DNA from: Bacillus sp. NP157
GTDB taxonomy: Bacteria > Pseudomonadota > Gammaproteobacteria > Xanthomonadales > Rhodanobacteraceae
Direction of reading: 5' to 3'
NCBI GenBank assembly: GCA_018889975.1
Contig: CP076546.1
Span: 620,001-684,000, forward strand
DNA: 64,000 nt
Both the position numbers and the translations under genes were made by a program. The notes under the pieces are model-generated. The model had not been told where the DNA came from. It searched no databases and saw only the letters and a program-made list of their open reading frames with translations. How positions within the stretch are numbered: position 1 is the stretch's first letter; each line of letters starts with the position of its first letter. Positions 1-64,000 of the stretch are shown here, in pieces.

Positions 1-1299
1 GCCGACGGTCGACAGCGAGCCACTGGCCAGGCTGGCGGAGACGTGGAGTGCGGCCGGCGGTGCCTTCACGGTGCTCAGCCCGCGCAACGTACCCGTCAGG
101 TTCTCAAGGGTGAGGTGCGCCGGCGCGGGCGCGGCGAGGTCGGCGTAGTCGATGCGCGTGCTTGCGAGCGTCAACGTGTCGATGCGCACGTCCGTCGGCA
201 CGGCCTTGGGTTCCGGCTTCTCCGGGCCACCCATCAGCGCGTCAAGGTTGCTCTTGCCGCCGGGCAGCCGCGCGTAGCGCAGGGCGGCATCCTTGATGGT
301 GACCGCACCGAGCCGATAGCGCGAGGTGATCGGGTCCAGCACGGCAAGTTCGGCCTCGCCGCGCCCGATCGCGAGCAGCGCACCGCCATCCTTGCCGGTG
401 ACCTTGAGCCCATCCAGCCCCAGCCGACCCTTGATGCGCACGATCGGCTGCTTCTCGCCCATGGCGAAATCCACCACGAGCACGCCGGACAACTTGCCCT
501 CGGGGACGCTGACCGGCAGCGGCGTGGGGATGAAGCCGATGTAGCGGGGCAGGTCGAGCTGGTCGAGGTGGAAGGTGATGGTCGACTCGTGGCTGTTTGC
601 GAAGGGCTTGGTCTGGCCCTGCGCCCTGAACGGGCTTCCGTCGATGGTCATGGCCAGCAGGGGCTGGACGAAAATATCGGTGTCGCTGGGCAGGCTGGCG
701 ATGAACGGAATGCCGAGTTCGAAGTGATCCACGCGGTGCTGCGCGTTGAGCACGCGGTCGTCGAAATCGATCTGTCCGCCGTGGATGGCGATGTTGGACA
801 GCGCGAAGCGGGCAGGGCCGGTATCGGGCGCGGCAGGCTCGCTATTGAGGCGCTGGAGAATGTCGGTGAAGTTGAACTGTTGCGGCGCGGTGCGCTGCAG
901 GTGCACCTGCGGGTTGTCGATCCGCAACTCGTCGAGGATCGGCGCCGCGCGGAACAGTGACGCCCACGACGCGTCCGCAATGATCCGCCCGACATCGACG
1001 AAAGCCGTCTTGCCGTCCGCTTCGGCCACGTGCACGCGTTCGAGGGTGAGCCGCAGGGTGAAGGGGTTGAAACGTGCGTCGCCCACGCTGACCGGGCGGC
1101 CCAGGGCGGCGCTGGCGCGCGTAGCGATCTGGGAACGGATGATCGAGGGGGCGGCGAGGAAGCCGAGCAATGCGAAAAGGACCAGGGCGATACCCAGGCC
1201 GAGGGCGATGCGCCGGGCCCGGCGCGACCGGTAGGTAGCGAGGGCGCGGTCGCGTGCGTCCCCCCAGGGGAGGTTCCGCCAGCCTTTGCGAGTGTCCAT
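1..1299 (-). CDS. DUF748 / AsmA-like protein (N-terminal part, cut by window edge)
   Basis: The frame is open from an ATG at 1299 to the window edge, 433 codons without a stop. The protein has a basic N-terminus, one membrane segment at about residues 30-49, and then a long beta-rich extracytoplasmic region with AsmA-like features: an RPVSVGDARFNPFTLRLT-type stretch just after the membrane segment, then GGQIDFDDR around residue 145. This matches DUF748 proteins, large inner-membrane-anchored relatives of AsmA/TamB thought to act in envelope lipid homeostasis. The function here is inferred from the family. The C-terminal part lies outside the window. The gene stands alone downstream of tdh, separated by a palindromic repeat. 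Confidence 0.8.
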   Translation of the reverse strand, partial: MDTRKGWRNLPWGDARDRALATYRSRRARRIALGLGIALVLFALLGFLAAPSIIRSQIATRASAALGRPVSVGDARFNPFTLRLTLERVHVAEADGKTAFVDVGRIIADASWASLFRAAPILDELRIDNPQVHLQRTAPQQFNFTDILQRLNSEPAAPDTGPARFALSNIAIHGGQIDFDDRVLNAQHRVDHFELGIPFIASLPSDTDIFVQPLLAMTIDGSPFRAQGQTKPFANSHESTITFHLDQLDLPRYIGFIPTPLPVSVPEGKLSGVLVVDFAMGEKQPIVRIKGRLGLDGLKVTGKDGGALLAIGRGEAELAVLDPITSRYRLGAVTIKDAALRYARLPGGKSNLDALMGGPEKPEPKAVPTDVRIDTLTLASTRIDYADLAAPAPAHLTLENLTGTLRGLSTVKAPPAALHVSASLASGSLSTVG

Positions 1300-1391
1300 G
1301 CCGACGACCTCTTTCTACGCGTTACCCCCGGCGGAAAGTGTACTCGCCGGGGGTGCGCATGGAATGGGGCGAACTCCTAAAAGCTGCCGCT

Positions 1392-1441
1392 CCCGTAGGA
1401 GCGCGCCTGCGCGCGATCGCGCGCAAGCGAGCTCCTACGGG
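1392..1441. repeat. Palindromic REP unit pair between tdh and the DUF748 gene
   Basis: An inverted repeat with arms CCCGTAGGAGC and GCTCCTACGGG encloses alternating CG-rich sequence of the form gcgcgcctgcgcgcgatcgcg. It is the most complete two-armed copy of the repeat family that recurs through this window. It could fold in the transcript downstream of tdh. Confidence 0.8.
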
Positions 1442-1448
1442 GATGGGG

Positions 1449-2483
1449 TCAGGTCCAGCTGCAGACGACCTTGCCGCAGACGCCGGCGTCCATCAGGTCG
1501 AAGCCCTTCTGGAAGTCGTCGATCGCGATCTGGTGGGTGAGCACCTTCTGCAGCGGGAAGCCGGTGAGCACCATCTGGGTCATCTTGTACCAGGTCTCGT
1601 ACATCTTCCGGCCGTAGATACCCTGCAGGGTCAGGCCCTTGAAGATCACCTTGTCCCAGTCGATGCCGGCGCCGCGCGGCATGATGCCGAGCATGGCGAC
1701 CTTGCCGCCGTGGTACATGCACTCGAGCATGTCGTTGAAGGCGCGCGGGTTGCCGCTCATCTCCAGGCCCACGTCGAAGCCTTCGATGTGCAGGTCCTTG
1801 ACCACGTCCTTCAGCGACTGGTTGGCGACGTTGACCACGCGGGTGGCGCCCATGTCGGCGGCCAGCTTGAGGCGGTAGTCGTTGACGTCGGTGACGACGA
1901 CGTTGCGGGCGCCCACGTGCTTGGCGATGCCGGCGGCGATGATGCCGATCGGGCCGGCGCCGGTGATCAGGACGTCCTCACCGATCAGGTCGAATTCGAG
2001 CGCGCAATGCGCGGCGTTGCCGTACGGGTCGAAGAACGCGGCCAGTTCCGACGGGATCTGGTCCGGGATCGGCCACAGGTTCGAGGCCGGCATGGTCATG
2101 TATTCGGCGAAGGCGCCGTTGCGGTTCACGCCGATGCCGACGGTGTTCGGGCACAGGTGCTGGCGCCCGGCACGGCAGTTGCGGCAATGCCCGCAGACGA
2201 TGTGGCCTTCGGCGGACACGCGGTCGCCGATCTTGTAGCCGGTGACGCCCGGGCCGATCTCGGCGATGCGGCCGACGAATTCGTGGCCGATGGTGAGGCC
2301 GGGGGTGATGGTGCGCTGCGACCACTCGTCCCACTTGTAGATGTGCAGGTCGGTGCCGCAGATCGCGGTTTTTTCGACCTTGATCAGCACTTCGTTCGGG
2401 CCCGGGGTGGGGACCGGCACTTCTTCCATCCAGATGCCTTGTTCGGCGTGGCGCTTGACCAGCGCTTTCATCGTCTGCTGCAT
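1449..2483 (-). CDS. tdh: L-threonine 3-dehydrogenase
   Basis: A zinc-dependent medium-chain dehydrogenase (344 aa) that oxidises L-threonine with NAD+ to 2-amino-3-ketobutyrate in the cytoplasm. The sequence aligns closely with E. coli Tdh over its full length. It has catalytic zinc ligands Cys42 and His67-Glu68, a structural zinc cluster at Cys97, Cys100, Cys103 and Cys111, and a Rossmann GAGPIG motif near residue 176. The family usually starts at MKAL, here Met5 (position 2471), so the true start may be 12 bases downstream of the one given. The usual partner kbl (2-amino-3-ketobutyrate CoA ligase) is not adjacent, so tdh appears monocistronic. A repeat-rich 900-base gap separates it from the divergent peptidase gene. 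Confidence 0.97.
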
Positions 2484-2607
2484 GGGCTTTCAGGTTCTCG
2501 TGGGGGAGGGGCCGCGGGGGCAGGCCAAACCCCGATTATAAGTCCTCCCGCCCCGGCCTGCTGGCTCGACTGGCCTGGCTCCCAGCGGCGCTCGGGCGTT
2601 CGGGCAC

Positions 2608-2645
2608 GAAGAGCCCTCGGCGCCTACCCTCGCTGCTCAGACAGC
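2608..2645 (+). repeat. CCTCGGCGCC repeat, copy 1
   Basis: This copy contains the core CCTCGGCGCCTACCCTCG followed by CTGCTCAGACAG. Copy 4 (3204-3236) is its reverse complement with about one mismatch over 33 bases. It shares 25 bases with copy 2 in inverted orientation. Confidence 0.75.
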
Positions 2646-2819
2646 GTTCTGGCGTGCGAAAAGGAGGGGCTGCTCCGCAGCCCGTTTTCCTATTGGCCTT
2701 CGGCCGCGCACCGGCTGCCGGGCGGCGGTTCTTGATTCGGCATCCTGCCTCAACAAGAACGGCCGGCCATCGTGGCCGGCCCCCTGCGGGCTTCTTCCGC
2801 CCGGCCCCCTCGCCGCCAC

Positions 2820-2854
2820 GAACTCGCCTCGAGGGTAGGCGCCGAGGGCTCTTC
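2820..2854 (-). repeat. CCTCGGCGCC repeat, copy 2 (inverted)
   Basis: Reverse-strand copy of the core, extended on one side by GAACTCGCCTCGAG and on the other by GGGCTCTTC. The GAACTCGCCTCGAG side is shared with copy 3 in opposite orientation. The GGGCTCTTC side is shared with copy 1. Confidence 0.75.
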
Positions 2855-2908
2855 CTCCACGTACCCGCACGCTGGGTTGGACGACCCGACGCTACGGCGG
2901 CGGCTCGT

Positions 2909-2930
2909 GTAGGAACGCGCCTGCGCGCGA
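2909..2930 (+). repeat. REP unit
   Basis: A single unit reading TGTAGGAACGCGCCTGCGCG onward, one base different from the common form. It faces the inverted unit at 3047-3070. Confidence 0.7.
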
Positions 2931-3046
2931 ATGGGATTGCCTAAACACAGCAGGTACCAGAGCCCACGATCATCATTTCCATGTGATTCGATCGCGTTCG
3001 CATCATTCGATGAATCAGGTTCCAGCATCCCCGCCCTGTCGCCCAA

Positions 3047-3070
3047 TCGCGCGCAGGCGCGCTCCTACAG
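3047..3070 (-). repeat. REP unit (inverted)
   Basis: Reverse-complement unit (CGCGCGCAGGCGCGCTCCTAC) facing the one at 2909-2930. Together they form the inner arms of the nested repeat cluster. Confidence 0.7.
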
Positions 3071-3100
3071 ACAAGGCTTGCGGCGGGCTGCAAGAACAGA

Positions 3101-3129
3101 CCTCGGCGCCCACCCTCGAGGCGAGTTCC
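3101..3129 (+). repeat. CCTCGGCGCC repeat, copy 3
   Basis: Forward core with C at the variable position, extended by AGGCGAGTTC. It is the inverted counterpart of copy 2. Confidence 0.75.
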
Positions 3130-3203
3130 GCACAAGCGAGCAGCCGAAGGCTAATCAAATACATGGGCCGCGGCTGCGGCCACCCTTGTCGAGCGCGGAG
3201 GAC

Positions 3204-3236
3204 CTGTCTGAGCAGCGAGGGTGGGCGCCGAGGGCT
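3204..3236 (-). repeat. CCTCGGCGCC repeat, copy 4 (inverted)
   Basis: Reverse-strand copy preceded by CTGTCTGAGCAG. It is the near-exact inverted counterpart of copy 1 some 560 bases away, and completes a mirror order of repeats across the gap. Confidence 0.75.
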
Positions 3237-3238
3237 GG

Positions 3239-3284
3239 TCCTGCGACCACGTCCGAGCGCTGCTCCTGCGACCACGCCCGAGCG
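3239..3284 (+). repeat. Tandem duplication of a 21-base unit
   Basis: Two 21-base units, beginning TCCTGCGACCACG and ending CCGAGCG, sit at 3239-3259 and 3264-3284 with one mismatch between them. They lie just upstream of the peptidase gene leader. Confidence 0.7.
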
Positions 3285-3386
3285 TCGCGCAGAGGTCGGA
3301 CCCCGAGGCAGGCGCAGGGCGTTGCCAGCGGATGGCGGGCCCCTCTAGGGTGGGCCAGCTTTGGAACCGACGGGACAGGTGAGACG

Positions 3387-5540
3387 ATGCGAATCCGAAC
3401 CATGATGCTGGGAGCCGCCATGGCTTTGGCGCTGGAAGCAAAGGCAGACGAAGGCATGTGGATGCCCTCGCAACTGCCTTCGATTGCGAAAAACCTCAAG
3501 GCTGCGGGCTACAAAGGCAACGCCGCCGACCTCGCCGACCTGACGAAAGCACCCCTCAACGCCGTCGTCCGCGTTGGCGGCGGCACCGGCTCCTTCGTCT
3601 CCGCCGACGGCCTGCTGGTCACCAACCACCACGTCGCCTTCGGCGTCATCCAGTACAACTCCAAACCCGACCGCGACCTCATCACCAACGGCTACGTCGC
3701 CGCCGACCGTGCCGGCGAACTGCCCGCCAATCCGGACTACCGCGCCCGCGTCACCGTCGGTTTCGACAAGGTCACCGATCGCATCCTCGCCGACGCGAAG
3801 GGCAAGACGGGCAGGGCGTACTACGACGCCATCGACGCCGCCAGCAAGGCGCTGGTCGCCGAGTGCGAAAAGGAAGACGGCATCAAATGCAGCGTGGCCA
3901 ACATGTTCTACGGCCGCGACTTCTACCTCGTGAAACAGATGGAGCTGCGCGACCTTCGCCTGGTCTACGCCCCGCCGCGCGCCATCGGTAACTACGGCGA
4001 CGAAACCGATAACTTCATGTGGCCGCGCCACGCCGGCGACTTCACCATCCTGCGCGCCTACGTCGGGCCGGACGGCAAGCCGGCCGACTACTCGCCGGAC
4101 AACAAGCCCTACCACCCGCCGTCGCACCTGCAGATCGCCACCGAAGGCGTGGCCGAGGGCGACTTCGTGATGCTGGCGGGTTACCCGGGCATCACCTATC
4201 GCCATCGCACCGCGGCGGAATTCGCCGACCAGGTGGAGTGGCGCCTGCCGACCTCGGTCGCCGTGCTGAAGGCGCTTCAGGACGTGATCGAAGCACAGGG
4301 CAGGAACGACAAGGACGCCGCGATCCGCTACGCCTCGCAGCTGCAGTCGCTGAAGAACGGCATCAAGCGCTTCAGCGGTGAGCTGGAAGGCCTCCAGCGC
4401 AGCAACGCCGTGGCCACGCGTCGCGACGACGAAGCCGCGATGCTGGCCTGGCTGGCCACCCAGCCGGAGGCGGCGACGCTGAAGCCGCGGATCGACCAGG
4501 TCGTCGCGTTGATCGCCCAGGGCAAGGACGTGCGCGAGCGCGACCTGCTGCTCGGCTTGCTGTCGAGCCAGACCCAGTTGATGCGTGGTGCCCTGAACGT
4601 CGATCGCCTCGCCGTGGAGCGGCCGAAGGCCGACGCGGCCCGCGAGAGCGGCTACCAGAAACGCGACGAGGAACTGATCCAGAGCCAGCTGAAGCAGATC
4701 CAGCGCCGCTATGACCCGACCGTCGAGAAGGCCCTGGTCACCTCGTTGCTCACCCGCTACCAGAAGCTTCCGGCCGCGCAGCACGTGGCCGAGGTGGACG
4801 CGGTGTTCGGCACGACGCCGGCCGCGCTCGCCCGAGCGCTGGAGCACATCTATGGCGCGACGAAGTTCGGCGACGAAGCCGAACGGAACCGCCTGTTCGC
4901 GGCGAGCCCGGCCGAGGTGGAAAAGAGCGATGACGCGTTGCTCGTCGCCGCCCGTGCCCTGCGCCCGGCGTTGCTGCGCATCGAGGACGAGAAGAAGGGT
5001 CGCGATGGCGACCTGATGCGCCTGCGCCCCGCCTACATGCAGGCGTTGATCGGCTATCGCGAGAAGCAGGGCAAGGCCGTCTATCCCGACGCCAACTCGA
5101 CGCTGCGCGTCAGCTACGGCAAGGTCACGCCGCTGGCGGCACGCGATGCGGTGAGCTACGCGCCGCTGACCACCGTGCAGGGCATCGTCGAGAAGAACAC
5201 CGGCGTCGCGCCGTTCGACGCGCCGAAGCCCCTGCTCGACGCCATCGCAAAGGGTGACTTCAAGGGCTACGCCGATCCGGCGTCGGGCGCCATGCCGGTC
5301 GACTTCCTCTCCAACCTCGACACCACGGGCGGCAACTCCGGCTCGCCGGTGCTCAACGCGAAGGGTGAGCTGGTCGGGCTGAACTTCGACAGCAACTGGG
5401 AGGCGGTCAGTGCCAGCTGGATGTACGACCCGCGCTACAAGCGGGCCATCCACGTCGACATGCGCTACATGCGCTGGCTGATGGACAAGGTTTACCCGTC
5501 CCCCGCGCTGCTCAGGGAACTGGGCGTGCCCGCACGCTGA
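3387..5540 (+). CDS. dpp11: S46 family dipeptidyl peptidase, DPP11-type
   Basis: A periplasmic serine exopeptidase (717 aa) that releases N-terminal dipeptides from oligopeptides. I chose the ATG at 3387 because an AGGTGAG ribosome binding site precedes it and it opens a signal peptide ending AKA before Asp21. The chymotrypsin-like catalytic residues are visible: NHH at 80-82, an Asp in the GDETDNFMWPRH region, and Ser651 in GGNSGSP. Position +18 from the nucleophile, which sets P1 preference in this family, is Ser669. Family knowledge associates Arg or Ser there with DPP11 (Asp/Glu preference) and Gly with DPP7. It lacks the cysteine pair (66 and 83) seen in the neighbouring paralogue. The two genes are 87 bases apart and may be co-transcribed. 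Confidence 0.93.
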   Translation: MRIRTMMLGAAMALALEAKADEGMWMPSQLPSIAKNLKAAGYKGNAADLADLTKAPLNAVVRVGGGTGSFVSADGLLVTNHHVAFGVIQYNSKPDRDLITNGYVAADRAGELPANPDYRARVTVGFDKVTDRILADAKGKTGRAYYDAIDAASKALVAECEKEDGIKCSVANMFYGRDFYLVKQMELRDLRLVYAPPRAIGNYGDETDNFMWPRHAGDFTILRAYVGPDGKPADYSPDNKPYHPPSHLQIATEGVAEGDFVMLAGYPGITYRHRTAAEFADQVEWRLPTSVAVLKALQDVIEAQGRNDKDAAIRYASQLQSLKNGIKRFSGELEGLQRSNAVATRRDDEAAMLAWLATQPEAATLKPRIDQVVALIAQGKDVRERDLLLGLLSSQTQLMRGALNVDRLAVERPKADAARESGYQKRDEELIQSQLKQIQRRYDPTVEKALVTSLLTRYQKLPAAQHVAEVDAVFGTTPAALARALEHIYGATKFGDEAERNRLFAASPAEVEKSDDALLVAARALRPALLRIEDEKKGRDGDLMRLRPAYMQALIGYREKQGKAVYPDANSTLRVSYGKVTPLAARDAVSYAPLTTVQGIVEKNTGVAPFDAPKPLLDAIAKGDFKGYADPASGAMPVDFLSNLDTTGGNSGSPVLNAKGELVGLNFDSNWEAVSASWMYDPRYKRAIHVDMRYMRWLMDKVYPSPALLRELGVPAR

Positions 5541-5627
5541 AACGCGGACCCATGACCTCCGGCACATAGGCGCCGGAGGCCGTGGCCTGCGATTGTTATG
5601 TTGTAACGTTTTTCAGGAGGAATACCC

Positions 5628-7790
<2,163 letters not shown>

Positions 7791-7803
7791 TACGCGACGC
7801 CGG

Positions 7804-7838
7804 TGCCCTCCCACGGTCCCTCGGTCCGTGGGAGGGCA
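7804..7838 (+). terminator. Strong hairpin after the dipeptidyl peptidase genes
   Basis: TGCCCTCCCACGG pairs perfectly with CCGTGGGAGGGCA around a 9-base loop, 13 bases after the dpp7 stop codon. Only two T residues follow, so it is a terminator-like or 3'-end stabilising hairpin rather than a classic intrinsic terminator. Confidence 0.65.
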
Positions 7839-7872
7839 TTCTGCCGGCGACTGACACGTCCGGCTGCTGGTC

Positions 7873-8067
7873 TCACCCGAAAACCTCAGTCAGCTTCAAA
7901 AGCGCAAACGCGGCAGCATAAAATCCTGCCGATGCCACGAACGGATACCAGCGCGCTTCTGCGTTGATTTTCGACGTCTCGGCAAGGATCTTGAACATTT
8001 CCGCGCGGATCTTCTCGCGATCTTCTTCGTCGCGTGCGGCATAACGTGATTCGAATGGAGTGGACAT
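7873..8067 (-). CDS. Small single-pass membrane protein, unknown function
   Basis: 64 aa, starting at the ATG at 8067, which has a GGAG ribosome binding site five bases upstream. A longer frame to 8157 exists, but its extra part has no such support. The first 38 residues are charged and probably helical (EEDREKIRAEMFKILAETSK). They are followed by one membrane segment at about 41-60. The charged helix before a membrane anchor resembles small inner-membrane proteins of unknown role. It points leftward, alone, and converges on the peptidase genes. No function can be assigned. Confidence 0.65.
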   Translation of the reverse strand: MSTPFESRYAARDEEDREKIRAEMFKILAETSKINAEARWYPFVASAGFYAAAFALLKLTEVFG

Positions 8068-8238
8068 GGACGCTCCGGATGCGTGGATGGGGCTTGACGG
8101 CAGTTTGCCGTTACCAACGCGCCGAAGATGTAGGCGAATGACGATCCGGCTTGTCATCCCGCCTTGGGAGTACGGACTTTCGGCAGGTGCCGCCGACCCC
8201 TGGGCGGCCTAGGATGGAAGCTGAACGGGGAAGTGACC

Positions 8239-8817
8239 ATGGAAGACATACTCAAGGGCGCGATCAGCGCATGCTGGTTATTCCTCCTTGCTTGGTGGGC
8301 CATCAGCGCGTGGGGAAACAAATCTGCCGTGCGCGGCGAACCGTGGCTCACCCGGGTTGTCCTCTACTGGCTCCCGCTCGCGTTGGCGTTCGCACTGCTT
8401 GGGCCGAATGCCTGGTTTCGCGGCACCTGGCTCGTCGAGGCATTCGTCCCGCATACCGATCCGGTGTTTGCTTTGTCGCTGGTCCTGGTTGCCTCCGGCG
8501 TGGCGCTGGCGTGCTGGGCGCGCTACCTGCTGGGAAAAAACTGGAGCAGCGTGGTGCAGATCAAGCAGGGGCACGAGCTGATCGAGGCCGGGCCGTATCG
8601 TTACATTCGCCATCCGATCTACACGGGTTTGTTGCTGGCCTTCGTCGGGTCGGCGCTGAAGGTGGGTGACGTGCGCGGGATTATTGCCGTGGCGATCGTC
8701 TTCGTGTCGTTCTGGCGGAAGCTGCGGATGGAGGAGCGGATGCTGGGGGAGACGTTTGGGGACGCGTACGTTGCATATCGGGGGCGTACGAAGGCGTTGA
8801 TTCCCGGGGTGCTCTGA
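8239..8817 (+). CDS. Isoprenylcysteine carboxyl methyltransferase-like membrane protein
   Basis: 192 aa, started at the ATG at 8239 behind a GGGGAAG site. It has several membrane segments and the hallmark GPYRYIRHPIYTG near residue 120, which in the ICMT/PEMT-like family lies in the S-adenosylmethionine-binding region. Bacterial members are integral-membrane methyltransferases whose substrates are mostly unknown; prenylated proteins are not expected here. It precedes miaA by only 23 bases and could be co-transcribed with it, but nothing in the sequence ties the two functions together. Confidence 0.85.
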   Translation: MEDILKGAISACWLFLLAWWAISAWGNKSAVRGEPWLTRVVLYWLPLALAFALLGPNAWFRGTWLVEAFVPHTDPVFALSLVLVASGVALACWARYLLGKNWSSVVQIKQGHELIEAGPYRYIRHPIYTGLLLAFVGSALKVGDVRGIIAVAIVFVSFWRKLRMEERMLGETFGDAYVAYRGRTKALIPGVL

Positions 8818-8840
8818 ATGGTGAGGGGTGGGGTAACCTT

Positions 8841-9803
8841 GTGCGGATGAGTCGTGATCTTCGTCCGCTTGCCATCTTTCTCATGGGCCCGACGGCGTCG
8901 GGGAAGACGGCGCTTGCCTGTGAACTGTCCGATCGCTTCCCGTTGGGATTGATCAGCGTCGACTCGGCGCTGGTGTATACGGGGCTCGACATCGGTTCGG
9001 CCAAGCCGGACAAGGCGACGCTGGCGCGCTATCCGCATGAACTGATCGATATCCGCGACCCGGCCCTGCCGTATTCGGCCGCGGATTTCGCCGCGGACGC
9101 CACGGCGGCCATGCAGCGCGTCGCCGAACGGGGCCAGGTGCCCTTGCTGGTCGGCGGCACCGGCCTGTACTTCCGCTCGCTCCAGCGTGGTCTGTCCGAC
9201 TTGCCGGAGGCGGACCCGGCCGTGCGCGAGCGGCTTGCCGCCGAAGCGGCCGCCATCGGCTGGACGGCGATGCATGCCCGCATGGCCGCGATCGACCCCG
9301 CGGCGGGCGAACGGATCCGGCCGGGCGATGCGCAGCGGATCCAGCGCGCGCTCGAAGTCTTCGAACTCACCGGCCGGCCGATCAGCGAGCTTCAGAACGC
9401 GCCGCGCAAACCGTTTCCCTGGCGGGTGCTGAAGCTGGCCCTGCTGCCGGCGGATCGCAAAAGCCTGCATGAGCGGATCGCGCTGCGCTTCGACGCGATG
9501 CTGGCCGACGGCTTCCTCGACGAGGTGCGCGGCCTGAAAGCCCGTGGCGACCTCCACCCCGACCTGCCCGCGATCCGCGCCGTGGGCTACCGACAGGGTT
9601 GGGAATTCCTTGACGGACAAGGAGATGCCGCAAGCTTCCGTGAGCGTGGTATCTATGCCACGCGGCAGCTCGCAAAACGCCAGGTCACCTGGCTGCGGAG
9701 CGAGCTCGACGCACGAACGTTCGATCCGGATCAGGGGGATTCGTTGCCGGAAGCGGGCAGGGCGGTTGGGCAGTTCCTCGGAATGCCGACGTCGTCACGC
9801 TGA
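8841..9803 (+). CDS. miaA: tRNA dimethylallyltransferase
   Basis: MiaA (320 aa) transfers a dimethylallyl group to N6 of adenosine 37 in tRNAs that read codons beginning with U, the first step of ms2i6A synthesis. The P-loop GPTASGKT lies near residue 16, DSALVYTGLDIGSAKP follows, and GGTGLY lies near residue 110. I give the GTG at 8841, seven bases after a GGTGGGG stretch. An ATG two codons later (8847) is equally possible. The gene heads the conserved miaA-hfq-hflX-hflK-hflC-purA order of proteobacteria, although mutL, often upstream, is replaced here by the methyltransferase gene. Confidence 0.97.
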   Translation: MRMSRDLRPLAIFLMGPTASGKTALACELSDRFPLGLISVDSALVYTGLDIGSAKPDKATLARYPHELIDIRDPALPYSAADFAADATAAMQRVAERGQVPLLVGGTGLYFRSLQRGLSDLPEADPAVRERLAAEAAAIGWTAMHARMAAIDPAAGERIRPGDAQRIQRALEVFELTGRPISELQNAPRKPFPWRVLKLALLPADRKSLHERIALRFDAMLADGFLDEVRGLKARGDLHPDLPAIRAVGYRQGWEFLDGQGDAASFRERGIYATRQLAKRQVTWLRSELDARTFDPDQGDSLPEAGRAVGQFLGMPTSSR

Positions 9804-9857
9804 CCGCTTCCAGCAGGCGTTTAAAAGCAGTTAAGATTCAAGGCACTTGGGCCGGGG

Positions 9858-9876
9858 CGCCGTTTGGCGTTTTTTT
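9858..9876 (+). terminator. Weak hairpin with T-run between miaA and hfq
   Basis: CGCC-GTTT-GGCG followed by seven T residues. The four-base-pair stem is short for an intrinsic terminator, so it may only attenuate read-through from miaA into hfq, or may be incidental. Confidence 0.3.
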
Positions 9877-9914
9877 ACCCGGACCCGTACGAGAAGCGTA
9901 GGGGAGAAGAAGAA

Positions 9915-10175
9915 ATGTCCAAAGGGCAATCGTTGCAAGATCCGTTTCTGAATGCGCTGCGGCGCGAGCGCGTGCCGGTCGCCATCTACCTGGTGAACGG
10001 CATCAAGCTGCAGGGCACGATCGAGTCGTTCGACCAGTTCGTGGTGCTGCTGCGTAACCAGGTGAGCCAGATGGTTTACAAGCACGCCATCTCCACCGTG
10101 GTGCCGAGCCGGAATGTCCGGGTCGGCGGGCACGAGAGCCACGTCGAAACGGCGGGTGGCGACATCGAGGGTTGA
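9915..10175 (+). CDS. hfq: RNA chaperone Hfq
   Basis: 86 aa, the usual length for a short Hfq. It begins [20 protein letters not shown] and contains Sm1 ([19 protein letters not shown]) and the Sm2 signature YKHAIST. It forms a hexameric ring that pairs small RNAs with mRNAs. The start at 9915 follows a purine-rich GGGGAGAAGAAGAA leader. An upstream in-frame extension from 9864 is rejected because Hfq proteins begin at this MSKG. The short C-terminal tail ends [16 protein letters not shown]. It sits between miaA and hflX as in other gammaproteobacteria. Confidence 0.98.
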
Positions 10176-10206
10176 GGGGCCCTCGGGCGGAACCCATATA
10201 GATACG

Positions 10207-10247
10207 GAAGGATGCGTGTGGGCCAGCCGGCCCGCACGCAATCCTTC
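10207..10247 (+). terminator. Long hairpin between hfq and hflX
   Basis: GAAGGAT plus GCGTGTGGGCC pairs with GGCCCGCACGC plus ATCCTTC around a four-base loop, giving a stem of about 18 base pairs with one bulge. No T-run follows. It may partly terminate hfq transcription or act as an RNA processing site that sets the hfq:hflX ratio. Confidence 0.55.
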
Positions 10248-10272
10248 TCCATCCATGAGGTCAATCCCCTAA

Positions 10273-11583
10273 GTGTTCGATAGGCAAAAGAAAGGCGATC
10301 GCGCCGTGCTGGTGCTCCCGCATTCCCGGGGCGAAGGCGATGCGATCCGCCGTGGCGAAGAATTCGCCGAACTGGTGTCCTCGGCTGGTGCCGAGATCCT
10401 CACCAGCATCTCAGCGCGCGTCGCTGACCCCAATCCGCGTTTCTACATCGGTACCGGCAAGGCCGACGAGGTCGCCGAGGCCGTGCGCGCGCTCGAAGCC
10501 GACGTGGTGCTGGTCGACCACGTGCTCACGCCCGTGCAGGAACGCAACCTCGAAAAGCACCTGAAGACCCGCGTGGTCGACCGCGCCGGGCTGATCCTCG
10601 ACATCTTTGCCCAGCGCGCCCGCTCGCACGAAGGCAAGCTGGAAGTCGAACTGGCCCAGCTCAAGCACCTGGCCACGCGGCTGGTCCGCGGCTGGACCCA
10701 TCTCGACGCCCAGCGCGGCGGTGCCATCGGCAACCGTGGCCCGGGTGAAACCCAGCTGGAAACCGATCGCCGCCTGCTCGCCGAGCGGGTGAAGATGCTG
10801 AGCAAGCGCCTCGAAAAGGTGCAGGTGCAGCGCGACCAGCAGCGGCGTTCGCGGCTGCGTAACACCGTGCCGCGCGTGGCCCTGGTCGGCTACACCAATG
10901 CCGGCAAGTCCACCCTGTTCAATGCGCTCACCACCGGTGGCGTCTACGCGGCGGACCAGTTGTTCGCCACGCTGGACCCCACCGTGCGCAAGATCGACGG
11001 CCTCAGCTGCGGCCCGGCCGTGGTCGCCGACACCGTCGGATTCATTCGCGAGCTGCCGCATGACCTGGTCGCCGCCTTCCGCGCCACCCTGGCCGAGGCG
11101 CGCGATGCCGACCTGCTGATCCATGTCAGCGACGCGGCCGACGAAGAGCGCGACCTGCTCCGCCGGGTGGTGAACTCGGTGCTGGAGGAGATCGGGGCAG
11201 GGGACGTTCCCCAGCTTTCGATCATGAATAAGATTGATCTCATCGAAGGGCTCGAACCTCGGGTGGATCGCGACGACGAGGGCAAGCCGCGCACGGTGTG
11301 GGTATCGGCCCACTCCGGGGCCGGCATCGACGGGCTGCGCGACGTGCTCGGCGAGCTGCTCGGCGGCGACCGGATCCGGGCGGAAATCCGCCTGCCGCTG
11401 ACCGCAGGCCGCCTGCACGCCCGCCTCAGGGCCGCCGGGGCCATCGCGGGCGAGGCGGTCGACGAGAACGGCTGGCAGCTGGATATCGACGCCCCGCGGT
11501 CGGTGCTGGCGCCGCTGGTGGGTGACGATGCGCATGGCTTGCCGTTGCGCGAGCTGATCGATGCCCCGCTTGCCGAGCATTGA
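10273..11583 (+). CDS. hflX: Ribosome-associated GTPase HflX
   Basis: 436 aa. The N-terminal HflX domain includes FYIGTGKADEV and the glycine-rich RGPGETQLETDRR segment. The Obg-type G domain follows, with P-loop GYTNAGKST near residue 207, DTVGFI (G3) and NKID (G4). HflX splits stalled or heat-damaged 70S ribosomes. The start is GTG at 10273, directly after a TAA, with GAGG about 12 bases upstream. It follows hfq by 97 bases, with a strong hairpin between, and precedes hflK. Confidence 0.96.
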   Translation: MFDRQKKGDRAVLVLPHSRGEGDAIRRGEEFAELVSSAGAEILTSISARVADPNPRFYIGTGKADEVAEAVRALEADVVLVDHVLTPVQERNLEKHLKTRVVDRAGLILDIFAQRARSHEGKLEVELAQLKHLATRLVRGWTHLDAQRGGAIGNRGPGETQLETDRRLLAERVKMLSKRLEKVQVQRDQQRRSRLRNTVPRVALVGYTNAGKSTLFNALTTGGVYAADQLFATLDPTVRKIDGLSCGPAVVADTVGFIRELPHDLVAAFRATLAEARDADLLIHVSDAADEERDLLRRVVNSVLEEIGAGDVPQLSIMNKIDLIEGLEPRVDRDDEGKPRTVWVSAHSGAGIDGLRDVLGELLGGDRIRAEIRLPLTAGRLHARLRAAGAIAGEAVDENGWQLDIDAPRSVLAPLVGDDAHGLPLRELIDAPLAEH

Positions 11584-11595
11584 TCGGCGAGCATC

Positions 11596-11604
11596 TGGTA
11601 GAAT
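11596..11604 (+). promoter_or_regulatory. Possible extended -10 promoter before hflK
   Basis: TGGTAGAAT fits an extended -10 element (TGn plus five of six consensus bases) just after the hflX stop codon and about 130 bases before hflK. I see no good -35. It could give hflKC-purA its own promoter. Confidence 0.3.
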
Positions 11605-11737
11605 TCACGGCGTTTGCGTGCCCGTTTAGGCGCGATGACGGGCGTTTGCGCGCCCGTTGCCGTTCCCCCCGCCACGGCGGGTACGCCCTGAGCCTTTCCG
11701 GCCGCCCACCCCCAGTCCCCGAAGGAGACTGCCGACC

Positions 11738-12867
11738 ATGCCCTGGAATGAACCCGGCAACGGCCAGAAGGACCCCTGGAACCGCAACCGGCCCGGTCGA
11801 AGCAAGTTCGACCTGGACAGCCTGCTGAAGCAGCTCACCTCCCGGCTCGGCCGGTTCGGTGCGGGCAGCGGTGGCGTGCTGGCCATCCTGCTGGTTTTCC
11901 TGGTGGCCTGGCTGGGCGTCTCGAGCGTCACCGTGATCGACGCGCGCCAGGTCGGCGTGGTGCTGCGCTTTGGCCAGTTTGCCCGCGTGCTCACGCCCGG
12001 CTTCCACCTCAAGGCGCCCAGCCCGATCGAGACGGTCACCAAGGTGGAAACCACCCAGGTGCGCACGGTCTCGGACACGGTGTCCATGCTGACCCGCGAC
12101 GAAAACATCATCTCGATCGATTTCAACGTGCAGTACCAGGTCTCCGACGCCCGCAAGTTCCTGTATTCGAACGCGGATAACGCCGAGAACATGCTGAAGA
12201 ACGCCGCCGAGGCGGCCGTTCGCTCGGTGGTCGGCGCGAATGCGATGGACAACATCCTCACCACCCCGTCGGCCGACGCGCCGGTCGCGCCGACCCAGGC
12301 GCCGGGTGCGGACGCGTCGCCCGAGGCGAAGGAAACCCTGCAGCAGCAGACCCGCGACATCCTGCAGTCCACGCTGGACATGTACGACTCGGGCATCGCC
12401 ATCACCGGCGTGAGCTTCCAGAGCGTGTCGCCGCCGCGCGAGGTGAAGGACGCCTTCGACGACGTCAACGCCGCCCGCGAAGATCGCCAGCGCAGCGAAA
12501 ACGAAGCCCGTGCCTACCAGAGCAAGCTGCTGCCCGATGCGCGTGGCCAGGCCGCCATCATCGCGGCCGAAGCCGAGGCCGACCGCGTCGATCGCGTGGC
12601 CCGCGCCAATGGCGACGCCGAGCGCTTCAACCTGCTGCTGAAGGAATACCGTGCCGCGCCGGACGTGACCCGCCGCCGGCTGTGGCTGGAAACCGTCGAG
12701 GACGTGATGAGCCGTAACCAGAAGATCATCGACGGGAGCAACGGCAAGAACCTGATCCAGGTGCCCGTGGAAGGCGGCAACACCAGCGTGCGCAACGTGC
12801 CGGGCGTCGGCACCGTGGTCCAGTCCGCGACCACCGATGCCACGCCGGCGCCGCAGGGAGGTGCCCA

Positions 12868-12871
<4 letters not shown>
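11738..12871 (+). CDS. hflK: FtsH protease modulator HflK
   Basis: 377 aa. The start at 11738 has an AAGGAG ribosome binding site. A glycine, asparagine and tryptophan-rich cytoplasmic N-terminus (MPWNEPGNGQKDPW) leads into one membrane segment at about 46-62 and then the periplasmic SPFH/band 7 domain. With HflC it forms a large inner-membrane complex around the AAA+ protease FtsH and tunes degradation of membrane proteins. A low-complexity Ala/Pro/Thr insert near residues 180-200 (PSADAPVAPTQAPGADAS) is longer than in E. coli HflK. Its stop overlaps the hflC start. Confidence 0.96.
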
Positions 12872-15095
<2,224 letters not shown>

Positions 15096-15106
15096 GCCCC
15101 CCGCAG

Positions 15107-15150
15107 CGCGCTCCTAGCTACCCATGTAGGAGCGCGCCTGCGCGCGATCG
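15107..15150. repeat. REP hairpin shared by the 3' ends of purA and the hydroxylase gene
   Basis: CGCGCTCCTA pairs with TAGGAGCGCG and is followed by CCTGCGCGCGATCG. It lies between convergent genes, and the stop codon of the leftward hydroxylase gene is inside it, so about twelve C-terminal codons of that protein are repeat sequence. It may also act as a bidirectional 3'-end structure. Confidence 0.75.
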
Positions 15151-16229
15151 ACCTGCCCATCGCGCCCATCCCCTGCGGCACCCCGCGCATCCCCCGCACC
15201 CGCATGCAACGCATGCAAGTCAATCTCCGCCACGGAGATCGGCCGGAAATCCTCCCCGAACGCCACCTCGCCCAGCCGCCAGCCGGCCCTGCAGGTAACC
15301 GCCCCCCAGAACCGCCGGAACGCCGCCCAGTGCAGGCCCACCAGGTGCTTCTCGTTATCCGAGTCAACCATTGGATCGCCCACGCCCGTGGGACGGATCG
15401 GCTCGCCGTGCAAGGCGGTGCCGAACAACGAATCCCAGAGCGAAAACACCTGGCCGAAGTTGCAGTTGTGCAGGGTAGGGCGATCGGGGTCCACCAGCAT
15501 GTGGTGCAGGCGGTGGAACGTCGGTGAGACCAGCAGGCGGTCGAACACCGGCCCGAATCGAACGCGCACGTTCGCATGCGAGAAGTTCTGTACCAGCTCG
15601 CCGAGCAGCACCAGCCACGCGAAATCCGTTGGCGCCACGCCGATGACTACGCCCACGCCGGCCAGCACCATCGACTGCAGGAAGCCATCGACCAGGCTGC
15701 CCCGGTCGTTGGTCCAGCAGCTCATCTGCCGCGTGCTGTGGTGCATGCTGTGCAACGCCCACCACCACGGCAACGCGTGCTGCAGCCGGTGCATCCAGTA
15801 ATAGACCAGATCGTAGATGACGTAGTAGACGACGAAGAGCGCGAAGGGATGGCTGCGTAGCGCCGGCAGCCAATGAACGATGCCCAGCAGCGAGTCGTCG
15901 CCCGGCCCGGTGTCGGGACCACCGAAGTAATTGCTGATCGGGGTCAGCACCAGGTAGCTGAACAGGGGAAAGATGCCGACCAGCATCATCAGCGTGTATT
16001 GCCAATCGACCCGGGTGAGTTTGCGATCGGTCCAGCGTTCGGCCGGGATCACGGCCTCGAGCGGACGGAACAGCAGCCCGATGATGGCCACCTGCAGCAG
16101 GGAGATAAGGATTGCTTCGGCGATCTCGCGCGGGTCGCCCGCCAGGCCACCCAGGCGTAGCCAGGTGAGCAGCGGCACGATGGCGTGGACGCTGGTCCAG
16201 TCGACCAGGTGGGACCATGGGGCGAACAT
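15114..16229 (-). CDS. Sterol desaturase / fatty acid hydroxylase family membrane protein
   Basis: 371 aa with a GAGGAA ribosome binding site before the ATG at 16229. Several membrane segments carry the histidine clusters of the di-iron hydroxylase superfamily: HRLQH, HSMHH and a later HRLHH. These enzymes hydroxylate or desaturate lipids in the inner membrane. The substrate here is unknown, and lipid A or ornithine lipid acyl chains are only possibilities. A C-terminal domain of about 100 residues follows the last His cluster. The last twelve residues (VDRAQARSYMGS) are encoded by a REP unit, so the original stop was probably lost. It is divergent from the GNAT gene. Confidence 0.85.
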   Translation of the reverse strand: MFAPWSHLVDWTSVHAIVPLLTWLRLGGLAGDPREIAEAILISLLQVAIIGLLFRPLEAVIPAERWTDRKLTRVDWQYTLMMLVGIFPLFSYLVLTPISNYFGGPDTGPGDDSLLGIVHWLPALRSHPFALFVVYYVIYDLVYYWMHRLQHALPWWWALHSMHHSTRQMSCWTNDRGSLVDGFLQSMVLAGVGVVIGVAPTDFAWLVLLGELVQNFSHANVRVRFGPVFDRLLVSPTFHRLHHMLVDPDRPTLHNCNFGQVFSLWDSLFGTALHGEPIRPTGVGDPMVDSDNEKHLVGLHWAAFRRFWGAVTCRAGWRLGEVAFGEDFRPISVAEIDLHALHAGAGDARGAAGDGRDGQVDRAQARSYMGS

Positions 16230-16321
16230 GGGTTCCTCGGGCCTCGCAACATGACGCCGTGCAGGTGCGCACGAGCGGCCCGGCTATTAAGCTTCACGCC
16301 TCTTTCGTAAGGCTTTCCGGC

Positions 16322-16948
16322 ATGCGCGCTATCCCCGGCATCGAGATCACCGTGCACGCAGGGCAGGCCATCCTCCCCGTGGTGGACGAGCTTGCCGGCC
16401 TGCGTATCGCCGTGTTCCGCGACTGGCCCTATCTGTACGACGGTGACCGCGACTACGAACGCGACTACCTCGCCGCCTACGCGGCCTCGACGCGCAGTGT
16501 CTGCGTGGTCGCCCGCAGCGTGGCCGGGGAGGTCGTCGGTGCGTCCACCGGGATGCCGCTCGCCGAAGACAGCGATGCCTTCCAGCAGCCCTTCCTCGAC
16601 CGCGGCATGCCTCTCGACGACGTCTTCTACTTCGGCGAATCGGTGCTGCTCGCGCCGTGGCGCGGGCGTGGCATCGGACACGCGTTTTTCGACGCACGCG
16701 AGGCGCATGCGCGTGGCGCGGGCGGATTCCGTTCGACCGCGTTCTGCTCCGTCCGGCGCGACCCCCGCGATCCCCGCGCACCGGCGGGCCATCGGGCCAA
16801 CGATGCGTTCTGGCGCGGTCGCGGCTACGCGCCCGTGGCCGGGATGCATTGCACGTTGTCGTGGAAAGAACGTGGCGACGATGCCGCTTCGCCACACCTA
16901 CTGGATTTCTGGATGCGCGACCTTCACCGCGCGGAGGCTGGCGCATGA
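16322..16948 (+). CDS. GNAT family acetyltransferase
   Basis: 208 aa from the ATG at 16322; the frame extends upstream, but the conserved region begins here. The GNAT acetyl-CoA site is visible as VLLAPWRGRGIGHAFF near residues 110-125, and NDAFWRGRGYAPV lies in the C-terminal part. The substrate is unknown. Its TGA overlaps the folC start (ATGA), so it is translationally coupled to folC. That is unusual, since accD is the more common upstream neighbour of folC in gammaproteobacteria. Confidence 0.85.
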   Translation: MRAIPGIEITVHAGQAILPVVDELAGLRIAVFRDWPYLYDGDRDYERDYLAAYAASTRSVCVVARSVAGEVVGASTGMPLAEDSDAFQQPFLDRGMPLDDVFYFGESVLLAPWRGRGIGHAFFDAREAHARGAGGFRSTAFCSVRRDPRDPRAPAGHRANDAFWRGRGYAPVAGMHCTLSWKERGDDAASPHLLDFWMRDLHRAEAGA

Positions 16949-18255
16949 CCCGCACGCTCGACGAATGGCTGGCGTACCAGGAAAAGACCCATCCGCGCGA
17001 CATCGAGCTGGGCCTCGACCGCGTCCGCGCCGTATGGGAGTCGATGGGCGCGCCACGCCCGGCGCCCCTGGTGATCACCGTGGGCGGCACCAACGGCAAG
17101 GGCTCCACGGTGGCCTTGCTCGAAGGCATGTTGCGCGCGGCGGGCTATCGCACCGGTTGCTACACCTCGCCGCACCTGCTCCGGTACAACGAGCGCGTGC
17201 GGATCGACGGCATCGACGTGGCTGACGACGCCTTCGTCGCCTCGTTCGAACGGATCGAGGCGGCGCGTGGAAGCATTCCGCAAACCTATTTCGAGTTCGG
17301 CACGCTCGCCGCGATCGACCTGATGGCGCGGGCGTCGGTGGACGTGGCCATCCTCGAAGTGGGCCTGGGCGGCCGCCTCGACGCGGTCAACATCATCGAT
17401 GCCGACCTGGCCATCGTGACGACGATCGGCCTCGACCACCAGGACTGGCTGGGCGGCGACCGCGACAGCATCGGGCGGGAGAAGGCCGGGATCGCACGGG
17501 CCGCGCGGCCGGTGGTGGTCGGCGAGCTGGATCCGCCGGAGGGGTTGCTGGAGGCGTTGCGTGGGCTGGGGGCGGTGGTGGAGCGGGCGGGGTCGGTGTT
17601 TTGGTGGGAGGTTGAGGGCCTGGGGCCTTCGCGCGCGGGCGCGCTCCTACAGGGGCTGAGCACGGGGCGGTGGCGGTGGACGCATCAGGACGGGGCGGCG
17701 TTCGACTTGCCGCGGCCGGCGCTGGCGGCGCCGGTGCAGTTCGCGAATGCGTCGGCGGCGATCGCCGCGCTGCATGCGCTGCGCGACCGCGTGCAGGTGC
17801 CACAGGCGGCCATCGCCCACGCGCTGGAGACGGTCCGCGTCGGTGGACGCCTGCAGCGTATCGGCGAGCACCCGCTCACCCTGGTCGACGTGGGCCACAA
17901 CCCGCAGGCGGCGCGCGCGCTGGCCGCCTGGCTGGATGCACGTGCGCCGGGCGGTCGTGTCCTGGCCGTCTACGGTGCATTGGCCGACAAGGACGTCGCC
18001 GGCGTCATCGCCGCGCTGGGTTCGCGGGTGGACCACTGGTTCCTCGCCGGGCTGGAGCGCGACACGCCGCGCGGGCTGCCTGCCGAGGCGCTCGCGCAGG
18101 CGCTTGCAGCCACCTTGCCCGATGCGCCGCATGACGCGTTTCCGGACGTGGCCTCGGCCTGGCAGGCCGCGAGCGCCCTCGCTGGCGAGGCCGACACGCT
18201 GCTGCTGTTCGGCTCGTTCTTCGTGGCCAGCGCGGCGCTTTCGACGCCGAGGTGA
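16945..18255 (+). CDS. folC: Folylpolyglutamate synthase / dihydrofolate synthase
   Basis: 436 aa bifunctional ligase that adds glutamate to dihydropteroate and extends the polyglutamate tail of folates. The Mur-ligase-type P-loop GGTNGKGST is near residue 50, followed by SPHLLRYNERVRI and GLGGRLDAVN. The C-terminal Mur ligase domain carries DVGHNPQAARAL. The start overlaps the preceding stop. Around residues 229-238 (bases 17629-17656) a REP unit is read through in frame as SRAGALLQG, next to a stretch of G-rich codons. This looks like a tolerated insertion in the linker region rather than a frameshift, since reading continues into a normal C-terminal domain. Confidence 0.95.
   Translation: MTRTLDEWLAYQEKTHPRDIELGLDRVRAVWESMGAPRPAPLVITVGGTNGKGSTVALLEGMLRAAGYRTGCYTSPHLLRYNERVRIDGIDVADDAFVASFERIEAARGSIPQTYFEFGTLAAIDLMARASVDVAILEVGLGGRLDAVNIIDADLAIVTTIGLDHQDWLGGDRDSIGREKAGIARAARPVVVGELDPPEGLLEALRGLGAVVERAGSVFWWEVEGLGPSRAGALLQGLSTGRWRWTHQDGAAFDLPRPALAAPVQFANASAAIAALHALRDRVQVPQAAIAHALETVRVGGRLQRIGEHPLTLVDVGHNPQAARALAAWLDARAPGGRVLAVYGALADKDVAGVIAALGSRVDHWFLAGLERDTPRGLPAEALAQALAATLPDAPHDAFPDVASAWQAASALAGEADTLLLFGSFFVASAALSTPR
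17629..17656 (-). repeat. REP unit inside the folC coding sequence
   Basis: GCGCGCGGGCGCGCTCCTACAG, the reverse-strand form of the intergenic repeat, lies inside folC and is translated without breaking the frame. Confidence 0.8.
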
Positions 18256-18297
18256 ACGTCGCGACGGGCAGGGCATCGAGCCCCGCCCAATGCCGGT

Positions 18298-18303
18298 TAT
18301 AAT
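18298..18303 (+). promoter_or_regulatory. Consensus -10 box before the SPOR gene
   Basis: A perfect TATAAT lies 28 bases upstream of the SPOR gene start, downstream of folC. I find no convincing -35 at 16-18 bases, so this is a candidate only. It would give the SPOR-cvpA-purF group its own promoter. Confidence 0.35.
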
Positions 18304-18330
18304 CGCCGCGATCCGCAATGCGCCGGTCGA

Positions 18331-19416
18331 ATGGAGCTCTCCTTGAAAACACGCCTGCTGGGTGCCGCCGTCCTCATCGCCTTGCTCGTCTTGTTCGTGC
18401 CGATGCTGTTTTCCAACGCGCCGCCCAAGAGCGATGCCGACCAGACCGTAAGCCTCGAGATCCCGCCTGCACCGGATCGCGAGCTGCAGTCGCGCACCCT
18501 GGACGTGTCCCCGAACGGCAGTGCCACCCCGGCCAACGCGCAGGCGCCCGCCGCCGCCGCGCCAGGCCCGGCGGGTTCGCCGTCGGCCACCCCGAATGCC
18601 GCGCCGGCCGCCGTGGCACCGACCGCGCCGACCCCGCCGCCTGCCGCGGTGACCCCGGGTAGCGGCAGCCGCCTTGCCTCGGTGGACATCGCCTCGCGCA
18701 AGCCGGCCGATGCGCTGCCGGAAGATTTCGCCAAGCCGGCCGCCACGCCGACGGCCAGCAAGCCCGCGAAGCCGACCCCGGCTCCCGCGCTGGCCACCCC
18801 GGCGCCGGCGGAAACGCCCGTCGCCCAGCCGGCCGGTGCCGCCGCGCGAGGCAGCTATTCGATCAACCTCAGCGCCTATGCCGACCACAGCAAGGCCGAT
18901 GCGCTGGTGCAGAAGGTCCGTGCCCTGGGTTACCCGGTATCCACCACCGCTGCCAACCAGGCCGGCAAGGCCCTGACCCGGGTGAGCGCCGGACCGTTCG
19001 AGACCCGTGCGGCGGCCGAGGCCGCGCGCCTGAAGATCACCGCCGCGGTGCCGGGTGCGCCGGCCTCGCTCTCGTCGAAGCCGGAAACCCAGACCGCCGA
19101 CGTGCCGGCCCCGCCGAAGCCGGCCGCCGCCGCGCCGGCAGCCCAGGCCGCTGCCGTGCCGACCGCCGCGCCCCGCGCCGGTGGCTTCGCCGTGCAGGTG
19201 GCTGCGGTCAGCAGCGAGGCCGAAGCGACCCGCCTGCGCGACAAGCTGCGTGGCGCGGGCATCCCGGGCTACGTCGACAGCATGGCCTCCAGCAGCGGCG
19301 CGAAACTCTGGCGCGTGCGGGCTGGCCCGCAGACCCAGCGTGACGACGCCGTGCGCCTGAAAGACCAGATCAAGGCCAAGGTTGGCCTGGACGGCGTCGT
19401 GGTCTCGGCCCCGTAA
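18331..19416 (+). CDS. SPOR domain protein (DedD-like)
   Basis: 361 aa. A short cytoplasmic N-terminus and one membrane segment (MELSLKTRLLGAAVLIALL) resemble DedD. A long Ala/Pro-rich periplasmic linker follows, then two SPOR domains, at about residues 172-245 and 285-361. SPOR domains bind denuded septal peptidoglycan, so a role at the division site is likely. DedD normally has one SPOR domain, and the second is a lineage feature. The gene sits between folC and cvpA as dedD does in E. coli. A TTG at 18343 with GGAG six bases upstream is an alternative start. Confidence 0.85.
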   Translation: MELSLKTRLLGAAVLIALLVLFVPMLFSNAPPKSDADQTVSLEIPPAPDRELQSRTLDVSPNGSATPANAQAPAAAAPGPAGSPSATPNAAPAAVAPTAPTPPPAAVTPGSGSRLASVDIASRKPADALPEDFAKPAATPTASKPAKPTPAPALATPAPAETPVAQPAGAAARGSYSINLSAYADHSKADALVQKVRALGYPVSTTAANQAGKALTRVSAGPFETRAAAEAARLKITAAVPGAPASLSSKPETQTADVPAPPKPAAAAPAAQAAAVPTAAPRAGGFAVQVAAVSSEAEATRLRDKLRGAGIPGYVDSMASSSGAKLWRVRAGPQTQRDDAVRLKDQIKAKVGLDGVVVSAP

Positions 19417-19443
19417 GGGGGCGGGCCGGGCGCGGGTCGGCAT

Positions 19444-20094
19444 ATGGGAAACTTCGACGTGAACTGGGCCGACTACGCCATCCTGGCCGTGCTCTTCATC
19501 TCGGTCTTGATCGGCCTTGCGCGCGGCCTCATTTCAGAGGTGTTGTCGCTGGTGATCTGGGTCGCGGCGTTCTGGCTGGCCTGGGCGCTGGGTCCCCACG
19601 TGGCGGAGATGTTGTCCGGCTCGGTGTCCAACGGCACGGCGCGCGCCGCGATCGGTTATGGCGTCGTTTTCGTCTCGGTGCTGGTCATCGGCGGTATCAT
19701 TCGCTTCCTGATTTCACGCCTTGTGGCGAGCACGGGCCTTGGTGGCACCGATCGCCTCTTCGGCATGCTGTTTGGCCTGCTGCGCGGCGTGCTCATCGTC
19801 AGCCTGGTGGTGTTCATGCTCGGCTTCACGCCGTTGCCGAACGACCCCTGGTGGCGTGAATCGGCCATGCTGCGCCAGTTCAGCGGTCCGGCCGAATGGA
19901 TCGGCCAGCAGATCCCGGCGAACGTGCGCGATTACATGCACCCGCCGGCCGCGTTGAAAGACATGAAAATGCCGGACGTCAACCTGCCAAGCCGCGACGA
20001 TCTCATGAAGCTGCGCGACCTGCCGATCCCCGGGCAATCGCGCGACAATAACCAGGCTCACCCTGCTGCCGCCTCCACGGCAGCCTCTTCGTAG
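19444..20094 (+). CDS. cvpA: CvpA family membrane protein
   Basis: 216 aa with four predicted membrane segments in the first 125 residues, including [19 protein letters not shown], the signature of the CvpA/colicin V production family. The polar C-terminal tail is rich in Asp, Ala and Ser. CvpA is an inner-membrane protein of still unclear molecular function, linked to envelope integrity and lying immediately before purF in many proteobacteria. That order is kept here, with a 11-base gap to purF. Confidence 0.93.
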
Positions 20095-20105
20095 AAGGCA
20101 ACACC

Positions 20106-21584
20106 ATGTGCGGAATCATCGGCATCGTCGGTACCACGGAAGTGGCATCGGCCCTGTATGACGGCCTGACCGTCCTGCAACATCGTGGCCAGGATGCCGC
20201 CGGTATCGCCACCGTGGATGGCGCCCGCCTGCGCCTGCACAAGGGCAATGGCCTGGTCCGCGACGTCTTCAACTCGGCGGGCGTGGGCAAGCTGCGCGGC
20301 CGCATCGGCATCGGCCACTGCCGTTACCCCACGGCCGGTTCCGAAGGCACCGAAGAGGCCCAGCCGTTCTACGTCAACTCGCCCTACGGCATCGCTTTCG
20401 CGCACAACGGCAACCTGGTCAACACCGAACAGCTGCGCAAGGAGATGTTCGAGGACGACCGTCGCCACATCGATACGGACTCCGACTCCGAAGTGCTGCT
20501 CAACGTGCTCGCCCACGAGCTGCAGCTGGACGACCGCGGTGACCTGAATCCGGAGCACGTGTTCGAAGCCGTGTCGCGCGTGCATGCCCGTGCCCGCGGC
20601 GGCTACGCCTGCATCGCGCTGGTGCTCGGCTACGGCCTCATCGCTTTCCGCGATCCCAACGGCATCCGTCCGCTGGTGCTGGGCGAGCGTGCGACCGCCT
20701 CCGGTCGCGAGTACGCCGTGGCCTCCGAGTCGGTGGCCCTCGACGTGCTCGGTTTCACCCGCGTGCGTGACATCGAGCCGGGCGAAGCCGTGATCATCAC
20801 CGATGGCGGCGAACTGCATGCCAAGCGTTGCGCCGAGGGCGCGGTGCATGCTCCGTGCATCTTCGAGTACGTGTACCTGGCCCGTCCGGACTCGATGATC
20901 GAAGACGTCTCGGTGTACAAGGCGCGCCTGCGGATGGGCGAGAAACTCGCCGAGAAGATCCTGCGCGAGCGCGGCCCGGACCACGGCATCGATGCGGTGA
21001 TCCCGATTCCCGACACGTCGCGCACGGCGGCCAGCTCGCTGGCCCAGGCGCTCGGCGTGCCGATGCGCGAAGGCCTGGTCAAGAACCGTTACATCGGCCG
21101 CACCTTCATCATGCCGGGGCAGGGTGAGCGGGTGAAATCCGTGCGTCGCAAGCTCAACGCCATCGACCTGGAATTCCGTAAGAAGAACGTGCTGCTCGTC
21201 GACGATTCCATCGTCCGCGGCACCACCTCCAAGCAGATCATCCAGATGGCCCGCGACGCGGGTGCGAAGAATGTTTACTTCGCTTCGGCCGCGCCGCCGG
21301 TGCGCTTCCCCAACGTGTACGGCATCGACATGCCGGCGGCGTCGGAGCTGGTGGCCGCTGGCCGCACGGTGCAGGAAGTCGAGAAGATCCTCGGCGCCGA
21401 CTGGCTGGTCTACCAGGATCTGGAAGACCTGGTCTGGGCCGTCAATGACGGCAACGAAGAGCTGACCCGTTTCGACACGTCGTGCTTCTCCGGCGAATAC
21501 GTCACCGGCGTGGATTCCGCATTCCTCGAGCAGCAGGAAGCCCTGCGTTCGGACAATGCCAAGTCCGAGCGCCGCACGGCCTGA
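20106..21584 (+). CDS. purF: Amidophosphoribosyltransferase
   Basis: 492 aa enzyme catalysing the first committed step of purine synthesis, PRPP plus glutamine to phosphoribosylamine. It begins MCGIIGIV, so Cys2 becomes the N-terminal nucleophile of the class II glutamine amidotransferase domain. The PRPP-binding loop [16 protein letters not shown] is in the phosphoribosyltransferase domain. GAAGG precedes the ATG. It is in the cvpA-purF unit. No PurR-like operator is obvious. Confidence 0.98.
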
Positions 21585-21627
21585 CCGGTTGCGCGGCACG
21601 CCTCGCGCGTGCCGCGCCCGTTGACCG

Positions 21628-22434
21628 ATGGACGACCTGCACGCTGCCGCCCGCCGCTGCCTCGACGCAGCCGATCCGGCGGAAAAAGTACGCCTCACCT
21701 TCGACACGTTCGCCCGGCTGGGCGAAGGCACGCTCGTGCCCGATCCGGCCTCGCCGGCGGCCGAGCCGATCGCATTGCCGGGGCGCCCCGAGCGACCCCG
21801 CCTGGTGTCGTCGCGCGAGCTTGCACAGCGCGGCCTGGGCTCGCTGGAAGGGCGCATCGCGCTGGTGCATGCCATCGCGCACATCGAGTTCAACGCCATC
21901 GACCTCGCGTGGGACGCGGTCTATCGCTTCCGCGGCAAGCCCGACGCGTATTACCGCGACTGGGCCTCGTGCGCCAACGACGAGGCGCGGCATTTCATGA
22001 TGCTGCAGGGGCGGCTCGGCGAGCTCGGCCATGCCTACGGCGACTTCGATGCGCACAACGGCCTGTGGGAAATGGCCGAGAAGACCGCGCATAGCGATAC
22101 CGCACGCATGGCGCTGGTGCCGCGCGTGCTCGAAGCACGCGGGCTGGACGTCACGCCTGGCATGATGGAGCGATTGCGCCGCCAGGGCGACGAACGCACG
22201 GTGGCGGTGCTGGAAGTGATCCTGCGCGAGGAAGTCGCCCACGTTGCCGCCGGCACCCGCTGGTTCCACTGGTGCTGCGCGCGCGACGGCATCGAGCCGG
22301 AAGCCACCTTCGCCACGCTGCTCAACGACTACATGAACGGGTCGCTGCGCGGGCCGTTCAACCTGGAGGCACGCCGCGAAGCCGGTTTCTCCGAAAGCGA
22401 ACTCACCTGGTTGCAGAACCTCAACGCCCTGTAG
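21628..22434 (+). CDS. Ferritin-like DUF455 protein
   Basis: 268 aa helical protein with a likely di-iron site. Glu and His ligands appear as AHIEFNAIDLAWD near residues 83-95, NDEARHF near 117, and REEVAHVAAG near 197. This pattern is typical of the DUF455 ferritin-like family, whose reaction is unknown; it has been compared with hydroxylases and ferritin-like oxidases. It follows purF by 43 bases and may be co-transcribed. Its TAG stop codon (22432-22434) lies inside a REP unit, so repeat insertion may have redefined the C-terminus. Confidence 0.85.
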   Translation: MDDLHAAARRCLDAADPAEKVRLTFDTFARLGEGTLVPDPASPAAEPIALPGRPERPRLVSSRELAQRGLGSLEGRIALVHAIAHIEFNAIDLAWDAVYRFRGKPDAYYRDWASCANDEARHFMMLQGRLGELGHAYGDFDAHNGLWEMAEKTAHSDTARMALVPRVLEARGLDVTPGMMERLRRQGDERTVAVLEVILREEVAHVAAGTRWFHWCCARDGIEPEATFATLLNDYMNGSLRGPFNLEARREAGFSESELTWLQNLNAL

Positions 22435-22454
22435 GAGCGCGCCTGCGCGCGATG
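22429..22454 (+). repeat. REP unit overlapping the DUF455 gene stop
   Basis: CCTGTAGGAGCGCGCCTGCG and the following bases match the family consensus. It lies between the convergent DUF455 gene and lpxH. Confidence 0.8.
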
Positions 22455-22470
22455 GTTTCCAGGGCCAGCG

Positions 22471-23196
22471 TCAGGCGCTGAGGCCGCGCAGGGCGACGCC
22501 GTCGGGATCGACGACCAGCACCGAGCCATGTTCGTACCAGTCGCCCAGCACGATGCGCTGCGCCGCCGTGCCGTCGAGCGTGAAGTCGTGGATGGCGGGG
22601 CGGTGGGTGTGTCCGTGGACCAGGCGCGTCACGCCGGCCTGGCGCATGGCGTCTTCAACCGCGCCCTGGTTCACGTCCATGATGGTCTCGTCGATCCGAC
22701 CCGTGCGTGACTTGCTGTCGTTGCGCGCCTGGGCGGCGAACGCGCGGCGCGCGGCCAGCGGCATCGAGAGGATCTGCTGCTTCCAGGCATCGGTGCGCAC
22801 CTGCTTGCGCACGGCCTGGTATTCGACGTCGTCCGTGCAGAGCACGTCGCCGTGCATCAGCAAGGTAGGCACGCCTTCGATCTCGTGCACGGTGCCGTCG
22901 TCGAGCAAGGTCATGCCCGCACGCCCGGCGAACGATTCGCCCAGCAGGAAGTCGCGGTTGCCGACCATGAAGTACACCGGCACGCCGGCATCGCCGAGGC
23001 CCTTCGTCGCCGCCGCGATGCGGTTGGGCAACTCGGCATCGTCGTCGTCGCCGATCCATGCTTCGACCAGGTCGCCGAGGATGTAGAACGCCCGCGCGGC
23101 GCGGGCCTCGTCCGAGGCGAGGAACCGTTCGAACAGGGTGGTGATGTCGGGGCGGGCGTCGTCGAGGTGGAGATCGGCGATGAACAGCGTGGTCAT
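22471..23196 (-). CDS. lpxH: UDP-2,3-diacylglucosamine diphosphatase
   Basis: 241 aa peripheral membrane metallophosphoesterase that cleaves UDP-2,3-diacylglucosamine to lipid X and UMP in lipid A synthesis. The metal-binding motifs are complete: Asp8-x-His10, GDLVEAWIGDD (Asp42), GNRDF (Asn80), MHGD and HGHTHRP. Its start codon overlaps the stop of the upstream cyclophilin gene by four bases (ATGA), giving a ppi-lpxH pair as in several gammaproteobacteria. Confidence 0.97.
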   Translation of the reverse strand: MTTLFIADLHLDDARPDITTLFERFLASDEARAARAFYILGDLVEAWIGDDDDAELPNRIAAATKGLGDAGVPVYFMVGNRDFLLGESFAGRAGMTLLDDGTVHEIEGVPTLLMHGDVLCTDDVEYQAVRKQVRTDAWKQQILSMPLAARRAFAAQARNDSKSRTGRIDETIMDVNQGAVEDAMRQAGVTRLVHGHTHRPAIHDFTLDGTAAQRIVLGDWYEHGSVLVVDPDGVALRGLSA

Positions 23197-23942
23197 GGCG
23201 TGGTCTTGGCGGCCGGCTTCTTCGCTGCCTTCTTCGGCGCGGTGGCGGGCGTGGTCGCCGGTGCGGCGGCGGCTGGCGCCGTGCTGGCCGCCGGTTTCGC
23301 GGCCGTCGCCGACGGCGCGGGCACCGCCTTTTCTTCGCCGACGACCTGGGCCGAATTGATGATGACCAGCGGGTTCGGCACGTCACCCACGAACGGGCCC
23401 TGCGCGCGGGTCGGCAGCTTGGCGATCTTGTCGACCGTGTCCATGCCCTGCACGACCTTGCCGAACACCGCGAAACCCCAGGTCAGGCCGCTCTGGTTGC
23501 TCACGTAGTCCAGTCGACGGTTGTCGACCAGGTTCACGAAGAACTGCGACGTGCCCGAGTTGGCATCGGCACCACGCGCCACCGCGACGGTGCCGCGCAG
23601 GTTGGAGAGGCCGTTGTCGGCTTCGCTGGGAATCGGGGCGCGCGTGCGGCGCTGGGTCAGGTCGCGGCTGTAGAGGCCGCCCTGGACCATGTAGCCGTCG
23701 ACGACGCGATGGAACACGGTGCCGTCGTAGAAGCCGTCACGCACGTACTGCAGGAAGTTGGCGACGCTCTTGGGCGCCTTTTCCGGGAACAGCTCCAGGG
23801 TGACGTCGCCCTGGCTGGTGTGCACGATCACGCGCGGGTGGTCCATGGGACCCGGCGCGGGGGCCGCCGGCTTGGCCTGCGGCTGCGCCAGGGACGCGGC
23901 GGGCAGGACGAGGAGGAGGCTGGCGAGGACGGCTTTCAGCAT
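23193..23942 (-). CDS. Periplasmic cyclophilin-type peptidyl-prolyl isomerase
   Basis: 249 aa from the ATG at 23942. A signal peptide (LASLLLVLPAASLAQ) is followed by a cyclophilin domain with FHRVVDGYMVQGG and SGTSQFFVNLVDN, then a low-complexity Ala/Pro/Thr/Lys tail of about 50 residues ending KKPAAKTTP. It catalyses proline cis-trans isomerisation of exported proteins. The basic tail is unusual for PpiA and might bind envelope polymers or nucleic acid. It is translationally coupled to lpxH. Confidence 0.93.
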   Translation of the reverse strand: MLKAVLASLLLVLPAASLAQPQAKPAAPAPGPMDHPRVIVHTSQGDVTLELFPEKAPKSVANFLQYVRDGFYDGTVFHRVVDGYMVQGGLYSRDLTQRRTRAPIPSEADNGLSNLRGTVAVARGADANSGTSQFFVNLVDNRRLDYVSNQSGLTWGFAVFGKVVQGMDTVDKIAKLPTRAQGPFVGDVPNPLVIINSAQVVGEEKAVPAPSATAAKPAASTAPAAAAPATTPATAPKKAAKKPAAKTTP

Positions 23943-24006
23943 GGTTTGCAGGTCGTGGCGGCGGACAACCCCACCATGATACCCCCCTTGGCGGCGGGGA
24001 TCGCCT

Positions 24007-25566
24007 TCATTCCGTAACGATCTCGAGCTCGAGGCCGAGTTCGGCCAGCGGTTCACGCTCTTGCTCAAGGTCGGCCTCGGTCAGCGGATGCTGGTCGAGC
24101 CAGTCGGCCGGCACGGTCAGCCGCAGGCGCTGGCGCGTCGCGGCGACGCGGATGCGCGGCAGCGATTCGGCACGGCGTGCGCGACGGAACAGCACGGCGA
24201 GGCGGAGCAGGGTGGTGATGTGCCGGGCCAGCGGGCGGTAGCGCACCGGCAGCGCGCTGATGACCGGTTTCTCGGGCTTGCGGCGGTGCGATTCGACGAT
24301 GGCCGCGAGCAGCTGCTGTTCCTGCCGGGAGAAGCCCGCCATATCGGCATGGCGCAGGATGTAGGCCCCGTGGCGCTGGTGCTGGCTGTGCGCGATGGCC
24401 AGGCCCAGCTCATGCACCCGGCAAGCCCAGGAGAGCCATTCACGCGCATCGTCGTCGAGCTTCCACACCTTGGCCAGCTGGTCGAAGAGCGACAGCGCGG
24501 TGGTTTCGACGCGACGGGCCTGGGCACGATCGACGCCATAGCGGTTGGCGAGCGAGTCGACGCTGGCCATGCGCGGGTCCGTGCCGGCAGAACGGCCGAG
24601 CAGGTCCCACAACAGGCCTTCGCGCATCGAGCTTTCGGATATGCGCAGGCGTTCGATGCCGAGGGCTTCGAACGCGGCCTCGAAGATCGCCACGCCACCG
24701 GCGAACACTTCGGCGCGGTCTTCGGCAAGGCCCGGCAGTTTCAGCGGCGCACCGGCGGCGCCCTGTTCGATCAGGGCTTCGCGCACCGCCGCCAGCGCAT
24801 CGGGCGTCACGCCGTCGTCGGACAGCTTCATCGCGCGGACCACCGAACCGATCGCCTTGGCCGTACCTGACGAGCCGTACGCATCGGCCCAGCCGGCCTC
24901 GCGGTAATCCTCGGAGAACTGTTGCAGTAGCACGCCGATTTCGCGACGCGCCTTCTGCCAGCGCTTGCGGGTGATCTTGCCGCCCGGGAAGAAGCGCAGC
25001 GTGGAGGCGATGCAGCCCACCTGCACGCTTTCGGTCAGCAGCGGCGAGGTACCGCGGCCAATGATGAATTCCGTGCTGCCGCCGCCGATGTCGATCACCA
25101 GCCGGTGGTCGCGCGACGCCGGCAGGTCATGTGCGGCGCCCAGGAAGATCAGGCGGCCTTCTTCACGACCCGACACGATTTCCACGGGATGGCCGAGCGC
25201 GGCCTCCGCGGCCGACAGGAAGGCGTGCGGTGACGCGAGCCGGCGCACGGTATTGGTCGCCACGGCGCGCACGTGCAGCGCCGGGATGCCGGCGATGCGC
25301 TGGCCGAAGCGAGCGAGGCTGGCGAGGGCGGCGGCACGATGCGCGGTGTCGAGCGTGCCGTCCGGGCGCAGGCCCACGGCCATGCGCACGGAATCACGGA
25401 GACGGTCGACCACGCGGGGTTCGCCGTGCTCGTAACGCGCCACCACCATGTGGAAGCTGTTGGAGCCGAGGTCGACGGCGGCGAGGAATTCGCCATCGTT
25501 GATCTGCGATTTTGCTGATGAGGCCAAGGGAGATGTCCGCAGCGGCGTATCGGGGAATTCTGGCAC
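24007..25566 (-). CDS. ppx: Exopolyphosphatase (Ppx/GppA family)
   Basis: 519 aa with the ASKHA fold: DLGSNSFHMVV near residues 32-42 and DIGGGSTEFIIGRG near 147-160, then the C-terminal HD-like helical domain with CRVHELG and HRRKPEKP. It removes phosphate from polyphosphate ends, or hydrolyses pppGpp in the GppA branch. The polyphosphate assignment is favoured by length (E. coli Ppx is 513 aa) and by ppk in the same block. The first 20 residues are not conserved, so the start could be a little later. It is the last gene of the probable phoB-to-ppx unit. Confidence 0.94.
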   Translation of the reverse strand: MPEFPDTPLRTSPLASSAKSQINDGEFLAAVDLGSNSFHMVVARYEHGEPRVVDRLRDSVRMAVGLRPDGTLDTAHRAAALASLARFGQRIAGIPALHVRAVATNTVRRLASPHAFLSAAEAALGHPVEIVSGREEGRLIFLGAAHDLPASRDHRLVIDIGGGSTEFIIGRGTSPLLTESVQVGCIASTLRFFPGGKITRKRWQKARREIGVLLQQFSEDYREAGWADAYGSSGTAKAIGSVVRAMKLSDDGVTPDALAAVREALIEQGAAGAPLKLPGLAEDRAEVFAGGVAIFEAAFEALGIERLRISESSMREGLLWDLLGRSAGTDPRMASVDSLANRYGVDRAQARRVETTALSLFDQLAKVWKLDDDAREWLSWACRVHELGLAIAHSQHQRHGAYILRHADMAGFSRQEQQLLAAIVESHRRKPEKPVISALPVRYRPLARHITTLLRLAVLFRRARRAESLPRIRVAATRQRLRLTVPADWLDQHPLTEADLEQEREPLAELGLELEIVTE

Positions 25567-25600
25567 GGGTGGGACCGGTATGTCGCGGACGTTGCCGCCG

Positions 25601-26101
25601 TCACGCTTTCCTTACGCGCGATTTGGGCATCGCGGATAGCGCGAAAAGGAGGATGCAGAGGAAGCCGAATACCCAGTAATCGGTGGGGGCCGGTCCCCAC
25701 CAGTGCCTGTGCCACGGCACGTTTTCGGGGTTGAAGCGGGCCAGCCCGAAGGCGGGGTTCAATACGAACCACAGCCCGTCTTCGGCGACCCAGAACAGCA
25801 TGATGCAGGCGATGATCCGCACCTGTGCACGCCAGCTCCAGAACCCGCGGAATACCATGGGGAAATGGAAGCACAGCGCGATGAAGGGGAACACCCAGGC
25901 GTGGTAACCCGTCATCGGACGGCCGCCCCAGAGCAGGTCGAGCAGCCAGTGGTTCTCGACGCGCCAGGTCGGCAGGCTGGTCGCCCAGCCGTGCGACCCT
26001 TCGATCTCCACCTCGACATGGGCGAAGAAGAACGCCATCAGGAAGGTGAAGCAGAACGTCGCCAGCACCGAGGCGACGCGTCGACCGGGTGAATGGCTCA
26101 T
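25601..26101 (-). CDS. Small multi-pass membrane protein in the phosphate operon
   Basis: 166 aa, started at the ATG at 26101, which overlaps the stop of the glycosyltransferase gene (ATGA). About four membrane segments are visible (10-28, 70-85, 95-112, 140-158), with Trp and His-rich loops such as NVPWHRHWWGPAPTDYW. I do not recognise the family. Translational coupling to the glycosyltransferase and its place between ppk and ppx suggest a role in the same lipid or phosphate response, for example as a membrane partner of the glycosyltransferase. Confidence 0.8.
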   Translation of the reverse strand: MSHSPGRRVASVLATFCFTFLMAFFFAHVEVEIEGSHGWATSLPTWRVENHWLLDLLWGGRPMTGYHAWVFPFIALCFHFPMVFRGFWSWRAQVRIIACIMLFWVAEDGLWFVLNPAFGLARFNPENVPWHRHWWGPAPTDYWVFGFLCILLFALSAMPKSRVRKA

Positions 26102-27243
26102 CGATGGCCCAGTTGTGCGAGCACGATGTCGATGACGTCGCGCGCGGCATGTGGCCGGCCGATCGCCCGTGCGTTCGCGGCCATGCTGGCCAGGTGCGCG
26201 GGATCGTCGCGTAGCGCGCCGACCCGCCAGGCCAGCGCCACGGCGTCGATCGCCTTCCACGCCGCGCCCTGTTCGAGCAGGTAATCCGCGTTGCGTTCTT
26301 CCTGGCCGGGGATCGGTGCGTTGACGATCATCGGCAAACCCATCGCAAGGCATTCGGACGTGGTCAGGCCACCGGGCTTGGTGATCGCGAGGTCGCAGCA
26401 CGCCATCAGCCGCTCGACATTTTTCGTGTAACCCTGCGGGAACAGCCGGCCCGCGTGCTTGCCGGCGGCGAGCGCGCGCAGGCGCTCGAGCATCTCGGCA
26501 TTGCGCCCGGCGAGCACCACCAGCTGGAAATCGCCGCCAGCGGAGAGCAGCGTGTCGGCCAGTTCGTCCAGCGCGCCGACGCCCGCGCCGCCACCCATCA
26601 CGAGGTAAGCGGGACGCGATGGGTCCATCCCGAACCCCCGCGCCAGCGCCTCGCGATCATGTGGCTCGGCGAAGGCCGGCATCACCGGGATGCCGGTGAC
26701 GTGGACCCGGGCCGGCGCAAGGCCTACCGCGTGCATGCGATGGGCGATCTCCGGACTGGCGGCGAAATAGCCTGCCATCTCCGGGATCACCCACATGCGG
26801 TGCAGGTCGAAATCGGTGACCTGGAGATACACCGGTGCCGTGACCCGACCCTTGCGGATCTGCCGCATCAGCATCTCGGCGGGCAGGAAGTGCGTGCAGA
26901 CGATCGCGTCGGGCGCGAACGCCGTGATGGCCGCGCGCAGGCGACGCGTGTTCAGCCGCTCGATCGTCCGGCGCATGCGCTGGGTCACCGCGTCGGGGCG
27001 GGCATCGCCGGTGATGCGATAGAGCATGCCCCACAGGCGCGGGTAGCGCGTGATCAGGCTCAGGTAGAAGTCGGCGTAGATGCGCCGGAAGCTCGAGGGC
27101 ACGAAGTCCATGACATCGAGGTGCTTCGCCTCGACCTCGCCACCGGCGGCGGCGAGCGACGTGACGGTGGCCTCCAGCGCGTCCGCGGCACGCACATGGC
27201 CCGCACCGGCGGACACCGACAGGAGCAGGATGCGCCGCTTCAC
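26098..27243 (-). CDS. MGDG-synthase-type glycosyltransferase (GT28)
   Basis: 381 aa, started at a GTG (27243) that overlaps the ppk stop (GTGA). A longer frame to 27342 runs into ppk and is rejected. The N-terminal MGDG-synthase domain shows SAGAGH at residues 11-16. The C-terminal GT-B nucleotide-sugar site shows GGGAG (217-221), KPGGLTTSE (289-297) and PGQEERN (312-318). Such enzymes move galactose or glucose from UDP-sugar to diacylglycerol at the inner membrane. In other proteobacteria under phosphate starvation the products replace phospholipids. Its position between ppk and ppx behind a Pho box supports that role, but sugar and acceptor are not shown. Confidence 0.9.
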   Translation of the reverse strand: MKRRILLLSVSAGAGHVRAADALEATVTSLAAAGGEVEAKHLDVMDFVPSSFRRIYADFYLSLITRYPRLWGMLYRITGDARPDAVTQRMRRTIERLNTRRLRAAITAFAPDAIVCTHFLPAEMLMRQIRKGRVTAPVYLQVTDFDLHRMWVIPEMAGYFAASPEIAHRMHAVGLAPARVHVTGIPVMPAFAEPHDREALARGFGMDPSRPAYLVMGGGAGVGALDELADTLLSAGGDFQLVVLAGRNAEMLERLRALAAGKHAGRLFPQGYTKNVERLMACCDLAITKPGGLTTSECLAMGLPMIVNAPIPGQEERNADYLLEQGAAWKAIDAVALAWRVGALRDDPAHLASMAANARAIGRPHAARDVIDIVLAQLGHR

Positions 27244-29411
27244 CCGCAGTAACTTGCCAGGAGGGCCTGCTGCGCGGAATGCGGCAGTTCGCCCTTTGCG
27301 GGATGGCGGCGGGTGTAGCGGCCGTCGGCGCCAAGCATCCACGCCTGGGTGTTGTCGCGCAGGTAGTTATCCAGGGTTTCGTCATAGACGCGCTGGAACA
27401 GCGCGGGTTCGAGGATGGGCACGCCCACTTCGATGCGACGCATCAGGTTGCGCTCCATCCAGTCGGCGCTGGCACAGTAGAGCTCCGGCTCACCGTCGTT
27501 GCCGAACCAGTAGACGCGGCTGTGCTCGAGGAAGCGACCGATGATCGAGCGCACGCGGATGTTCTCCGACACGCCCTTGATGCCCGGGCGCAAGGTGCAT
27601 GCGCCGCGGATGATGAGGTCGATCTGCACGCCGGCGATCGAGGCGCGGTAAAGCGCTTCCACCACGTGCGCTTCGTTCAGCGCATTGAGCTTGGCGACGA
27701 TGCGGGCGGGGCGGCCGTTCTTCGCGTGTTCGATCTCGCGTTCGATCTTGCCCATCACGCTGCTGTAGAGCGTGAACGGCGAATGCAGCAGGCGCTTGAG
27801 CTGGATCATCGGGCCCAGGCCCGACAGCTGCTGGAACACCTTGTGGATGTCTTCGCCGATTTCCGGGTTGGAGGTCATCAGGCCGATGTCGGTATAGCCG
27901 CGGCTGTTGCCCTGGTGGTAGTTGCCCGTGGACAGGTGCACATAGCGGCGCAGGCCGCTGCTTTCGCGGCGCACGATCAGCAGCATCTTCGCGTGGGTCT
28001 TGTAGCCGACCACGCCGTAGACGACCTGCACGCCGGCTTCCTGCAGGCGATTGGCCAGGCCGATGTTTGCTTCTTCGTCGAAGCGCGCGCGCAGCTCGAT
28101 CACCACGGTGACGTCCTTGCCGTTGCGCGCCGCGTCGACCAGCAGGTCGACCAGCGGCGAATCCTTGCCCGCGCGGTAGAGGGTCTGCTTGATCGCCAGC
28201 ACGCCAGGGTCCTGCGATGCCCGGCGCAGCAGTTCGACCACCGACGCGAACGATTCGTAGGGATGGTGCAGGAGCACGTCGCGCTCGCCAAGCACGTCGA
28301 ACTCGTTCACGCCCTTGGCGAACGCAGGGGTCAGGCGCGGGGTGAAATGCGGGAATTTCAGTTCCGGCCGGTCGAGCTGGTCGTAGATCACGCCAGCGCG
28401 GATGATGTTGACCGGGCCATCGCAACGGTAGATGTCGGCATCTTCCAGCTGGAAGTTCGCCTTGAGCATGTCGGTGATCGCGCGGGGGCAGTCGGCACCG
28501 ACTTCGAGGCGCACCGGGCGGGCGTAACCGCGGCCGGCGAGCTCTTCGCTCAGGGCGCGAGCAAGGTTTTCGACCTCGGCTTCCTCGACCACCAGTTCGC
28601 TGTTGCGGGTCACCCGGAACTGGTACGCGGCGCAGACCTGGAAGCCCGGGAAAATTTCATCGGCGAAGCTTTGCAGCACTTCGGCCAGGAAGACGAAATC
28701 GCCATCGCCACCGGACACTTCGGCGGGAAGGCGGATGATCCGCGGCAGCGAGCGCGGCGCACGTACGAGCGCCATGTGGCCCTCGCGACCGAACGCATCA
28801 CGGCCGTTGAGGACGACGGCGAGGTTGAGCGTCTTGTTGAGGATGCGCGGGAACGGATGGGCCGGGTCCAGGCCCAGCGGCGACAGCACCGGCATGACCT
28901 CGTTCTGGAAATAACCCTGCAGCCAGCGGCGCTGTTTTTCCGACCAGTCGTCGCGCTTGAGGAAGCGGATGCCGGCGTCGTTCAGTGCCGGGCCCAGTTC
29001 GTCGCGCCAGATCCGGAAGATCTCGCCGACCAGCTCGAGCGCGCGCTCGCGGATGCGGCCCAGGATCTCGCCGGAGCCGAGGCCGTCGGCGCCAGGCCGT
29101 GCCGCGCCCAGGGCGTGCTTGTGCTTGAGCACGGCGACGCGCACCTCGAAGAATTCGTCGAGGTTGTTGCTGACGATGGTCAGGTAGCGCAGGCGTTCCA
29201 GCACGGGAACGTCGGGATCGTTCGCCTGGGCCAGCACGCGGAAGTTGAATTCCAGCGCGGCCAGCTCGCGGTTGATATACAGCTCGGGCGCGCCGAGATC
29301 GACCTGCTCGCGCCTGGATTCGACGATTCGTTTCATAGCCGCCGATGGTGGACCATCGCTGGCTGCCGCGGAAAGAGGCAACGCAGCAACCGGTGGGCGG
29401 CGGGAAGCCAT
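27240..29411 (-). CDS. ppk: Polyphosphate kinase 1
   Basis: 723 aa membrane-associated enzyme that makes polyphosphate from ATP. The N-terminal domain begins YINRELAALEFNFRVL, the head domain includes YLTIVSNNLDEFFEVR, and the catalytic phospholipase-D-like domains include YVHLSTGNYHQGNSRGYTD, with the phosphohistidine, and the later FLEHSRVYWF. The given start (29411) is four bases after phoR. A second Met at residue 26 (29336) begins nearer the conserved region and is a possible true start. It lies in the phoB-phoR-ppk block, which links polyphosphate synthesis to phosphate limitation. Confidence 0.97.
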   Translation of the reverse strand: MASRRPPVAALPLSAAASDGPPSAAMKRIVESRREQVDLGAPELYINRELAALEFNFRVLAQANDPDVPVLERLRYLTIVSNNLDEFFEVRVAVLKHKHALGAARPGADGLGSGEILGRIRERALELVGEIFRIWRDELGPALNDAGIRFLKRDDWSEKQRRWLQGYFQNEVMPVLSPLGLDPAHPFPRILNKTLNLAVVLNGRDAFGREGHMALVRAPRSLPRIIRLPAEVSGGDGDFVFLAEVLQSFADEIFPGFQVCAAYQFRVTRNSELVVEEAEVENLARALSEELAGRGYARPVRLEVGADCPRAITDMLKANFQLEDADIYRCDGPVNIIRAGVIYDQLDRPELKFPHFTPRLTPAFAKGVNEFDVLGERDVLLHHPYESFASVVELLRRASQDPGVLAIKQTLYRAGKDSPLVDLLVDAARNGKDVTVVIELRARFDEEANIGLANRLQEAGVQVVYGVVGYKTHAKMLLIVRRESSGLRRYVHLSTGNYHQGNSRGYTDIGLMTSNPEIGEDIHKVFQQLSGLGPMIQLKRLLHSPFTLYSSVMGKIEREIEHAKNGRPARIVAKLNALNEAHVVEALYRASIAGVQIDLIIRGACTLRPGIKGVSENIRVRSIIGRFLEHSRVYWFGNDGEPELYCASADWMERNLMRRIEVGVPILEPALFQRVYDETLDNYLRDNTQAWMLGADGRYTRRHPAKGELPHSAQQALLASYCG

Positions 29412-29415
29412 GCGT

Positions 29416-30693
29416 TCAGGCCGGCGCCCCGGCCACGTCGTGCAGGCGGGCGCCGTCGAGCAGGCGGTCGCTGCCGAAAACGCAGGCGAACGTGGAGCCC
29501 TTGCCCGGCTCGCTGTCGATCGTCAGGCGAGCCTGGTGCAGGTTGAGCACGTGCTTGACGATGGACAGGCCAAGGCCGGTGCCGCCGGAATCCCGCGAAC
29601 GGCTCGACGAGACGCGGTAGAAACGTTCGGTCAGTCGCGCGATGTGCGCAGCCGGGATGCCGAAGCCGGAATCCTGCACCGAGAAGCGGGCACCGCCTTC
29701 TTCCTCGGCCCAGCGAATGGCGATCTTGCCGCCCGTGGGCGTGTAGCGCACGGCGTTGCTGACGAGGTTGGAAAACGCGCTGTGCAGGTCCTTCGGCGAA
29801 CCCAGCAGGTCGTAGCCGGTCGCGACGTCCAGGCTCACCACGTGGCGACCCTGGCTGAGCGCCTCGGCTTCCTTGCGCAGGCTGGCCAGCATCGGCGCCA
29901 TCTGCACGTGTTCTTCGGCGACATGGTCCTGGGTTTCCAGGCGCGACAGGGTCAGCAGGTCTTCGACGATCTGGCCCATGCGCTTGGACTGCGCGCGCAT
30001 CTCGTCGAGCACGGGCGCCAGTTCGGGCACGTCTTCCGGGTCCAGCAGTTCGAGGTAGCCGTGGATCACCGTGAGCGGCGTGCGCAGTTCGTGCGACACG
30101 TTGGCGACGAAGTCGCGGCGGATCTGCTCGAGCCGGGTCAGGTGGCTGGTGTCGCGGGCAAGCAGGACGCGCTGGCGGCTGCCAAACGGAAGCAGGGTGG
30201 CCGTGACGTGGCGATTCGGGTGGCCCGGGGCCGCCGCGTCGGTAAGCGGTTCGCGCGCGCCGTCGTCGAGCCATTCCGACAGCTCGCTGTTGCGCAGCAC
30301 GTCGGCAAGGAAGCGGCCGCGGTCGCGCTGGCGCTTCAGGCCAAGCAATTCTTCCGCCGCGTGGTTGAACCAGCGGATGTGCTGCGCGTGGTCCAGCAGG
30401 ACCACGCCATCGGGAAGGGAACCCGCCGCGCTGCGCAGGTCGCGAAGGCGGGAGGCAATACGGCGGGTGCGAGTCATGAGACGGTCATGTTCAGGGCGGG
30501 TCGACACAGGCGGTTGCAACATTGGCCCCGACTTGTGACGGAACAACGACAGGAACACGACGATTTCCAGCAGCGCGACGAGCAGCACGCCAGCGGTCGC
30601 CGCGCCCACGAGCGCACCCACCACGCCACCCGCGACAAGCAGGGCAGCGCAGGTGGCGGGCAGTCGCCAGGAGGTGAGGAAACGGGTGGGCAT
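29416..30693 (-). CDS. phoR: Phosphate regulon sensor histidine kinase
   Basis: 425 aa. Two N-terminal membrane segments (about 12-28 and 32-50) form the short hairpin typical of PhoR, with no large periplasmic sensor. A PAS domain follows (residues 90-190), then the HisKA box with phospho-acceptor His201 (NVSHELRTPL), and the ATPase domain with DSGFGIP and GGTGLGLSIVKH. It phosphorylates PhoB when phosphate is scarce. The gene is 60 bases after phoB and four bases before ppk. Confidence 0.95.
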   Translation of the reverse strand: MPTRFLTSWRLPATCAALLVAGGVVGALVGAATAGVLLVALLEIVVFLSLFRHKSGPMLQPPVSTRPEHDRLMTRTRRIASRLRDLRSAAGSLPDGVVLLDHAQHIRWFNHAAEELLGLKRQRDRGRFLADVLRNSELSEWLDDGAREPLTDAAAPGHPNRHVTATLLPFGSRQRVLLARDTSHLTRLEQIRRDFVANVSHELRTPLTVIHGYLELLDPEDVPELAPVLDEMRAQSKRMGQIVEDLLTLSRLETQDHVAEEHVQMAPMLASLRKEAEALSQGRHVVSLDVATGYDLLGSPKDLHSAFSNLVSNAVRYTPTGGKIAIRWAEEEGGARFSVQDSGFGIPAAHIARLTERFYRVSSSRSRDSGGTGLGLSIVKHVLNLHQARLTIDSEPGKGSTFACVFGSDRLLDGARLHDVAGAPA

Positions 30694-30753
30694 GACGAGG
30701 GTGGCCGGCGTGGTCTGGTGGCTTGCACCTTAACGCGGCAACCCCGCGTTAGC

Positions 30754-31443
30754 CTAGGTACTTGCGGAGAAGCGATAGCCCGCGCCGCGTACGGTCTGCA
30801 CCATATCGTCGAGCTTCCACGGTTCCAGCGTCTTGCGCAGGCGGCGGATATGCACGTCCACAGTGCGCTCTTCCACGTACACACTGCCGCCCCACACGTG
30901 GTCGAGCAGCTGGGCGCGGGAATAGACGCGCTCCGGGTGGGTCATGAAGAAGAACAGGAGGCGGTATTCGGTCGGGCCGATCGGCACGGCGTCCTCGCCC
31001 GCGAACACGCGGTGGGCCGGGCCGTCGATGCGCAGGCCGCCCAGTTCCACGATGCCCGAACCGTCGTCGCCCTGGCTGCGGCGCAGCACCGCCTTGATCC
31101 GGGCGATGAGTTCGCGGGTGGAGAAGGGCTTGATCACGTAGTCGTCCACGCCGGCCTCCAGGCCGTTCACGCGGTCCATCTCCTCACCGCGGGCGGTGAG
31201 CATGATGATCGGGATCTCGCGGGACAGTTCCTCGCGCCGCAGGCGCCGGGCCAGTTCCAGGCCGCTGGTGCCCGGCAGCATCCAGTCCAGCAGGATCAGG
31301 TCGGGCACGCGTTCGGAGATCGCCATCTGTGCGGCGCGGGCATCCGCGGCGTGAGCCGCATCCATGCCTGCCTTGCGAAGCGCGAACGCGACCATGTCAC
31401 GAATCGATGCCTCGTCTTCCACGATAAGGATGCGCTTATGCAC
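30754..31443 (-). CDS. phoB: Phosphate regulon response regulator
   Basis: 229 aa from the GTG at 31443, the same length as E. coli PhoB. A longer frame to 31503 would overlap the Pho box and is rejected. The receiver domain has the acidic pocket EDE at residues 9-11 and phospho-acceptor Asp53 (LLDWMLPG). The winged-helix domain ends [11 protein letters not shown] and [10 protein letters not shown] near-perfect Pho box lies 49-66 bases upstream, so the gene is probably autoregulated as in E. coli. Confidence 0.96.
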
Positions 31444-31491
31444 GCTGGGGGACCGCCGTTGGCTGAGACCGTCATATTGCAGCCTTGTAGT

Positions 31492-31509
31492 GTTACAGGG
31501 CAATGACAG
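31492..31509 (-). promoter_or_regulatory. Pho box upstream of phoB
   Basis: On the minus strand the sequence reads CTGTCAT, four bases, CTGTAAC, matching the two 7-base direct repeats of the PhoB site. About ten bases further on, TGCAAT matches four of six bases of a -10 element, the expected spacing for a PhoB-activated promoter that lacks a -35. Confidence 0.85.
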
Positions 31510-31520
31510 GGGCGGGAGGA

Positions 31521-31605
<85 letters not shown>

Positions 31606-31628
31606 TCAACTCGGTACCCGAAACGCTC

Positions 31629-33242
31629 TTATCTTTGGGTTCTTCCGTCCGGATTGTCGTCCGTGGCCACGCGGCGCTTGCGCAATTCCAGCAACAAAGG
31701 CGTCAAATCGGCAATCCGGGCCTGGATGCGCGAACGTTGGTAATAGTCGAGGTCGTCGCGCTTTAGCAGGCGGCGCAGCTGTTCCATGGCGTCGAACGGG
31801 CGGCCTGCGAGGTAGGCGCTGTCGGCGTAGGCCTCGGCGGAGCGGACGCCGTCGCCGGCGCGTTCGCTGGCCTGGGCGTACGTGCGGAAGATTTCGGGGT
31901 CGTCGCTGTTGTCGAGCATGGGCCGGAGCAGGCTGGCGGCCTGGCGGGCGTTGTCGATGTTGCCGGTGCCTGCGAGGGCTTTGGCGTAGCCGAGCGTCAC
32001 CGCGACGTTGCGCGGCGAGTTCGCGTGCAGCGCCTTATAGATGGCCATGGCGTCGCCCGAGCGGCCGGCGTCCACGTAGGCGTCGGCCATGGCGAGGCGG
32101 AGGACGACGCTGCCGGGCTGGCTGTCGAGCAGGCCTTGCAACTGTTCCACGGCCTGGCTGCCCTTGTTCGTGCGGATCAGCGCCACGGCGTAACCGTAGT
32201 GGTTGGCCGCCGTGTCGAAATCCTTTCGTTTGAGGTTCGTGGCGTAGTACGTGGCCAGCTTCGCCGCGTCGCCGGAGAGCACGCGCACGCGCTCACGCAT
32301 CAGCGCGTAGGTATCGCTGGCGCTGTCTTTTGGCGGGTTGCTGCCGACGGTAACGAGCGAGGTGGGGTCCTTGACGTAAAGCACGGGCGCCGTGCTCTTC
32401 TCCCACGCGGCCTTGTCCAGCGTCGGCAGCTTCGGCCGGTTTTTCGCCTGGGCTTCGAGGCCGTGGGCGCGGGCACGCGCATCGCTGATGCGGTCGAGGG
32501 TCACCGGATGGGTCTGCAACAGAGCGGGCAAGGCATCTTCGCCTTCGCCCACGCGCAGGGTGTCCTGCATGCGGCCGAAGAAATCGGCCATGGCCTCGGG
32601 ATCGTAGCCGGCCCGCGACAGGGTCTGGATGCCGACGCGGTCGGCCTCGATTTCGTCCTTGCGGGTGAAGTTGATCTGCCGCTGCATCAGCAGGCTCTGG
32701 CCGCCGACGAGGACGCCGGCCGCGGCGTCGCCACCGGCGCCGCCCGCCGCGATCGCGCCGAGCAGCACGAGGGCCAGCAGCGGCGCGTCCTTCTTCGAGG
32801 CCTCGAAGGCGCGGTAGAGGTGGTTCTGGGTGATATGGCCGATTTCGTGGGCGATGACGCCGGCCAGTTCGCTCTCGGTCTGGGTGATGTTGATCAGGCC
32901 GGCGTTGACGCCGATGTAGCCGCCCGGCGCGGCGAACGCGTTGATCTGCGTGTCGCGCACGATGAAGAACTGGAAGTGGTCTTTCGGGCGGTCGCTGGCG
33001 GCCACCAGGCGAAAGCCCAGGTCGTTGATGTACTGGTCGAGCAGGGCATCGTCCAGGGTCAGGTCCAGCGCGTGCATCTGGCGGAGCATCTGCGCCCCGT
33101 AGTCGTCGGCCTCGCGCGGGCTGATCAGGGCGTTGGCCGAGCTGCCCAGGTCGGGCAGGCGGACGGCGTCCTGGGCGCCGATCGCGAAGGTGGCGGCGGC
33201 CGTGGAGGCGAGGAGCAGCAGGCGGGGAAAGGGCAGGCGCAT
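31629..33242 (-). CDS. bepA: Periplasmic M48 metalloprotease/chaperone BepA-like
   Basis: 537 aa with a signal peptide (cleavage probably after residue 23). The zinc site is HEIGH at 132-136 with the third ligand Glu199 in EIEADRVG, and His245 (QTHPVT) matches the regulatory His of BepA. The C-terminal half is TPR-like helical repeats. BepA helps assembly of outer-membrane proteins such as LptD and degrades stalled ones. It is slightly longer than E. coli BepA (487 aa), with extra sequence between the protease and TPR parts. It is divergent from the glutaredoxin gene. Confidence 0.92.
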   Translation of the reverse strand: MRLPFPRLLLLASTAAATFAIGAQDAVRLPDLGSSANALISPREADDYGAQMLRQMHALDLTLDDALLDQYINDLGFRLVAASDRPKDHFQFFIVRDTQINAFAAPGGYIGVNAGLINITQTESELAGVIAHEIGHITQNHLYRAFEASKKDAPLLALVLLGAIAAGGAGGDAAAGVLVGGQSLLMQRQINFTRKDEIEADRVGIQTLSRAGYDPEAMADFFGRMQDTLRVGEGEDALPALLQTHPVTLDRISDARARAHGLEAQAKNRPKLPTLDKAAWEKSTAPVLYVKDPTSLVTVGSNPPKDSASDTYALMRERVRVLSGDAAKLATYYATNLKRKDFDTAANHYGYAVALIRTNKGSQAVEQLQGLLDSQPGSVVLRLAMADAYVDAGRSGDAMAIYKALHANSPRNVAVTLGYAKALAGTGNIDNARQAASLLRPMLDNSDDPEIFRTYAQASERAGDGVRSAEAYADSAYLAGRPFDAMEQLRRLLKRDDLDYYQRSRIQARIADLTPLLLELRKRRVATDDNPDGRTQR

Positions 33243-33375
33243 AGGTACGGCGACGATACCACCAGGGGCTTGTGAAGGGCTTGGACCACGGCCGGGGGCG
33301 CCGGGTTCGCGGGGTTGTAGAATGTGGGGGTGGCCGCCATCTTGCGGTTATCCGGAGTCTGGAGACACCTGTTCC

Positions 33376-33645
33376 ATGAACACCCCCGATATCACCATTT
33401 ATTCGACCGCCGTCTGCCCGTACTGCGTCGCCGCCAAGAACCTGCTCAAGGCCAAGGGCCTGGGCTGGAACGAGGTGCGCATCGACATGGATCCGGTCCA
33501 GCGCGACATCATGCTGGAGAAGAGCGGTGGCCGTCGCACGGTGCCGCAGATCTTCATCAACGGCACGCACGTGGGCGGTTTCGACGACCTCGCCGCGGCC
33601 GACCGCAGCGGTCGCCTGGCCGAAATCCTCGAGGCGGCGCACTGA
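33376..33645 (+). CDS. grxC: Glutaredoxin 3
   Basis: 89 aa. The redox motif CPYC is at residues 14-17, then TVPQIFINGTHVGGFDDL, which carries the cis-Pro and glutathione-binding loop. The start at 33376 follows a GGAGA site. It reduces disulfides and mixed glutathione disulfides in the cytoplasm. Its stop overlaps the next start (TGATG), coupling it to the AhpD-like gene. Confidence 0.96.
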   Translation: MNTPDITIYSTAVCPYCVAAKNLLKAKGLGWNEVRIDMDPVQRDIMLEKSGGRRTVPQIFINGTHVGGFDDLAAADRSGRLAEILEAAH

Positions 33646-34043
33646 TGGCTGGCGATACCACCCGCGTGGAAGAGTTCACCGCGTTCCGCAAGCGGATGAA
33701 CGAGCGCATCCTGTCGGAAGACAACCAGGTCGTGCGCCGTTTCTTCGCCCTGGATACGCAGACCTATCGCGAGGGTGCGCTCGACGTCAAAACCAAGGAG
33801 ATGCTGGGCCTGGTCGCGTCGATGGTGCTGCGCTGCGACGATTGCATCAGCTATCACGTGGCCCAGTGCAAGGAAGCGGGCGTCAACCGGGACGAGTTCT
33901 TCGAGGTGTTCAGCGTCGGGCTGGTGGTCGGCGGATCGATCGTGATCCCGCACCTGCGCCGGGCGGTGGATTTCCTCGACACGCTGGAAGGCGAGGGCGA
34001 AACGGCCGACGCCGCGGCGTGTGGAGACCACGCGGGCGGCTGA
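33645..34043 (+). CDS. AhpD-like carboxymuconolactone decarboxylase family protein
   Basis: 132 aa all-helical protein with the AhpD-type redox signature Cys64-x-x-Cys67-x-x-x-His71 (RCDDCISYH) and an upstream KTKEMLGLVASMV helix. Members of this family with CxxC act as disulfide reductases or alkylhydroperoxidases. It is translationally coupled to glutaredoxin (TGATG), which suggests the glutaredoxin/glutathione system could recycle its disulfide. The substrate is unknown. Confidence 0.88.
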   Translation: MAGDTTRVEEFTAFRKRMNERILSEDNQVVRRFFALDTQTYREGALDVKTKEMLGLVASMVLRCDDCISYHVAQCKEAGVNRDEFFEVFSVGLVVGGSIVIPHLRRAVDFLDTLEGEGETADAAACGDHAGG

Positions 34044-34155
34044 GCGGCCGATCCTTGATGGATGTGGGCAAAATCGCCGATAATTGGGCGATTTTTCTTC
34101 CCCGGCACGCCGTTCGCGTGCGTGCCACGCCCCGCTTCCTCCAGGAGTATTCCCC

Positions 34156-35178
34156 ATGAGCAAAACCATTGCCGTGATCCCCGGCGACGGTATCGGTCCC
34201 GAGATCATGGACGCGACCATCCGCGTCCTCGATGCCCTCGATTGTGGCCTGACCTACGATTACGTGGACGCGGGCATGGTAGCCCTCGAGAAGCACGGTG
34301 ACCTGCTGCCGCAGGCGACGATCGACGCGATCGCGAAGCACACCGTGGCGCTCAAGGGCCCGCTCACCACCCCGATCGGCGGTGGCTTCACCTCGATCAA
34401 CGTCACCCTGCGCCGCAAGTTCGACCTGTACGCCAACGTGCGTCCGGCGATCAGCTTCCCGGGCACCAAGGCGCGCTACGACAACATCGACATCATCACG
34501 GTGCGTGAAAACACCATGGGTGCGTACATGGCCGAAGGCCAGACGCGCGAAGGCACCGGTGCCGACGAGGTGGCCGTTTCGGTTATCCGCAACACCCGCC
34601 CGGGCATGGAGCGGATCTGCCGCTACGGCTTCGAAATGGCCCGCCAGAAGGGTCGCAAGAAGGTCACGGCCGTGCACAAGGCCAACATCATGAAGACTTC
34701 GTCGGGCCTGTTCCTCGACGTGGCGCGCGAAGTGGCGAAGGATTTCCCGGACCTCGAGTTCCAGGAAATGATCGTCGACAACGCCTGCATGCAGCTGGTG
34801 ATGAATCCGTACCAGTTCGATGTGATCGTGACGACGAACCTGTTCGGCGACATCCTCTCCGACCTCTGCGCCGGCCTCGTCGGCGGCCTGGGCCTTGCCC
34901 CGGGTGCGAACATCGGCAAGGACGCGGCGATCTTCGAAGCCGTGCACGGCTCGGCACCGGACATCGCAGGCCAGAAGAAGGCCAACCCGTGCGCGCTGCT
35001 GCTGGCCGCGGCCGACATGCTCGACCACCTCGACATGGTGACCAAGGCGACCCGCCTGCGCGCCGCCATCAGCGACACGATGAACGCCCGCGACCGCACC
35101 ACGCCGGACGTCGGCGGCACCGGCACCACCGACACCTTCGGCGACGCCATCGTCGAGCGGATCAAAGCCACCGCCTGA
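34156..35178 (+). CDS. Isocitrate dehydrogenase, short NAD-type
   Basis: 340 aa from the ATG at 34156 with an AGGAG site. It belongs to the beta-decarboxylating dehydrogenase family. The substrate loop SINVTLRRKFDLYANVRP fits isocitrate rather than isopropylmalate. Asp and Ile in HGSAPDIAG predict NAD+ rather than NADP+ as cofactor. The motif after TVREN is TMGAYMAEGQ rather than the common TEGEYSG, which I believe is a lineage variant in xanthomonad enzymes. It would convert isocitrate to 2-oxoglutarate in the TCA cycle. A terminator follows. Confidence 0.92.
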   Translation: MSKTIAVIPGDGIGPEIMDATIRVLDALDCGLTYDYVDAGMVALEKHGDLLPQATIDAIAKHTVALKGPLTTPIGGGFTSINVTLRRKFDLYANVRPAISFPGTKARYDNIDIITVRENTMGAYMAEGQTREGTGADEVAVSVIRNTRPGMERICRYGFEMARQKGRKKVTAVHKANIMKTSSGLFLDVAREVAKDFPDLEFQEMIVDNACMQLVMNPYQFDVIVTTNLFGDILSDLCAGLVGGLGLAPGANIGKDAAIFEAVHGSAPDIAGQKKANPCALLLAAADMLDHLDMVTKATRLRAAISDTMNARDRTTPDVGGTGTTDTFGDAIVERIKATA

Positions 35179-35190
35179 TAGCCAGTAACA

Positions 35191-35216
35191 CCCTGTAGGA
35201 GCGCACCCGTGCGCGA
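35191..35216 (+). repeat. REP unit
   Basis: CCCTGTAGGAGCGCACCCGT and the following GCGCGA form a variant unit directly after the isocitrate dehydrogenase gene and before its terminator. Confidence 0.75.
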
Positions 35217-35219
35217 AAC

Positions 35220-35269
35220 AACCCGCCGCAGTGCACGAGGCCCAACCTCGTCCACCCGGCGGGTTTTTT
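35220..35269 (+). terminator. Intrinsic terminator after the isocitrate dehydrogenase gene
   Basis: AACCCGCCG pairs with CGGCGGGTT and is followed by a T-run (35264-35269). A second small hairpin (CGAGG/CCTCG) lies in the loop. Confidence 0.8.
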
Positions 35270-35418
35270 GTTTCCCGTTTCCCTTTTCCATCCCCCGCCT
35301 CCCATCCCCCATCCCACCCAAAACGCCCCCCGCGAAGACCACCACCCCACCAACTTCACACCATCCCAATGGACACGCGGCGACGCTGTCGGCATGTCGC
35401 CAACCGGGGAGAGGGGTC

Positions 35419-35616
35419 ATGGCCAGCGCAAACACACACAGCCACGTCAGCACCATCGGTGCCATGGCCGCAGGCAAGCTGCTGGCCAAGGCGACTGGCG
35501 GGCGCTGGGGCCCGGCCATCCTGATCCTCGCAGGCATCGTCCTGCTGCGGCGAGCGGCCGCTGCGCACGCGGCGAAGAAGGCGCGCAGCCGCGTCGCGTT
35601 GAACGGCCCGGGATGA
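35419..35616 (+). CDS. Small membrane protein, unknown
   Basis: 65 aa starting at the ATG at 35419 behind a strong GGGGAGAGGGG site. Residues 1-30 are polar and Ala/Gly-rich; one membrane segment (about 32-45, AILILAGIVLL) is followed by a basic Ala-rich tail (AAHAAKKARSR), which predicts an internal C-terminus. No family recognised. It stands alone between a terminator and a leftward small gene. Confidence 0.65.
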   Translation: MASANTHSHVSTIGAMAAGKLLAKATGGRWGPAILILAGIVLLRRAAAAHAAKKARSRVALNGPG

Positions 35617-35635
35617 GAACCGCCTCAGACTGTGT

Positions 35636-35896
35636 CTAGTGCAAGCGGGGCTTCCTGCGTCGCTGCGCGTGGACGACGGGCGTCTGCATCTCGCCCGATA
35701 ACAACGGTGTCACGATCGCCATCCACCCTTCGGCGAACGCCTGGATATCGGAGGGTCGGCGCGTGGGGTGGTAACTCGCCATCGCTTCGCACAGCGCGAC
35801 GGCGAGCGCCGCCGGCTCCGGATGGGTCGAGATCGCGGCTTCCAGCGCGGATTCGAGGGCGGCAAGCTTGCCGAGCAGGTACGTACGATCGTCCAT
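35636..35896 (-). CDS. Small soluble protein, unknown
   Basis: 86 aa, with an AAGGAAG ribosome binding site before the ATG at 35896. Predicted helical, with a basic C-terminus (HAQRRRKPRLH). No cysteine pair, signal or membrane segment, and no family recognised. It converges on the small membrane protein gene at 35419 and is divergent from the GacA-like regulator. Confidence 0.65.
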   Translation of the reverse strand: MDDRTYLLGKLAALESALEAAISTHPEPAALAVALCEAMASYHPTRRPSDIQAFAEGWMAIVTPLLSGEMQTPVVHAQRRRKPRLH

Positions 35897-36116
35897 GATG
35901 CTTCCTTGGCCTACAACGTTACACGCCAGGCGATGACACGAAGAGCAGGAAATGCCGCCTCGCTCAGCGCGAATCCCGCCGCTATCCGAAGCGCGGGCAC
36001 TGCCCGATCATAGGCCCTGCGCTGGTTGTCCCGCCTGCACATCTGGCATTGTATGCACCCGCAGGCCGTGCGCAGAGTCGCGCACAGAAGTACAGTCGGC
36101 CCAGGGAGGGCAAAGA

Positions 36117-36770
36117 ATGATTAGTGTTGTATTGGTCGACGACCACGAGCTGGTCAGGACCGGCTTCCGGATGATCCTGCAGCAACAGGCGGATATCCGG
36201 ATCAGGGGAGAAGCTGGCTCGGCGGAAGAGGGCCTGCGGCTCATCCGTTCACAGTCGCCGGATATCGCCCTGGTCGACGTGCACATGCCGGGCATGAGTG
36301 GCGTGGAACTCACCGAACGCGTCATCCGCGCGAAGCTTCGCACCAACATCGTCATCCTGACGGTGGTGGACGACGCACGCTTTCCGAAGCGCCTGCTCGA
36401 TGCCGGTGCGCTGGGCTACCTGACCAAGGGTTGCTCGGCTGAGGAACTGCTCAGCGCAGTGCGCTCCGTGGCGTCCGGACGTCGCTATCTCGCGCCGACG
36501 GTGGCGCAGCAGCTTGCCCTGGCCACGCTCGATGGATCGGATTCGCCGTTCGATACGTTGTCCACGCGCGAGATGGAAGTGTCCATGATGCTCGTGCGCG
36601 GCATGCCACTGACGAGCATCGGCGAACGCCTGAACCTCAGTCCGAAGACGGTCTCGACCTACAAGCAGCGGCTGATGGAAAAACTGCACGTCGACCACGT
36701 GGTGGGGCTGGCCCACCTCATGACGGTGCATGGCCTTCTCGATACGCATAACCATCAGGTCGGTAGCTGA
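36117..36770 (+). CDS. gacA: GacA/UvrY-like response regulator
   Basis: 217 aa. The receiver domain has the phospho-acceptor Asp54 (ALVDVHMPG). The LuxR/FixJ helix-turn-helix includes LNLSPKTVSTYKQRLMEKL. Features shared with GacA/UvrY include LVDDHELVRTGFRMIL, LDAGALGYLTKG and SPFDTLSTREMEVSMML. GacA usually works with the hybrid sensor GacS/BarA to activate Csr small RNAs. No sensor is adjacent, which fits the usual unlinked arrangement. A GGGAGG site precedes the ATG and a terminator follows. Confidence 0.85.
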   Translation: MISVVLVDDHELVRTGFRMILQQQADIRIRGEAGSAEEGLRLIRSQSPDIALVDVHMPGMSGVELTERVIRAKLRTNIVILTVVDDARFPKRLLDAGALGYLTKGCSAEELLSAVRSVASGRRYLAPTVAQQLALATLDGSDSPFDTLSTREMEVSMMLVRGMPLTSIGERLNLSPKTVSTYKQRLMEKLHVDHVVGLAHLMTVHGLLDTHNHQVGS

Positions 36771-36820
36771 CGGCGCGCCATCGACCTTGCGTCGCTGGCG
36801 ATAATTCGGTGACCTGAACG

Positions 36821-36852
36821 AAGTGGGGAGGCCGAAGCCTCCCCACTTTTTT
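36821..36852. terminator. Bidirectional terminator between gacA-like gene and rne
   Basis: A perfect 12-base-pair stem (AAGTGGGGAGGC / GCCTCCCCACTT) with a CGAA loop, followed by further T residues. A-residues on the other side allow it to serve the converging rne transcript too. Confidence 0.92.
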
Positions 36853-36857
36853 AGTGC

Positions 36858-39800
36858 TTACTGCTGGCCGTCGTGCGGCTCCTGCCGCGGGCGGGTGAGC
36901 AGGTCGCCCTGGGTCGGCGGCGTCCAGCCCGGCTGCTCGACCGGCGGTGCCGGCGTATGCGAGACCGGCGAGACGTTGGAAGCCTCGGGCGACTTCGGCG
37001 TCACCGGCTCGGTGGCGACCGGCTTCGGCGCGTCGACCTTCGCGGCGTCAACCGGCTTCGGTGCTTCGACAGCCTTCGGAGCTTCGGCAGCCTTCGGAGC
37101 TTCGACAACCTTCGGCGCTTCGACAACCTTCGGAGCTTCCTCGGCCTTCGGCGCTTCGACAACCTTCGGGGCTTCGACAACCGCCGGGGCTTCGACAACC
37201 TTCGGGGCGTCCGGGAGGATGCCACGCGCCGGCGCATCGAGCGGCGACTCGTGCTGCTCGGTAGCCACCGGGGTGGCGGGCTGCAGGGTGTCCTGCGGCT
37301 CGACGGCCTTCGGCGCGGCTTCCACCGGCGCGGCGTGGGCCGGCTCGGCGTGCACCGGTTCGACGTGCGCAGCGGCCGGGACCGGCGCGTGAGCCGAGGC
37401 CACCGGCGCGGTCTTCAGCGGTGCGTCGGATTCGGTCTGGCGACGTTCGCTGGTGCGGACATCGACCGAATCGGCCGGGCTCACGGTGTCGTGCTGCTTC
37501 ACGTGGGTGTCCGCATGCGCGGAGGCACCGGGGATCGGCGGCAGCTTGGGCAGGGAGGGCAGGGTGAGGGCCGACGGGACGTCGTCTTCATCGCTGCTTT
37601 CGGCGGGGATCGTGGCTTCGGTACGCGGCGGCGTCAGCTTCACGGCGTTCGCGGCGGCTTCCGGGGTGTCGAGGATCGGCGGCACGCTGGCGCTGTCGCG
37701 ACCGGTACCGATGTCTTCGTCACCCTCTTCGTCGTCGAGATCGCCTTCGATCGCAGCGCCGGAGGCATCGACCTGGCCACCGTCTTCCTGGCGACGGCGG
37801 CGACGGCCACCACGACGGCCGCGACGACGGCGCTGGCCGCCTTCACCGGCCTCGCGGGTGCCTTCACCCGGCGCGGTGTCGTCACCGGCCAGCGACTGTG
37901 CGTCACCGTTGGCCAGCGACGCGTCGTCGGCGGACGCCGGCGTCGTGGTCAGCAGGGTTTCGTCGGCCAGCACGGCAGCGGCAGCGACCGGCTTCTCACC
38001 GGAGGTGCGCGGTGCCTGGGCGACGACGGCCTTGTCGGCCTTCTCGACGCGCTCGGCCTTCTCGCCCTGTGGCTGGCGTTCGCCACGCGGCTGCTGCTGG
38101 CGGCGGTTCTCATTGCCGGCCTGCGCCTTGTCCTGCGGCTCCTGGCGACCACCCTGGCGGCCACCCTGGGCCGGCTGGGCGTCTTTCTGGCGCTGCTGCT
38201 TTTCTTCGCCCTGGCGCTGCGGCTTGTCCTGTTTCGGCGCCTTCGGTTGCTGCTGGCGTCCCTGGGCGTTGTCCTTGTCCTTGCGCTGGCCCTGGCGGCC
38301 TTCGCCCTTGCCACGACCTTCGCCGCGGCCTTCGCCACGACGCTCGTCGCGGCGGTTGCCGTTGCGGTCGTTGCGATCGTTACGCTCGCTACGGCCACCC
38401 GGGCGCGACTCTTCGCGACGGGCCGGAGCCGGCTGGGCGGCGGCCGGGGCCGGCTGCGTGCCGCCACCGAACAGGCTGCCGAACAGGCGCGAGAAGAACC
38501 CGCCGGTGGGTGCGGCCGGGGCGGCCGGGCGTGCCTGCTGGACCGGGGCGGCAACCGCTTCCGGTTCCTCGTCACGGATCGGCGCCGGCGAGGCCGGGAC
38601 GACACCGGTGACCAGCGGCTGTTCGCCGCTACCCAGCATCTGGCCCATCTTCGGCAGGGCCGTGGCGACCACCGGGGTGGTGCGCTCGTAGCTCGGCTTG
38701 CTGTGCTCGCCCATGTCCGCTTCGCGGATGCGGGTGATCTCAAGGTGCGGCGTCTCCAGCTTGTCGTCGGCGACGACCACGACGTGGACGCTATGGCGCA
38801 GCTCGATTTCGACGACGCTGGCACGCTTCTCGTTGAGCATGAAGTTGGCGACCGCCGGGGGCGCCTGCACCAGGACCTGCCCGGTGTTTTCCTTCATGGC
38901 GTGCTCTTCGATCAGGCGCAGTGTGCTCAGGCCCAGCGACTCGACGCTGCGGATGTGGCCGTGGCCTTCGCAACGCGGGCAGACGTTCTGGGTGGCTTCG
39001 CCAAGGCTCGGGCGCAGGCGCTGGCGGGACATCTCCAGCAGGCCGAAGCGGCTGATGCGGCCGATCTGGACACGGGCACGGTCGGCCTTGAGGGCGTCTT
39101 TCAGGCGCTCCTCGACCTCGCGCTGGTGGCGCGGGCTGTCCATGTCGATGAAGTCGATGACGATCAGGCCGCCGGCGTCGCGGATGCGCAGCTGGCGGGC
39201 GATTTCGGTCGCCGCTTCAAGGTTGGTGTTGAACGCCGTCTCTTCGATGTCGCTGCCCTTGGTCGCCTTCGACGAGTTGATGTCGATGGCGGTGAGGGCT
39301 TCGGTCTGGTCGATCACGATGGAACCGCCCGAGGGAAGGCGGACATTGCGCTCGAAGATGGACTCGATCTGCGTCTCGATCTGGTAGCGCGAGAACAGCG
39401 GGGTCGGGTCCTGGTAAAGCTTCAGCTTCCGCAGGTTGTTCGGCATCACCTGCTGGACGAAGTCACGGGCATCCTGGAACAGGGATTCCTCGTCGACCAG
39501 GATTTCGCCGATGTCGTTGCGCAGGTAATCGCGCAGGGCGCGGATGAACAGCTTCGATTCCTGGTAGATCAGGAACGGCGCCTTCTGCGAATTGGCCGCG
39601 GAGGAAATCGACTTCCACAGCTGGAGCAGGTAATCCAGGTCCCACTGCAGCTCTTCGGCGTCGCGGCCCATGCCGGCGGTACGCACGATCAGGCCCATCT
39701 CATCGGGCACTGAGAGGTGCTCGAGGGCTTCCTTGAGTGCCTGGCGGTCTTCGCCTTCGATGCGACGCGAAACACCACCCGCACGCGGGTTGTTCGGCAT

Positions 39801-40181
39801 CAGCACCATGTAACGGCCGGCGAGGCTGATGAACGTGGTCAGGGCGGCGCCCTTGTTGCCACGCTCTTCCTTCTCGACCTGGACAATGATCTCCTGGCCT
39901 TCCTTCAGCAGTTCGCGGATGTTGGATTTACCTTCCGCGTTCGGATTGAAGTAATCGCGGGAGACTTCCTTGAGCGGCAGGAAGCCGTGGCGCTCGGCAC
40001 CGTAATCAACGAAGCAGGCTTCGAGGGAAGGTTCGACGCGGGTAATGCGTCCCTTATAGATATTGGCTTTTTTCTGTTCCCGGGACGGGATTTCAATGTC
40101 GAGGTCGTAAAGGTTCTGGCCGTCGACGATAGCAACGCGCAACTCTTCTCGCTGAGTCGCGTTGATCAACATACGCTTCAT
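36858..40181 (-). CDS. rne: Ribonuclease E
   Basis: 1107 aa endoribonuclease that starts most mRNA decay and processes rRNA and tRNA. The N-terminal catalytic half is typical: [18 protein letters not shown], an S1 domain, the DNase-I-like domain with VIDFIDMD, and the Zn-link CPRCEGHG that holds the tetramer. The C-terminal half is a disordered, Arg/Gln/Glu-rich scaffold for RNA binding and degradosome partners. It includes blocks of [13 protein letters not shown] and an Ala/Pro/Glu/Lys/Val hexapeptide array near the end (bases 37053-37209). The long 5' leader and the divergent rluC match the enterobacterial layout. Confidence 0.97.
37053..37209 (-). repeat. 18-base tandem array in the rne 3' part
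   Basis: About eight or nine degenerate copies of an 18-base unit encode EAPKVV-type hexapeptides in the disordered tail of RNase E. Copies differ mostly at the last two residues of the hexapeptide. Confidence 0.85.
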
Positions 40182-40500
40182 TGTGGGTTCCTCGGCCTTG
40201 CCGCGCGGCCGCGCGCCGCGGTGGCGCCCGAATGGCGGCCTGCCGGGGATCGCGCCGCAGCGGTGAGGCTTCTAGCGGCATGGTTTCCGGGGCCGATATT
40301 TGGTCCCGGCGTGATTCGTGATAAGCGCCTTGCAACCGGCCCGTTTCTTACGGACAACCGGACAACTGCAACCCGAACCGTTACGATGTGGGGTGTCGCA
40401 ACCTTCCGACCCCTCGGACGGAATGGCGCGACACTCGCCTTGCGCGACGGAACCGGCACCCCGCGAGAGATTAAGTCTCAGCGAAGCCTGGCGCTCGCCG
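40182..40500 (-). other. Long 5' leader of rne
   Basis: If transcription starts just after the -10 at 40501-40506, the rne mRNA has a leader of about 310 bases with no open reading frame of note and several GC-rich potential stems. In enterobacteria a leader of similar length mediates autoregulation by RNase E; the same is inferred here from layout, not from a recognised hairpin. The forward part of this stretch also forms the leader of rluC. Confidence 0.55.
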
Positions 40501-40529
40501 AGTATCCTATCAATAACGAGTTTTATCAA
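40501..40529 (-). promoter_or_regulatory. Sigma-70 promoter for rne
   Basis: On the minus strand TTGATA (40529-40524, five of six) and GATACT (40506-40501, four of six) are separated by 17 bases. The -35 overlaps the rluC start codon, so rne transcription and rluC translation initiation share bases. Confidence 0.65.
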
Positions 40530-41476
40530 TGCAGACGGCAACTTCCCTCGACGGCGGCCAAGGTGTGCGCCAGGTCGAAATCGGGCCCGAGAGGGACGGC
40601 CAGCGCGTGGACAACGCGCTGATGACCCTGTGCAAGGGCGTCCCGCGCAGCCTGGTCTACCGGATCCTGAGAACGGGGCAGGTGCGTATCAATGGCAAGC
40701 GCGCCAAGCCGGACACCCGGCTGGCCTTGGGCGACATGCTGCGGATCCCGCCGATCCGCATCGCGGAGCGCGAGGAAACCGTCGCACCGTCGGGCATGGT
40801 CAAGGCCGTGGCCGACTCGGTCATCTTCGAAGACAAGCACTTCCTGGTCATCGACAAGCCCGTGGGCATCGCCGCCCATGGCGGCAGCGGGGTCAGCCAC
40901 GGTGCGATCGAGCTGCTGCGCGCCGCGCGCCCCCACGAGCACCTGGAACTGGTCCACCGCCTGGATCGGGACACCAGTGGCGTGCTCGTCCTGGCCAGGA
41001 GCCGCTCCGGCCTGACCGGCCTGCAGGCGCTGATCCGCGAGAACCAGGTGGTCAAGCAGTACCTCTGCCTGATGACCGGCACCCCGCGGAAGGCCAAATT
41101 CGACGTGAATGCGCCGCTGCTGAAGTCGGTGATGCAGGGCGGCGAGCGCCTGGTCCGGGTCGACGACGCGGGCAAGCCCTCGCTTACCTTCTTCCAGGAA
41201 GTGGAGCAGTACCCTGCGTCCCGCCTGATGCGCGCGACCCTGGGCACGGGCCGGACCCACCAGATCCGCGTGCACGCCCAGTACGTCGGGCATCCGCTGG
41301 CGGGCGACCCGAAGTACGGCGATCCGGAGGCCAACAAGCGGTTCCGCGCGAAGGGGCTGAAGCGGATGTTCCTGCATGCGTCGCGGATGAGCTTCGACCT
41401 GGACGGCAAGAATTACGACTTTTCGGTGCCGTTGCCGGATGATCTGAAGGTTTTCCTGGATAATCTGCGCGGTTAG
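40529..41476 (+). CDS. rluC: 23S rRNA pseudouridine synthase RluC
   Basis: 315 aa. An N-terminal S4 RNA-binding domain (SLVYRILRTGQVRINGKR) is followed by the RluA-type catalytic domain with HRLDRDTSG, where Asp146 is the nucleophile, and GRTHQIRVHAQ. RluC modifies U955, U2504 and U2580 of 23S rRNA in E. coli. The divergent position next to rne is the same as in E. coli, which supports RluC over RluD or RluA. Confidence 0.95.
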   Translation: MQTATSLDGGQGVRQVEIGPERDGQRVDNALMTLCKGVPRSLVYRILRTGQVRINGKRAKPDTRLALGDMLRIPPIRIAEREETVAPSGMVKAVADSVIFEDKHFLVIDKPVGIAAHGGSGVSHGAIELLRAARPHEHLELVHRLDRDTSGVLVLARSRSGLTGLQALIRENQVVKQYLCLMTGTPRKAKFDVNAPLLKSVMQGGERLVRVDDAGKPSLTFFQEVEQYPASRLMRATLGTGRTHQIRVHAQYVGHPLAGDPKYGDPEANKRFRAKGLKRMFLHASRMSFDLDGKNYDFSVPLPDDLKVFLDNLRG

Positions 41477-41496
41477 GCGCGCTTTCGTGTTTTGGG

Positions 41497-41519
41497 TCGC
41501 GCGCAGGCGCGCTCCTACA
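41497..41519 (-). repeat. REP unit between rluC and the CPBP-like gene
   Basis: GTCGCGCGCAGGCGCGCTCC and following bases. The stop codon of the leftward gene (41520-41522) is immediately adjacent to it. Confidence 0.8.
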
Positions 41520-42983
41520 TCAGGTTAGGTAGCGGGCGCTGACTTCTAGGGAGCGCAGGACGTCGCCGGCCAGGCAGGCCTGAAGGATGACGGCGCAGGC
41601 TGCGTGGGCCAGCGCCACGGGTAGCAGCGAGCGGTGGTGCAGGTACCACCAGGCCCAGCCCAGCTCGGCGACGAAGCACAATTGCATCAACAACCCGTTG
41701 GGCGTGTGCAGTAGGGCAAACGCCAGTGCGATAAGCAGCACCGCGAGCGGGCGTGGCAGGGCGCGGGCCAACAGGCCACCGACCACGGCCAGCATCAGCC
41801 ATTGCTGGAACAGGGCCCAGCCGACATAGAGAAGCGCACGCCCCACGGGGGGCCACGCTGGCGCATGCCCCGCCACGACAGCGAGGGCGAGGGCGACGGG
41901 AATCGCCAGCAGCGGCCATCCCGCCATCCGCCATCCACCGCGCCAGTGCCAGTGGGGCAGGGCTCGAATCCAGGTGAGGAAGACGCCGTAAGCCACCCCG
42001 CCGGCGAACATGGCGATCCCGCTGGCGGTAGGTCGTGCGGTCAGGCCGAGGCCGGCGATGAACCACAAGGGACCCAGCAGGGTAAGGGCGGCGTGGGCGA
42101 GGTTGGTCGCGGGCGTCGCCGGGTTCGGGGCATGGCTCGGGGCCTGGGCTGGCGCTGAGTCTGCGGCTATGACTGCGGCTGGGACTGCGGCCGGCGCGCT
42201 GGTGGTGCGCCGACGCAGGAAGACGCCGCCGGCCAGCAGCGTGGCGTAAACCGCGGGGGCCAGCCAGCCACGCCAGGGCGGCACCGCTTCGGGTGCCGCC
42301 GCGTTGCCCAGGGTCACCAGCGGATTGCGACTGCGCTGGCGATCGCGCCACTGGAGCAGGGCTTCGCCGGTCAGTCCGCCGGGGATGGCGACGCCGGACA
42401 CCGGCAGTGTCGCGCCCGTCCGGGCCAGGCCGGCACCGCGCAGGAGCAGCGTCGCGCCATCGGGCAGGTCGAAGCCCAGCCGCAGCATCGCCGCCCGGCC
42501 CGGTGCCGCGACGGGGTGGCCCGCCGCATCGTGCCAGGCCAGTTCGTCCAGGGAGATGGTCGGGGGCAGCACGTCGCCGGGCAGGTCCGCCCGGACAAGC
42601 GGTGACGTGAGGGTCGGCCGGACCGACAGCGCGTAGCGGGCGGCGGGACTCGCGGCGTCGACATGTAGCTGGTCCAACTGGCGAAGGTCGGCCTGTCGGC
42701 TCAGGGGCAAGCCCACCTCGCCATGCCCGGTGAGCGCCAGGCCGCCGTCGGCGGGCTTCAGCGACGCCGGGCCGAACGCCTTGCCCGCCACCACGTCGTC
42801 CGCGCGACGGAAGCGCCACGACCACGGCGAGTCGCCGCGGGCATAGGCCGCGCGATCGGAGGCACCGCCCGCTTCCAGCGCGCCACGAACCACCGTGGCC
42901 GCCAGCTGCGGCAGCACGAAAAAGGCGGCGAGTGCCAGCAAGGCGCTTGCCAGCGCCCACGCGCGGTAGGGGCGGCCAGGCAC
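41520..42983 (-). CDS. CPBP/CAAX-protease-like membrane protein with altered motif 1
   Basis: 487 aa, started at a GTG (42983) two bases after the phhB stop. One membrane segment near residues 10-30 leads to a large extracytoplasmic beta-rich region (about 35-220) and then roughly eight membrane segments. The C-terminal part resembles the CPBP intramembrane protease family: FALLH (motif FxxxH) and a later HRSLLPVALAHA. The first motif, normally EExxxR, is here QQWLML, lacking the catalytic glutamates. It may therefore be an inactive relative or have another function. A Pro/Ala-rich linker joins the halves. Confidence 0.65.
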   Translation of the reverse strand: MPGRPYRAWALASALLALAAFFVLPQLAATVVRGALEAGGASDRAAYARGDSPWSWRFRRADDVVAGKAFGPASLKPADGGLALTGHGEVGLPLSRQADLRQLDQLHVDAASPAARYALSVRPTLTSPLVRADLPGDVLPPTISLDELAWHDAAGHPVAAPGRAAMLRLGFDLPDGATLLLRGAGLARTGATLPVSGVAIPGGLTGEALLQWRDRQRSRNPLVTLGNAAAPEAVPPWRGWLAPAVYATLLAGGVFLRRRTTSAPAAVPAAVIAADSAPAQAPSHAPNPATPATNLAHAALTLLGPLWFIAGLGLTARPTASGIAMFAGGVAYGVFLTWIRALPHWHWRGGWRMAGWPLLAIPVALALAVVAGHAPAWPPVGRALLYVGWALFQQWLMLAVVGGLLARALPRPLAVLLIALAFALLHTPNGLLMQLCFVAELGWAWWYLHHRSLLPVALAHAACAVILQACLAGDVLRSLEVSARYLT

Positions 42984-42985
42984 GA

Positions 42986-43327
42986 TCAGCGGTCGAGCAG
43001 GGCCTCGACCCGCGCGGCGCAGATCATGTCGTTCAGCGACAGGCCGCCGACGTCGTGGGTGGACCACAACACCTGGCAGTGCCCGTAGCCGGCTTCCAGG
43101 TCGGGGTGGTGGTCTTCCTGGTTCGCCATGAACCCCACGGCGTTGATGAAGCCCAGGGTGTGGTGGAAGTCCTTGAAGCTGAAGTCCTTCACGATGGCCT
43201 TGCCGTCGGCGCTCACGGTCCAGCCCGGCAGCGAAGCGAGGTGGCCATCGATGGCGGCACGGTCGAGGGCGTGTTCCGCACCCTTGCGCGGCTGGCAGTG
43301 CTGGGTGGCGAGCGGGGAAAGGGTCAT
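42986..43327 (-). CDS. phhB: 4a-hydroxytetrahydrobiopterin dehydratase
   Basis: 113 aa from the ATG at 43327. The family motif is NQEDHHPDLEAGYGHCQVLWSTHDVGGLSLND, with the catalytic His pair in the DHHP segment and the later THDVGG. It regenerates the pterin cofactor of phenylalanine hydroxylase, or acts as the dimerisation cofactor relative. Phenylalanine hydroxylase itself is not in the window. The gene is followed two bases later by the CPBP-like gene. Confidence 0.94.
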   Translation of the reverse strand: MTLSPLATQHCQPRKGAEHALDRAAIDGHLASLPGWTVSADGKAIVKDFSFKDFHHTLGFINAVGFMANQEDHHPDLEAGYGHCQVLWSTHDVGGLSLNDMICAARVEALLDR

Positions 43328-43467
43328 GTCGGCTGGTCCATCCGGGGAAAGGACGGAAGCCTCCGTGGTCGCGGTTGAATTGTCCAGAGGACGCGCCCAG
43401 ATCGAAACCGTACTAAAATGGTCTTCTTTCCGGCGATCCCCACGCCGGGCATGGCTCCGGAGCAAGC

Positions 43468-44061
43468 ATGATCGACATCTCGGAACGCGCACAGGCGCAT
43501 TTCCAGCGCCTGATTGCCCAGCAGGGCGAAGACAGCCTCGGCGTGCGCCTGCGCGTCGTCGCGGCCGGCACGCCCTCGGCCCAGTGCGAACTGGAGTTCT
43601 GCTCCACCACCGAACTCACCGGCGACGAGTGGACCATCGAGTGCACCGGCTTCAACCTCTATGTCGACGGCGAAAGCATGCGCTGGCTCGATCCGGCCAC
43701 CATCGACTACGAGATGACGCCCACGGGCAGCCAGCTCAACATCCGCGCGCCGAAGATCAAGGGTGAAGCGCCGGGCGAGGGTGCCGGCCTGGTAGAGCGG
43801 GTGAAGTACGTGCTGGAGACCGAGGTCGCGCCGGGCATCGCGTCGCACGGCGGGCGCATCTCGCTGGTCGAGGTCACCGCCGAGGGTGTGGTCGTGCTGC
43901 GCTTTGGCGGCGGCTGCCACGGCTGCGGGATGGTCGACGTCACCTTGAAGAATGGGGTGGAGAAGACCTTGCGCGAGCGCATTCCGGAAGTCACCGAAGT
44001 GCGGGATGTGACGGATCACGAAACGGGCGAGAAGCCTTATTTCGAGAGGAAGGCCGGTTAA
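43468..44061 (+). CDS. nfuA: Fe-S biogenesis protein NfuA
   Basis: 197 aa. An N-terminal A-type-like domain without its cysteine triad precedes the C-terminal Nfu domain with Cys150-x-x-Cys153 (GGGCHGCGM), which binds a 4Fe-4S cluster across a dimer and passes it to client enzymes. GGAG precedes the ATG. It converges on the cytochrome genes. Confidence 0.96.
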   Translation: MIDISERAQAHFQRLIAQQGEDSLGVRLRVVAAGTPSAQCELEFCSTTELTGDEWTIECTGFNLYVDGESMRWLDPATIDYEMTPTGSQLNIRAPKIKGEAPGEGAGLVERVKYVLETEVAPGIASHGGRISLVEVTAEGVVVLRFGGGCHGCGMVDVTLKNGVEKTLRERIPEVTEVRDVTDHETGEKPYFERKAG

Positions 44062-44090
44062 AGGTCAACATGCGGGGCGCGCTTGCGTGC

Positions 44091-44170
44091 AATCGCGCGC
44101 AGGCGCGCTCCTACATGGGCGATCGGGTGCGGGGCGCGCGTGCATGCGATCGCACGCGGGCGCGGTCATG
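44091..44170 (-). repeat. REP unit plus a degenerate second copy
   Basis: A clear inverted-orientation unit (CGCGCGCAGGCGCGCTCCTAC) at 44091-44116 is followed by a degenerate copy with the same CG-rich core around 44134-44170. They lie between the convergent nfuA and cytochrome genes. Confidence 0.7.
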
Positions 44171-44181
44171 CAGGGAGTGGG

Positions 44182-44535
44182 TTAGTCGCCCTGGACGTGG
44201 CCTTCGAGACCGCTGAGGCGGGTCGGCATGGTGTGGAAGTAGGCCGAGATGTCTTCGATGTCCTGGTCGGACAGCGTGGCGGCGAAGCCCTTCATGATCG
44301 CGTTGTCGCGCTTGCCGTTCTTGTACTCGTGCAGGGCCTGGCCGAGGTAGTCGGCGTACTGGCCCGCGAGGCGCGGATACTGCGGATCGACGGAGTTGCC
44401 GTCCTTGCCATGGCAGGACACGCACGTCGCCACTTTCTTCGCGCCCGCGGCGGGATCGCCCGAGGCCATGGAAGCAGTCGAGACGAGCGCCAGGGCGGCG
44501 GCGATGGAAATCAGGGAGAACCCACGGGTCATCAT
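44182..44535 (-). CDS. Monohaem cytochrome c (second of a pair)
   Basis: 117 aa with a signal peptide (cleavage after ASMASG or nearby) and one CxxCH haem site (CVSCH) near residue 38. A likely axial Met lies in AIMKGF, and a C-terminal helix reads LSDQDIEDISAYFHTM. It resembles one half of the dihaem cytochrome c4. The start is the first of two adjacent Met codons (44535 or 44532), with AGGA upstream. It follows the other cytochrome gene by 14 bases, so they form an operon. Confidence 0.88.
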   Translation of the reverse strand: MMTRGFSLISIAAALALVSTASMASGDPAAGAKKVATCVSCHGKDGNSVDPQYPRLAGQYADYLGQALHEYKNGKRDNAIMKGFAATLSDQDIEDISAYFHTMPTRLSGLEGHVQGD

Positions 44536-44549
44536 TCGTCCTCGGCGGC

Positions 44550-44888
44550 TTACTTGGCGAGACTGGAAAGGTAGGCGGCGATGTCGGCGATGTCCTGGTC
44601 CGACAGACTCTCGGCCTGGGCACCCATCGTCGGGTGCGAGCGGCCGGAGCCGGGCGCCTTGAAGCCCTTCTGGTAGTCCTTCAGCGCGTTGACGATGTAC
44701 TGCTCGTTCTGCCCGGCGATGTGCGGCACGTGGTACGACGGGTACACGTTGGAGTAGCCCGGCACGCCGTGGCAACCCTGGCAGGTGTAAACGAGCTGGC
44801 GTCCCCTGGATTTATCCCCTTCGGCGTGCACCGCGGTGGCGGCGCACATGGCTACAGCGATCAGACCTGACAGATACAGACGCTTCAT
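44550..44888 (-). CDS. Monohaem cytochrome c (first of a pair)
   Basis: 112 aa from the ATG at 44888 (AGGGA upstream), with a signal peptide ending VHA near residue 22. The haem site is CQGCH near residue 37, a candidate axial Met is in HPTMGAQA, and the C-terminal helix reads LSDQDIADIAAYLSSL. The sequence GVPGYSNVYPSYHVPHIAGQ is typical of c4-type domains. With the next gene it looks like a two-gene version of cytochrome c4, a periplasmic electron carrier to the terminal oxidase. Confidence 0.88.
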   Translation of the reverse strand: MKRLYLSGLIAVAMCAATAVHAEGDKSRGRQLVYTCQGCHGVPGYSNVYPSYHVPHIAGQNEQYIVNALKDYQKGFKAPGSGRSHPTMGAQAESLSDQDIADIAAYLSSLAK

Positions 44889-44975
44889 CAATGATTCCCT
44901 GGGTGCCGGGCGGGGCCGGGGGTGAAAGCAGCCGTTGGAGTATAGAGGCGGCTTCCGGCGGCCGACAACCGGGGG

Positions 44976-46211
44976 TCAGAGCAAGCTGCGGATGATGTGG
45001 ATCCCGGCGATGTACTCGCCAGCGATGGTGCCGATGCAGACCAGGAAGAAATTCAGCAGCGTGCGCGCCACGCGATTCTTCCACCAGCCGGTCCAGTGGG
45101 TGATGTCGTCGCGCAGCTGTTCGAAGTCGACGACGCGCGGCTTGCGGATCCAAGCCTCGACCATCGCACTGACCGCGCCGGAGGGAATGCCCGGCCGGAA
45201 AGGCTTGACCGGGCCGGCGATGAATGCCGCGAGGATGCTCAGCGGATGACCGCCTGCGATGAGTGCGCCCAGGGCGGAAAGACCGCCGGTCAGCAGCACC
45301 CAGTTGAGCAACGCGTCCTTGCCCAGGCTCGGGTTGCGGTAGAAGGCGTAGCCGATCACCGCGAAGATCGCGAGGACGACGCCGACCGCCAGGTACTTCG
45401 GCCACTTCGCCGCCGGCGGCGTCACCGCCAGCTCGTCGGACAGCGCGCGGGCATCGCCGTGCTGGCTGGCCAGCTCCGCGCTCATGCCCTTGAGGTGGCC
45501 GGCACCGATCACTACCAGCACCTTGCGGCTGGGTGCCGACGGGTCCATGCGGTCGCCGTGCTCGCGCAGCTTCGCGGCCATGAATTCGTCGCGCTCGGCG
45601 ATCAGCGCGCGATACAGCGGCGCCGAGCCTTTCGCAAAATCGCTGAAAGCGCTTTCGAGCAGGTCGGACTGCTTGAGCTTCTCGATGTCTTCCTCGGCGA
45701 TGTCCTCGCGCTCGAACACGCTGCCGAGCATGCCGGCCATCAGGCCGAAACGCTGGAAGAAGCCTACGCTGCGCCACGCACGCTTGAGCGTGGTGCCCAC
45801 TTCGCGATCGACCAGCCACACGGGGATGTCGCGTGCATCCGCGCCATCCATCGCCGCCTTCATCTCCGCGCCCGGCTCGATGCCGTACTGCGCGGCAAGC
45901 CGCTTCTGGAACGAGCCCAGCACGAGGCTCGCGGCCACCATGCCGGCCTTGCCCTGGCGGATCACCTGGAACAGGTCCATCTGCTTGAACGCTTCCGGAT
46001 CGCGGATGCCATGCGCACGGCTCGCGCACAACTCCACCGCCACGGCATCGAAGTGCTCGGTCGCCAGCAAGGCATCCACCGCATCCACGCTCGCCCGCGA
46101 GACGTGCGCCGTGCCGAGGATGACGTAGTCCACGCCGTCGCGTGTCATGCGCGTGATCGGCTGGCCGGTGAGGGCGGTCGCTTCGTTGTGGGTGGTCTCG
46201 TCCGGGAGCAT
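44976..46211 (-). CDS. TraB/GumN family membrane protein
   Basis: 411 aa. The N-terminal TraB domain has GTAHVS near residue 34 and an ELCASR segment, and the domain closes with VVIGAGHLKG near residue 192. The C-terminal third contains about four membrane segments. This layout is that of the TraB/PrgY family (pheromone shutdown protein in enterococci), putative membrane metalloproteases of unknown role in proteobacteria. It is downstream of aguA-aguB by 119 bases, with repeats between. Confidence 0.85.
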   Translation of the reverse strand: MLPDETTHNEATALTGQPITRMTRDGVDYVILGTAHVSRASVDAVDALLATEHFDAVAVELCASRAHGIRDPEAFKQMDLFQVIRQGKAGMVAASLVLGSFQKRLAAQYGIEPGAEMKAAMDGADARDIPVWLVDREVGTTLKRAWRSVGFFQRFGLMAGMLGSVFEREDIAEEDIEKLKQSDLLESAFSDFAKGSAPLYRALIAERDEFMAAKLREHGDRMDPSAPSRKVLVVIGAGHLKGMSAELASQHGDARALSDELAVTPPAAKWPKYLAVGVVLAIFAVIGYAFYRNPSLGKDALLNWVLLTGGLSALGALIAGGHPLSILAAFIAGPVKPFRPGIPSGAVSAMVEAWIRKPRVVDFEQLRDDITHWTGWWKNRVARTLLNFFLVCIGTIAGEYIAGIHIIRSLL

Positions 46212-46229
46212 GGGGGCCTTGGGGTGGGG

Positions 46230-46325
46230 TGGGAGGAGCGTTTCGAGTACCGGGTATCGAATAGAAGCAACCGCACGGGGCGTGGGCGCTCCTACTCGGT
46301 ACCCTGAACTCTCAACTCGTTACGC
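46230..46325. repeat. Intergenic repeat related to 31511-31628
   Basis: GAGCGTTTCGAGTACCG at 46236-46252 is, apart from one base, the reverse complement of 31612-31628. The other end (CTCGGTACC, AACTCTCAACTCG) also shares pieces with that region, and a partial REP-like GGGCGCTCCTAC lies in the middle. A second intergenic repeat family is therefore present in at least two places. Confidence 0.6.
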
Positions 46326-46330
46326 TTCAC

Positions 46331-47221
46331 TCAATCACGATAGCGCTTCACGAGATCCCCATACGCATCAATCCGCCGATCCCTAAGGAACGGCCAGATC
46401 CGGCGTACGTGTTCGCTGCGTTCCATGTCGACGTCGACGATCAGCAGTTCGCGCTGGTCGGTGCCGGCCTGGGCGAGGAATTCGCCCTGCGGGCCGGCGA
46501 CGAAGCTGGAGCCCCAGAACTGGATGCCGCTGCCCACGCCCGACGGGTCGGCTTCGTAGCCGGTGCGGTTGCAGGACAGCAGGGGCAGGCCGTTGGCGAC
46601 GGCGTGGCCGCGCTGCACGGTGATCCATGCTTCGCGCTGGCGGGCCTTCTCGGCGTCGTCGTCGTTGGGATCCCAGCCGATGGCGGTCGGATAGAACAGG
46701 ATGTCGGCGCCGGCGAGCGCCATCAGGCGCGCGGCTTCCGGATACCACTGGTCCCAGCAGACCAGCACGCCGAGCTTGCCGACCGAGGTCTGGATCGGGT
46801 CGAAGCCGAGGTCGCCGGGCGTGAAGTAGAACTTCTCGTAGAAGGCCGGGTCGTCGGGGATGTGCATCTTGCGGTACTTGCCCGCGATGACGGCCGAGCG
46901 ATCGAAGACCACGGCGGTGTTGTGGTACAGGCCGGTGGCGCGCTTCTCGAAGATCGACGCCACGATCACCAGCCTGAGTTCCTCGGCGAGCTTGCCGATG
47001 CGCTCGGTGCCCGGGCCAGGGATCGTCTCGGCGCGATCGAACTCGGCCACGCTCTCGTGCTGGCAGAAGTACGGGCCGTTGTGCAGTTCCTGCAGCAACA
47101 CCAGCTCGACGCCGGCCTGCGCGGCTTCGCGGATGCCTGCCTCGATCGCATCGAGGTTGGCGTCGCGGCTGCCGCGGTCGGTGTCCTGGAGGAGGGCGAC
47201 CTTGAGGGTCTTGCGGGTCAT
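46331..47221 (-). CDS. aguB: N-carbamoylputrescine amidase
   Basis: 296 aa nitrilase-superfamily enzyme that hydrolyses N-carbamoylputrescine to putrescine, CO2 and ammonia. The catalytic triad is visible: Glu45 (LLQELHNG), Lys118 (KYRKMHIPDD) and Cys155 (VCWDQWYPEAAR). It lies 19 bases after aguA, completing the agmatine-to-putrescine route. Confidence 0.97.
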   Translation of the reverse strand: MTRKTLKVALLQDTDRGSRDANLDAIEAGIREAAQAGVELVLLQELHNGPYFCQHESVAEFDRAETIPGPGTERIGKLAEELRLVIVASIFEKRATGLYHNTAVVFDRSAVIAGKYRKMHIPDDPAFYEKFYFTPGDLGFDPIQTSVGKLGVLVCWDQWYPEAARLMALAGADILFYPTAIGWDPNDDDAEKARQREAWITVQRGHAVANGLPLLSCNRTGYEADPSGVGSGIQFWGSSFVAGPQGEFLAQAGTDQRELLIVDVDMERSEHVRRIWPFLRDRRIDAYGDLVKRYRD

Positions 47222-47240
47222 GGCGATGTGTCCTGGAGGA

Positions 47241-48278
47241 TTACTTGGCGATGTCGGCGGGCAACTGCATGGTGATGCAGTGCAGGCTGCCGTTCTGCCA
47301 GATCAGCGGGCGGCACGGCACCTGCACCACTTCACGGCCCGGGTGGGCCATCCCGATGATCCGGGCCGCTTCCGCGTCGACGCGGTCGCCATAGGCCGGC
47401 ACCAGCACGGCGCCGTTGACGATCAGGTAATTCGCGTAGGAAGCCGCGAGGCGGCGCCCTTCGTCGAGGATCGGCTGGGCCCACGGCAGCGGGTGCAACG
47501 GGTATGGCTTGCCTTCCGGCGAGCGCAGTTCGGCGAGCTCCGCGGCCATCTGGCCCAGTTCGGCGAAATGCGGATCGCTGGCGTCGTCGCAGGCCTGGTA
47601 GACGATGCCGCCATCCGGGCTGAAGCGCGCGAGCGTATCGATATGGGCGTCGGTGTCGTCGCCTTCAAGGTAACCGTGCTCCAGCCACAGCACGCGGTCG
47701 GCATGCAGGGTGGTGGCGAGCGTATCGGTCATCGATTCGCGCGACAGGTCCGGATGGCGCTGGACCAGGCACTTCCAGGTGGTGAGGATGGTGCCGCGGC
47801 CGTCGCTTTCGATACCGCCGCCTTCCAGTGCCCAGTCGATGCGCTTGTGCGGCAGGCCGCTCAGCACGCCGCGCTGGAGCAGGCCGGCGATGATCGCGTC
47901 GTCCTGCTCGGCGCCGAACTTGCCGCCCCAGCCGGTGAAGCGGTAATCGTTCAACAGCACGCCGTCGGGGCCGGTCAGGGTGATCGGACCCGAGTCACGC
48001 AGCCAGGTGTCGTCGTAGGGCAGCTCGATGAAGTGCACCCGCGACATGTCCGCGCCGGCTTCTTCGATCGCCAGCCGGGCGCGCTCGCGCAGCGTGGCAT
48101 CGGCCACGATGATGTGCAGCGGTTCGAAGCGGGTGACGGCGGCGGCCAGGGCGACGTAGGTCGTCTCGACCTCGGCCAGGCGCTCGGCCCAGTCGGTATC
48201 CGCGTGCGGCCACGCGATCAGGACGCCCGCCTGCGGTTCCCATTCGGCGGGCAGGCGGTAGGAGGCGGTGTGGGTCAT
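47241..48278 (-). CDS. aguA: Agmatine deiminase
   Basis: 345 aa from the ATG at 48278. It converts agmatine to N-carbamoylputrescine. Family motifs include the N-terminal LPAEWEPQAGVLIAWPH, the DDTWLRDSGPI segment with its active-site Asp, EGGGIESDGRGT, and the catalytic Cys334 near the end (SLHCITMQLP). The residues before that Cys read QNGS instead of the more common GGG. It is the first gene of aguA-aguB. Confidence 0.96.
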   Translation of the reverse strand: MTHTASYRLPAEWEPQAGVLIAWPHADTDWAERLAEVETTYVALAAAVTRFEPLHIIVADATLRERARLAIEEAGADMSRVHFIELPYDDTWLRDSGPITLTGPDGVLLNDYRFTGWGGKFGAEQDDAIIAGLLQRGVLSGLPHKRIDWALEGGGIESDGRGTILTTWKCLVQRHPDLSRESMTDTLATTLHADRVLWLEHGYLEGDDTDAHIDTLARFSPDGGIVYQACDDASDPHFAELGQMAAELAELRSPEGKPYPLHPLPWAQPILDEGRRLAASYANYLIVNGAVLVPAYGDRVDAEAARIIGMAHPGREVVQVPCRPLIWQNGSLHCITMQLPADIAK

Positions 48279-48344
48279 GGCGGGCAAGGCAGTCCGGGGA
48301 AGCCGCCTATTGTAGGGGTTCCCGATGACCAATGCCCGCGCGGG

Positions 48345-48683
48345 TTATTGGGCGCCCTGCGGATTCGTGTTGTTGCCCGCCGGGGTGTTCAGCACCGTGT
48401 GGATCACATGGCTGTGCTCGAAATAAACGATGTAGCCGGGATAGGTCCAGCGGTTGATCGTCGGCTGCTTCGCGCTGCCGCCACCGCGGGGATCCAGCTT
48501 CGACGACGGCGCACCGAAGCGGCGCTCGACCTCGGCCATGGTCATGCCTTTCTTAGGCAGGTTCATGCCCTTTTCCTGCTGCACGCGCTGCATCAGGAGG
48601 CTGTCCGCGCGGGCGGACGGTGCGGCGGCAACGGCCACGATGGCCAGGGCGATCGCGGTGAAAACAGGCTTGAAGGTGTTCAT
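48345..48683 (-). CDS. Small periplasmic protein with BamE-like segment
   Basis: 112 aa with a signal peptide ending SARA near residue 26. The mature part has GMTMAEVERRFGAPSSK, reminiscent of the SmpA/BamE fold motif, then NRWTYPGYIVYFEHSHVIHTVL. There is no lipobox cysteine, so it is soluble or loosely attached. The function is unknown. It is upstream of aguA on the same strand with a 66-base gap. Confidence 0.8.
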   Translation of the reverse strand: MNTFKPVFTAIALAIVAVAAAPSARADSLLMQRVQQEKGMNLPKKGMTMAEVERRFGAPSSKLDPRGGGSAKQPTINRWTYPGYIVYFEHSHVIHTVLNTPAGNNTNPQGAQ

Positions 48684-48860
48684 GATGGCTCCGTCGCGCT
48701 CCCCATGCGGCGCAGGACAGCGTTTTAACAGATCGCCCGATCCGGCGCCATGGGCGGTGCGTGGCGGCCTTCACGGCTGTGCCCTGCGTCGCATTCGGGC
48801 GACGCGGGTGGGGTAGGGCGGCTATCATGCGCAGTCGCCTTTCGCCTTTTCTGGCCCGCC

Positions 48861-50750
48861 ATGATCTCGTTTCGAAACCTCGCCCTGCGTCGGGGCACCC
48901 GCACCCTGCTCGATAACATGGACCTGACCATCCAGACCGGGTGGAGCCTGGCCGTCATCGGCCGCAACGGCTGCGGCAAGTCCACACTGTTCGCCGCCCT
49001 CAAGGGCGAGCTCGAGCCGGAGAAGGGCGACCTCGACATGCCCTCGAAGGTGCGCATGGCGTCCGTGGCGCAGGAAACCCCGGCGCTCCCGGATGCCGCC
49101 ATCGACTACGTCCTGGGTGGCGATGTCGAAGTCGCCGCCGCGCTCAAGGCCGAGCAGGACGCCTACGACGCCGAAGACATGGAAGCCGTGGCCATGGCCC
49201 ACCTGCGCATCGAGGAAGTGAACGGCTACGACGGCCGCGCCCGCGCCGGCCGGCTGCTGCACGGCCTGGGCTTCTCGCCGGAAACCCATGAACAGGCCGT
49301 TGCCTCGTTCTCGGGTGGCTGGCGCGTGCGCCTCAACCTGGCCCGCGCGCTGATGGCCCCGTCCGACCTGCTGCTGCTCGATGAGCCGACCAACCATCTC
49401 GACCTGGATGCCGTGCTCTGGCTGGAAGAATGGCTGCGCCGCTACCAGGGCACGCTGCTGATCATTTCGCATGACCGTGAGTTCCTCGACGCGGTCACCA
49501 CGCACACGATGCACCTGCACGACGGCACCGCGAAGCTATACACGGGCAACTACTCGCAGTTCGAACGCCAGCGCGCCGAGCACCTGCGCCAGCAGCAGAT
49601 CGCGCACGTGCGCGAACAGGCCGAGCGTGCGCACCTGCAGTCCTTCATCGACCGCTTCAAGGCCAAGGCCAGCAAGGCCAAGCAGGCGCAGTCGCGGATG
49701 AAGCGCCTGGAGAAGATGAGTGGTACCGAGGCGGTCCGCGCCGAGCGCCCCTTCAGCTTCAGCTTCCCCAAGCCCGAGCGCCTGCCCACCTCGATGCTGC
49801 GCCTTGACCACGTGGATGCCGGCTACGGCGATCGCGTGGTGCTCAAGGACATCGCCTTTGGCCTGGAAGCCGGCGACCGCATCGGCCTGCTCGGCCCCAA
49901 CGGCGCGGGTAAGTCGACCATGGTGAAGTCGCTGGTCGGCGAGCTCGAGCCGATGAGCGGCGAGCGTCCGTTCCATAAGGACATGAAGATCGGTTACTTC
50001 GCGCAGCACACGGTGGAGAGCCTGCACGATGGCTGGAGCGCCTTCGACCACCTGCAGGAAAAGGCGCCGAACGCCGGCCAGCAGGTCTTGCGCGACTACC
50101 TCGGTACCTGGAATTTCCCGGCCGATCGCGTGTTCGAACACGTCGACGCGTTCTCCGGCGGCGAGCGCGCGCGCCTGGCGCTGGCGCTGATCGCGTGGGA
50201 CAAGCCCAACCTGCTGCTGCTCGACGAACCGACCAACCATCTCGACCTCGACATGCGCGAGGCGCTGGCCGATGCGCTGTCGGACTTCGACGGTGCGCTG
50301 GTGCTGGTCTCGCATGACCGCCACCTGCTCGGCATGGTCTGCGACGAATTCTGGCGCGTGGCCGATGGCGACGTCAGCCCGTTCGACGGCGATCTCGACG
50401 ACTATGCCAAGTGGCTGCGCACGCGTGCCACCACGCGCAAGACGGCCGCCGTCGCCTCCGCCCCGGCCGATGCGCCGGTGAAGGACAAGCCGAAGGAAAA
50501 GCGCAAGCAGACCGCGGAAGATCGCGAGAAGGAAAAGCCGCTGCGCGCCCGGGTGAAGAAGATCGAGGCGCTGGTGGAGGGCATGGACAAGGAGCTGACC
50601 AGCATCGAGACGAAGCTCGCCGATCCCGCCGTTTACGAGGGTCCCACCGCCGAGATGAAGCGTCTCGGCCAGCGCCAGGCCGAACTGCGCGGCGAAAAGG
50701 AAACGCTCGAGTTCGAGTGGATGGAACTGCTCGAACAGATCGAGGACTGA
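48861..50750 (+). CDS. ABC-F family ATPase (YheS-like)
   Basis: 629 aa from the ATG at 48861. Two ABC cassettes are present without membrane segments: Walker A GRNGCGKST and GPNGAGKST, signatures SGGWRVR and SGGERAR, and Walker B LLLLDEPTNHLDL twice. An interdomain linker rich in Arg, Gln and Lys contacts the ribosome in this family. The C-terminal coiled coil ends FEWMELLEQIED. ABC-F proteins relieve particular ribosome stalls. The length and C-terminal coil best fit YheS. The downstream gene starts two bases after its stop. Confidence 0.92.
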   Translation: MISFRNLALRRGTRTLLDNMDLTIQTGWSLAVIGRNGCGKSTLFAALKGELEPEKGDLDMPSKVRMASVAQETPALPDAAIDYVLGGDVEVAAALKAEQDAYDAEDMEAVAMAHLRIEEVNGYDGRARAGRLLHGLGFSPETHEQAVASFSGGWRVRLNLARALMAPSDLLLLDEPTNHLDLDAVLWLEEWLRRYQGTLLIISHDREFLDAVTTHTMHLHDGTAKLYTGNYSQFERQRAEHLRQQQIAHVREQAERAHLQSFIDRFKAKASKAKQAQSRMKRLEKMSGTEAVRAERPFSFSFPKPERLPTSMLRLDHVDAGYGDRVVLKDIAFGLEAGDRIGLLGPNGAGKSTMVKSLVGELEPMSGERPFHKDMKIGYFAQHTVESLHDGWSAFDHLQEKAPNAGQQVLRDYLGTWNFPADRVFEHVDAFSGGERARLALALIAWDKPNLLLLDEPTNHLDLDMREALADALSDFDGALVLVSHDRHLLGMVCDEFWRVADGDVSPFDGDLDDYAKWLRTRATTRKTAAVASAPADAPVKDKPKEKRKQTAEDREKEKPLRARVKKIEALVEGMDKELTSIETKLADPAVYEGPTAEMKRLGQRQAELRGEKETLEFEWMELLEQIED

Positions 50751-50752
50751 GC

Positions 50753-51715
50753 ATGTCGGCGACGCTCAACGTCCTGCTGCCCGGTTACGACAAGCTGCGC
50801 TTCCTCGATGTGTTCGCGCAGTGGGTCGCGCGCGGCACCGAGCGCCCCGCGGCGCCACCGGGTTACCTGCACGCGCTGGCGGAGCACTTCCGCTGGCCGG
50901 CTGGCCCGCTGCCGGTGGCCGCGCTGATCCGCCAGTCCGTGGCGGGCGACGCCGGCGATGCGCTGTGGGTCTGTGCCGATCCGGCATGGGTGCAGCCCGA
51001 ATTGAGCGGCGCGCGGCTGCTGGCGTGTGGCAACCTCGCCGTCAGCGCCGCGGATGCCGCGAGCATGGTCGACGCGCTCGGCGAGACGTTCGCCGAAGAG
51101 GGCATGGCCCTGTTCGTCGGCGACCCGCAGCACTGGCAACTCAAGGTGCCCAGCTACGTGCAGGTGCCCGCGTTCCCGGAGCCGGAAGAAGCGCTCGGCG
51201 CCGACCTGTTCGAACAGCTGCCCAAGGGCGACGACGGCCGCCGCTGGCGCGCCCTGATCAACGAAGCGCAGGTGGTGCTGCACAACCACCCCGCCAACGC
51301 CGACCGCCAGTACAACGGCCTGCCGCCGGTCAACAGCATCTGGCTGTGGGGCGCAGGCGCGTTGCCCGACTGGGTCGAATGCGGCCAGTCGCACATCTAC
51401 AGCGACGACCTGCTGGTCTGGGCCCTAGGCCAGAAATCCGGCACCGACGTCCAAGGCAGGTCAGCCCTTGTAGGAGCGCGCCCCGCGCGCGACCCCCGCC
51501 CGCCCCAAACGCCATCTCCAACGAACACCCCCTCCACCGTAACCCTCCTCGATCTCCAGGACATCCAGCCCGGCGACTTCGCCCAGACCTGGTGGCCCTT
51601 TCTGGAAGCCCGCCTCGAAGCCGGCAGCGAACTCTGCCTCTCCTTCGCCGACGGCCGCCGCACCGTCGTGCACAAACGCCATCGCCTGCGCTTCTGGCGC
51701 AAGGCGAAAACGTGA
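50753..51715 (+). CDS. Uncharacterised protein upstream of recJ, phosphoglycerate-mutase-related
   Basis: 320 aa. The N-terminal part (PGYDKLRF) and the block VVLHNHPANADRQYNGLPPVNSIWLWGAG resemble a family seen next to recJ in xanthomonads and loosely annotated as phosphoglycerate mutase-related. No metal or phospho-site can be defended, so the function is unknown. A REP unit is translated in frame at about residues 239-247 (ALVGARPARD), followed by a Pro/Thr-rich stretch before a conserved C-terminal part (WWPFLEARLEAG). It is tightly placed between the ABC-F gene and recJ, whose start overlaps its stop. Confidence 0.8.
   Translation: MSATLNVLLPGYDKLRFLDVFAQWVARGTERPAAPPGYLHALAEHFRWPAGPLPVAALIRQSVAGDAGDALWVCADPAWVQPELSGARLLACGNLAVSAADAASMVDALGETFAEEGMALFVGDPQHWQLKVPSYVQVPAFPEPEEALGADLFEQLPKGDDGRRWRALINEAQVVLHNHPANADRQYNGLPPVNSIWLWGAGALPDWVECGQSHIYSDDLLVWALGQKSGTDVQGRSALVGARPARDPRPPQTPSPTNTPSTVTLLDLQDIQPGDFAQTWWPFLEARLEAGSELCLSFADGRRTVVHKRHRLRFWRKAKT
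51468..51492 (+). repeat. REP unit inside the gene upstream of recJ
   Basis: CTTGTAGGAGCGCGCCCCGC and following GCGCG lie in coding sequence and are read in frame. Confidence 0.8.
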
Positions 51716-53415
51716 AAACCTGGCGCCAGCGCAGCGCCGCCGACGCGCCCAGCGGTTGGCCGAACCACGTCCATCCGGTGATCCAGCGCGTCTATGCGGC
51801 CCGCGGCGTCAGCACGCCCGACGGTGCCGAGCACAAGCTGGCCCGCCTGCACCCGCCCGCCTTGCTCGGTGGCATGGACAAGGCGGTGGCCTTGCTGCTC
51901 GACGCGATCGACCGCGGACAGCACATCGTCATCGCCGGCGACTACGACTGTGATGGCGCCACCGGCGCGGCGGTCGCCGAGCGCGGCCTGCGCCTGCTGG
52001 GCGCGCAGCATGTGCGGCACGTGGTACCCAACCGCTTCATCCACGGCTATGGCCTCAGCGAAGCGCTGGTCGCTTCGCTGGAGCCCGCGCCGGACCTGAT
52101 CGTCACCGTCGACAACGGCGTCGCCAGCGTCGCCGGCATCGCCGCGGCGCATGCGCGCGGCATCCGCGTGCTGGTCACCGACCATCACCTGCCGGGCGAC
52201 ACGCTGCCAGACGCCGACGCGATGGTGAATCCCAACCTGGCCGGCGACGGCTTCCCGAGCAAGGCGCTCGCCGGTGTCGGGGTGATGTTCTACCTGTTGC
52301 TGGCGCTGCGGGCGGCCATGCGTGACGCCGGTCGTTTCGAACACGGCGAGCCCGACCTGGCCACGCTGCTCGACCTGGTGGCGCTGGGTACGGTGGCCGA
52401 CCTGGTCCCGCTCGACTTCAACAACCGCGTGCTGGTCGACGCCGGCCTGAAGCGCATGCGCGCGGGCAGGGCATGCGCGGGGATCACCGCACTGATCGAG
52501 GCGAGCAATCGCTCGGTCGCTACCGTGACAGCCACCGACCTCGCCTTCGCCATCGGCCCGCGTCTGAACGCGGCAGGGCGCCTGGAGGACATGTCGCTCG
52601 GCGTCGGCTGCCTGCTCACCGACGACGTCGGCATCGCGCGGCGCTACGCCGAACAACTCAGTGCCATCAACCAGGAACGCCGCGAGATGCAGGCGGGCAT
52701 GGTCGAGGAAGCCGAGGCGATGGTGTCGCGCGCGGCGCACGTCGATGCCGTTGGCGTCGCCTTGTTCGATCCGGGCTGGCACGCCGGCATCGTCGGCCTG
52801 GTCGCCTCGAAGCTGAAAGAAAAGCTGCACCGCCCGGTGATGGCCTTCGCGCCGGCCGGCGACGACACGGGCGAGCTGCGTGGCTCGGCCCGCTCTATCC
52901 CCGGTTTCCATATCCGCGATGCGCTGGCGGAGATCGATGCGAAGCATCCCGGGCTGATCCTGCGCTTCGGCGGCCACGCCATGGCCGCGGGGCTCAGCAT
53001 GCACGGCCACGATTTCGAGCGGTTCGCCGCGATCTTCGACGCCGTGGCACGGGCACACCTCGACGAAGAGCGCCTGCAGGCGGTGGTCCACACCGACGGC
53101 GAGCTCGACTACCGCGACCACACCCTGGACCTCGCCCGGCAGCTGCGCCATGCCGGCCCATGGGGCCAGGCCTTCCCCTCGCCGTTGTTCGAGAACATCT
53201 TCGAATGCGCGTCGTGGAAACCGATGGGCAGCAAGCACCTGCGCTTCCAGCTACGCCACGGGCAGGGCGGTGCACCGCTCGATGCCGTGATGTTCGGCTG
53301 CTACGACGGCACCCCGCCACCGCAGCGCTTCCGCGCCGCCTACGAACTCACGGTCAACGACTGGCAAGGCCGCGAAAGCCTCCGCCTGCTCATCACCCAC
53401 CTCGAACCCCTCTAA
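51712..53415 (+). CDS. recJ: Single-strand DNA exonuclease RecJ
   Basis: 567 aa from a GTG (51712) overlapping the upstream stop (GTGA). The DHH domain has GDYDCDGATG at 76-85 and VTDHHLPGD. The C-terminal DHHA1 domain carries RFGGHAMAAG, and an OB-fold domain ends the protein. It degrades single-stranded DNA 5' to 3' in recombination and mismatch repair. The operon position after an unknown gene is typical of xanthomonads. Confidence 0.96.
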   Translation: MKTWRQRSAADAPSGWPNHVHPVIQRVYAARGVSTPDGAEHKLARLHPPALLGGMDKAVALLLDAIDRGQHIVIAGDYDCDGATGAAVAERGLRLLGAQHVRHVVPNRFIHGYGLSEALVASLEPAPDLIVTVDNGVASVAGIAAAHARGIRVLVTDHHLPGDTLPDADAMVNPNLAGDGFPSKALAGVGVMFYLLLALRAAMRDAGRFEHGEPDLATLLDLVALGTVADLVPLDFNNRVLVDAGLKRMRAGRACAGITALIEASNRSVATVTATDLAFAIGPRLNAAGRLEDMSLGVGCLLTDDVGIARRYAEQLSAINQERREMQAGMVEEAEAMVSRAAHVDAVGVALFDPGWHAGIVGLVASKLKEKLHRPVMAFAPAGDDTGELRGSARSIPGFHIRDALAEIDAKHPGLILRFGGHAMAAGLSMHGHDFERFAAIFDAVARAHLDEERLQAVVHTDGELDYRDHTLDLARQLRHAGPWGQAFPSPLFENIFECASWKPMGSKHLRFQLRHGQGGAPLDAVMFGCYDGTPPPQRFRAAYELTVNDWQGRESLRLLITHLEPL

Positions 53416-53434
53416 GCCTCGTAAAGGCGCCCCC

Positions 53435-53460
53435 CCTGTAGGAGCGCACCTGTGCGCGAC
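53435..53460 (+). repeat. REP unit after recJ
   Basis: CCTGTAGGAGCGCACCTGTG and following CGCGA, a variant of the family consensus. Confidence 0.75.
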
Positions 53461-53522
53461 CCAAGGTCATGCGCAACCAACCGTTGTGCGCGACCCATAG
53501 TCGTGCCCGATCCACAATCCAA

Positions 53523-53538
53523 TGAGATCGATCTCACA
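53523..53538 (+). promoter_or_regulatory. Candidate CRP/Clp binding site
   Basis: TGAGA, six bases, TCACA matches the CRP consensus TGTGA-N6-TCACA at nine of ten positions and is embedded in the perfect palindrome GAGATCGATCTC. It lies about 260 bases upstream of the small membrane protein at 53799, rather far for direct activation, so its target is uncertain. Confidence 0.45.
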
Positions 53539-53798
53539 TAGCCATCCAAACGCCCATCCAACGGCAAGCCCAAACCCAACACCACCGTGAACCCCCATTC
53601 AGTGTGAAATCCCCACACCGCACGTCGCCCACACCCATTGCGACGCAACAATTCCGCCTGTGAAGGCCCGAATATTCTGAGCACTTTCCGCGTGTATCGC
53701 GTGACATTCCACCGCCTACGAATGTCCTGAAAAGCTTGCCACCGACATCACATCCGTCGCAGTTTTTTGCCTCGACGCAACAAAACGGGCAGAACCTC

Positions 53799-54209
53799 AT
53801 GGCAACCGATACCCACGACGCGGTCCTCCGGGAACGCTTCTTCATGCACTTTCGCAACCACGCGATCGTCGCCGCCGTTGTCGCGGCGAGCGCCGTCGGC
53901 GTGGTCTGCATCGACCCTCCGCATCGCCTGGATTTGTGGGTCGCCGAATTCGTCGGCACGGCCCTGGTCATCGGCGCGATGCCGTTGATCCTCGCGCGAC
54001 TTTTCCGGGTGCGCGACGCGAACGTGATGCTTGGCTCGGCCATCGTTGCCGCCTTGCTGGTGGCCTCGCCCGACCTTCGCCGGGATGCACAGGCGCGCGA
54101 ACCGGTGCGCGGTGCGGATGGCAAGCCACTACCCACGGCCTCCGACGGCTTCGGTGCCTACATCCGCGCATCGTCCGATCCGCAGCAGCCCCTCACGCAT
54201 TCGCTCTAG
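53799..54209 (+). CDS. Small membrane protein preceding bestrophin gene
   Basis: 136 aa from the ATG at 53799. Two to three membrane segments (about 24-42, 50-68 and 75-90) are followed by a polar C-terminus (DGKPLPTASDGFGAYIRASS). No family recognised and no strong ribosome binding site. It is 11 bases upstream of the bestrophin gene, so the two are probably co-transcribed and may form a channel complex. Confidence 0.65.
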   Translation: MATDTHDAVLRERFFMHFRNHAIVAAVVAASAVGVVCIDPPHRLDLWVAEFVGTALVIGAMPLILARLFRVRDANVMLGSAIVAALLVASPDLRRDAQAREPVRGADGKPLPTASDGFGAYIRASSDPQQPLTHSL

Positions 54210-54220
54210 GAGACACGGAC

Positions 54221-55096
54221 ATGCTGGTACCCGGCCACGCGCACGCAAGCCATCTCTGGCGCTACATCAGCGGCCCCCTCGTCGTGCTTTTCTGCTGGGA
54301 CGTCCTCATCACGGCGGTGTGGTGTTACACCGAATCATCCTGGGAATGGTTTCCCGCGCTGCCGGTGACGCTGTTCGGCACGGCGGTCGCGATCTACCTC
54401 AGCTTCCGCAACGCCACGGCCTATTCGCGCTGGTGGGAGGCACGCATCCTGTGGGGTGCCATGGTCAACTGCTCGCGTACGTTGGTGCGCGATGCGGAGA
54501 CGCTACTGAACGACAAGGTGCTGGCCCGGGATATCTCGTACCGGCAGATCGCCTACGTGCATTCGCTGCGGCTGCACCTGCGCCGGCAGAAGAACTGGGA
54601 CGAACTGTCTGGCCTGTTGCCGGACGACGAACTCGCCCACCTGCGTACCGTGGCGAACGCACCCAATGCCATCGCGCTGCGGACGGGTTCGCTGCTGAGC
54701 GAAGGCTCGCCGGACTCGATCATCCGCGCCACGTTCGCCAAGACGCTTGCCGAGATCTCGAACGCTCAGGGCGGCATGGAACGCATCAAGAACACGCCGC
54801 TGCCGCAGCAGTATTCGGTGTATCCGGTGGTGTTCACCCACGTGTTCTGCGCGCTGCTGCCGTTCGGCCTGGTCGAGCAACTCGGCATCTACACGCCGCT
54901 GGGTTCGACGGTCGCCGGCATCCTCTTCCTTGGCTTGCTGCAATCGGGCAACGACCTGCAGGATCCGTTCGAAGACAAGGTGAACGACGTCCCGATGAGC
55001 GCCGTCACCCGCGGCATCGAGATCGACCTGCGCGACGGCCTGCGCGAACAACACCAACTCCGCCCCTTCCCCATCGAAGCCGGCGTCCTCAAGTAA
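54221..55096 (+). CDS. Bestrophin family membrane protein
   Basis: 291 aa with an AGGAGA site before the ATG at 54221. The family layout is clear: membrane segments near 15-35 and 45-60, FRNATAYSRWWEARILWGAMVN, a cytoplasmic helical part, and then PVVFTHVFCALLPFGLVEQLG and NDLQDPFEDKVNDVPM. Bacterial bestrophins form pentameric ion channels, described as cation or chloride channels; selectivity cannot be read from the sequence. A REP unit follows. Confidence 0.92.
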   Translation: MLVPGHAHASHLWRYISGPLVVLFCWDVLITAVWCYTESSWEWFPALPVTLFGTAVAIYLSFRNATAYSRWWEARILWGAMVNCSRTLVRDAETLLNDKVLARDISYRQIAYVHSLRLHLRRQKNWDELSGLLPDDELAHLRTVANAPNAIALRTGSLLSEGSPDSIIRATFAKTLAEISNAQGGMERIKNTPLPQQYSVYPVVFTHVFCALLPFGLVEQLGIYTPLGSTVAGILFLGLLQSGNDLQDPFEDKVNDVPMSAVTRGIEIDLRDGLREQHQLRPFPIEAGVLK

Positions 55097-55098
55097 GC

Positions 55099-55124
55099 CC
55101 CTGTAGGAGCGCGCCCGCGCGCGA
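55099..55124 (+). repeat. REP unit after the bestrophin gene
   Basis: CCTGTAGGAGCGCGCCCGCG and following GCGCGA. It lies between the convergent bestrophin and kptA genes. Confidence 0.8.
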
Positions 55125-55167
55125 AAATCCTCCGCGATAACCCATCCAAAAAACCAGAAACCAACCC

Positions 55168-55716
55168 CTAAACCACCACCCCCAAAAACCGAGCCGGCAC
55201 CCCCTGCACAAGCCAAACCAGGTTATCCGCCCGATAGAAAACGAACCCCTGCGCATGCATCGCACCCGCATCCACGGAAAGCACCACTGGCCTCCCATGC
55301 CTCTGCCCCACGGCCACCGCCGTTTCGACGTTGGCCGACAGATGCACGTGGTGGCGCTTTCCGGCCTTCAGGCCTTCTGCCTGGATCGCATCGAGGAAGC
55401 GCGTCGCCGTGCCATGGAACAGCCGATCCGGCGGCACCACCGGCTCGTACGCGATGGCCACGGAAGCGGTGGTGTGGCCTTGTGCGGCACGGATGCGCCG
55501 TCCGTCATCCGAGATCGAAAAGCGTTTCTTGTCGTTCTGCGCCGTGATCGTCTCGATGATCTCGCGATCGATGGCACGGCCGTGGCGGCTGGCTCCAGCG
55601 ATCAAGGCATCGATGTCGGCCCAGCCTTCGGTGTCGAGATCGAGTTCGATCGACTGCGGCTCGTGGCGCAGCACATAGCTTAAAAATTTGCTCGCTTCGG
55701 TAAGTTTCTTGTCCAT
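55168..55716 (-). CDS. kptA: RNA 2'-phosphotransferase (KptA/Tpt1 family)
   Basis: 182 aa from the ATG at 55716, with a GGAGGA site inside the end of the upstream gene. The N-terminal winged-helix part has SKFLSYVLRHEP with the catalytic Arg-His. The ADP-ribosyltransferase part has LFHGTATRFLDAI, GKRHHVHLS and VLSVDAGAMHAQGFVFYRADNLVWL. The enzyme removes an RNA 2'-phosphate by transferring it to NAD+. In yeast this finishes tRNA splicing; its bacterial substrate is unknown. It is two bases downstream of a DUF4291 gene. Confidence 0.94.
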   Translation of the reverse strand: MDKKLTEASKFLSYVLRHEPQSIELDLDTEGWADIDALIAGASRHGRAIDREIIETITAQNDKKRFSISDDGRRIRAAQGHTTASVAIAYEPVVPPDRLFHGTATRFLDAIQAEGLKAGKRHHVHLSANVETAVAVGQRHGRPVVLSVDAGAMHAQGFVFYRADNLVWLVQGVPARFLGVVV

Positions 55717-55718
55717 CG

Positions 55719-56315
55719 CTAGTCCTCCATGTCGTACGACGCCGGCGTGTACGGGCGCTCGGCCGGTAACAACGCCGCCGCTGCCGCAAGATCGCCGGTA
55801 TCGACGAGCGCCTTGATCGCCTGCGCGTCCGTCGTGATGTCGGTGATCCGCCGGATCCACTCGTTGACGTAGCGTTTCACGGCGTCACCGCCGATGCCCA
55901 TTTGCAGGGAACGATGGTCGAGCGGATTCAGGCGAAGATCCCGCTCCGGGTCCCACTGGATGCGCACCGGGCAGCGAGCTTTCTTCGCCCCCCATGCGTC
56001 GGCCGGCATGCCCGGCTCGGGGTGGCTGGCGCAGCTGTTTTCCAGGGCCCATTCGAAGCCCGCGCGATCGATATCGATGGCGAGGATTCGTCGTTGGCCA
56101 TCGTCTTTTTCGCCCCAGCCTGAGCGATACATCATCCACAGGAACGAGGGCTTGACCCAGGTCATGCGCGACATGCTGAAAGGCGGGGAAACGAAGGTCT
56201 GGTGTGCCAGGGCGGCATCGGCGATCGGGTGGCTGTAAGCCTGGTAAACCCGGATCGTGGCGTCGTCATAGACGGCGCGAATCTGTCTCTTGGGGACAGT
56301 CTTTTCGGTTGTCAT
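55719..56315 (-). CDS. DUF4291 protein, upstream partner of kptA
   Basis: 198 aa. The conserved DUF4291 pattern is clear: QIRAVYDDATIRVYQAYS near residues 11-28, FSMSRMTWVKPSFLWMMYRSGWG near 46-68, and ILAIDIDRAGFEWAL after it. No biochemical function is known to me. The gap to kptA is two bases and the kptA ribosome binding site is within this gene, so the two are co-translated. The pairing suggests a role in RNA 2'-phosphate or nucleotide metabolism, by inference only. Confidence 0.9.
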   Translation of the reverse strand: MTTEKTVPKRQIRAVYDDATIRVYQAYSHPIADAALAHQTFVSPPFSMSRMTWVKPSFLWMMYRSGWGEKDDGQRRILAIDIDRAGFEWALENSCASHPEPGMPADAWGAKKARCPVRIQWDPERDLRLNPLDHRSLQMGIGGDAVKRYVNEWIRRITDITTDAQAIKALVDTGDLAAAAALLPAERPYTPASYDMED

Positions 56316-56465
56316 TGGCGCGGATCATACACGGAATGCAGGGCTGCACCCCGCCTCGCAGCCGCGCCCGACGTCCGATCGTTGCCCCAGCCCCGCCCGC
56401 AAACGGCCATCCCCGGGCGTCCCGTCACCCGCTAAGATCCACGGCACGGGACAAGGGGGCAGGGA

Positions 56466-57539
56466 ATGATGGATCGATGGCGCAGGACGCTGGCGTGCCT
56501 CGCGGGCTTGCTGGGCACGACGACCGCATGGGCCGACGTACAGGCCCAGTTCGAGTCGCCGTTGCCCGGCCTCGCGATCGGTTACATCGCCGACGATGGC
56601 CACGGCTTGTATGCCTGGCTCGCCACGCGCCACCGGGAAGGCGGCGTAGCGTGGTCCGGTGACGTCGAGAAGGCGTGCGCAGCACATGGCTCGCTGTGGA
56701 TGTTCGATGCCGCGACGCCGGTGGTTTGCGGTGAAGCCAGGTTCGCGGACGAAGACGGCGCCACCTATCGGATCAAAGGCAGCCATGGCGTGGCCGCTTC
56801 AGGCCTGGTGCTTTTCTCGATCCGGCCGCTGCAATCGGTCGCGCCGCTGGAATCCGACGCCCCCCGTCCAGCCGGCGTCGATGCTGTGCTGCCGCCGAAC
56901 CTGCGCAGCGTCCGGCACAGCGCGATCTTCACCGTGCCGGGCCGGATCTTCTATGCAGTGTCCCCGGTGATCAGCAACTACCGTGAGCCTCCCGAATGGA
57001 CTGCGGCGACGATCGTCGAATGGACGGCCGGCAAGGCGACCCGGCTTGGCGAGGTGGGAACCATGCCGTCGCGCATCATCGAAAACGCCGATACGCCCGG
57101 TCCGGTCGCGTGGGTGCCGGGCGGCTGCGGCCTCAGCGCCACGCTGGTGACGCTCAACCCCGGCCTTAAGACCGTTGCGACATACGACGGGCCCGTGGAA
57201 TGCGAAGGCAACGACGGCACGCCCGAGGCCATCCCCGGCACGATCCGCTGCGACAGGGCAGGCGCGGGCGTCGACGCGGTGATTTGTTCCCGCGACATCC
57301 TCGTCGCGGTCGATCGCAGCGTCGCCCGGTCGTATGGCCAGCAACGCGATACCCACGAAGGCGCGGCGCGCGACGCCATCGTCGCGTCGCAGAAAGCCTG
57401 GATCAGGCAACGCAATGCGTGCGCGGATCCGGCCGTCGCCGCGCGATACACGGATGGCGAGGTCGGTTGCCTCGGCACCGTGATGTCCGAGCGGGTCGAG
57501 GGCCTGCAGGGCGCCAGCCACGCGACAAACGATCGATAG
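56466..57539 (+). CDS. Secreted protein with LprI-like C-terminal domain
   Basis: 357 aa with a signal peptide ending TAWA near residue 22. The central part (25-260) is not recognised. The C-terminal 85 residues have the LprI/DUF1311 pattern: IRCDRAG, VICSRDILVAVDRSVARSYG, QKAWIRQRNAC and GCLGTVMSERVEGL, with four cysteines likely paired. LprI-type domains include lysozyme inhibitors. A GGGGGCAGGGA leader precedes the ATG. The next gene starts 35 bases later. Confidence 0.8.
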   Translation: MMDRWRRTLACLAGLLGTTTAWADVQAQFESPLPGLAIGYIADDGHGLYAWLATRHREGGVAWSGDVEKACAAHGSLWMFDAATPVVCGEARFADEDGATYRIKGSHGVAASGLVLFSIRPLQSVAPLESDAPRPAGVDAVLPPNLRSVRHSAIFTVPGRIFYAVSPVISNYREPPEWTAATIVEWTAGKATRLGEVGTMPSRIIENADTPGPVAWVPGGCGLSATLVTLNPGLKTVATYDGPVECEGNDGTPEAIPGTIRCDRAGAGVDAVICSRDILVAVDRSVARSYGQQRDTHEGAARDAIVASQKAWIRQRNACADPAVAARYTDGEVGCLGTVMSERVEGLQGASHATNDR

Positions 57540-57574
57540 TCATACCTGCCCGAAGGGGCCAAAGGGAGTAACAC

Positions 57575-58216
57575 ATGGCAAGCAGTGCGCAGGAACTGGA
57601 ACGTTTCGTTTACGCCGCCCTCAAGCGTGGCAAGACACGGCAGGAGATCGAGCAGGCACTAAGCACGGCGGGTTGGTCCGCCGAGCAGGTGCGGCCGGCG
57701 CTGGCCGCGTACGCCGACACGGACTTCGCGATCCCCGTGCCACGCCCGCGTCCGTACCTGTCGGCCCGCGAGGCATTCATCTACCTGGTGATTTTCACCA
57801 CCCTCTACCTCAGCGCCTTCCACCTGGGCTCGCTACTGTTCAGCCTGATCAATCGCGCGTTCCCCGATCCCACGGACACGTATGGCTATCTTCGCCTCGG
57901 CCCCGACCTGCGCTGGTCGCTGGCGTCGATCATCATCGCTTTCCCCGTGTTCCTCTGGCTCACCGCGCGTAACGAGCATGAGCTCGCCCGGCAGCCGGCG
58001 AAGCGCCAGTCGGCGGTGCGGCGGTGGCTGACCTACCTGACCCTGTTCGTCGCTTCGGTCGCCCTGATCTGCGACCTCACCACGCTTGCCGACCACCTGT
58101 TGGGCGGCGAGATGACGATACGCTTCGCGTTGAAGGTGCTGGTCGCCGGCGTGATCGCGGTGGTCGGTTTCATGTACTACCTGCGCGACCTGCGTCGCGA
58201 CGAGGTGAAGGCATGA
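57575..58216 (+). CDS. DUF5671-type membrane protein
   Basis: 213 aa. An N-terminal helical segment (QELERFVYAALKRGKTRQEIEQAL, then a GWSAEQV turn) resembles a small UBA-like or resolvase-tip helix bundle. Four membrane segments follow (about 62-85, 108-130, 150-170, 180-200), a layout of DUF5671 proteins. Unknown function. Its stop overlaps the next start (ATGA). Confidence 0.8.
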   Translation: MASSAQELERFVYAALKRGKTRQEIEQALSTAGWSAEQVRPALAAYADTDFAIPVPRPRPYLSAREAFIYLVIFTTLYLSAFHLGSLLFSLINRAFPDPTDTYGYLRLGPDLRWSLASIIIAFPVFLWLTARNEHELARQPAKRQSAVRRWLTYLTLFVASVALICDLTTLADHLLGGEMTIRFALKVLVAGVIAVVGFMYYLRDLRRDEVKA

Positions 58217-58650
58217 GCGGGCGGCGGAGCCTGGGCATCGCCGTCAGCGTGGTGATGGCGGTGGCGGTCGGCGCGGGCCTGTGGGTGAACGGCACGCCGA
58301 TGCATCAACGCCGGCTGGCACAGGACACGATGCGCGAAAGGGCATTGACCAACCTGGCGACCCGGATCGATTTCTATGGCGACAAGCACAAGGTGGTGCC
58401 TGCCACGCTGGCGGAGATCGCGCCGGCCGCTGGCGACCGAATGGACCCGGTGACACAGGTGCCCTTTACCTACGAGGGCCACGCCAGGGAATACACCCTC
58501 TGCGCGACGTTCGAGGCGGCGGGCATGGAGGCACCGCCCACGTCGGGTGAACGGTTTGCGCAGCATCCGCAAGGCCGGGCGTGTTTCCATCGCTCGCTCG
58601 ATGGCGCGGACGATGCACCGACGCCCTACACCGGCGAGGGTGATCCCTGA
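58213..58650 (+). CDS. Membrane-anchored periplasmic protein, unknown
   Basis: 145 aa with an N-terminal membrane anchor (SLGIAVSVVMAVAVGAGLWV). A periplasmic part follows, with LATRIDFYGDKHKVVPATLAEI and PVTQVPFTYEGHAREYTLC, a layout reminiscent of the C-terminal part of pseudopilins, though no prepilin cleavage site is seen. Two cysteines could pair. It is translationally coupled to the DUF5671 gene, so the two products probably act together. Confidence 0.75.
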   Translation: MSGRRSLGIAVSVVMAVAVGAGLWVNGTPMHQRRLAQDTMRERALTNLATRIDFYGDKHKVVPATLAEIAPAAGDRMDPVTQVPFTYEGHAREYTLCATFEAAGMEAPPTSGERFAQHPQGRACFHRSLDGADDAPTPYTGEGDP

Positions 58651-58745
58651 TCCCTGATCCGGATCAGGAGCTTGCAGGTGTTTCTTCAGGCTAGCCGCGC
58701 ACGGCGTCCACATATCTGAGACTGGCCCGGCGTAGCGTCTGGCCC

Positions 58746-59093
58746 ATGGCGATGGTGCACTGGGTCCAGATGGGCGAACGGCAATACGCGATCCTGGAAG
58801 GGACGTCGCGGGCGTTTGCCCGCGTCAGCCCGGAGGGCGACCGTTGGGTGGTGCGCTGGCGGTATGGGCCGAAGGCAGGGCAGGGCCTTACCCTGCGCGG
58901 CGTGTCGCTGATGCAGCGGATGATCATGCGCTGGGCGGAGCACAACGAGGCCGCCTTGCGGAAGCGCATTCCCGCAGCGAGCAAGCCCTACGAGCCGCCG
59001 AACGCGCAGGAGCGGTATTTCTACGATGCGGTCTGGCCCGGCTACGTACCGGCTTCGCGGCGGCCTCGCCGCATGGTGCGTGAAAACCACTGA
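58746..59093 (+). CDS. Small basic protein, unknown
   Basis: 115 aa, rich in Arg, Trp and Met (VRWRYGPKAGQGLTLRG, QRMIMRWAEHNEAALRKRIP). No signal, membrane segment or known motif. Codon use is like that of neighbouring genes, which supports it as real, but the ribosome binding site is weak and an ATG two codons later is possible. Confidence 0.55.
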   Translation: MAMVHWVQMGERQYAILEGTSRAFARVSPEGDRWVVRWRYGPKAGQGLTLRGVSLMQRMIMRWAEHNEAALRKRIPAASKPYEPPNAQERYFYDAVWPGYVPASRRPRRMVRENH

Positions 59094-59165
59094 TCCGGCG
59101 GGGGATTGAGCCCGGGGCGGGCGACACCATCTATGGGGCATCCCCCATTCCCCGGTAACACTCCC

Positions 59166-59528
59166 ATGAATGCCGAACGTTTCGTTCAGGCCCTGCAGGA
59201 TGCCGTGGTTCGCGACAACCTCGCGGTCTACGCGGATCTGTTCAGGATGTCGCCCGAGCAAGCCGTGGACCCGCACTGGGTCCGCGCCCTGTCGCTGTTC
59301 CAGAACCTGGACGCGGAGGGAAAGGCCACCCTGATGGACATCGTCTGCCAGGTGATGGTCGAGACCACCGCGAACCTGCTGGGCATTGCCGATGGCTGCT
59401 GCCCGGTAGCGGGTGTGAAGGGCTCGGTCGGGCTGGTGGTCGACGGCATGTCGATGGGTGGCGAACTGCAGGAGCTGTTCCTGGAACTCAACGAAGCGGC
59501 TGACGCCCCGCCTGCGCGACTGGCATAG
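59166..59528 (+). CDS. Small helical protein, unknown
   Basis: 120 aa from the ATG at 59166. Acidic and probably all helical (ERFVQALQDAVVRDNLAVYADLF, DIVCQVMVETTANLLGIADG) with a CC pair at DGCCPV and an acidic C-terminus. No family recognised. It stands 29 bases before the exporter gene. Confidence 0.65.
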   Translation: MNAERFVQALQDAVVRDNLAVYADLFRMSPEQAVDPHWVRALSLFQNLDAEGKATLMDIVCQVMVETTANLLGIADGCCPVAGVKGSVGLVVDGMSMGGELQELFLELNEAADAPPARLA

Positions 59529-59557
59529 TCGGGGTTCGTTTCCCCGTAAGGTTTGCC

Positions 59558-60526
59558 ATGCGTTCCACTGCCCTGAAGGCTGTGGCGATCGCGCTGCTGT
59601 CGGCGCTGTTCTTCACGTTCACCTACGTACTTAACCGTGCCGTCGTCAGCGGTGGCGGCCACTGGCAGTGGGCGGTGGTCCTGCGCTACCTGTTTACCCT
59701 GCCGTTGCTGGCCATCGTGTTGCCGTTCCAGGGTGGCCTGGGCCGGCTTCCTGCTGAACTGCGCGCGCACCCGCGGGCGTGGCTGGGCTGGAGTTCGGTC
59801 GGCTTCGTGCTGTTCGGCGTTCCGCTGACCTGGGCGGCAAGCAGTGGGCCGTCGTGGCTGGTGGCCGGCAGTTTCCAGATGACCGTGCTGGCGGGGCCGT
59901 TGATGGCACCTTTCATCTATCGGGACGAACGCGCCCGCTGGCATGTCGGTGCGCTGGGCATCGGTGCCCTGATCGTGCTGGGCGTGATGCTGTTGCAGTT
60001 CGGTCATGCGCGCGGCTCGCTCGACGCCGCGGCATGGCTGGCCGTGGGTGCGGTGGTGTTCGCAGCCTTCGCCTATCCGCTGGGTAACCGGAAGATACTC
60101 CTGCACCTGGAGCGTACCGGGACGAAGCTCGGCCCGGTGCAGCGGGTGTTCGGCATGACTTTGGCGAGCTGGCCGCTGTGGCTGGTGTTAGCCGCCGGCA
60201 GCTGGGCGACGATCGGTCCGCCGTCGTGGCGCGAAGTGGTGCTTGCCGCGGGCGTCGCCTTGTCGTCGGGAGTGATCGCCACCGTGTTGTTCTTCCACGC
60301 CACCGAGATGGTCGGCCGCCAGCCCACCGCGCTTGCGGCGGTCGAAGCGATGCAGGCGGCGGAGCTGCTGTTCGCCACGATCATCGGCGTGACCTTCCTC
60401 GGCGAGTCGTGGCCAGACGCCCTGTCCGGCCTGGGCGCCATCGCCATCGTCGTGGGCATCGCGCTGTTCGCCTGGGTGAGCGGACGCGAGGGTGGGGGCG
60501 AGGAAGCGGGGGATCGCGGGGCTTGA
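59558..60526 (+). CDS. DMT superfamily transporter, multidrug exporter type
   Basis: 322 aa with about ten membrane segments arranged as two five-helix halves, and the end-of-protein pattern FFHATEMVGRQPTALAAVEAMQAAELLFATIIGVTFLGE typical of EamA/EmrE-type DMT transporters. Its layout fits the multidrug resistance efflux group with ten segments. Substrate unknown. The C-terminal tail is Gly/Glu-rich. Confidence 0.8.
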   Translation: MRSTALKAVAIALLSALFFTFTYVLNRAVVSGGGHWQWAVVLRYLFTLPLLAIVLPFQGGLGRLPAELRAHPRAWLGWSSVGFVLFGVPLTWAASSGPSWLVAGSFQMTVLAGPLMAPFIYRDERARWHVGALGIGALIVLGVMLLQFGHARGSLDAAAWLAVGAVVFAAFAYPLGNRKILLHLERTGTKLGPVQRVFGMTLASWPLWLVLAAGSWATIGPPSWREVVLAAGVALSSGVIATVLFFHATEMVGRQPTALAAVEAMQAAELLFATIIGVTFLGESWPDALSGLGAIAIVVGIALFAWVSGREGGGEEAGDRGA

Positions 60527-60579
60527 CGCTGCGCCGACGGTGGCAACGCGTACGCTGCGTGCATCTTCGGGAGTCCACC

Positions 60580-61035
60580 ATGAAAACCGCCGCGCTTGCC
60601 CTTCTCCTCGCGTTGCCCCTTGCCGGCCATGCCATGCCTCCGCCGGGTACGCACGGCGAGCCTGCGCCGGCCGCCGAGCCGATGAAACGATTCGCGTGGC
60701 GCGACGAAGCCGCCGGTTATACGTTCGTCGCGCCGCCGCGTTGGGCGGGCAAGGTGAAGGCCGTGCCGCTCACCTCGGCCGCGTTGGCGAAATCCGGCGC
60801 GACCAGTGGCGTGACCTTTGTCGCGGGGTCGAAGACGCTGCTGGTGCTGCTGGCTTCGGACGACGAGCGGGCCAAGTCGGTCACCGACGCAGGCAACCGG
60901 GAGCTGTCGCGGCATGACGGGCACATCGTTGCCGTGCATGCCGAAGCCGACGCGGGAGCGCTGGCGCTGACCGACGAAGAGCTGGCCAATGCCGTGCAGT
61001 GGGATGGTGCGGCCGAGGGCGCGGCAGCTCGCTGA
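60580..61035 (+). CDS. Periplasmic protein, unknown
   Basis: 151 aa with a signal peptide ending GHA near residue 18. The mature part (FAWRDEAAGYTFVAPPRWAGKVKAVPL, GVTFVAGSKTLLVLLASDD) suggests a small beta-rich domain. No family recognised. The frame runs open far upstream into the exporter gene, but the signal peptide and the GGGAG site fix the start at 60580. Confidence 0.75.
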   Translation: MKTAALALLLALPLAGHAMPPPGTHGEPAPAAEPMKRFAWRDEAAGYTFVAPPRWAGKVKAVPLTSAALAKSGATSGVTFVAGSKTLLVLLASDDERAKSVTDAGNRELSRHDGHIVAVHAEADAGALALTDEELANAVQWDGAAEGAAAR

Positions 61036-61154
61036 GCGTGGGCGCTGCCGCGGAATCATTTGCCAAAGCTATCGAACCACACATTTAGCGGTATCGATTC
61101 GACTCAATTCAGGGGCTAGCCTACGCACATCGGCTAACTCCCTGGAGGTCCCTC

Positions 61155-62387
61155 GTGGACGGCTCGTCCCCCACCGCGCCCGTGGCCATCGACCGGCGCA
61201 TCCGTCACGGCACACCGGCCTTCCGGCGTACCAACCTCGCGCTCTTCTCGTCAGGTTTCGCGACCTTCGGCCTGTTGTACTGCGTACAGCCGCTGATGCC
61301 CGCGTTCTCCGCCGACTTCGGCGTGGATGCGGCGACCAGTTCACTGTCGCTCTCGCTGACCACGGCGGTGATGGCGGTGGGCATGTTGTTCGCCGGGGCG
61401 ATCTCGGATGCGCTGGGTCGCAAGCCGGTGATGTTGTTCTCGCTCCTGTCGTCATCCGTGCTGGTGTTGCTCACGGCGGTGTCGCCGAGCTGGACGTTGT
61501 TGCTGGTCGCGCGCGCCTTGCTCGGCGTGACGCTGGCCGGCTTGCCTGCGGTGGCGATGACCTACCTGAGCGAGGAGGTGCATGGTGAGTCGCTGGGTTT
61601 CGCCATGGGCCTCTACATCGGCGGTAACGCCATCGGTGGCATGAGCGGTCGCCTCATCTCGGGCTTCACCGCCGACCACGCTTCATGGCGTGTCGCGGTG
61701 GGCGTCATCGGAGCGCTTGGCCTGATCGCAGCCTTCCTCGTGGCAAAGGGCCTGCCGCCGTCGCTTCACTTCGAGAAGCGTGCGGCGCGTCCTCGCGCAC
61801 TGATCGCATCGTTTGGCGAATTGCTCAGGGACAAGGGCTTGCCGTGGCTGTTCGCCGAAGGCTTCCTGCTCATGGGCGCCTTCGTCACGATCTACAACTA
61901 TGTCTCGTTCCGCCTGCTCGCCCCGCCGTTCTCACTATCGCAGTCGCACGTCGGCGCCATCTTCATGGTGTACCTGATCGGCGTGGGCGCGTCCGCGTGG
62001 ATGGGCTCGCTGGCCGGAAAGCTTGGCCGGGGCAGGGTGATGTGGACGAGCTTCGTCATCATGCTCGTCGGCGTCGCACTGACGTCGAGCTCGGCGATCT
62101 GGGCGATCGTCCTGGGTATCGCCATGCTGACCTTCGGTTTCTTTGGCGGCCATTCGATCGCCAGCGGGTGGGTCGGCATGCGCGCGAAGACGGCAAAGGC
62201 ACACGCGTCGTCGATGTACCTGTTCTCGTACTACATGGGCTCGAGCATCGCCGGCTCACTCGGAGGCGTCGCCTGGGTACACGCCGGATGGCCGGGCGTC
62301 GCCATCTACGTCGCCATTCTTGTCCTGGCTGGCCTGGTTATCGCGTTGAAGCTGCGTGCGATCAAGCCTTCAGCATCAACCGCATGA
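61155..62387 (+). CDS. MFS transporter (YnfM-like)
   Basis: 410 aa from a GTG with a GGAGG site eight bases upstream. Twelve membrane segments are visible, and the MFS loop motif appears as GAISDALGRKPVM. LYCVQPLMPAFSADFGV near the first segments resembles the YnfM/arabinose-type exporters. Substrate unknown. Its last 26 bases overlap the end of the converging LysR gene, which is the likely regulator. Confidence 0.9.
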   Translation: MDGSSPTAPVAIDRRIRHGTPAFRRTNLALFSSGFATFGLLYCVQPLMPAFSADFGVDAATSSLSLSLTTAVMAVGMLFAGAISDALGRKPVMLFSLLSSSVLVLLTAVSPSWTLLLVARALLGVTLAGLPAVAMTYLSEEVHGESLGFAMGLYIGGNAIGGMSGRLISGFTADHASWRVAVGVIGALGLIAAFLVAKGLPPSLHFEKRAARPRALIASFGELLRDKGLPWLFAEGFLLMGAFVTIYNYVSFRLLAPPFSLSQSHVGAIFMVYLIGVGASAWMGSLAGKLGRGRVMWTSFVIMLVGVALTSSSAIWAIVLGIAMLTFGFFGGHSIASGWVGMRAKTAKAHASSMYLFSYYMGSSIAGSLGGVAWVHAGWPGVAIYVAILVLAGLVIALKLRAIKPSASTA

Positions 62388-63252
62388 ATGACTTCACCAG
62401 TGGCGAGGCATCGCCGCTGCGATGCACGAGGTACAGCGCGCTTGCTGCGTCCGGCGAATCGATCGGGACGTAGGCGACGCCTTCGACGTGTACGTGGCTC
62501 ATCGACTGCGGCAGCACGGCAACGCCGAGGCCCGCGGCGACCAGGCCGACCATGGTCGCGGATTCGCCCGCTTCCTGCGCAATGCGTGGCGCGAAGCCGG
62601 CGTTACGGCACATGGCCTGCACCTGCGACGCGACGCCCGTGCCAGCATTGCGACTGAAGACGACGAAGGGCTCGCCTGCGAGGTCGTCGACCTTCAGGCG
62701 AGTCTTGCGACGTTTCACCAGCGGATGGTCTGCGCGCATCACGGCGACGAGTGGATCGTCGACCAGCTTGCGGGCGACGAGGGTCGGTGGCAGGTCGGTG
62801 CCACGGATCAGGCCGACCTGCTGGCTGCCGTCGAGCAGGCGCTCGATCTGCGCGAGCGTGTTGTTCTCTTTCAACACCAGGCGCACCGCGGGATACGCTT
62901 CGCGGAACGCGCGCACGGCGCGAGGGAACAGCGCGATCAGCGGCGTGCTCTGGGTGAACCCGACATGTAGTTCGCCGATCTCGCCGCGCTCGGCTCGGCG
63001 CGCCATGTCGCCGGCTTCGTCGACGCGCGAGATGATGTCGCGCGCCGCATCGAGGTAAACACGCCCCGCATCGGTCAGCTCGACACGGCGGTTGGTGCGC
63101 CGGAGAAGGCGCACGCCAAGCTGCGCTTCGAGGTCGCGGATCTGCTGGCTGAGCGGCGGCTGGGACATGCCCAGCCGCTCGGCGGCACGACTGAAATGCA
63201 GCTCATCGGCCACGGCGATGAAGTAACGCAGGTGCCGCAGCTCGATGTTCAT
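62362..63252 (-). CDS. LysR family transcriptional regulator
   Basis: 296 aa. The N-terminal winged helix-turn-helix is typical (MNIELRHLRYFIAVADELHFSRAA and SQPPLSQQIRDLE), followed by a periplasmic-binding-like effector domain of the BenM/CatM kind (HVGFTQSTPL, GLIRGTD, GVAVLPQSM). Convergent and overlapping with the MFS gene by 26 bases, so it may control that exporter; the effector is unknown. Confidence 0.93.
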   Translation of the reverse strand: MNIELRHLRYFIAVADELHFSRAAERLGMSQPPLSQQIRDLEAQLGVRLLRRTNRRVELTDAGRVYLDAARDIISRVDEAGDMARRAERGEIGELHVGFTQSTPLIALFPRAVRAFREAYPAVRLVLKENNTLAQIERLLDGSQQVGLIRGTDLPPTLVARKLVDDPLVAVMRADHPLVKRRKTRLKVDDLAGEPFVVFSRNAGTGVASQVQAMCRNAGFAPRIAQEAGESATMVGLVAAGLGVAVLPQSMSHVHVEGVAYVPIDSPDAASALYLVHRSGDASPLVKSFMRLMLKA

Positions 63253-63256
63253 CGGC

Positions 63257-64000
63257 TTAGTCGGGACGAACGCGGATCAGGCCTTCCTGCGCGGTGCTGG
63301 CGATCAGCCGGCCGTCGCGCGTGTAGATCATGCCTCGGGCCAGGCCGCGGCCACCCTGCGAGGTCGGGCTGTCGAACGAGTAGAGCAGCCAGTCGTCGAT
63401 GCGGAACGCGCGATGGAACCACAGCGCATGGTCCAGGCTGGCCATCTGCATGTTGCGGGTGAGGTAGGAAATCCCGTGCGGCAGCGTCGCCGTGCCGATC
63501 AGGTGGAAGTCGGAGGCGTAGGCCAGCAGGGCCTGGTGCAAGGAAAGCGTGTCGGCGATCGGTGCGGTCAGGCGGAACCAGATGTGCTGGTACGGCGGAC
63601 GCTTCGCCGGGCGCAGTTCATCGCGCGGCCACACATGGCGGAACTCGAACGGACCATCCTTGCCGAGCCAGCGCTGGGTCTTTTCCGGCAGGCGAGCGAG
63701 CTGCTCGTCGGACATCGCCGGCATCGGCTCGACATCTTCCGGCGCCGGCACTTCGGGCATCGACATCTGGTGTTCGTAGCCGTCTTCCGGCACCTGGAAC
63801 GAGATGGAGCCATTGAGGATCGGCTGGCCGTGCTGGATGGCGACGACGCGGCGTGCGGAGAACGAGCCGCCATCGCGGGTCCGTTCCACGCTGTAGACGA
63901 TCGGCGCATCGATATCGCCGGCGCGCAAGAAGTAGGCATGCAACGAGTGCGCGACGCGGTCGGGCGCGACGGTGCGCTGAGCGGCGGACAGGGCCTGGCC
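63257..64000 (-). CDS. tesB: Acyl-CoA thioesterase II (C-terminal part, cut by window edge)
   Basis: 248 codons are in the window and the N-terminal part lies beyond 64000. The double hot-dog fold of TesB is recognisable: VAHSLHAYFLRAGD, VERTRDGGSFSARRVVAIQHG, then the second half with ASDFHLIGTA, SLDHALWFHR and the terminal STAQEGLIR, which carry the Asp, Thr/Ser and Gln of the active site. It hydrolyses medium and long acyl-CoAs. It is four bases upstream of the LysR gene on the same strand, so the two may be co-transcribed. Confidence 0.95.
   Translation of the reverse strand, partial: GQALSAAQRTVAPDRVAHSLHAYFLRAGDIDAPIVYSVERTRDGGSFSARRVVAIQHGQPILNGSISFQVPEDGYEHQMSMPEVPAPEDVEPMPAMSDEQLARLPEKTQRWLGKDGPFEFRHVWPRDELRPAKRPPYQHIWFRLTAPIADTLSLHQALLAYASDFHLIGTATLPHGISYLTRNMQMASLDHALWFHRAFRIDDWLLYSFDSPTSQGGRGLARGMIYTRDGRLIASTAQEGLIRVRPD

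Follow-up and report, generated by a model that had tools for sequence, protein, structure and literature searches.

A putative phoBR-ppk-ppx operon with a candidate glycolipid module in Luteibacter

Gene organisation and Pho box

The window, a stretch of 64,000 nucleotides from a Luteibacter genome, contained a block of six genes with a Pho box on the minus strand, listed here in the direction of reading.

31492-31509 (-): Pho box CTGTCATTGCCCTGTAAC, about 48 bp 5' of phoB
30754-31443 (-): phoB, response regulator (TIGR02154, 354 bits against a cut-off of 296)
29416-30693 (-): phoR, sensor kinase (TIGR02966, 404 bits against a cut-off of 334)
27240-29411 (-): ppk, polyphosphate kinase 1 (TIGR03705, 898 bits against a cut-off of 466)
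26098-27243 (-): GT28/MGDG-synthase-type glycosyltransferase (PF06925 and PF04101; PDB relatives 9wde and 4wyi)
25601-26101 (-): Mem, a 166-aa predicted four-helix membrane protein, conserved neighbour of the glycosyltransferase, with 34 invariant residues
24007-25566 (-): ppx, exopolyphosphatase/GppA family (PF02541 and PF21447 above gathering score)

The minus-strand open reading frames and the profile matches confirmed the organisation described in the earlier note, a six-gene block of a single direction with GTGA and ATGA overlaps behind a Pho box. The GT28 gene starts with a GTG codon that overlaps the ppk stop as GTGA, and the start of Mem overlaps the 3' end of GT28 as ATGA. The gaps were 60 bp between phoB and phoR, 4 bp between phoR and ppk, and 34 bp between Mem and ppx. 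From position 23800 to 31700, the coding strand showed no terminator-like site, and no sigma-70-like site was found. For ppk, an inner ATG was a possible alternative start. The ppx product fell below the cut-offs of both the Ppx and the GppA models of NCBIfam.

The sequence CTGTCATTGCCCTGTAAC was the sole match without mismatch to the pattern CTGTMAYNNNNCTGTMA across the 4.88-Mb Luteibacter genome. When up to one mismatch was allowed, the pattern matched at 10 genome sites and the reversed pattern at 2. Of the nine sites besides the phoB box, all with one mismatch, two precede pstS and an OprP-like gene, and the pattern therefore detects expected targets; a plausible gene could be assigned to only five of the ten sites. 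When the upstream 300 bp were resampled 2000 times under a first-order Markov model, the score of the phoB box was never reached. A box scoring at least 15/17 was present ahead of phoB in all 12 uncut named Luteibacter loci (L002-L013).

The glycosyltransferase and the membrane protein Mem

The N-terminal domain PF06925 scored 82.3 bits (gathering score 25) and the C-terminal domain PF04101 scored 26.8 bits (gathering score 22). The closest PDB sequences were 9wde (E 6e-38) and 4wyi (E 6e-35). The previous assignment to the MGDG-synthase type was upheld by full-length relationship to plant MGD1 and to the UgtP-type diglucosyl diacylglycerol synthases. The top NCBIfam matches were diglucosyl diacylglycerol synthase models, all below cut-off, and the UgtP equivalog models gave 197.7 bits against a cut-off of 500 (NF010135) and 143.2 bits against 557 (NF010134). 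A glycine-rich loop ending in GH was present in the N-terminal region, and KPGG...E and GQE..N in the C-terminal region, motifs which we take to have their usual roles in the GT28 family. Across 16 aligned rows G15-H16, K289-P290-G291-G292, E297, G313-Q314-E315 and N318 were invariant. All three motifs (GH, KPGG and GQE..N) were present in 9wde; 4wyi shares GH and GQE..N, with KAGPG replacing KPGG. Judging by homology, the enzyme may transfer a hexose from a UDP-sugar to diacylglycerol.

What is new at this locus is chiefly the Mem family. Mem matched none of the families or solved folds searched: Pfam, NCBIfam and PDB sequences gave no match, and the predicted model, of moderate quality (pLDDT 74.6), gave no usable match to PDB folds with Foldseek (best E 2.0). 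The 34 invariant residues, in an alignment of 27 rows, lay mostly on one predicted face, the outer one, which would suit the handling, flipping or modification of a glycolipid or its acceptor. The charge distribution predicted that both ends of the protein are inside. It is possible that Mem acts at the membrane on the same lipid as GT28.

Distribution of the pair and of other candidate components

The earlier note had called the arrangement unusual, and comparison of gene order bore this out: among the genomes examined, Luteibacter shares it with just one other member of the Rhodanobacteraceae. The GT-Mem pair lay between ppk and ppx in 8/8 same-genus genomes searched and in the 12/12 uncut named Luteibacter loci. 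The spacing of ppk and ppx was tabulated for 88 of the 139 ppk-bearing genomes of the order. The two genes were less than 500 bp apart in 74 of these 88 genomes and on different contigs in five. The insert measured 1.68-1.92 kb in the eight same-genus genomes, and in one other genome of the order (G080) a stretch of 0.95 kb separates the two genes. In the family, 22 non-Luteibacter loci were compared: a phoR match lay at most 1.5 kb before ppk in 20, ppx followed ppk in all 22, and phoB was visible in eight, where the short flank reached it. The uninterrupted phoR-ppk-ppx order is usual in the family, from which Luteibacter differs by GT28 and Mem between ppk and ppx.

A separate GT-Mem pair was found in Rhodanobacter, Dyella, Burkholderiaceae and other gammaproteobacteria. 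The two genes were adjacent in 29 of 31 loci of one set (one of the two exceptions was cut by a contig end), in 14 of the 18 GT28-positive genomes of the order, and in the four plasmid records with Mem. The coupling of Mem to the glycosyltransferase suggested previously was thus recovered wherever Mem was found, except in G386. The 4-bp overlap seen in Luteibacter is shared by L093, L094 and four Burkholderiaceae plasmids. The main groups were common to the GT and Mem trees, the latter being weak, with good support for 8 of its 30 inner branches.

Pho boxes stood ahead of GT-Mem in two of the 21 loci scanned outside the phoBR operon. In these two, L028 and L093, strong tandem boxes were located shortly before the pair; random windows of the same locus, which may include the box itself, reached the L093 score in 6/1000 cases and the L028 score in 9/1000. 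Only a doubtful box was visible in L127, and no box scoring at least 13 preceded GT-Mem in L026, L027, L054, L094, L128 or L129. Phosphate control of the Rhodanobacter pair was discarded, as no box of at least 13 was present within 300 bp upstream in 12 Rhodanobacter/Dyella-type loci. A box over the GT-Mem start in Burkholderia arboris was weak (13.5, matched by 6/2000 resamplings) and was left uncounted. Neighbours of the separate pairs such as greA, a BtuF-like gene named by eye, and ABC transporter genes have no evident phosphate role.

A dual-specificity phosphatase gene follows GT-Mem in the four Burkholderiaceae plasmids, and in one genome (L014) the phosphatase is fused to Mem. By eye, the Burkholderiaceae phosphatase has what looks like a signal or anchor segment at its start, which, with both Mem ends predicted inside, fits poorly with the fusion in L014. 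The phosphatase was rejected as a general third member: the Luteibacter genome had no homologue at E 1e-6, and homologues occurred in 26/200 genomes of the order, among them one of the 18 GT28-positive genomes (G053), where it was unlinked to GT-Mem.

The earlier note had proposed looking for a PlcP-type phospholipase at another genomic site, and a candidate was located via PF00149 (L082:6391-7251, minus strand). It was 42% identical over 93% to a Sinorhizobium meliloti protein adjoining AHL-synthase and LuxR genes; from these neighbours, presumably sinRI, we take the protein to be SMc00171. PMC3596328 places SMc00171 with the genes of the Pho regulon and calls it a phospholipase C. Near the candidate, the Pho-box pattern had no match at one mismatch or fewer (best score 12.5/17), and no glycosyltransferase lay beside it, its neighbours being glutaredoxin-like and GDSL-esterase-like genes, named by eye. 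A PlcP-type protein was present in 18/18 GT28-positive genomes of the order compared to 98/200 overall, several of the 18 proteins being only 42-44% identical to the Luteibacter candidate. Within the family the association (16/16 genomes with GT28, 13/18 without) was weak and phylogenetically non-independent. The lpxH gene beside the cyclophilin gene in the window was discarded as a PlcP candidate: it looks like an ordinary LpxH, and no paralogue was found at E 0.1. The genome also carries a GT4 Agt-like gene preceded, at a distance of 85 bp, by a Pho box scoring 16.0. Its product was 39% identical over 301 residues to a Sphingomonas glycosyltransferase encoded on a plasmid beside a PlcP-like gene; no functional NCBIfam model was above cut-off.

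Proposed role and comparison with known systems

We propose, with somewhat better than even confidence, that the block is a phoBR-ppk-ppx operon with a glycolipid module, tying lipid remodelling to PhoBR-polyphosphate control in a lineage-specific manner. In this model, the Luteibacter lineage would have gained the two-gene GT28-Mem module by insertion into the family operon, between ppk and ppx. When phosphate is scarce, PhoR would activate PhoB, which would bind the Pho box and, as the box and the spacing suggest, drive transcription of the whole block. The PlcP-type phospholipase, by homology, may cut phospholipids into diacylglycerol, to which GT28 may add a hexose from a UDP-sugar, giving a phosphorus-free lipid. 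Ppk and Ppx would handle the phosphate freed from phospholipids, and Mem, translated from its overlapping start, would work on the same lipid at the membrane. The GT-Mem pair probably makes phosphorus-free membrane lipids. The phosphate-linked glycolipid reading of the earlier note stands in part: the close spacing, the Pho box and the homology of the glycosyltransferase favour it, whereas most separate GT-Mem loci and the PlcP candidate have no convincing box, and the GT4 gene is a second candidate with a Pho box of its own.

The separate loci without a convincing box, 19 of the 21 scanned outside the phoBR operon, would be expected if GT-Mem constitutively supplied an envelope glycolipid, or else a lipid-linked precursor, and had come to lie in the operon through an insertion accident of little regulatory meaning. 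The greA, BtuF-like and ABC transporter neighbours point the same way, as does a Mem-less GT28 that comes after a UppP-like gene (by eye) in L032. However, the tightly spaced insertion is kept in every uncut Luteibacter locus examined and Pho boxes stand shortly ahead of the pair in two other lineages, and we regard this explanation as rather unlikely. We would give still less weight to the Pho-boxed GT4 Agt-like enzyme being the main remodelling transferase, with GT28 extending its product to a diglycosyl lipid or playing a minor part. UgtP-type enzymes are processive and extend to a diglycosyl lipid. The box of the GT4 gene (16.0, -85), its 39% identity to the PlcP-linked Sphingomonas enzyme and the below-cut-off resemblance of GT28 to diglucosyl diacylglycerol synthase models agree with such a division of labour, which nevertheless leaves unexplained why GT28, and not the putative GT4 without a functional NCBIfam assignment, sits in the phoBR operon.

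Mem might also be an unrelated small membrane protein merely travelling with the glycosyltransferase. G386 has Mem with no GT28 match (E 1e-30), and GT28 occurs without Mem in 4/18 genomes of the order and in G449. Adjacency across several families, the shared 4-bp overlap and the agreement of the two trees in their main groups, the Mem tree being weakly supported, argue against this reading, which we hold to be improbable. A further proposal, which we advance tentatively, is that the Mem proteins form a new enzyme family, small and integral to the membrane, which acts with GT28, for example in headgroup flipping or modification, within a mobile GT28-Mem(-dual-specificity phosphatase) module that PhoB came to control on three or more separate occasions, one of them through insertion into phoBR-ppk-ppx.

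If the proposed coupling is right, phosphate sensing, polyphosphate turnover and phospholipid replacement would be encoded together on a single transcript in a genus associated with plants and soil, and remodelling would rely on a GT28 enzyme, not on the GT4 Agt known from described PlcP-Agt systems. Mem, as an unannotated family, would be a candidate for a missing component of bacterial glycolipid metabolism. In the open-licence literature searched, we recognised no description of the phoBR-ppk-GT28-Mem-ppx arrangement.

The Luteibacter GT28 shares its domain make-up, and sequence relation along the whole protein, with UgtP/YpfP and plant MGD1, but differs in belonging to a proteobacterial branch of about 380 aa, in scoring below the equivalog cut-offs and in having Mem as operon neighbour. 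According to PMC4796936 and PMC8528852, PlcP-Agt remodelling is known in Agrobacterium, SAR11, Phaeobacter and Pseudomonas aeruginosa, and uses a GT4 Agt often beside plcP and Pho-boxed. Compared to these systems, Luteibacter likewise has PhoBR-linked control, a PlcP-type protein and a candidate diacylglycerol glycosyltransferase. It differs in that its plcP lies elsewhere in the genome with no evident Pho box, whereas the enzyme is a GT28 located in the phoBR-ppk-ppx operon and paired with Mem.

The operon and its Pho box

Downstream of the Pho box at 31492–31509, the minus strand carries phoB, phoR, ppk, a GT28-type (MGDG-synthase-type) glycosyltransferase gene (GT, 26098–27243), a gene for a 166-residue predicted four-helix membrane protein (Mem, 25601–26101) and ppx, all in one direction down to position 24007. 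The tight spacing described in the earlier note was borne out, with overlaps at ppk/GT (GTGA) and GT/Mem (ATGA) and short gaps between phoB and phoR (60 bp), phoR and ppk (4 bp), and Mem and ppx (34 bp). PhoB, PhoR and PPK1 matched family models above the curated cut-offs, and the Ppx/GppA domain and both GT domains exceeded the gathering scores; the NCBIfam Ppx and GppA models stayed below cut-off for the ppx product. Neither terminator-like sites on the coding strand nor a sigma-70-like promoter were found between 23800 and 31700.

The sole perfect match to CTGTMAYNNNNCTGTMA in the whole genome, a single contig of 4.88 Mb, was the Pho box of this operon. With at most one mismatch to the Pho-box pattern, 10 genome sites were obtained versus 2 for the reversed control. 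Of the nine other sites, two precede expected Pho targets, namely pstS and a gene called OprP-like from its sequence and position alone, with no Pfam match. One precedes a GT4 glycosyltransferase gene, another lies close to the beginning of an LTA-synthase-like sulfatase gene, and the remaining five were assigned no plausible gene. The box is conserved in Luteibacter, the nearest named relatives of the host: phoB was preceded by a box scoring at least 15 out of 17 in all 12 uncut named loci (L002–L013). In Rhodanobacteraceae bacterium ZG21-1 (L014) it was preceded by one scoring 14.5. The LTA-synthase/OpgB-like sulfatase gene (L072:2403–4331, minus strand, G000:C1 near 3639335 in the host genome) has an uncertain true start codon; sulfatases of this type are able to release diacylglycerol from phosphatidylglycerol. 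In two of the Luteibacter loci another ppk homologue, with about 50% identity, is situated beyond lpxH and preceded by Pho-box-like repeats (L004:13952–16176 and L009:14040–16264).

GT and Mem as a pair, probably inserted

The search of 200 genomes of the order gave 139 ppk-positive and 182 ppx-positive genomes. Distances between the two genes were tabulated for 88 of the 139 (the 51 omitted nearly all had lower ppk scores or lacked a listed ppx). In 74 of these 88 the separation was under 500 bp, and in five the genes were on different contigs. The eight genomes of the same genus had a gap of 1676–1916 bp holding GT and Mem. In genome G080 a 948-bp gap held something other than this pair; this different insert of 0.95 kb is seen in L122, and the GT28 gene of G080 is located elsewhere. 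Of the 22 non-Luteibacter loci of the family, all have ppx after ppk, and 20 show a phoR match no more than 1.5 kb upstream of ppk. This spacing and gene order make phoR-ppk-ppx the basic arrangement of the family, into which GT-Mem appears to have been inserted in the Luteibacter lineage. The insertion is also found in L014, and the GT tree did not resolve one event shared with Luteibacter from separate ones.

GT and Mem are a pair. Mem followed GT in 29 of the 31 loci of the GT homologue set, L029 ending at a contig end and L032 having no Mem. The GT domain PF06925 occurred in 18 of the 200 genomes; Mem adjoined it in 14 and was absent beside it in four (G012, G031, G190 and G195). In a phylum survey of 398 genomes, the GT profile (E 1e-30) matched six and the Mem profile (E 0.001) four. 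The genes were adjacent in all three genomes with both (G000, the host; G365; G571), GT was alone in G012, G031 and G449, and G386 had a Mem homologue (L096:7115–7564) with no GT28 match at E 1e-30. All four Mem-bearing records of the plasmid collection had GT directly upstream of Mem. The 4-bp overlap of Luteibacter recurred in L093, L094, three Caballeronia and Burkholderia arboris; the spacing in Rhodanobacter was 2–74 bp, with uncertain Mem starts. Luteibacter, Rhodanobacter, the Burkholderiaceae plasmids and L026 with L027 were the main groups common to both trees, that of Mem being weak (8 of 30 inner branches well supported). Several neighbours were named by eye: an M50-peptidase-like gene adjoining the Mem homologue of G386, a UppP-like undecaprenyl-diphosphatase gene directly before the Mem-less GT28 (L032:8066–8989), and a sulfotransferase-like gene after Mem (L054:8863–9687).

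Phosphate control, a third partner and the Mem protein

Outside the phoBR operon, 21 loci with Mem were scanned over the 300 bp upstream of GT. Strong tandem Pho boxes with an 11-bp spacing were observed in two: L028, from a Burkholderiales MAG (best box 16.0, reached by 1 of 2000 resamplings), and L093, from G365 (15.5, reached by 3 of 2000). When windows were drawn at random from these loci, possibly including the boxes themselves, 9 and 6 of 1000, respectively, scored as high. No box of at least 13 was found in this interval in the 12 Rhodanobacter/Dyella-type loci or in L026, L027, L054, L094, L128 and L129. Thus, phosphate control of the pair recurs but is not general. A box of 13.5 in L127 overlaps the start region and was not counted. 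Upstream of GT in the six Mem-less loci (L032, L050–L053 and L095), no box reached 13.5.

In Caballeronia plasmids, the pair belongs to a longer operon of GT28, Mem, a dual-specificity phosphatase and YdcF:
L128:5995–8929
L129:5995–8944
L132:3995–6938

The same kind of phosphatase lies immediately 3' of Mem in Burkholderia arboris, and in L014 (10142–11161, plus strand) the two are fused in one 339-residue open frame. That they are fused here and adjacent in distantly related bacteria speaks for a functional connection between Mem and the phosphatase. No homologue of the latter was found in Luteibacter at E 1e-6.

Mem had no match in Pfam, NCBIfam or PDB sequences. It possesses four hydrophobic segments, and its AlphaFold model (mean pLDDT 74.6) matched no solved fold. 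On average, both ends and loop 2–3 are positively charged and loops 1–2 and 3–4 negatively, which suggests that both ends face the cytoplasm. Across 27 aligned rows 34 residues are invariant, and 24 of these fall in loops 1–2 and 3–4, on the predicted periplasmic side. Such an arrangement of Glu, Asp, His, Arg and Trp residues resembles a catalytic or binding site.

Candidate lipid-remodelling enzymes and known systems

A PlcP-type phospholipase elsewhere in the genome was a check proposed by the earlier note, and a candidate was found among the seven metallophosphatases retrieved with PF00149 (L082:6391–7251, minus strand; LpxH models match it weakly). Its product shares 42% identity over 93% with a protein of S. 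meliloti, the gene for which adjoins those of an AHL synthase and a LuxR protein in a record of 3.7 Mb that bears the label pSymB. We take these neighbours to be sinI and sinR, and the match to be SMc00171. One report lists SMc00171 as a phospholipase C in the set of Pho regulon genes (PMC3596328). The identity is near the expected range, since another gives 46% for PlcP of P. aeruginosa against that of S. meliloti (PMC8528852). PlcP-type homologues (E 1e-20) were present in 98 of the 200 genomes of the order, including all 18 with GT28, where some were only 42–44% identical. At the family level the occurrence was 16/16 with GT28 versus 13/18 without; this signal is weak and not independent of phylogeny. 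The plcP candidate had no good Pho box and no glycosyltransferase gene among its neighbours. A glycosyltransferase gene with its own Pho box lies at another place in the host genome:
L068:2771–3931 (G000:C1 near 861499), minus strand, GT4 Agt-like glycosyltransferase, Pho box 85 bp upstream

A Sphingomonas plasmid encodes, next to a PlcP-like gene, a glycosyltransferase with which the product of this gene shares 39% identity over 301 residues. The GT4 enzyme is thus another candidate diacylglycerol glycosyltransferase for lipid remodelling. A 611-residue frame with a PF13444 (OlsB-type acyltransferase) domain was also observed (G000:C1:2498794–2499102, minus strand, L153). It is perhaps an OlsF-like ornithine-lipid enzyme, presumably another phosphorus-free lipid route.

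We propose that one PhoB-driven transcript would run across the whole block. PlcP would supply diacylglycerol, from which the GT28 enzyme would make hexosyl-diacylglycerol; the freed phosphate would be handled by Ppk and Ppx, and Mem would act on the lipid. The parts of the block are of known kinds; what seems new is the way they are arranged in the operon, and Mem as a partner. No report of either was recognised in the open-licence literature among the matches listed. GT28 is a named glycoglycerolipid-synthase family in PMC8231724. The phosphate-driven glycolipid systems described so far, as presented in three papers (PMC4796936, PMC8528852, PMC8231724), combine PlcP with the GT4 enzyme Agt as transferase, whereas the block of the host carries a GT28 enzyme.
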